Shown one piece after another: positions 1-22,996 of a DNA stretch of 22,996 bases. Position 1 is the stretch's first letter. Each line of letters opens with the position of its first letter. The notes below the pieces were generated by a model. The model ran no database searches. It was not told the DNA's origin and was given only the letters and a program-made list of their open reading frames with translations. A program made the position numbers and the translations under genes. The stretch lies in the IMG/VR virus record IMGVR_UViG_3300031975_000248, positions 1-22,996 of that record; one strand, given 5' to 3'. The stretch is from a virus.

Positions 1-3000
1 GTTTTAAATGTTATAGGTGGAACAGGTATAACTGTCGGTGCTAATGAAATAACAACTACAGATGGTGAGATCGTTCACGATAATTTAAGTGGATTTGTAT
101 CAAATGAACATATAGACCATAGTTCAGTAAGTGTTATAGCAGGTGCCGGATTAACCGGCGGTGGAACAATAGCTGCAAATAGAACAATAAATGTAGTTGG
201 CGGAACAGGTATAACTGCTAACGCTAATGAAATAACAACTACAGATAGTGAAATCGTACACGATAATTTAAGTGGATTTGTTGCTAATGAACACATTGAC
301 CACTCAGCAGTATCGGTTATATCAGGCGATGGTTTAACAGGCGGTGGAACTATAGCAGCTAATAGAACTCTCGCAGTAGGTGCTGGAACAGGAATTGATG
401 TTGCCGCAGATGCAATTTCAGTAGATGTCTCAGACTTTATGGCAAATGGTTCAAACAATAGGGTTGTAACTGCTACTGGTACAGACGCTATGAACGCTGA
501 AGCTAATCTTACTTTTGATGGAAGTACATTAGCCGTAACTGGTGATGTTACATTTGCTGACACAAAAACTTTAGGAACTTCAACTTTTATATCAGGTATA
601 ACTGGTGATGGATTTAGAATACAAGATAATGCTTCCAATGGAACATTGTTAGAGGTAGATAATATAGTAGTAAGAAATACTTTAAGAACACATATATTCC
701 AAAAAGATATTGTCAAAGCAACTAATGGTATTTTATTCGTATCAGATAGTGGTGTTGTGTCAGGCTCTTCTCAAAGTGGTGGTACTGTTACATTTGATAA
801 TACTAAATCTGCTACATTCAGCGACAATGATATTTTACTTTTCAAAGATGCGAATGATGCTGGAAATATAAATGCTGTACAATTTCAAATAAATGGAAGT
901 AAATCTACAAGTGGAGATTTTGATACATATAATGTTAATAATGTAATAGGAGATTTAGATAATATAAATGTTGGTTCAACGGCTGCCAGAATAAATGGTG
1001 GTACAGTAGCTATTGATGCTTCTTCACCTAATAGCCCTTTTATAGATGTAAACTCAAATAGTGGTTCTGCTGTAGTGAGGCTTGGTAATTTAGCTGGAAT
1101 AACTTCTCCTAGATTTGGTAGTTTAGATAAAGACGGAGATTCTGGAGATAATAGTAATTTTGGATTATGGGCATCAGGTTCTGTTTACTTAGAGGGTGCT
1201 ATAAATGCTAAAACAGGTAATATCGGTGGTTGGGGAATAGGAGCAACTGCTATAAGTAGTTCTGGCAATACAATAAATATAGACGCTGCTACTGAGAGAA
1301 TTACTATCTCTAAAACCAATGGTACTGAGATGATTCATTTGGGTGAGGTTGATGATGGTACTGTTTATGGACTAAAAATATTTGATGGAACTGGTACAGC
1401 CGATAGTGATATACTTGTAGAATTAGGTGAGGGTGGAAATACAATCGCTGGATGGACAATATCAACAGCAGCTATAACAAGTCCATCTGATATAATAACA
1501 ATAAGTGCAGCTGCAAAAAGAATTACAATTAACGATGGAAGTAATGATAGAATATACTTAGGTGAAGTTGATGGTGGTAGTGTTTATGGATTAAAAATAT
1601 TTAATGGTGGTGGAACTGCTGATGGAAATCTAATAGCAGAACTTGGTCAAGGTCAAAATATGATTGCTGGTTGGGATTTGATGCCAGGAACAATAAAGAG
1701 TGACAATGCTGGTGGTAGTGTGGCTCTTAGTGCTTTTAGTCAATCCCTAACAATTTGGACTGGTAGTATAGATTATGGAGAACCAAAATTAGTATTAGGA
1801 AAATTACCACTAAATGACGGAACAGTAGATTCACCATATGGATTTGCAGTATTTAGTGGAACAGGTCAAGTATCGGGAAGTCAAGATAGTGCTTCGGTAT
1901 TAATAACAGCAAATAAAGCTAAATTAGCTGGTTGGGAATTAATACCTGGTAGATTAAGTAGTGGAACTGTAGCGGATATAAATGGTAATAACGCTTCAAT
2001 CGCACTCGGAACTGGTGCTACAACAGCAACTGGTACACCAACCGATGGATTGTTCTTCGTTAGTGCTTCTACTAAACCTGTATTTTATGTAGGTTCGACA
2101 TTTTCTTATGTAGACGATACATTAACTGCTGGTGGTTGGACTATTGGTGGTGGGGTTATATCATCTTCAAAACAAACTTCAAATGTACCAAATGCAATAT
2201 TAAGTGGTAGTGGTGTTCTTTCATTAGGAACTGGTACACATAACTTTGGTCAAAGTAATAGAACTTTTATTGATGGACCTGGCAACAGAATGTCTATTGG
2301 AAGTAATTTTAAGTATGAAAGTAATGTATTAAAAGTAGGTGGTTGGTCAATCGGTGATTCTAATATAAATTTTAATCAATCATCTACAGAAAGAATAAGA
2401 ATAGATGCTAATTCTGGTAATCTACAAATAGATGGTGATGACGCTCTTGGTATACTCATAGGTAATAATGTAGGCGGTGGTGTAGCGTTAGAATCAAATA
2501 CTTCTATACCTATAATACTTGGTACAAGAGACGATGGAAGTAGAAGTGTATTTAGAGTAGGTAGTTCTACTGCCTTTTTAAAATTTGATACTGGTACTGG
2601 TTTTGAAGTAAGTTCATCTAAATTTCACATAAAAACTGATGGAGATGTGATAGTTAGAAAAGTAAATGCTGTAGAAGGTACAATAGGTGGATTTACGATA
2701 AAGTCTGGCTCAATAGAATCAACAAGCGTAGCTTCTGGTATTGGAATATCTGCAACACAAGCTTCAATGTCTTTAGGTAATAAGGTAAAGATAGCGGGTG
2801 GTACTGATAGTTTCATAGCTGGTGGTGCACATTTTGATGATCCTTTTAATGCATTTGATAATGACCAAATTGGTTTTGTTCTTGGTATAGACGATGACAT
2901 TCCTAAATTTGAAATAAGTGATGATTCCGGTGATAATGCAATAATCTTTGCTTCAGACGCAAATCCAGTACTTAATATTAAATCTGAAGTTTTTTCATTA

Positions 3001-3489
3001 GGTTCAACAAACTTTAAGCTTACACAGACATCACTTAAATTAGGAACAGTAGATAGTGTTACAGATACGGCAAGTACAGAAAAAGGATTCTTTGTAGATG
3101 CTGATGGGGATGTTTTAATCAAAAATGGTGGTACTAACGCAGGATATATTCAATCCGTAAGTGGAAAAATAGTTGTCGTAACAGATAATTTTAATGTGGA
3201 TGCTAGTGGTAATGTATCAATGTCAGGTGCTGTTACAGCAACTGGTGGTAATATTGCAACATTTTCTATAGCATCAGGTAGTATTGATTCAAATTCTAAT
3301 AATGCAAAGCGTGGAATAAAAATAGAACCAGGCGTATCAATTAGAGGATATGGAAATGAAGTACACACTACAGTAACTTCGGTAGGTAAATTTTCATTCA
3401 ATGCTGGTGGTACTATAGCACCACCGGCTGGTGGCTCTACTCAATTCGATCCTTCAAAAGCACCAGTACCAGGTAATATCACAACATAA
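1..3489 (+). CDS. Long repetitive tail fibre or tail-associated adhesin, 5' end missing
   Basis: The frame is open from the first base, so the gene begins to the left of the window; the ATG at 439 is internal. At least 1162 residues are visible. Residues encoded before about 430 consist of near-identical 61-residue units with GLTGGGTIAANRT and GGTGI blocks, a style common in marine phage tail fibres. From about 1225 onward the protein is built of looser modules, each opening with a G-[GA]-[WF]-x-[IL] turn followed by an I-x-S strand, typical of long beta-structured trimeric fibres. Composition is rich in Gly, Ser, Thr, Asn and Ile and nearly free of Cys. The C-terminus is Pro/Gly-rich and shows no S74 chaperone, which the next gene carries instead. 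The role, host recognition or fibre shaft, is inferred from repeat style and position; the exact T4 equivalent is not clear. Confidence 0.85.
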   Translation, partial: VLNVIGGTGITVGANEITTTDGEIVHDNLSGFVSNEHIDHSSVSVIAGAGLTGGGTIAANRTINVVGGTGITANANEITTTDSEIVHDNLSGFVANEHIDHSAVSVISGDGLTGGGTIAANRTLAVGAGTGIDVAADAISVDVSDFMANGSNNRVVTATGTDAMNAEANLTFDGSTLAVTGDVTFADTKTLGTSTFISGITGDGFRIQDNASNGTLLEVDNIVVRNTLRTHIFQKDIVKATNGILFVSDSGVVSGSSQSGGTVTFDNTKSATFSDNDILLFKDANDAGNINAVQFQINGSKSTSGDFDTYNVNNVIGDLDNINVGSTAARINGGTVAIDASSPNSPFIDVNSNSGSAVVRLGNLAGITSPRFGSLDKDGDSGDNSNFGLWASGSVYLEGAINAKTGNIGGWGIGATAISSSGNTINIDAATERITISKTNGTEMIHLGEVDDGTVYGLKIFDGTGTADSDILVELGEGGNTIAGWTISTAAITSPSDIITISAAAKRITINDGSNDRIYLGEVDGGSVYGLKIFNGGGTADGNLIAELGQGQNMIAGWDLMPGTIKSDNAGGSVALSAFSQSLTIWTGSIDYGEPKLVLGKLPLNDGTVDSPYGFAVFSGTGQVSGSQDSASVLITANKAKLAGWELIPGRLSSGTVADINGNNASIALGTGATTATGTPTDGLFFVSASTKPVFYVGSTFSYVDDTLTAGGWTIGGGVISSSKQTSNVPNAILSGSGVLSLGTGTHNFGQSNRTFIDGPGNRMSIGSNFKYESNVLKVGGWSIGDSNINFNQSSTERIRIDANSGNLQIDGDDALGILIGNNVGGGVALESNTSIPIILGTRDDGSRSVFRVGSSTAFLKFDTGTGFEVSSSKFHIKTDGDVIVRKVNAVEGTIGGFTIKSGSIESTSVASGIGISATQASMSLGNKVKIAGGTDSFIAGGAHFDDPFNAFDNDQIGFVLGIDDDIPKFEISDDSGDNAIIFASDANPVLNIKSEVFSLGSTNFKLTQTSLKLGTVDSVTDTASTEKGFFVDADGDVLIKNGGTNAGYIQSVSGKIVVVTDNFNVDASGNVSMSGAVTATGGNIATFSIASGSIDSNSNNAKRGIKIEPGVSIRGYGNEVHTTVTSVGKFSFNAGGTIAPPAGGSTQFDPSKAPVPGNITT
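16..426 (+). repeat. In-frame tandem repeat, 183 bp (61 aa) period, in the tail fibre
   Basis: The GGTGIT block recurs at base 16, base 199 and, more diverged, base 382, exactly 183 bases apart each time. The intervening NEITTTD, EIVHDNLSGFV and EHIDHS segments are conserved between the copies. About two and a quarter copies are inside the window, and the array evidently continues off the left edge. Differences are mostly third-position or conservative, which indicates expansion by duplication under protein-level selection. Confidence 0.9.
1225..3270 (+). repeat. Degenerate GGW-x-I modules of about 68-87 aa in the tail fibre
   Basis: Tryptophan codons of successive GW turns lie at 1231, 1453, 1672, 1933, 2137 and 2344, followed by GGF near 2689 and a weaker form near 3256. 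The first units are the most alike: both carry I-[HY]-LGEVD-[DG]-G-[TS]-VYGLKIF and an ILVELGEG / LIAELGQG strand before the next GW. Spacing varies (74, 73, 87, 68 and 69 residues), so these are structural modules rather than exact DNA repeats. Confidence 0.8.
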
Positions 3490-3513
3490 GGTTAATAATA
3501 GGAGTAAAATAAA

Positions 3514-5310
3514 ATGGCAAATTATCCATTTAAAGTAAATATAGAAACAGGAGATGGAGATCAATATAGTTACTATACATCATCATTCGCTACGGATGCT
3601 GATTTACAAATAAGTTCTTCAAATATAGTTGATAGGATAAATATTATACCAGTGGGTAGTCCTTATATTCAAAGTGAAGAAGCTGTCAGCATGCATGCTT
3701 CTAAATTTTATGCAAACTCTAATGCAGGAACTATGGGTATAGACTATATCTCAGCCTCCTTTACAGAACCACATACAGGTAGTATAACTTTTACTGATAC
3801 AGAAACCACTACAAATGGTGGTCTTAAATCTTACACATTTTGGGGTTCAAAAGTTTGCAGTGTTTTAGGTTTGCCAGAGGGTATACCAATATATACAGAA
3901 AATTTTAAATTATCTGATGATACTAATGACCCTACCAATTACTTATCAGGAGATGTTATAGCTAACGGTGTAACAGTAGCACAATCTTTCAAAATGGCAC
4001 CACAAGGAAGAATGAGAAGTTCTTTGATGTGGGATGAACAATTTGGTGATGGTTATGTAAAATGGGTTAGTGGTAGTGTTAATAAATTGTCTATCGGTTA
4101 CGATGATGTAAAGGATGCTTATCAAATATTTTATTATGACACTAGCAATGCAAATCCACTTCAAATCTCTGGTTCTGTTAGTTGTAAAAATCAGCTAGCT
4201 GCAAACGCTATAGTTGGTAGTACTGTTACTGCGACAGGAACTGGTAATGCTTTTTTAGGAGACCAACTAAGACCCAGAGCCGCTGATACGGAATTAACAT
4301 TAACCCACCTTTCAGCTTCTGGTGCCGATAATGGAGTGTCTACTCTAATTAATGGGCAGACTGCACCAATTGGAACCGGTGGTTCAGTAAGAATACAAGG
4401 TGGGGCTTCTTATTTAAGCCAAGCAGCTGGTGGAAATGTGGAATTAATACCTGGAGTAGGCGGCGATGGTTCTTCAGCTAATACTCCTGGTTATGTCCAC
4501 TTAACTACTAAAAACTCAGCTGGCACAGTTCTTAGATTAGGTGACACAACAAGTAACCACGAAAATTGGATAAGCATTCGGGCTCAAGACGGCGCTGAAA
4601 CCAATGGAAGTGGTATAACTTGGTACGAAACAGGTACTTTTAGTGTAAGTGCTCCACAATACGGAGCAAAAATAGTTTATGATGAAGATTCTGATGATTT
4701 TCATTTGGGAACAATGAACAATAATACTTTTTACAAACAAATCACAATACCTAGAGGAACTAGAGCAATAGAGGTTTTTGGTCATTGCCAACCTCAAACA
4801 GATAATCTTTATGATTTGGGTAATTCTAGTTTTAGATGGGATGATGTTCGAGCTACAAATGGAACGATACAGACATCAGATAGAAATCTTAAAACGCAGA
4901 TAAGTGGTTCAGATTTAGGTTTAGATTTTATAAATGATTTAAATCCTGTAAAGTATCAATGGTTGTCAGAAGGTAGACCACATTATGGTTTAATAGCACA
5001 AGAAGTTTCTTCCTCATTAGCTAAGTCCTCTGTCCACACAGACAACTTTGCAGGATATGTTGAAAATAGAATGTTTGTTAGTGCAAGCGTAAGTGGAAGT
5101 GAAAAAGATATAAGAGATACTGCTGATTGGGAAATGGAAAACTTTACTGCTATTCCAAATCCTGAGTTGAGTTTACGATATAATGAATTCCTATCACCGA
5201 TGATAAAAGCTATACAAGAATTATCTTCACAGGTAGAGACTCTAAAAGCACAGATAAGTGGTAGTGGTGACTTCAACGCTTTAAAAACTACACTCACCGA
5301 TAATGGATAA
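3514..5310 (+). CDS. Tail fibre / receptor-binding protein with C-terminal S74 intramolecular chaperone
   Basis: This is a 598-residue protein that follows the long fibre by 24 bases, with AGGAG at 3500-3504 before the ATG. The N-terminal two thirds is Ser/Thr/Gly-rich and beta-like, without a recognisable enzymatic motif. Residues 454-463 read TSDRNLKTQI and residues near 490-500 read YGLIAQEV; together these are the hallmark of the endosialidase-type chaperone family (Pfam Peptidase_S74). In that family the C-terminal domain assembles the trimeric fibre and then releases itself by cutting just before the Ser of the Ser-Asp pair, here Ser455-Asp456. The end of the protein (IQELSSQVETLKAQI) is a short coiled coil, as expected for the chaperone trimer. 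The mature fibre would therefore be about 454 residues. The receptor-binding role is inferred from family and position. Confidence 0.85.
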   Translation: MANYPFKVNIETGDGDQYSYYTSSFATDADLQISSSNIVDRINIIPVGSPYIQSEEAVSMHASKFYANSNAGTMGIDYISASFTEPHTGSITFTDTETTTNGGLKSYTFWGSKVCSVLGLPEGIPIYTENFKLSDDTNDPTNYLSGDVIANGVTVAQSFKMAPQGRMRSSLMWDEQFGDGYVKWVSGSVNKLSIGYDDVKDAYQIFYYDTSNANPLQISGSVSCKNQLAANAIVGSTVTATGTGNAFLGDQLRPRAADTELTLTHLSASGADNGVSTLINGQTAPIGTGGSVRIQGGASYLSQAAGGNVELIPGVGGDGSSANTPGYVHLTTKNSAGTVLRLGDTTSNHENWISIRAQDGAETNGSGITWYETGTFSVSAPQYGAKIVYDEDSDDFHLGTMNNNTFYKQITIPRGTRAIEVFGHCQPQTDNLYDLGNSSFRWDDVRATNGTIQTSDRNLKTQISGSDLGLDFINDLNPVKYQWLSEGRPHYGLIAQEVSSSLAKSSVHTDNFAGYVENRMFVSASVSGSEKDIRDTADWEMENFTAIPNPELSLRYNEFLSPMIKAIQELSSQVETLKAQISGSGDFNALKTTLTDNG

Positions 5311-5321
5311 TTCACAAACTT

Positions 5322-5335
5322 TATATTTATATATG
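5322..5335 (+). promoter_or_regulatory. TATATTTATATATG gap motif (candidate late promoter or processing site)
   Basis: The 44-base gap between the S74 fibre and the multi-domain enzyme contains TATATTTATATATG, 19 bases before the ATG at 5355. The core TATTTATA recurs in every gap longer than 30 bases in this window. Read on the minus strand it is TATAAATA, the T4 late-promoter sequence, so the direction of action is uncertain. The motif is seen directly; the regulatory function is inferred. Confidence 0.5.
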
Positions 5336-5354
5336 AATAAGAACATAGGAAATT

Positions 5355-8300
5355 ATGGATAAACTTACAGAATTTTTAACAAAACCATTTCTAAACGAAG
5401 GAGCTAGGGATCCTGGCATATTTAAAGCTATCTTTTTAGCTGGAGGGCCTGGAAGTGGTAAATCATATGTAGCTTCTCAATTATTCGGTATACCTGAAAA
5501 GATAAATGTTTCTAAAACAGGTTTGAAGATGGTAAATCAAGATTCTGAATTGGAAATGTTATTAAAAAAATATTATGGTACTACAGACTTAGACATTATG
5601 CCAGATGAATTGTTTGCTGATTTGACAGGTGTAGATAGAAATGGCGATCCTGTAGATTATGATACAAGCGGTTTAAGAAAATTTGCTAAATCTTTAAGTA
5701 AAGAAAGATTGAGATTATATACCAATGGTAGATTGGGTGTAATCATAGATGGAACTGGACACAAATATGGTTCTGTAAAAGAAAAGAAACAGAAATTAGA
5801 AGCATTGGGTTACGATTGTTTTATGGTTTTTGTCAATACCTCTTTAGAAGTTGCTTTACAGAGAAATGAAGAAAGGGCAAGGGTTGTTCCTGAAAAGATT
5901 GTTCGTCAAAGTTGGCAAGATGTTCAAAACAATTTAGCATTTTTTCAAGGTTTGTTTGGTATGAGTAATTTTATGGTAGTTGGTAATAATAAATTTCTTA
6001 GCCCTAAACAAGCACAAAGTAAATTTAAGATGTTAGTTGATAAGGGTATAAATAAATTTATGAAATTAAAACCAAAAAGTAAAATAGCAAAAGCTTGGTT
6101 AAGAAAAGAAAAGAAATTTCAAAAAGTATTTAAAGATCCAGGCCAATCTCGTTTCTTTGAGGCTATAAAGATAGATGTAAATGTTGGTGATACAATTAAA
6201 GTGGGTAGATTTAAAAACAAAAAGGTATTTGTTAAAAATATCGGAAAAGACAAACACGGAATGCCAACAATAAATGGAAAGCCAGTTGTAAAATTTAGAA
6301 TGGCCAAAGATAAAGATTATTTAAAAAATGTATCTGAAGAACCAAGAGTTCCTCGTAAGAAAGGACAACATCGTGGTTCAAAGTCTCATTCAGATTTATA
6401 TACGGATGAGAATCCAAAAGGAACAATTAAAGGATTAAAGTTTGCTACAGTCAAAGATGCTAAAGCATCAGTTAGTAAGATAAGTGGAAGTGGTAAAAAA
6501 CACGCACATAAGATACAAGCTGCTGTAGCTATGGAACAGAGAGCTAAAGAGATGGGCAAGAGTTCGGAAGCAGCTGTCTATAGAGCTTACATAAATAAGA
6601 TGAAAAAGAAAACCAAAAAGAAGAATGAAGAATTTGGAGCACCAGCAGGAACATTACCATCACCAAGCCGTAAGATGGTTAAGAAAATGAAGAAGAAAGG
6701 TAATACTTCAGTTCCATATGGTAGTGGTTATAAAAAAGCAAAAAATATAAAAGAAAGTCTTGACTTGTATATGGAAAATGTTGTATATTCTATAGTTGAT
6801 AATGGGGATAGTGCATCTAATTTGAACGAAAACAAAGATAAAAAACTAATCGGTGTATTTGGTGGAAGATTTCAACCATTTCATAGTGGACATTTAGCTA
6901 CATATAAGTGGATGAAATCAAACTTTGATGATGTTTATATAACAACTTCTGATATAAAACAACCACCACGGCATCCGATGAACTTTAAAGAAAAAGCTTC
7001 ACATATGATTAAAATGGGTATTCCAAAAAATCGTATCATTAAAGAAAAGTCGCCATATGTTCCAAATAATTTATTGAAAAAATTTAATAGTAATAATACA
7101 GCAGTTGTTTTTGCTTTTGGTGAAAAAGATGCTGGTCGTTTAAAAGGTGGTAAAAAGAAAGATGGTAGTAAATCATACTATCAAGATTATAAAAAAAATA
7201 AGAATGATATAAAGGGTTTTGAAGAACACGGATATTTTGTTCAAGCACCAAAATCAGGTAATATAAGTGGAACACAGATGAGAAAGTTATTAGGTGATCC
7301 TAAAATTGATGATGGTGCCAGAGAAAAACTATTTAAAAAATCATTTGGATATTATGATAAAGCTGTGTATACTATGATGACGAATAATTTCAAAAAGTTA
7401 TTTGAATCATACATATTGACGGATGAATTAATTGAAGAATTTTTATTAGAATCATCATCCACACCTGCTGGAAACTTAGATGATGGTCCTTCCACATTTT
7501 ATACAGATTATGAAACATACAAAAAGACTTCTAAAGAATGGTTGGATTCAATTTACAAAGATGCCGGTTGGAAAGTTTTAGATTATGTTTTGAGTTCCGA
7601 TGCAAAAAATTCAATAACAGATCAATATAGATCTGTACCACTAACTTATTTAGATCATGGACAAGCAAATGGTTCTACTATGGCAGTTACTAAGTACAAA
7701 AATTGGATGGAACAGGTAGTAAAACCATTAGGTTGGGAAGTAGTAAATTGGATGGGAAGTACAGCAGCAATTGATAATATTATTGGTACTCTATTTGCAG
7801 CTGGTGCTGATGGTGATTCATATGAGGGTGATGAAATAGATTTAAAAGAACAAATAAATAGTAAAAATAAACTAAGACAAAGAAACAAAGAAAAGGAGTT
7901 ACTGCTTATGGGCGGAGCTTATGGTCATTTAAGTCATCCATTTGACGATAAAAATCTTACATTTTCAGATTTTAAAACACTAATTATTAATACATTACAA
8001 GGTAATCTTAGTAGTGAAGGCGCTGTTACTGAAAAAACAGATGGACAGAATATAATGGTAAGTTGGAAAAATAATAAACTTATCGCAGCTCGTAACAAAG
8101 GACATATTAAAAATTTTGGTGCTAACGCATTAGATATTAATGGTATTAAAAATATGTTTGCGGGTAGAGGTGATATTGAAAAAGCCTTTGTTTATGCTAT
8201 AAGAGATTTACAGATAGCGGTTAGTAAATTAAGTAAAGCGCAAAAGGATAAAATATTTGATGAAGGTAAAAAGTTTATGTCTTTAGAAGTCATATATCCA

Positions 8301-9143
8301 AAGACAGTAAATGTTATACCATATGATAAAGCATTATTACAGTTTCACGGAACAATAGAATATGATTCCGCAGGTTCTCCGCAAGGGGAAGATAGAGGAA
8401 GTGCAAGAGTTTTGGCTGGTATGATAAAGCAAGTTAATCAAAATGTACAAAAAGCATTTAAGATTACACAACCATTTGTTGCTAATCTACCAAAGGTAAA
8501 AGACTTTTCTGCCAGACAAAGTTACTTTTTAGGTAAGTTAAACAAATTAAAAAAAGAATTTGATTTAAAAGATACAGACACATTATCAGATTATCATCAG
8601 GCATATTGGTATGAGTATATATTTAATGGTGGAAAACAAACAGACAATCCTAATGTAACAAATAATGTTATGGCTGGTCTTTTGAAGAGGTGGGCTTTCT
8701 TTGATAAATCATATAAGATTCCACAGATTAAAAAAGACTTAAAGGATTATCCTAAGTTTTTAGATTGGGTATTGTCTACTGATAAAAACGATCATGCCAA
8801 GCTACAGAAAAAGCACATAAGAGATTGGGAAGTTCTTTTCTTTGAATTAGGTGCTGAGGTACTAAGTAATATGAAAGATTTTATAGCAGCTAATCCTGAT
8901 AAGGCTGTACAAAAAATAAAAAAAGATTTGATAAAAGTAATAGCTCAGGTAAAAAAAGCTAAAGATCCTTCTAAATTAGAAATGTTAAAAACTCAATTAG
9001 ATAGATTAAATGCTTTGGGTGGCTTTAAAAAGATTATACCGAGTGAGGGTATTACTTTTGTGTTTAAAGGAAAGGTTTTCAAATATACAGGAGCATTTGC
9101 ACCTGTTAATCAAATACTAGGTATGTTAAAGTTTACGAGGTAA
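5355..9143 (+). CDS. Multi-domain protein: P-loop kinase-like, HIGH nucleotidyltransferase and ligase-like nucleotidyltransferase, with N-terminal capsid-targeting-like peptide
   Basis: A 1262-residue protein. In order: residues 1-15 form a short helix ending LNE|G, resembling a T4 capsid-targeting sequence; a zeta-toxin/polynucleotide-kinase-like P-loop domain follows with Walker A GGPGSGKS (30-37) and IIDGTG (130-135); a small basic domain begins about 270 (VNVGDTIKVGRFKNKK); a Lys-rich domain at about 356-420 (HAHKIQA, MEQRAKEMGK) resembles a phage domain I recall as DUF5872; a cytidylyltransferase-like domain has HSGH at 510-513 and ISGTQMR at 637-643; the C-terminal domain has ligase-superfamily motif I KTDG (Lys894), a motif III-like Glu978 (LEVIYP), motif IV-like EGITF (1231-1235) and motif V-like KVFK (1240-1243). 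Substrates are unknown; RNA repair or NAD/nucleotide chemistry are possibilities. It starts a transcription unit that leads into terminase and portal. Domain calls are from motifs only. Confidence 0.8.
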   Translation: MDKLTEFLTKPFLNEGARDPGIFKAIFLAGGPGSGKSYVASQLFGIPEKINVSKTGLKMVNQDSELEMLLKKYYGTTDLDIMPDELFADLTGVDRNGDPVDYDTSGLRKFAKSLSKERLRLYTNGRLGVIIDGTGHKYGSVKEKKQKLEALGYDCFMVFVNTSLEVALQRNEERARVVPEKIVRQSWQDVQNNLAFFQGLFGMSNFMVVGNNKFLSPKQAQSKFKMLVDKGINKFMKLKPKSKIAKAWLRKEKKFQKVFKDPGQSRFFEAIKIDVNVGDTIKVGRFKNKKVFVKNIGKDKHGMPTINGKPVVKFRMAKDKDYLKNVSEEPRVPRKKGQHRGSKSHSDLYTDENPKGTIKGLKFATVKDAKASVSKISGSGKKHAHKIQAAVAMEQRAKEMGKSSEAAVYRAYINKMKKKTKKKNEEFGAPAGTLPSPSRKMVKKMKKKGNTSVPYGSGYKKAKNIKESLDLYMENVVYSIVDNGDSASNLNENKDKKLIGVFGGRFQPFHSGHLATYKWMKSNFDDVYITTSDIKQPPRHPMNFKEKASHMIKMGIPKNRIIKEKSPYVPNNLLKKFNSNNTAVVFAFGEKDAGRLKGGKKKDGSKSYYQDYKKNKNDIKGFEEHGYFVQAPKSGNISGTQMRKLLGDPKIDDGAREKLFKKSFGYYDKAVYTMMTNNFKKLFESYILTDELIEEFLLESSSTPAGNLDDGPSTFYTDYETYKKTSKEWLDSIYKDAGWKVLDYVLSSDAKNSITDQYRSVPLTYLDHGQANGSTMAVTKYKNWMEQVVKPLGWEVVNWMGSTAAIDNIIGTLFAAGADGDSYEGDEIDLKEQINSKNKLRQRNKEKELLLMGGAYGHLSHPFDDKNLTFSDFKTLIINTLQGNLSSEGAVTEKTDGQNIMVSWKNNKLIAARNKGHIKNFGANALDINGIKNMFAGRGDIEKAFVYAIRDLQIAVSKLSKAQKDKIFDEGKKFMSLEVIYPKTVNVIPYDKALLQFHGTIEYDSAGSPQGEDRGSARVLAGMIKQVNQNVQKAFKITQPFVANLPKVKDFSARQSYFLGKLNKLKKEFDLKDTDTLSDYHQAYWYEYIFNGGKQTDNPNVTNNVMAGLLKRWAFFDKSYKIPQIKKDLKDYPKFLDWVLSTDKNDHAKLQKKHIRDWEVLFFELGAEVLSNMKDFIAANPDKAVQKIKKDLIKVIAQVKKAKDPSKLEMLKTQLDRLNALGGFKKIIPSEGITFVFKGKVFKYTGAFAPVNQILGMLKFTR

Positions 9144-9145
9144 TT

Positions 9146-9673
9146 ATGGGATACAGCAAAGAAGCAGAAAGACAGAATAAAGCATTAGGTGATTTACTGA
9201 AAGGTAGAACTCCTGATAAAAGAGTAATGGTTGGTTACAAAGGTAAGGAGAAAGAAAAGGGCGATGTTATTCCTAAAATGACAGAACTAATGCAGGGTGT
9301 TAGAATGCCTTGGTTTTGTCCTAACTGTGATTCTGTTATGAAACAAAATTTAGATGATAAAATGTGGAGACTATTTGGACATTGTTTTGATTGTCAAGTA
9401 AAAATAGAAAACAAAATGAGAATAGCTGGCAAATATGATGAATGGGCTGAAGAAAAAATTAGGAAGAATAAAATATCATTTCTAAAAGATTCTATAGAAA
9501 AAATAAATGAGTTTAGAAATCAAAAAGCTCCTGAATTTTATAATCAAGTTGGTGTTAATCATCCTGAATTGGAAAAAGAAAAATGGAATATTGATATGAC
9601 ACAAATAAACACTATGGCTGACGAAGCCTTAGAAGAATACACAAAGGCTTTAAACGAACTGGAGAAACAATAA
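9146..9673 (+). CDS. Zinc-ribbon protein of unknown function
   Basis: A 175-residue protein starting two bases after the previous stop, with GAGG just upstream. Cys58, Cys61, Cys80 and Cys83 (CPNC ... CFDC) form a CX2C-X18-CX2C zinc ribbon in a segment also containing KMWRLFGHC. The C-terminal half is helical and charged. As far as I recall, proteins with this ribbon occur near the terminase genes of T4-like marine phages, but no function is established. A small-terminase or packaging-accessory role is possible from position alone. Its stop overlaps the next start by one base (TAATG), which suggests translational coupling. Confidence 0.75.
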   Translation: MGYSKEAERQNKALGDLLKGRTPDKRVMVGYKGKEKEKGDVIPKMTELMQGVRMPWFCPNCDSVMKQNLDDKMWRLFGHCFDCQVKIENKMRIAGKYDEWAEEKIRKNKISFLKDSIEKINEFRNQKAPEFYNQVGVNHPELEKEKWNIDMTQINTMADEALEEYTKALNELEKQ

Positions 9674-9981
9674 TGAAAATTTGGAAATTAATACTCGGAT
9701 TTTTTGGCGTAGTTGGCGCACTCTTTGCTGCTAAATCAGTTAAAAGTAAAGAAGTAGAAAAGTTAAAAGAAGTTATAAAAGTAAACAAAAAAGAAGAGAA
9801 AAAAGTTGAAAAAGAAATAAAGGTAATGGAGGAAAACAAAAAATCTTCCAAAAAAGAGATAGGAAACCTTAAACGTAAATTAACTAATAGCAAAAAGAAA
9901 ACTCAAAAAATGCAGGAAGCTTATGACAATGATGAAGTCGAATCAGCTGAAGATTTTTTAAGAAACTTTGCTAAGAAATAG
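9673..9981 (+). CDS. Membrane-anchored lysine-rich coiled-coil protein
   Basis: A 102-residue protein. Residues 4-19 (WKLILGFFGVVGALFA) form one hydrophobic segment, followed by a Lys/Glu-rich heptad region (about 25-85) and an acidic tail ending in DFLRNFAKK. The topology, an N-terminal membrane anchor plus a long coiled coil, is that of inner-membrane spanins (Rz-like), but it also fits a membrane-anchored accessory protein. Position beside another membrane-associated coiled-coil gene (10288) would suit a lysis function. No sequence motif confirms this, so the function remains open. Confidence 0.7.
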   Translation: MKIWKLILGFFGVVGALFAAKSVKSKEVEKLKEVIKVNKKEEKKVEKEIKVMEENKKSSKKEIGNLKRKLTNSKKKTQKMQEAYDNDEVESAEDFLRNFAKK

Positions 9982-9992
9982 GGAGAAACAAA

Positions 9993-10286
9993 ATGTCAAA
10001 TATGCACGACTCACCATCAGAATATTCTGATTTTCAAAAAAAAGGACATCCAGGAACATATATTTCTGCATCAGTAGTATCAGACGGAATGACTGCTTAT
10101 ACAGGATCAAATTATGGCGCAAGTGCTGTAATAGTAAAAACACATGGAAGCGCTGTATTTCATTTATCAGATGGTGGAACAATTCCAGCTGCAAATCTAA
10201 CTGCAGGTGTAGTATATGATTTATCATTAAGTAAAATAACAGCTGCAAGTAGTGCTGTAATTTATGTTCTTAAAAAACACGGTTAG
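9993..10286 (+). CDS. Small beta-rich protein, probably virion-associated
   Basis: A 97-residue protein with GGGAGA at 9981-9986 placed well for the ATG. It has no Cys, no signal peptide and no membrane segment. Alternating short hydrophobic and Ser/Thr/Ala-rich stretches (TYISASVVSDG, SAVIVKTHGSAVFHL, SAVIYVLKKHG) suggest a compact beta sandwich. Small proteins of this kind in phage structural regions are often decoration or tail-associated proteins; that is inference, as I do not recognise the family. Confidence 0.7.
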   Translation: MSNMHDSPSEYSDFQKKGHPGTYISASVVSDGMTAYTGSNYGASAVIVKTHGSAVFHLSDGGTIPAANLTAGVVYDLSLSKITAASSAVIYVLKKHG

Positions 10287-10287
10287 T

Positions 10288-10674
10288 ATGAAATATTTTT
10301 TATCACTATTATTAATAGTTCCTTTACTTGGACAATCAATTCAAAAAGATGGAAAAGAAATAACTTCTTTTACAAAAGAACAAGCATTAGAAATGTTGAA
10401 AGCTCGTGATGCACAATGGGAAGGCAAATTAGCTAAAGCAGATTCATTGATAGAAGGCTACAAAGAATCGATTGTTGATTGTGACGATGTAATTAATCAA
10501 TTAGAAGAACAAATAAAATTAGATTCTTTATTAATGCTTGCTCAGAGAAAACAAATTGATTTATTAAAAATTCGTGATAAAACTAATGAAGAATTAGTAG
10601 AAGTAATTAAACCAAAATGGTATGAGAATCAATATCTTTGGTTAGGAATAGGATTTATCTTAGGAAAAATATAA
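10288..10674 (+). CDS. Exported or membrane coiled-coil protein with C-terminal hydrophobic segment
   Basis: A 128-residue protein from the ATG at 10288. This start leaves a compact signal-like N-terminus (MKYFLSLLLIVPLLGQS) and lies one base after the upstream stop; an in-frame ATG at 10264 would add eight residues and overlap the upstream gene by 23 bases. Neither start has a clear ribosome binding site, so coupling is likely. Residues of roughly 30-100 are charged and heptad-like. The C-terminus (ENQYLWLGIGFILGKI) is a second hydrophobic segment after KPKW. Two terminal hydrophobic segments around a coiled coil resemble a unimolecular spanin, but the lipobox Cys expected for that class is absent. 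Function is not established. Confidence 0.7.
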   Translation: MKYFLSLLLIVPLLGQSIQKDGKEITSFTKEQALEMLKARDAQWEGKLAKADSLIEGYKESIVDCDDVINQLEEQIKLDSLLMLAQRKQIDLLKIRDKTNEELVEVIKPKWYENQYLWLGIGFILGKI

Positions 10675-12251
10675 TGAAACCAGGACAACTAAAAGAGGTA
10701 ATAAAAAGCGAATATAAGAAATGCGCTAAAGATCCTATATACTTTTTAAAAAAGTATTGTGTTGTTCAGCACCCAATTAAAGGTAAAGTTCCATTTCATC
10801 TTTGGCCGTTTCAAGAAGAATCTCTTAAAACATTTGAAGAACATAGGTTCAATGTAATTCTAAAAGCTCGTCAGTTAGGTTTGTCTACGTTGTCAGCCGG
10901 ATACTCCCTTTGGATGATGACATTTCATCAAGACAAAAATATATTAGTGATTGCAACCAAACAAGATACTGCTAAAAACTTAGTTACAAAGGTTAGGGTA
11001 ATGCACGCTAATTTGCCAAGTTGGTTAAAACAGAAATGTACAGAAGATAATAAACTATCATTACGATATAATAATGGTTCACAGATAAAAGCTGTTTCTA
11101 GCGGCGAGGATAGTGGTCGTTCTGAGGCTTTGTCTCTTTTGATATTAGATGAGGCTGCTTTCATTGATAAGATTGAACCGATATGGGCTGCTGCTTCACA
11201 GACACTATCTACTGGTGGACAATGTATTGCACTATCTACACCAAATGGTATAGGTAATTGGTTTCATAAGACTTGGGTTGGTGCAGAAGATGGTAGTAAC
11301 GATTGGAACTTTATCAAACTACATTGGAACTTACATCCTGAAAGAAATGATGAATGGAGAAAAGAGCAAGATAGACTATTGGGTCCTTCTTTAGCTGCTC
11401 AAGAATGTGATTGTGACTTCTTAACTTCAGGACAGACTGTCATAGATGGTGTAATCTTAGAAGAGTATAAACAAACACACGTTACAGACCCATTAGAGAA
11501 GAGAGGGATAGATAGTAACCTTTGGGTATGGCAACCAGCAAACTATACTAAAGATTATGTACTAAGTGCTGATGTCAGCAGAGGAGATGGTTCTGATTAT
11601 TCTGCATTTCACGTTATGGATATAGAAACTATGGAACAAGTAGCAGAATATAAAGGTAAAATATCAACAAAAGATTTTGGAAACTTATGTGTAAATACAG
11701 CAACAGAATATAATAATGCTTTGTTGGTAGTAGAGAACAACAATATAGGTTGGGCTACACTACAACAATGTATTGATAGGGGTTATGAAAATTTATTTTA
11801 CACAAGTAAAGATTTAAAGTATGTAGATACAGAACATCAAATGACTAATAAGTATAGAATTGCAGATAGAAATATGGTAGCTGGATTTAGTATGACATCC
11901 AAAACACGACCATTAGTTATTGCTAAATTAGAAGAATACTTCAGAGAAAAGTCAGTTATTGCTCGCTCAAATAGATTAATTGATGAATTGTTTGTATTTA
12001 TATATAACAATAATAAAGCTGAAGCGATGACAGGATACAACGATGATTTAGTGATGAGTTTTGCTCTTACACTTTGGGTAAGAGATACTGCATTAAGACT
12101 CAAAAATGAGGGAATAGAATTAACTAAGAGAACTTTAAGTGGAGTAGCATCACAGATGTTGCCACAAACACCAACCAATCAAAATAATTCTTGGGAAATG
12201 GAAGTAGGACCCAATGGAGAAAAAGAATCGTTAGATTGGTTAATTAACTAA
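10674..12251 (+). CDS. 17: Terminase large subunit (gp17-like)
   Basis: A 525-residue DNA-packaging motor from the ATG at 10674, which overlaps the upstream stop by one base (TAATG) and has AGGA upstream; a TTG at 10638 is in frame but lies inside the previous gene. The ATPase domain shows an atypical Walker A KARQLGLST (Lys64-Thr72) and Walker B LLILDEAAF with Asp159 and Glu160. The RNase-H-fold nuclease has Asp300 (SADVSRGDGSD), Glu354 (LLVVENNN) and Asp457/Asp458 (YNDDLVMSFAL). It is somewhat shorter than T4 gp17 (610). It would cut the concatemer and pump DNA through the portal encoded 10 bases downstream. Confidence 0.95.
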   Translation: MKPGQLKEVIKSEYKKCAKDPIYFLKKYCVVQHPIKGKVPFHLWPFQEESLKTFEEHRFNVILKARQLGLSTLSAGYSLWMMTFHQDKNILVIATKQDTAKNLVTKVRVMHANLPSWLKQKCTEDNKLSLRYNNGSQIKAVSSGEDSGRSEALSLLILDEAAFIDKIEPIWAAASQTLSTGGQCIALSTPNGIGNWFHKTWVGAEDGSNDWNFIKLHWNLHPERNDEWRKEQDRLLGPSLAAQECDCDFLTSGQTVIDGVILEEYKQTHVTDPLEKRGIDSNLWVWQPANYTKDYVLSADVSRGDGSDYSAFHVMDIETMEQVAEYKGKISTKDFGNLCVNTATEYNNALLVVENNNIGWATLQQCIDRGYENLFYTSKDLKYVDTEHQMTNKYRIADRNMVAGFSMTSKTRPLVIAKLEEYFREKSVIARSNRLIDELFVFIYNNNKAEAMTGYNDDLVMSFALTLWVRDTALRLKNEGIELTKRTLSGVASQMLPQTPTNQNNSWEMEVGPNGEKESLDWLIN

Positions 12252-12261
12252 GAGGCAAATT

Positions 12262-14067
12262 ATGGCAGAACAAGATTTATTTTCAAGACTAAAACGATTG
12301 TTTTCAACAAACACTATCGTTAGAAATATAGGTGGAAGAAAATTAAAAATAGTTGATACAGGACAATTACAATCAAATGTTCAAACAAATTTAGTAGATA
12401 GATATACTAAGTTGTATTCTAATATGCAACAGATTGGATATAACGACCAATTGTATGCACAACAATTACGATTAGGATTATTTAGAGATTATGAGTCAAT
12501 GGATTCTGATCCTATTATTGCTTCAGCTTTAGATATTTACTCAGATGAATCAACAATGAAAAATGAGTATGGTAAAGTATTGGATATTAAAACAGATAAT
12601 GATCAAATATATGATATACTACACAATCTATTTTATGATATTATAAACATAGAATTTAATCTATGGCCTTGGATTCGTAATATGAATAAGTATGGTGATT
12701 TCTTTTTACAATTAGAGGTAGCTGAAAAGTATGGTATTACGAATGTAACACCTATGTCTGCTTACGATGTTGCTAGAATGGAAGGACACGATCCTGATAA
12801 TCCATCTTTAGTTCAGTTTATGCTAACACCACAAGGAGATAGTAGTAGACATAGTTCTAAAAAGCAGGATACAAAAACATTTGAGAACTATGAGGTAGCT
12901 CACTTTAGACTTCTATCAGATTCTAACTATGTACCTTATGGTAGGTCACAATTAGAGGGTGGTAGAAAGGTGTGGAAACAATTAACTCTTATGGAAGATG
13001 CTATGTTGATTCATAGGATTATGAGAGCTCCTGAAAAGAGAGTATTTAAGTTGGATATTGGAAACATTCCACCAGCAGAAGTTGATAATTATATGCAACA
13101 AGTAGTTAATAAAATGAAAAAAGCTCCTGTTATTGATGAGAAAACAGGTGACTATAATCTTCGTTATAATATCCAAAACCTTACAGAAGATTTCTTTTTA
13201 CCTGTAAGAGGTGGAGATAGTGGAACAAGTATTGATGCACTTCCAGGTTTAACCTATGAAGCAACAGAGGATATTGAATATTTAAAAAACAAAATGTTAG
13301 CATCTTTAAGAGTTCCAAAGGCTTTCTTAGGATATGAAGAAGGATTAGGTTCTAAAGCTACATTGGCTGCTGAAGATGTTCGCTTTGCTAGAACAATTGA
13401 AAGAATACAAAGAATCATTGTTAGTGAATTAACAAAGATTGCAGTAGTTCATCTATATGCTCAAGGATTTAGAGACCAAGAGCTTGTAAACTTTGATTTA
13501 GGTTTAACAAATCCATCTACAATATATGAACAGGAAAAAGTAGAGCTATGGAATAACAAAACATCTTTAGCATCTTCTATGCTACAAGATGGTTTAGTAT
13601 CTTCCGAATGGATTTACAAAAACATCTTTAATTTTACAGAAGAACAGATTAAAGAAAATGATGAACAAATAGTATTTGACTATAAGAATAAATTTAGACG
13701 CTCACAAATTGAAATGGAAGGAAACGATCCTGCTAAGAGCGGAGAATCTGCTGGTACTCCATCGGATATGGCGGCTGGTAGAACAGGTCATGAGTTGGAT
13801 AATAATGGTGGTTCAGAAGAAGGTGGACAACCAGGCGCTGGGAGACCTAAAGAAGCTAATAAATATAGTAAGGATAGTGGTGCGAGGGGTAGAGATCCGT
13901 TAGGGGCTCATGATAAGAAGAAGGCTTATGGTGGAGTTGCTACAAAACACTATGAAAATCTATTCAAACATTTGGGTAAAGATGCAAAAACTTTGCTTTC
14001 AGAGGCTAGTGACTTAGAAACTGAATATAAAGATGAAGTATCTTCCCTTAATACTAAGAAAAATTAA
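12262..14067 (+). CDS. 20: Portal vertex protein (gp20-like)
   Basis: A 601-residue protein immediately after the terminase, with AGAGG before the ATG. Conserved blocks of T4-type portals are visible: LFRDYESMDSDPIIASALDI with DEST near 85-115, WPWIRNMNKYGDFF near 145, VPYGRSQLEGGRKVWKQL near 230-250, MRAPEKRVFKLDIGN near 265, and MLASLRVPKAFLGYEEGLG near 350-370. The dodecameric portal starts head assembly, is the DNA channel and docks the terminase. It is longer than T4 gp20 (524) because of a C-terminal Gly/Glu/Lys-rich extension (about 495-601). That tail contains LLSE|A (Glu581), matching the prohead-protease consensus; cleavage there would remove 20 residues, although T4 portal is not known to be processed this way. 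Confidence 0.95.
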   Translation: MAEQDLFSRLKRLFSTNTIVRNIGGRKLKIVDTGQLQSNVQTNLVDRYTKLYSNMQQIGYNDQLYAQQLRLGLFRDYESMDSDPIIASALDIYSDESTMKNEYGKVLDIKTDNDQIYDILHNLFYDIINIEFNLWPWIRNMNKYGDFFLQLEVAEKYGITNVTPMSAYDVARMEGHDPDNPSLVQFMLTPQGDSSRHSSKKQDTKTFENYEVAHFRLLSDSNYVPYGRSQLEGGRKVWKQLTLMEDAMLIHRIMRAPEKRVFKLDIGNIPPAEVDNYMQQVVNKMKKAPVIDEKTGDYNLRYNIQNLTEDFFLPVRGGDSGTSIDALPGLTYEATEDIEYLKNKMLASLRVPKAFLGYEEGLGSKATLAAEDVRFARTIERIQRIIVSELTKIAVVHLYAQGFRDQELVNFDLGLTNPSTIYEQEKVELWNNKTSLASSMLQDGLVSSEWIYKNIFNFTEEQIKENDEQIVFDYKNKFRRSQIEMEGNDPAKSGESAGTPSDMAAGRTGHELDNNGGSEEGGQPGAGRPKEANKYSKDSGARGRDPLGAHDKKKAYGGVATKHYENLFKHLGKDAKTLLSEASDLETEYKDEVSSLNTKKN

Positions 14068-14074
14068 GTAATCA

Positions 14075-14088
14075 TATATTTATATATG
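14075..14088 (+). promoter_or_regulatory. ATATTTATATATGA gap motif upstream of the head-core unit
   Basis: The gap between portal and the next gene contains ATATATTTATATATGAAGAA, very close to the version at 5322-5335, with core TATTTATA at 14077-14084. It lies about 30 bases before the ATG at 14118. A plausible boundary between the packaging unit and the head-core unit. Confidence 0.5.
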
Positions 14089-14117
14089 AAGAATTATATA
14101 AACGATTGGAGTATAAT

Positions 14118-14972
14118 ATGAGTTCAAAAACAAAACACTCAAAAATCCGTAACACCGGAATATTATTTGAGTTATTAACTAGACAGATTACAGTCGATGT
14201 GTTAAATAATGATAAGAAAGGTTATGCGGCTAAAATATTAAAAGAGTTTTTTAATAAGAACACTCAATTGGGTAAAGAGTACGAATTATATAGAGTATTA
14301 ACTGTTGAGAATTACAAATCAGAAACAAAAGCCAATCATTTAGTAGATGCAGTATTAACTGCTCGTATCAAATTAAACGAAGCTTCTCTAAAAAGAGAAA
14401 AATATAATCTAATTAAAGAGGTTCGTTCTCATTATGATATAAATAACTTTTTTATGGCTAGAATACCAAACTATAAAGTAAATGCTTCAATCTTTAAGCT
14501 ATTTTCAACAAAAGAAGCTATGAATCCTCAGACAGAAACAGAAAGTCGCTTTACTATTGTAGAAAACATAACACGAAAGAACCTTTCAACCAAAAAGAAA
14601 GAGAATGTTATGGTAGAGGGTTACAAAAAGCAAGAAAAAGATTTGAGATTGCTTGCTTATGGAATTTTAGTTGAAAAATTTAACAAAAAATATAGTTCTC
14701 TTAGCGCAAATCAAAGAAATTTGTTAAAAGAGTACATAAATAACATTTCTAACACCAATTCTCTTAAAGAGTTTATTGAAAGTGAAACAGTTAAGGTAAA
14801 AAAGCAACTCCAATCGCATTTACCTAAAGTTTCAGACAAAGTTACAAAGATTAAGCTAAAAGAGGCTATAAATCAAGCAGAAACTCTTATGAAGGGAAGA
14901 ATAGTTGAGGATAAGCAAGTGGTTACATTAATGAGATATTATGAATTAGTTAAGGAGCTAAAGAATGTCTAA
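14118..14972 (+). CDS. Conserved helical head-region protein of unknown function
   Basis: A 284-residue protein. I choose the ATG at 14118 because TTGGAG at 14106-14111 is then a well-spaced ribosome binding site; the in-frame TTG at 14106 would consume that site. The N-terminus (KTKHSKIRNTGILFELLTRQIT) is distinctive and, as I recall, occurs in T4-like marine phage genomes beside the portal gene. The rest is Lys/Glu-rich and predicted all-helical, without enzymatic motifs. Position between portal and prohead protease is that of T4 genes 67 and 68 (prohead core), so a core or internal-head role is reasonable. It contains LNE|A (Glu88) and LKE|A near the C-terminus, possible protease sites. 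Its end overlaps the next gene by 8 bases. Confidence 0.75.
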   Translation: MSSKTKHSKIRNTGILFELLTRQITVDVLNNDKKGYAAKILKEFFNKNTQLGKEYELYRVLTVENYKSETKANHLVDAVLTARIKLNEASLKREKYNLIKEVRSHYDINNFFMARIPNYKVNASIFKLFSTKEAMNPQTETESRFTIVENITRKNLSTKKKENVMVEGYKKQEKDLRLLAYGILVEKFNKKYSSLSANQRNLLKEYINNISNTNSLKEFIESETVKVKKQLQSHLPKVSDKVTKIKLKEAINQAETLMKGRIVEDKQVVTLMRYYELVKELKNV

Positions 14973-15393
14973 AATGGATAAACTCAAAGAAATAATCAGA
15001 GAGTTAATCAAAAATGAGCTCGATGAAGCTTCTGTAACTGGTGATATTGCTGGCTATCAAACGCCTTATGCATTTGGTGGTGGTAGAAAGAAAGATAAGA
15101 AGAAAAAGAAGAAGATAGCTACCAACTCTACTGGATACAGCAAAGTAACTGAAGGTAAGTATCACAACTATAGAAATGATGAGTCAATGAATCCAAAACA
15201 AAAGATAGGTCGTTCTATGAGAGAGATTAGAGATAGTCTCAATGAATTGGATAAATTGGTAAAGATGAATGTTCGTCTTAAAAATGAATTGAATGTCGAT
15301 TCTAGGTCATATTGGAAAAATACACATAAGGCTTTAAATAAAATAAGTGAGAGGTTAGTAAAACTAGCAAGCAAAGTAGGTCAGTTACAGTAA
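14965..15393 (+). CDS. Basic internal-head candidate with N-terminal LDE|A site
   Basis: A 142-residue protein. The N-terminal helix (KLKEIIRELIKNELDE) ends in LDE|A at Glu21, the [I/L]-x-E consensus cut by T4-type prohead proteases. It is followed by TGDIAGYQTPYAFGGG and a run of Lys (KKDKKKKKK), then a helical charged region. The ATG at 14965 overlaps the upstream stop; an in-frame ATG at 14974 is also possible and changes nothing important. A basic, helix-led small protein between portal and protease resembles T4 core protein gp68 or internal proteins in character rather than in sequence. The role as encapsidated protein is inference. Confidence 0.7.
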   Translation: MSKMDKLKEIIRELIKNELDEASVTGDIAGYQTPYAFGGGRKKDKKKKKKIATNSTGYSKVTEGKYHNYRNDESMNPKQKIGRSMREIRDSLNELDKLVKMNVRLKNELNVDSRSYWKNTHKALNKISERLVKLASKVGQLQ

Positions 15394-15404
15394 CCGGAGT
15401 CACT

Positions 15405-15590
15405 ATGCCGTTTGAAGATAAGAAGAAATCCTATATGGATACTCTTTTTAGTATTTCAACATTGTTAAAACGATGGCAAATTGAAATACAGAAAAAAGAT
15501 GTAGATAAGAATTATATGATAAGGAGACTTGGACAGTGGATAGAACAACTGGAAAGTCTTAAACACGAAATTATGATGGAGAAAGACTAA
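15405..15590 (+). CDS. Small helical prohead-core candidate, gp67-like by position
   Basis: A 61-residue charged helical protein, with CGGAG upstream of the ATG and a one-base overlap with the next gene (TAATG). The sequence (MDTLFSISTLLKRWQIE, MIRRLGQWIEQLESLKHEI) is predicted to be two amphipathic helices. T4 encodes a small core protein (gp67, about 80 residues) in the equivalent interval, but I see no convincing sequence match, so the comparison is positional only. Confidence 0.65.
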   Translation: MPFEDKKKSYMDTLFSISTLLKRWQIEIQKKDVDKNYMIRRLGQWIEQLESLKHEIMMEKD

Positions 15591-16372
15591 TGATTTCACT
15601 ATTAGAAATTGCAACAAATATGAATGAGGCTGATGTCGATGATGATAAAATCATCAAGTATAAAGACAAAGAGGGTGAGTCTCAAGAAATGACTGCTGGT
15701 GCTGCTAAAAAGCAACCAGATGACCACCCAGCAAAAGTCGCTTACAATAAAATGTCAGATGATGGTGGCGATGATAGTGAAAAGGATTCTGGCGATAAGC
15801 TAGGTGGTGGTGATTTCGATAGAGATGGTGGAGATGAGCCAGATATGGATTCTGATGATGGTGATGACGAAAAAAATGCACCAGAAAAAGAAAACGAACA
15901 AATTGAAAAAGAATTACAGAATATTGCAAAGGATAAAGGACTAACAGTTGGCTCAGAAGATGCAAACTATGGTGGAGAGATTCATAGCTTGGTTGGTAAA
16001 GATGATGATCCCGATAATGTATTAGGATTTCACGCTGCTCCAAATTTTGATGATGATGGAAATATGACTGGCGAGCCTCAATATGCTATAGAATTGGGAA
16101 TGGGATCTTCTCCAATGTATTTTGGTAGTAAAGAAGAAGCAGACGCAGCTCTTGAAAAAATGGTAGATGATGAAAAAATTAGAAAGGCTATGGATGGTGA
16201 AGGTGATGGAACATTAGCAGATTTAGGAGATTATGCTAACTCCATTATAAAAGTTAAAGACGAAAAAATCAAAGTAATCGATGGAAAAAAATATAAAGCA
16301 ATAAAGGAATCAAAAAAGAATCCTCGTATATTAAAAGAAAATTACGATAGAATATTTAGGAGTAGAAAATGA
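15590..16372 (+). CDS. Acidic core / scaffold-accessory protein
   Basis: A 260-residue protein with a very acidic middle (about 55-105, long Asp/Gly/Glu runs). The N-terminus ends a helix with NMNE|A (Glu13) and continues with IIKYKDKEGES and HPAKVAYNKM, a block I recall from T4-like marine phage head proteins. Residues 229-235 (VIDGKKY) resemble IEIDGVKY in the scaffold protein encoded at 19396, and the C-terminus (ILKENYDRIFRSRK) switches to basic, as in many scaffold proteins that contact the shell. It also has IKE|S (Glu241) and LKE|N (Glu250). It overlaps the prohead protease start by four bases (ATGA). An acidic protein co-translated with gp21 is likely part of the degradable core. Confidence 0.7.
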   Translation: MISLLEIATNMNEADVDDDKIIKYKDKEGESQEMTAGAAKKQPDDHPAKVAYNKMSDDGGDDSEKDSGDKLGGGDFDRDGGDEPDMDSDDGDDEKNAPEKENEQIEKELQNIAKDKGLTVGSEDANYGGEIHSLVGKDDDPDNVLGFHAAPNFDDDGNMTGEPQYAIELGMGSSPMYFGSKEEADAALEKMVDDEKIRKAMDGEGDGTLADLGDYANSIIKVKDEKIKVIDGKKYKAIKESKKNPRILKENYDRIFRSRK

Positions 16373-16971
16373 AACAATTAATAGTAGATTATTTACCATT
16401 TGAAATACAAGCCGACCAAATCAACGAGGCTATGAAAGAGAACAACGGAAAGTTAGTTGTTAAGGGTGTATTGCAAAGAGCAGACACTAAAAACCAAAAT
16501 GGTAGGGTGTATCCAAAAGAAATACTAATGCGTGAAGCTAAAAAGTATTTTGAAAATTTTATTGGACAGAAAAGGGCTATGGGTGAGTTAGACCATCCCG
16601 AATCTTCTGTTGTGAATTTAGCTAACGTATCACATAATATTACAGAAATGAATTGGAATGGTGATGATTTAGTTGGAACTGTAGAGGTTTTACCAACACC
16701 GAGCGGTAATATTCTAAAAGAATTATTTAAAAGTGGTATTAGATTGGGTATTAGTTCTCGTGGTATGGGTTCGGTTGAATCTGTGAATGAGAGTGGGGCT
16801 CAAGAAGTGCAGGATGACTTTGAACTGATTGCATTTGACTTCGTATCTAATCCATCTACACATGGTGCTTTTATGTATCCAATGAATGAGAGTGTTGATA
16901 AGAACGTTGCTGTTCGTAATACAAAGTATGGTAAGGTAGAAGCAGTCATTAACGATATAATGAGAGGCTAA
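16369..16971 (+). CDS. 21: Prohead core protease (gp21-like)
   Basis: A 200-residue serine protease of the T4 gp21 / herpesvirus assemblin type. Visible features are KGVLQRADTKNQNGRVYPK (33-51), MGELDHPESS with candidate catalytic His76, GISSRGMGS with candidate Ser129 or Ser130, and FDFVSNPST (156-164) with Asp157. The enzyme sits inside the prohead, cuts core and shell proteins after [I/L]-x-E, and then degrades itself; the protein itself contains INE|A (Glu20), a possible self-cleavage site. It starts within the previous stop (ATGA) and the next gene begins immediately after its stop. Assignment of individual catalytic residues is by motif, not alignment. Confidence 0.93.
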   Translation: MKQLIVDYLPFEIQADQINEAMKENNGKLVVKGVLQRADTKNQNGRVYPKEILMREAKKYFENFIGQKRAMGELDHPESSVVNLANVSHNITEMNWNGDDLVGTVEVLPTPSGNILKELFKSGIRLGISSRGMGSVESVNESGAQEVQDDFELIAFDFVSNPSTHGAFMYPMNESVDKNVAVRNTKYGKVEAVINDIMRG

Positions 16972-18123
16972 ATGCCATCTAAATCCAAACAACAACAAAA
17001 GTTTATGGGTATAGTAAGGTCGATACAGAAGGGTGAAGCGCCCGCTGGTAAATTTTCAAAAGCAGCTCAAAAGGCTGCTAAGTCTATGGAAAAGGGTAGT
17101 GTAAGAAAGTATGCTAAAACAAAGCATGACGACTTACCTAAAAAGGTAAAGGAAGAAAGAGACTATAAGGATGAGTATAAGAAATTTCAATCTTCTACAA
17201 AGTCTAAAAAGTATAGAGCAGAATTAAATAAGTACAATCGTAAGAAAGGTACTTATGGTAATGGTGATGGCAAAGACGCCTCACACAAAGGGGGAAAGAT
17301 TGTGGGATTTGAATCAGAGTCTAAGAATAGAGGAAGGGCTGAAAAGAGTCGTTTGAAGAAAGAATCTCAAATAACAGAATTAGTTCCACCTATGTCCGTC
17401 ACTAATCCAGCAGCTTACAAAGCTATGTTGGACAGACAGATTGCAAAAAATGTTAAAGTTAAAACTGCTTTAGGTAATAGAAATCATAAAGACCATAAAA
17501 AAGCAAAAAGTTTATTTCAAAGATTTATGGCTAAATTTAAAAAGAAAAAGAAAGATGAAGGATTTGGTGGAGATTTAAAAGGTTCTGAAAAGAAAAAATT
17601 TGAAAAAGCCAGAAAAGAGAATGCCGAAGTTTTAGGATATAAACTTACTGGTAAGGGTGATGTAAATGAAGGTCAAAAACAATATGCTCAAAAATTAACT
17701 GATGATTTTATGAAATCAGTTAGAAAATTTGAACAAGAAGTTATTGTTTTAGCTAAAATGTCTACTAAAATAAGAGGTGATAAAACAGACGAAAAGATTA
17801 TTTTAAAAATGTACAAAAAACATATGACTCCGTTTATTTCACTAATTAGTAGTTGGAATAGTGGAACACAAAGGAATCCTCAAATATCTGAATCTGTAAA
17901 TGAAGCTAAAGATCCTGATATAATTGCTAAAATTAGAGATGTTTTAAAGAATGGTATTACTAACATTAAAGATCCTGTATCAGGTAAAAAGATGAAAGTT
18001 GATAGTTATTCTGCATCTGCTATAACTCAAGTATATGATAAAATCAATACATCTAATAAGAAAAAGTTCGCAAATCTATCAATACCAAAGATGGCTAAAA
18101 TGGCTATGAAGTTTGTAAAATGA
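16972..18123 (+). CDS. Lysine-rich basic head protein of unknown function
   Basis: A 383-residue, strongly basic protein that starts one base after the gp21 stop. The N-terminus (PSKSKQQQKFMGIVRSIQKG, then KAAKSMEKGSVRKYAKTKH) resembles a short phage/bacterial domain I recall as DUF3008. Residues about 64-128 contain DYKDEYKKFQ, NKYNRKKGTYGNGDG, DASHKGGK (102-109) and NRGR...KSR (119-127), a set known to me from several phage structural regions and faintly like an HNH-type zinc-less nucleic-acid-binding fold. ITE|L (Glu136) follows. The C-terminal half is helical and Lys-rich. Basic character and linkage to gp21 suggest a DNA-associated internal head protein; this is inference. Confidence 0.7.
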   Translation: MPSKSKQQQKFMGIVRSIQKGEAPAGKFSKAAQKAAKSMEKGSVRKYAKTKHDDLPKKVKEERDYKDEYKKFQSSTKSKKYRAELNKYNRKKGTYGNGDGKDASHKGGKIVGFESESKNRGRAEKSRLKKESQITELVPPMSVTNPAAYKAMLDRQIAKNVKVKTALGNRNHKDHKKAKSLFQRFMAKFKKKKKDEGFGGDLKGSEKKKFEKARKENAEVLGYKLTGKGDVNEGQKQYAQKLTDDFMKSVRKFEQEVIVLAKMSTKIRGDKTDEKIILKMYKKHMTPFISLISSWNSGTQRNPQISESVNEAKDPDIIAKIRDVLKNGITNIKDPVSGKKMKVDSYSASAITQVYDKINTSNKKKFANLSIPKMAKMAMKFVK

Positions 18124-18377
18124 TAAAATTAAAGGATATATTAAACGAAGCTGATGACCACGAAGGTAAAATGGCTAAAGCTCAATTAGAACGTTCTATG
18201 AAGTATGCAAAAATGATTTATAAGATAGTTGATAATGTCGGTAATGGTGGTGAAGTTGAAATGCCGGCTTGGGTTCAATCCAAACTAACTAAGTCTATGG
18301 ACTACTTACAGAGTGTGTACAATTACTTTGATGGTAAAGATGGTTTAGAAGATAAATTTCAAAATAAAGAAAATTAA
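18120..18377 (+). CDS. Small internal-head candidate with LNE|A leader
   Basis: An 85-residue protein whose ATG overlaps the previous stop (ATGA). Its first ten residues, MIKLKDILNE, end in LNE|A, a near-ideal match to the short helix plus [I/L]-x-E cleavage site of T4 internal-protein leaders. The mature part (ADDHEGKMAKAQLERS ... MPAWVQSKLTKSMDYL) is a helical block I recall from other T4-like marine phages, where it appears attached to various head-region proteins. It has no enzymatic motif. A packaged, gp21-processed small protein is the most economical reading. Confidence 0.72.
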   Translation: MIKLKDILNEADDHEGKMAKAQLERSMKYAKMIYKIVDNVGNGGEVEMPAWVQSKLTKSMDYLQSVYNYFDGKDGLEDKFQNKEN

Positions 18378-18383
18378 GAAAGT

Positions 18384-18397
18384 AGATATTTATATCT
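18384..18397 (+). promoter_or_regulatory. GATATTTATATCTA gap motif, near-palindromic
   Basis: The 34-base gap contains AGATATTTATATCT, with core TATTTATA at 18387-18394. Only four bases separate the core from AGGAG at 18399-18403. If the core were a -10 element reading rightwards, the start point would fall on or inside the ribosome binding site, so either the promoter geometry differs or the motif is a processing site. Confidence 0.45.
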
Positions 18398-18411
18398 AAG
18401 GAGACAATATT

Positions 18412-19035
18412 ATGGCAAATGTTAAATTAAAAGATTTACTAAAAGAGATAAGAATAGCTGGTGGTATGATTTCAGAAAGTCCGTGGGCTAAGAAAGAAAA
18501 CGATAAACCATCTATCAATGTAAATGAATTAGTAGAATCTATTCGTAACTTTAACTCTATAGGTGAATCCATCTATGGTAAAGGTAGCTTAAAAGAAGTA
18601 GCTGAAAGTCTTTCATCGATTGCTGAAGGTGCTGCTCAACATACTCTATCTGAAACAGAAGATATGTTTGATAAGGTTACAGTCAGCCGTAATATGAAAG
18701 AACTTACAGGCTTATCAAAGCAATTTGGTAAGGTTTCACAAGAAGCTAATTCTCTACAGGAAAGAATGAGTGGTTTATACGAAGATATGGGGAATATCTT
18801 AGGTAGATACTATGAGATTGGTGAAAAGCATGTGCCAGGTCATGATGATGAGGATAGCGAATCTAATGAAGGTAAGGATATGATGTTTAGAGAGGATGAC
18901 GGATACAAAGAATTTTTTAATAAAGCTATGAAAAAATTTGGAATTAAGTCTCCAAAAGATTTAAAGCCAGAAGATAAGGATGATTTCTTTAACTATGTTG
19001 ATAGAAATTATAAGGCAAAAAAAGAAACAGACTAA
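18412..19035 (+). CDS. Head-region protein of unknown function, upstream partner of bS21
   Basis: A 207-residue protein with AAGGAG well placed before the ATG. The leader MANVKLKDLLKE ends in LKE at residue 12, and ISE|S follows at 20-23. The central segment (IYGKGSLKEVAESLSSIAEG, then DMFDKVTVSRNMKEL and LQERMSGLYEDMGNILGRYYEI) is strongly conserved in T4-like marine phages as I recall. A separate C-terminal module reads FFNYVDRNYKAKKETD, an ending I associate with several phage head proteins. No catalytic residues are apparent. Probably an internal or assembly protein; bS21 follows after nine bases in what looks like the same transcript. Confidence 0.72.
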   Translation: MANVKLKDLLKEIRIAGGMISESPWAKKENDKPSINVNELVESIRNFNSIGESIYGKGSLKEVAESLSSIAEGAAQHTLSETEDMFDKVTVSRNMKELTGLSKQFGKVSQEANSLQERMSGLYEDMGNILGRYYEIGEKHVPGHDDEDSESNEGKDMMFREDDGYKEFFNKAMKKFGIKSPKDLKPEDKDDFFNYVDRNYKAKKETD

Positions 19036-19044
19036 GAGGTAAAT

Positions 19045-19272
19045 ATGGCAATAAAGGTTGTTGTTAAAAATAATAATGTTGAGAAAGCTCTCAGTATTTT
19101 TAAAAGAAAAGTAAAAGATTCTAATTTAATGTATGATTTAAGAGAACGTGAGTTTTATAAAAAACCATCCGATGTTAAAAAAGAAGCTAAAAGTAAAGCT
19201 AAAGCTCGTAATTATTGGAAAAAAATAAAACTAATGGAAGAAGATTCACGAAAAAGAGGAAGAAAATTTTAA
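19045..19272 (+). CDS. rpsU: Ribosomal protein bS21 homologue
   Basis: A 75-residue basic protein that matches bacterial bS21 along nearly its whole length: an N-terminal beta strand (IKVVVKNN), ALSIFKR (15-21), LREREFYKKP (32-41), then a Lys/Ala/Arg-rich helix (KKEAKSKAKARNYWKK) and a basic C-terminus. E. coli RpsU has ALRRFKR and VRRREFYEKP at the corresponding places. bS21 is a small-subunit protein near the anti-Shine-Dalgarno end of 16S rRNA that aids translation initiation. Phage-borne bS21 genes are known, including in marine phages, and are thought to replace host bS21 and favour viral mRNA. AGAGG precedes the ATG. The position inside the head cassette implies late expression. Confidence 0.94.
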   Translation: MAIKVVVKNNNVEKALSIFKRKVKDSNLMYDLREREFYKKPSDVKKEAKSKAKARNYWKKIKLMEEDSRKRGRKF

Positions 19273-19276
19273 CTTT

Positions 19277-19290
19277 TTATATTTATATAT
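19277..19290 (+). promoter_or_regulatory. TTATATTTATATAT gap motif upstream of scaffold and capsid genes
   Basis: The core TATTTATA lies at 19280-19287, eight bases after the bS21 stop and 108 bases before the scaffold ATG. It leaves room for a structured leader of about 100 bases on the gp22-gp23 message. Same motif family as at 5322, 14075, 18384 and 22154. Confidence 0.5.
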
Positions 19291-19303
19291 ATCAAAACTA
19301 AAC

Positions 19304-19328
19304 ACACCGTTCCTATCGTATACGGTGT
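19304..19328 (+). promoter_or_regulatory. Leader hairpin ACACCGT/ACGGTGT
   Basis: ACACCGT (19304-19310) can pair with ACGGTGT (19322-19328) in a perfect 7-bp stem around an 11-base loop. There is no T-run after it, so it is unlikely to be a terminator. It may stabilise the 5' end of the scaffold-capsid transcript or be a binding site; inference from sequence only. Confidence 0.5.
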
Positions 19329-19336
19329 AACCGAAA

Positions 19337-19370
19337 TATAATAATTCTATTATAGTTCCCAATAACTATA
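19337..19370 (+). promoter_or_regulatory. Two mutually exclusive leader hairpins
   Basis: TATAATA (19337-19343) pairs perfectly with TATTATA (19348-19354) around a 4-base loop, and TATAGTT (19351-19357) pairs perfectly with AACTATA (19364-19370). The two stems share bases 19351-19354 and cannot both form. They are A/T-rich and therefore weak. The ribosome binding site of gp22 (AGGAG, 19384-19388) follows 14 bases later. Confidence 0.35.
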
Positions 19371-19395
19371 CTAAATCCTAAATAGGAGAATAATA

Positions 19396-20454
19396 ATGGA
19401 TGATCTCTTAAAAGAAGCAATTGCTGACGCAAAAGCTGTTCGTGAGACTGCTTTAGAAAACGCAAAGATGGCTTTAGAAGAGGCTTTCACTCCAAGATTG
19501 CAGAACATGCTATCTCAGAAGATTCAAACAGAAATGGAAGATGAAGATGAGAAAGATGTAGATGAAATCTCATACAAAGAAGATGACGAAGATCCTTCTG
19601 ATGATGATGTTGATGAAATATCATACAAAGAAGATGACGAAGATCCTTCTGATGATGCTGATGAAGATCCGTCTGATGTGGATGAAACCAAAATAATCGA
19701 AATCGATGGTGTTAAATATGCACCTGTAGTATCTGAAGAAGAAGATGAAGATGAAATGGATGAAATCGCTAAAGATGATGATGAAGATATGGAAGAAGAT
19801 CTTGATTTAGAATCTGTAATTAAAGAGTTAGAGTCTGAGCTTGAAGAAGGTGAAGATAAAGATGAAAAAGAAGAAATGGATGAAAATGACGTTTCCTCTG
19901 ATATTGGTAATGGTGACAATAAAGTCAATAAAAAAGCCAATGATTCATCTGGAGTCGGAAGTGACGGAAAAGCGAAGTTAAAAGAAGGTGAAGATAAAGA
20001 CGAAGATGAGATGGATGAGGACATCGATCTTGACGAAGTACTTAAAGCACTTTCTGAGGAAGAAGATGAAGATGAAAAGAAAGACGAAGTTTCCGAACTA
20101 AAATCTGATCTTGAAGAACATCGTTCCGTAATCGAAACACTTCGTGGAAAGCTAAATGAAGTCAACTTGCTAAATGCTAAACTTTTATTCACAAACAAAC
20201 TATTCAGAAAGCATGGTTTGAACAATGAACAGAAGATGAAAGTCGTTGAGCAATTCGATAGAGCTAGTAACCTTAGAGAAGTCAAGTTAGTGTATTCTAC
20301 ACTTGGTGAATCTTTTGGTGCTAGAAAAAATGAAATAAATGAACATAAGGGAAGCGCATCTAAACCAATAGCGTCTACCAAATCTGAAAAGAAAGTAATA
20401 ACTGAAAGTTCAGATTTGAGAGACAGGTTTAAGAAGTTAGCTAACCTTATATAA
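19396..20454 (+). CDS. 22: Prohead scaffold protein (gp22-like)
   Basis: A 352-residue, extremely acidic protein just upstream of the major capsid gene, with AGGAG before the ATG. The N-terminal helix MDDLLKE|A carries a protease-type site at Glu7. Residues 46-240 are dominated by Asp/Glu and include a 17-residue tandem duplication. The last third is a typical scaffold coiled coil (LKSDLEEHRSVIETLRGKL, NLLNAKLLFTNKLFRKHGL), and the end SDLRDRFKKLANLI is basic and probably contacts the shell. T4 gp22 forms the core around which gp23 assembles and is then cut to small peptides by gp21; several [I/L]-x-E sites here (LKE|A, LNE|V, ITE|S) fit that. Assignment rests on composition, coiled coil and gene order 21-22-23. 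Confidence 0.9.
   Translation: MDDLLKEAIADAKAVRETALENAKMALEEAFTPRLQNMLSQKIQTEMEDEDEKDVDEISYKEDDEDPSDDDVDEISYKEDDEDPSDDADEDPSDVDETKIIEIDGVKYAPVVSEEEDEDEMDEIAKDDDEDMEEDLDLESVIKELESELEEGEDKDEKEEMDENDVSSDIGNGDNKVNKKANDSSGVGSDGKAKLKEGEDKDEDEMDEDIDLDEVLKALSEEEDEDEKKDEVSELKSDLEEHRSVIETLRGKLNEVNLLNAKLLFTNKLFRKHGLNNEQKMKVVEQFDRASNLREVKLVYSTLGESFGARKNEINEHKGSASKPIASTKSEKKVITESSDLRDRFKKLANLI
19561..19657 (+). repeat. 51-bp tandem duplication in the scaffold gene
   Basis: Bases 19561-19606 and 19612-19657 are 46-base copies offset by 51 bases (17 codons) that I see differing at a single base, encoding DEISYKEDDEDPSDD twice. DEDPSDVDE follows as a partial third copy. Near identity at third positions indicates a recent duplication. 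Confidence 0.9.
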
Positions 20455-20468
20455 TTGGGAGACATATA

Positions 20469-22091
20469 ATGTCAAACTTTGATAATCTAAACTCTTTGAT
20501 GACTGGGCACAACCCACACAAAGAGCTTCTCAAACAGACTAGGAAACTGGTCGACAAATGGGAACCGACCGGATTGTTAGATGAAATCGATGACTCCACT
20601 AAGAAACAGGGAATGGCTGTTCTTTTAGAAAACCAGGCAACGCAGCTTATTAAAGAAGCTTCAGCGACAGGTACTGGTGGTGATAGAGAAGAGTGGTCTG
20701 GTGTTGCATTACCATTGGTTCGTAGAATCTTTGGTGAATTGTCAGCACAAGAGTTTGTTAGTGTACAACCGATGAATCTACCATCAGGTCTGATTTTCTT
20801 TTTGGACTTCAAATATGGTTCTGCTTCCTCACAAATCGATCAAAATTCTGATGTATTTGGTAATACTTCAGGTTCTGGCGATGCTAGTGGTGGTTTGTAT
20901 GGTGCAGGCAAATTTGGATATTCAATCAACGATAAAAAAGCTGAAGGTATTACGCCACTTGGTATGACTACTGGTTCTGCTACATGGAAAGATGTAGACT
21001 TTGAGCCTGATTTAAGTGCTTCTGTTGCTGATGGAACACTTTTAAAAGTATCAGTTGGTGCTGGTTTATTTACTAGACCTGACTACAATGGCATACGTGC
21101 TTGGGAACTTAGTGGTTCTGGAGTAACAGCTGTTTATCCAGCTTATAGTGTAGTTGATGATGTCAATAATGTAACTACTGCTAGTTTCTTTGCTAAGATT
21201 ACACCTGCTGATGGACAACTTTTTGGTGTTAAGTATCACGAAGCTCCAATTGCTACTCAACGTGGTGATTTTGAACAGAGCTCGTTTACTACACCTGGAC
21301 CATCATCTGCTGATGATCTTGAGATTCCAGAAGTAGACATTCAGTTAAGAAGTGAAGCTATCGTTGCTAAAACAAGAAAGTTAAAAGCTGTATGGACACC
21401 AGAGCTTGCTCAGGATCTTAATGCTTATCATTCTGTTGATGCCGAAGCTGAACTAACTGCTATGTTAAGTGAGTACATCGCAATGGAAATCGATTTAGAA
21501 ATCCTTGATATGTTAAAAGCTAATGCTTCTGCTAAGACAGCATACTGGTCAGCTAAAGTTGGCTATGAGTATGATGGTTCTGGAACAGGTGCACCTGCTT
21601 TTTCACAAATAAGTGGTGCTTCTAATGCTTATACGAAATCTCAATGGTTTCAAACATTAGGTATTAAGATACAATCTGTTTCTAATGCTATCCATCAGAA
21701 AACACTTCGTGGTGGTGCTAATTTTGTTGTTGTTTCACCTGAAACTGCTACAATCTTAGAATCAGTTAGCGGATATATTGCTAATACTGGTAATGCAGAA
21801 GGTAAAACTTATGCTATGGGTGTTGAAGCTGTTGGTTCAATCAATAACAGATATACTGTTTATAAGAATCCTTACATGTTGGATAATTCTATACTTATTG
21901 GTTTCAGAGGAAGCAATTTCTTAGAAACTGGTGCTGTATATGCTCCATATGTACCGATGATTATGACTCCGTTAGTATACGATCCTCAAAACTTTACTCC
22001 ACGTAAAGGTGTGATGACTCGTTACGCTAAGAAGATGGTTCGTCCAGAATTCTACGGAAAAGTTGTTGTAACCGACATCGATCAAGTTTAA
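20469..22091 (+). CDS. 23: Major capsid protein (gp23-like)
   Basis: A 540-residue protein (T4 gp23 is 521) with GGGAG at 20457-20461 before the ATG. Residues 1-63 form a charged helical delta region ending LIKE|A at Glu63, the same place where gp21 cuts T4 gp23 (after residue 65). The mature N-terminus continues WSGVALPLVRRIFGEL and VSVQPMNLPSGLIFFLDFKYG, the most recognisable T4-type gp23 blocks. Later blocks are LKAVWTPELAQDLNAYH, EAELTAMLSEYIAMEIDLEI, GGANFVVVSPETATIL and YDPQNFTPRKGVMTRYAKKMVRPEFYGKVVV, all typical of the HK97-fold shell protein of this family. It forms the hexamers of the head and is followed by a terminator. Confidence 0.97.
   Translation: MSNFDNLNSLMTGHNPHKELLKQTRKLVDKWEPTGLLDEIDDSTKKQGMAVLLENQATQLIKEASATGTGGDREEWSGVALPLVRRIFGELSAQEFVSVQPMNLPSGLIFFLDFKYGSASSQIDQNSDVFGNTSGSGDASGGLYGAGKFGYSINDKKAEGITPLGMTTGSATWKDVDFEPDLSASVADGTLLKVSVGAGLFTRPDYNGIRAWELSGSGVTAVYPAYSVVDDVNNVTTASFFAKITPADGQLFGVKYHEAPIATQRGDFEQSSFTTPGPSSADDLEIPEVDIQLRSEAIVAKTRKLKAVWTPELAQDLNAYHSVDAEAELTAMLSEYIAMEIDLEILDMLKANASAKTAYWSAKVGYEYDGSGTGAPAFSQISGASNAYTKSQWFQTLGIKIQSVSNAIHQKTLRGGANFVVVSPETATILESVSGYIANTGNAEGKTYAMGVEAVGSINNRYTVYKNPYMLDNSILIGFRGSNFLETGAVYAPYVPMIMTPLVYDPQNFTPRKGVMTRYAKKMVRPEFYGKVVVTDIDQV
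20655..20660 (+). other. Predicted gp21 cleavage site in gp23 (LIKE|A)
   Basis: Codons for Glu63 and Ala64. The match in sequence ([I/L]-x-E before a small residue) and in position to the T4 gp23 site gives an internal calibration for the protease consensus in this phage: I-K-E|A. Confidence 0.85.
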
Positions 22092-22113
22092 TTGAATATC
22101 AATTAATCTACTT

Positions 22114-22145
22114 AAAAAGGGTGGGAGATTTCTCACCCTTTTTTT
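22114..22145 (+). terminator. Rho-independent terminator after gp23
   Basis: AAAAAGGGTG (22114-22123) pairs with CACCCTTTTT further down, with an inner AGA/TCT extension and a run of T to about 22145. It sits 22 bases after the gp23 stop and ends the scaffold-capsid unit. The only clear intrinsic terminator in the window. Confidence 0.9.
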
Positions 22146-22153
22146 GTGCCTTG

Positions 22154-22176
22154 TATATTTATTAATGAATAAATAC
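22154..22176 (+). promoter_or_regulatory. Gap motif TATATTTATT with inverted AATAAATA partner
   Basis: TATATTTATT (22154-22163) is followed four bases later by AATAAATACA, its imperfect inverted complement. Unlike the other four copies, this one also shows an AATAAATA element reading rightwards at about 22168-22175, resembling the T4 late promoter. It lies just after the terminator and 22 bases before the next ATG, so a promoter for the downstream gene is likely. Confidence 0.5.
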
Positions 22177-22197
22177 ACCTTTTTTTAGGAGAATATA

Positions 22198-22996
22198 ATG
22201 GAAGCAATTTGGCCAGGTAGTAGTTCATTTTCAACTGGTGATACTCCATATGGATTTTACGATACAGATACAGACTTTTCGGGATCTAGTAATCATAATG
22301 TGGATAAATTTTCAGATTGGGCAGCTAAAAGATTAGGCTTTCCCATAATAGCAGTTGAATTACAGAAAGAACAATTTTATGCTTGTTATGAAGAAGCTAT
22401 CACAGAATACAGTGCGCAAGTAAATCAGTTTAATATTAGGGATAATATGTTGGCACTACAAGGACAAAATACAGGCTCTGGTGCTACAAAAACAGATTTA
22501 ACACACAGAAAACTAACACCCACTATTGGTAGAAGTATTCAGTTAGCTGAACAATACGGAACAGAAGCAGGTGTCGGTGGTACAGTAGATTTTAAAAGTG
22601 GTTCTATAGCAGTATCAAGTGGTTCGCAAGTTTATGATTTAGACGCTCTTTGGGCACAACCATCTGAAAGTGGTAATGCCATAGAGATTAGAAAAGTATT
22701 TTATGAGGCTTCTCCGGCAGTTACTAGATATTTCGATCCTTATGCTGGTACAGGTGATGGTAGTTACAATATGTTAGATTCTTTTGGTTGGGGCAACAAC
22801 TCACCAGCCGTTCAGTTTATGATGATGCCGATGTATGCTGATTTATTAAAGGTTCAAGCTATTGAGTTCAATGACCAGATAAGAAAATCTGCTTACTCAT
22901 TTGAATTGGTTAATAATAAACTTAGAATTTTTCCAAATCCTACAAGCGAATATAAACTTCATTTTAGATATTTGGTAAAGCAAGATAGAAATAATA
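22198..22996 (+). CDS. Probable neck / head-tail connector protein, 3' end missing
   Basis: Open from the ATG at 22198 (with TAGGAG upstream) to the right edge, at least 266 residues. The N-terminal helical part contains AAKRLGFPIIAVELQKEQFYACYEEAITEYSAQ, the 'hydrophobic residue, then EEA-x-x-EY' style seen in head-completion and neck proteins. The later part includes LVNNKLRIFPNPTSEYKLHFRYLV, again typical of this group. In T4 the neck genes 13 and 14 are elsewhere; T4-like marine phages often place such a gene after the capsid gene as I recall. It is preceded by the gp23 terminator and its own candidate promoter, so it is expressed separately. The exact equivalent (gp13-like or other) cannot be decided here. 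Confidence 0.65.
   Translation, partial: MEAIWPGSSSFSTGDTPYGFYDTDTDFSGSSNHNVDKFSDWAAKRLGFPIIAVELQKEQFYACYEEAITEYSAQVNQFNIRDNMLALQGQNTGSGATKTDLTHRKLTPTIGRSIQLAEQYGTEAGVGGTVDFKSGSIAVSSGSQVYDLDALWAQPSESGNAIEIRKVFYEASPAVTRYFDPYAGTGDGSYNMLDSFGWGNNSPAVQFMMMPMYADLLKVQAIEFNDQIRKSAYSFELVNNKLRIFPNPTSEYKLHFRYLVKQDRNN

Follow-up and report, generated by a model that had tools for sequence, protein, structure and literature searches.

A candidate capsid-targeted polyprotein with RNA-end-repair domains in the head-gene cluster of a T4-like phage

Domains and gene neighbourhood of the 1262-aa protein

The DNA analysed here, called the window, is a 22,996-nt stretch of a virus record (IMGVR_UViG_3300031975_000248), and its source phage appears to be marine and T4-like. 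An open reading frame on the + strand (5355..9143) encodes a protein of 1262 aa (142.6 kDa, pI 9.7). The gene lies in a head-gene cluster upstream of the terminase large subunit gene (10638..12251, +; Pfam and PHROG profile matches), and the + strand also carries genes for a head maturation protease of gp21 type (Peptidase_S77, 16369..16971; PF03420, 2.1e-29; phrog_207, 6.3e-55) and the gp23 major capsid protein (20469..22091; PF07068, 2.3e-74). Placement before the terminase among structural genes had been pointed out in a first-pass annotation of the DNA and is borne out by these coordinates. Among the ORFs encoding the ligase domain described below (ligase ORFs), a terminase homologue was found downstream in 175 of the 179 with at least 3 kb of downstream sequence (a redundant set; 58 further ORFs with <3 kb were left out). 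In HTVC008M and Melnitz, the annotation of the stretch surrounding the kinase gene includes no terminase. Neither a tRNA gene nor an Rfam match was found within the window, and PADLOC returned no result for the 1262-aa protein. The T4 late promoter TATAAATA was rejected as a signal, both + strand matches in the window falling within genes.

The three signature motifs noticed at first pass in one frame were all found at their positions in the open 1262-aa ORF. Those of the kinase and the nucleotidyltransferase are not due to chance, since the Pfam matches exceed the cut-offs. The kinase domain (residues 16-262; 5400..6140, +) contains the Walker A motif GGPGSGKS at residues 30-37 and matches AAA_33 (6.4e-9) and Zeta_toxin (7.7e-9), both over the cut-off. 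K36, N61, D63, D132, R170, R174, and R176 are invariant in 28/28 aligned kinase sequences; we take the conserved Asp and lid Arg to have the functional roles known from such kinases. In structure comparison, the predicted model gave a Z score of 15.4 to CthPnkp, with zeta toxin (Z 13.6) close behind the polynucleotide kinases. The best-ranked matches were polynucleotide kinase and tRNA(Sec) kinase, and AvrRxo1 was also among them. With a P-loop fold, a Walker A motif, a conserved Asp, and a lid Arg all present, the P-loop kinase proposed earlier can be specified as polynucleotide-kinase type, its modelled fold being nearest to the bacterial enzyme.

The kinase is followed by a predicted fragment of three small modules, M2, M3, and M4 (residues 270-467; 6162..6755, +; pI 10.3), bounded by predicted cuts between residues 269 and 270 (FFE/A; the slash marks the cut) and between 467 and 468 (IKE/S). 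The next domain is a nucleotidyltransferase of NMNAT type (residues 493-699; 6831..7451, +), with HSGH at residues 510-513, ISGTQMR at 637-643, a CTP_transf_like match over the cut-off (2.3e-8), and predicted cuts after residues 492 (LNE/N), 684 (LFE/S), and 699 (LLE/S). Its model matches NMNAT relatives at Z about 12, NadD and phosphopantetheine adenylyltransferase scoring roughly equally. GRxQP and SGTxxR are kept without exception in 36 sequences, as is the last His, and the first His of the motif is replaced by Gly in 16. A motif of the GxFxPxHxGH type known from NMN adenylyltransferases, the C-terminal S-G-T-x-x-R, and the modelled fold are all present, in agreement with the HIGH-type nucleotidyltransferase suggested earlier. 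A MID domain of no known family (residues 700-848; 7452..7898, +) lies between nucleotidyltransferase and ligase; it has no Pfam match at E<=1 and a predicted model of low confidence. The first-pass annotation overlooked the small modules (270-467), the LxE sites that separate the modules, and the domain at about 700-848.

The last domain (residues 849-1262; 7899..9140, +) was assigned from a predicted model and conserved residues. KTDG occupies residues 894-897, with LEVIYP, EGITF, and KVFK downstream, and K894, D896, G897, R913, E978, E1231, and K1243 are invariant in 35/35 aligned sequences including that of the window. We take KxDG, the later EG, and the Lys to have the functional roles of ligase motifs. 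The model matched NgrRnl best (Z 8.7) and T4 Rnl1 at Z 8.1; the top 22 structural matches are RNA or tRNA ligases, and the top 35 are RNA or DNA ligases. Between the early and the late ligase motifs, this model has an insertion of about 180 residues that is largely helical. The domain gave no Foldseek match at E<=0.001 and no match to any Pfam family above the cut-off, and that of the window protein has no match to Pfam RNA_ligase (PF09414); 15/35 members match PF09414 at E<=1, the best of them (E 0.0032) not reaching the curated cut-off. When the ligase alignment was compared with PDB profiles, ribosomal protein S6 was matched (best 4.8e-4); these matches fall mainly within the helical insertion and were taken as chance. 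Motifs and modelled fold together point to an RNA-ligase-type member of the covalent nucleotidyltransferase superfamily. Both the HIGH and the KxDG segments thus model as nucleotidyltransferase cores, which was a structural check proposed at first pass.

Leader sequence and LxE sites between modules

Residues 1-15 (5355..5399, +), MDKLTEFLTKPFLNE/G, form a capsid-targeting-type propeptide that ends in LNE/G, with a predicted cut between residues 15 and 16. In the available text of PMC9026906, T4 capsid-targeting leaders are 10-19 residues long and T4 gp21 cuts after L/I-x-E, [LI]xE/[AGS] being the published signature. The T4-type leader proposed earlier is kept in relatives: all 16 kinase-first non-redundant proteins have a strict site at the leader end (1.4 expected). 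Directly before the kinase, [LIVMF]xE/G was found in 78/78 anchored copies and in 24/24 non-redundant ones (13 after the gene start, 10 after M2, 1 open); 18 of 96 kinase matches and 9 of 237 ligase matches lacked the anchor in the searched stretch and were not counted. LxE/G is also found before the kinases of HTVC008M and Melnitz, which stand alone, and before the in-chain kinase of Atu_ph07.

Site counts were made on 42 non-redundant proteins from 105 complete ligase ORFs (63 dropped as redundant), the 132 of 237 ligase ORFs truncated by contig ends being omitted. With modules delimited on the window protein, and foreign inserts in relatives (e.g., the CCA domain) scored as linker, the linkers contain 130 [LI]xE/[AGS] sites against 24.4 expected; ten other motifs reached at most 1.45-fold. 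Within modules 13 sites were observed against 48 expected, an unspecific depletion also seen for the control motifs [LI]xQ[AGS] (9 vs 38.3) and [KR]xE[AGS] (19 vs 59.7). The shuffle and invariance analysis used a different coverage rule that kept 33 proteins at 80% identity; at <50% identity (8 proteins), 23 linker sites were counted, whereas 300 shuffles averaged 4.8 and reached 12 at most. No excess was detected in the terminase family (28 vs 24.0 expected; 25 longest of 185 members) or the portal family (33 vs 41.7; 25 longest of 132), and a tail-fibre-type family (window 3514 type; 9 members) also has an excess (15 vs 7.6). LxE is itself a short motif, and the count in the window protein alone is unremarkable (strict 4 vs 1.6 expected, loose 7 vs 4.3); the weight of the polyprotein case lies in the placement and conservation of the sites.

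By junction, a strict site separates nucleotidyltransferase and MID in 30/36 proteins (4.6 expected). The M3-M4 junction has the site in 0/18. Between M4 and the nucleotidyltransferase, strict sites were found in 4/25 against 3.5 expected and loose sites in 18 against 9.1. The MID-ligase junction of the window protein reads LLLM/GG without LxE, so MID probably stays joined to the ligase domain. Of the six predicted cuts, five fall in or border on model stretches with pLDDT <50, and the leader cut lies just beyond the low-pLDDT stretch 1-11. Judged by motif only, gp23 has a likely gp21 site between residues 63 and 64 (LIKE/A). The gp21-type protease (PF03420) was found in 19 of 22 related records and not detected in 3. 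Because conserved LxE sites lie at most module junctions, we concluded that the 1262-aa protein is probably a precursor of separate proteins; of the triple enzyme first envisaged, the domains stand and the single chain probably does not.

Proposed processing and its alternatives

We consider it likely that the gene encodes a capsid-targeted polyprotein from which the head protease releases RNA-end-repair enzymes for injection. The leader would bring it into the prohead core, as with T4 capsid-targeting sequences, where the phage's gp21-type protease, acting in trans, would remove the leader and cleave at LxE sites between modules. Four basic products are predicted, with approximate masses of 29 kDa (polynucleotide 5'-kinase), 22 kDa (small modules), 24 kDa (NMNAT-like nucleotidyltransferase), and 64 kDa (MID plus RNA ligase). 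They would be packaged together with the DNA and then injected, and their most likely task would be the healing and sealing of broken RNA, with tRNA cleaved by host defence nucleases as the natural target; the nucleotidyltransferase may make or restore NAD. The literature searched (mostly without subscription papers and preprints) yielded no virion proteomics for this phage or its near relatives and no mention of Mel-JY01, and the available part of the Melnitz paper contains no proteomics of these proteins.

Fused ligase-kinase repair enzymes exist, one of them being fungal Trl1, to which the model has a structural match, so the protein might instead be an uncut multidomain enzyme of this sort, made in the infected cell and unpackaged, like T4 Pnkp plus Rnl1. 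This is unlikely in our view: module order varies among relatives and some modules are also encoded by genes of their own that have an LxE leader, LxE sites concentrate between modules, the gene sits among head genes before terL, and Mel-JY01 and LR756508 have a separate Rnl1-type ligase gene elsewhere. A PolyA_pol/CCA-adding module and an HD domain were each found in 8 of 237 ligase ORFs. An ADP-ribosyltransferase suspected by eye in relative L024 and a Pol-beta-like module in L061 were unsupported by Pfam or PDB sequence search.

The protein could also be packaged and cut and yet serve a purpose other than RNA repair, namely chemistry of NAD or of nucleotide signals, the NMNAT-like enzyme restoring NAD in the face of NAD-depleting defences and the kinase acting on a small molecule in the manner of zeta toxin or AvrRxo1, both of which are among its matches. 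The NMNAT-like domain is indeed the most constant ligase partner (39 of 42 non-redundant relatives). We give this explanation a small probability, however, as polynucleotide kinase and tRNA(Sec) kinase lead the kinase matches, the ligase domain matches RNA ligases, and some relatives have added a CCA-adding enzyme. As neither the kinase nor the ligase shows any variation at its catalytic residues, it is very improbable that the protein is a scaffold-like core protein, with LxE sites for shredding and clearing from the prohead as in T4 gp22 and with domains that are relics, even though T4 gp21 cleaves core proteins to many fragments (PMC9026906, available text). The invariant nucleotidyltransferase motifs argue the same way, despite the substituted first His, as do the few sites inside domains, despite a scarcity that is not motif-specific.

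Relation to known systems and significance

The nearest known systems to the proposed polyprotein are polyvalent proteins and T4 Alt and internal proteins. In the available text of Iyer et al. (2017; PMC5512222), polyvalent proteins have many unrelated domains per polypeptide, are encoded beside late genes, are thought to be injected, are likened to eukaryotic-virus polyproteins, and are said to be split by an in-chain peptidase domain. The 1262-aa protein likewise joins at least two unrelated domains in a single chain and is encoded close to late genes, whereas its sites fit the phage's own head protease in trans; no in-chain peptidase was found among Pfam or PHROG matches at E<=1, and MID could conceal one. 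Its core is an RNA-ligase-like domain, and 2H domains of polyvalent proteins were never seen associating with RNA ligases in the text available (PMC5512222).

T4 internal proteins and Alt are packaged and injected after gp21 removes a short leader ending in L/I-x-E (PMC9026906), Ip1 being a further case (PMC12373910), as the available texts describe. Here too a short leader ending in [L/I]xE and a gp21-type protease are encoded. Each of the T4 internal proteins has one effector; the present protein has one leader for several enzymes, with internal LxE sites between them. Inner head and ejection proteins of phiKZ and SPN3US are processed by a gp21-related protease that recognises a short Glu-ending motif and cuts after it, also at multiple sites; these cuts remove propeptides, and the available text describes no multi-enzyme release from one chain (PMC5694885, PMC9026906). 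No enzyme polyprotein cut by a head protease was found in the literature searched, subscription papers and preprints being mostly outside it. The combination of polynucleotide-kinase-type and RNA-ligase-type folds is shared with T4 Pnkp and Rnl1, CthPnkp, and fungal Trl1; unlike these, the present protein has a helical insertion of about 180 residues between ligase motifs and added NMNAT-like and MID domains, with virion delivery proposed. No 3'-phosphatase family was found in its Pfam or PHROG lists.

More broadly, we are inclined to think that a widespread group of marine T4-like phages carries a modular, injected RNA-repair kit with interchangeable parts (kinase, ligase, and sometimes CCA/HD) and an NMNAT-like partner, made as one polyprotein, cut in the prohead by the capsid maturation protease, and delivered before phage gene expression. 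NMNAT and ligase may also work as a pair in their own right. If so, a protease known for its part in shaping the capsid would in addition liberate a full enzyme set from one precursor, and a single leader would package several proteins in a fixed ratio. As the enzymes would be injected with the DNA, repair could begin at once, at the moment when tRNA-cutting host defence is most dangerous. The concentration of LxE sites between domains would also provide a sequence rule for finding injected effectors in uncultured phages.

Gene neighborhood and predicted enzymatic domains

The ORF at 5355-9143 (+ strand) encodes 1262 residues, and the Walker A (30-37), HSGH (510-513), ISGTQMR (637-643) and KTDG (894-897) motifs claimed in the first-pass annotation were all found at these positions in its translation. 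The ORF lies within a co-directional cluster, a T4-type head region: upstream is a tail-fibre-like gene, and downstream are the genes for terminase, portal, the gp21-type protease and the capsid protein gp23. An identical copy of the protein is present on a 101-kb IMG/VR contig. The tail-fibre-like protein (3514-5310) carries a C-terminal Peptidase_S74 (chaperone of endosialidase) domain. Four intergenic gaps contain TATTTATA on the + strand (5324, 14077, 18387 and 19280; 426 non-coding bases in all), ahead of head-region genes, among them that of the probable polyprotein; one more match (11995) is within a gene. The sequence was found upstream of the ORF in 5 of 39 relatives (four at -31, one at -57) and is possibly a late promoter variant.

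Residues 16-262 match Pfam AAA_33 and zeta toxin. A search with an alignment of 28 kinase sequences placed the CthPnkp kinase (4mde, labelled metallophosphoesterase in the search table) and tRNA(Sec) kinase on top at marginal E-values of about 1e-3. The fold ranking of the kinase model was CthPnkp (Z 15.4), tRNA(Sec) kinase (14.9), a putative kinase (14.5), zeta (13.6), and T4 Pnk (12.8). Residues 493-699 match Pfam CTP_transf_like; profile search gave archaeal NMNAT (4.7e-7) and fold search gave NadM/NMNAT/NadD at Z of about 12, with phosphopantetheine adenylyltransferase on a par. Of 42 non-redundant proteins with the ligase, 39 also contain this NMNAT-like domain, and two of the other three (LR756500 and L237) have a nucleotidyltransferase as a nearby gene. 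It may serve in NAD supply or be linked directly to ligation.

The predicted model of residues 849-1262 has a pLDDT of 89.4. The first five Foldseek rows for this model were all RNA ligases, none of them passing E 0.001 (best E 8.5e-3). In VIA-align the first 35 rows were ligases without exception, led by NgrRnl (8.7), T4 Rnl1 (8.1), Trl1 (7.8), and T4 Rnl2 (7.4); DNA ligases followed at 7.0 and below, capping enzymes at 5.5 and below. Z values of this size can mirror a shared arrangement, but besides the unbroken run of ligases, the residues expected of the superfamily are invariant in 35/35 sequences; in the model about 180 mostly helical residues separate the early and late motifs. Pfam RNA_ligase matches 15 of the 35 members below its cut-off, and we regard the domain as RNA-ligase-like and as a separate family. 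In a pattern scan across 84,980 species genomes, four loci turned up, all on metagenome-assembled-genome contigs; the domain looks phage-bound. LR756500 encodes a stand-alone ligase with its own leader, ending in LILE/GG (/, predicted cut). A separate gene for an Rnl1-type ligase is present in Mel-JY01 and LR756508, so in these two the RNA-ligase-like domain is not the sole ligase; no such gene was found in 11 other records searched.

Module order among relatives

At least 592 confirmed stretches in IMG/VR contain relatives (80 loci were retained per scan). Module order varies among 237 ligase ORFs: kinase first, M2 first, M3-M2-kinase, or ligase alone (M2, M3 and M4 are small modules within residues 270-467), and in one case MID (the domain at 700-848), nucleotidyltransferase, M2 and ligase. 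In some the kinase is missing or is its own gene upstream. An MxKLTxxLxxPFLxE-type leader precedes kinase, M2, M3, M4 or nucleotidyltransferase alike, and is therefore tied to position, not to the following module. The LxE/G ahead of the kinase is kept in the stand-alone kinases of HTVC008M (MIPFILKE/GLYDPG) and Melnitz (MKTFAELQE/GVYDPN), and inside the chain in Atu_ph07 (VTE/GVNDKH). The last, gp053 (5254-7590 of locus L008), has its LxE/G within the chain, ahead of the kinase; a likeness by eye of its N-terminal part to ADP-ribosyltransferase found no support in Pfam.

Two ORFs, L120 (1616 aa) and L234 (2411 aa, 5' end open; its full reading, L254, is 2463 aa), contain a head of poly(A) polymerase/CCA type along with an HD domain; each domain occurs in only 8 of the 237 ORFs. 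L254 (G015:C1:10000-29000) joins leader, M2, kinase, CCA-type enzyme, HD, NMNAT-like domain, MID and ligase in a single frame, with numerous LxE sites between modules. M3 (6345-6629, residues 331-425) shares about 75% identity with a segment of proteins from cyanophages, Bellamy gp123 for example, whose gene is likewise directly upstream of terL; M3 is perhaps a swapped module.

Predicted protease sites in linkers and in other head proteins

T4 gp21 is reported to cleave after L/I-x-E (PMC9026906). With module borders taken from profiles and expectations from shuffles, strict [LI]xE/[AGS] sites numbered 130 in linkers (24.4 expected, 5.3-fold over) and 13 in domains (48.1 expected, 3.7-fold under). 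Ten control motifs reached at most 1.45-fold in linkers ([LI]xE[LIVF], 55 vs 37.9), but two of them were equally depleted within domains ([LI]xQ[AGS], 9 vs 38.3; [KR]xE[AGS], 19 vs 59.7); the real signal is therefore the linker excess. Related proteins do not count as independent. A set of 8 proteins at <50% identity had 23 linker sites; 300 shuffles averaged 4.8 and peaked at 12. Broken down by junction, sites of the strict form [LIM]xE/[AGS] (expected number in parentheses) were found at start-kinase in 16/16 (1.4), nucleotidyltransferase-MID in 30/36 (4.6), MID-ligase in 26/36 (8.4), M2-kinase in 6/8 (0.5), start-nucleotidyltransferase in 4/6 (0.8), start-ligase in 3/3 (0.8), and kinase-nucleotidyltransferase in 3/6 (1.5). 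Weaker junctions were start-M2 (strict 3/13 (0.6), loose 12 (3.5)), kinase-M2 (4/13 (0.4), 12 (1.4)), M2-M3 (4/16 (1.8), 13 (3.6)), and M4-nucleotidyltransferase (4/25 (3.5), 18 (9.1)); M3-M4 had no strict site in 18 (0.5) and one loose (1.9). The linkers flanking the sites vary in length and sequence.

In the window protein, cuts are predicted at 15-16, 269-270, 467-468, 492-493, 684-685, and 699-700; a further loose match (970-971) falls within the ligase domain. For this protein alone the number of sites is unremarkable (strict 4 vs 1.6 expected, loose 7 vs 4.3). Model stretches with pLDDT under 50 include 267-293, 449-467, 477-493, and 685-714. Of the predicted fragments, all but two are strongly basic (pI 9.3 to 10.3); the leader has a pI of 4.9 and the 25 residues of 468-492 one of 4.1. 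The MID-ligase junction reads LLLM in place of LLxE, as in 11 of 29 non-redundant ligase copies (LLC in one more), so MID and ligase may remain joined, uncut from each other.

Peptidase_S77 (gp21), the presumed cutter, is encoded in the window. Of 22 records with the polyprotein or its ligase, 19 have a match above cut-off; the other three are contigs of 125, 109, and 63 kb, possibly fragments. LIKE/A between residues 63 and 64 of the window capsid protein is, as a motif, the kind of site expected there. Among control families (clusters identified via annotation or likeness to window proteins), terminase (25 members, 28 vs 24.0 expected) and portal (25 members, 33 vs 41.7) had no site excess; the T4 portal is reported as unprocessed (PMC5694885). 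The gp21 family has a site among the first 35 residues in 25/25 examined (of 31). Counter-evidence comes from a tail-fibre-type family (9 members), also in excess (15 vs 7.6), and from two small families without assigned role, at about 2.4-fold.

Between portal and protease, 14106-14972 encodes a conserved 288-aa protein whose family (25 longest of 116 members) has 58 [LI]xE/[AGS] sites against 12.7 expected; it may be a core protein that gp21 cuts to pieces. The small proteins at 14965-15393, 15590-16372, 18120-18377, and 18412-19035 have N-terminal gp21-type sites (LDE/A, MNE/A, LNE/A, and ISE/S, respectively) and are candidates for further internal head proteins.

Precedents and possible function

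The nearest known concept is that of polyvalent proteins, which have a peptidase inside their own chain. A literature search of limited reach, with most subscription papers and preprints outside it, yielded no account of a phage head protease freeing several enzymes from one chain, an absence that is therefore no proof of novelty. Together, kinase and ligase are described as the pair that heals and seals in RNA repair (PMC7824862), and in some relatives the CCA-type and HD domains extend this set. By analogy with T4 and from reviews (PMC7824862, PMC9503650), tRNA would be the repair target, and repair would take place at injection.
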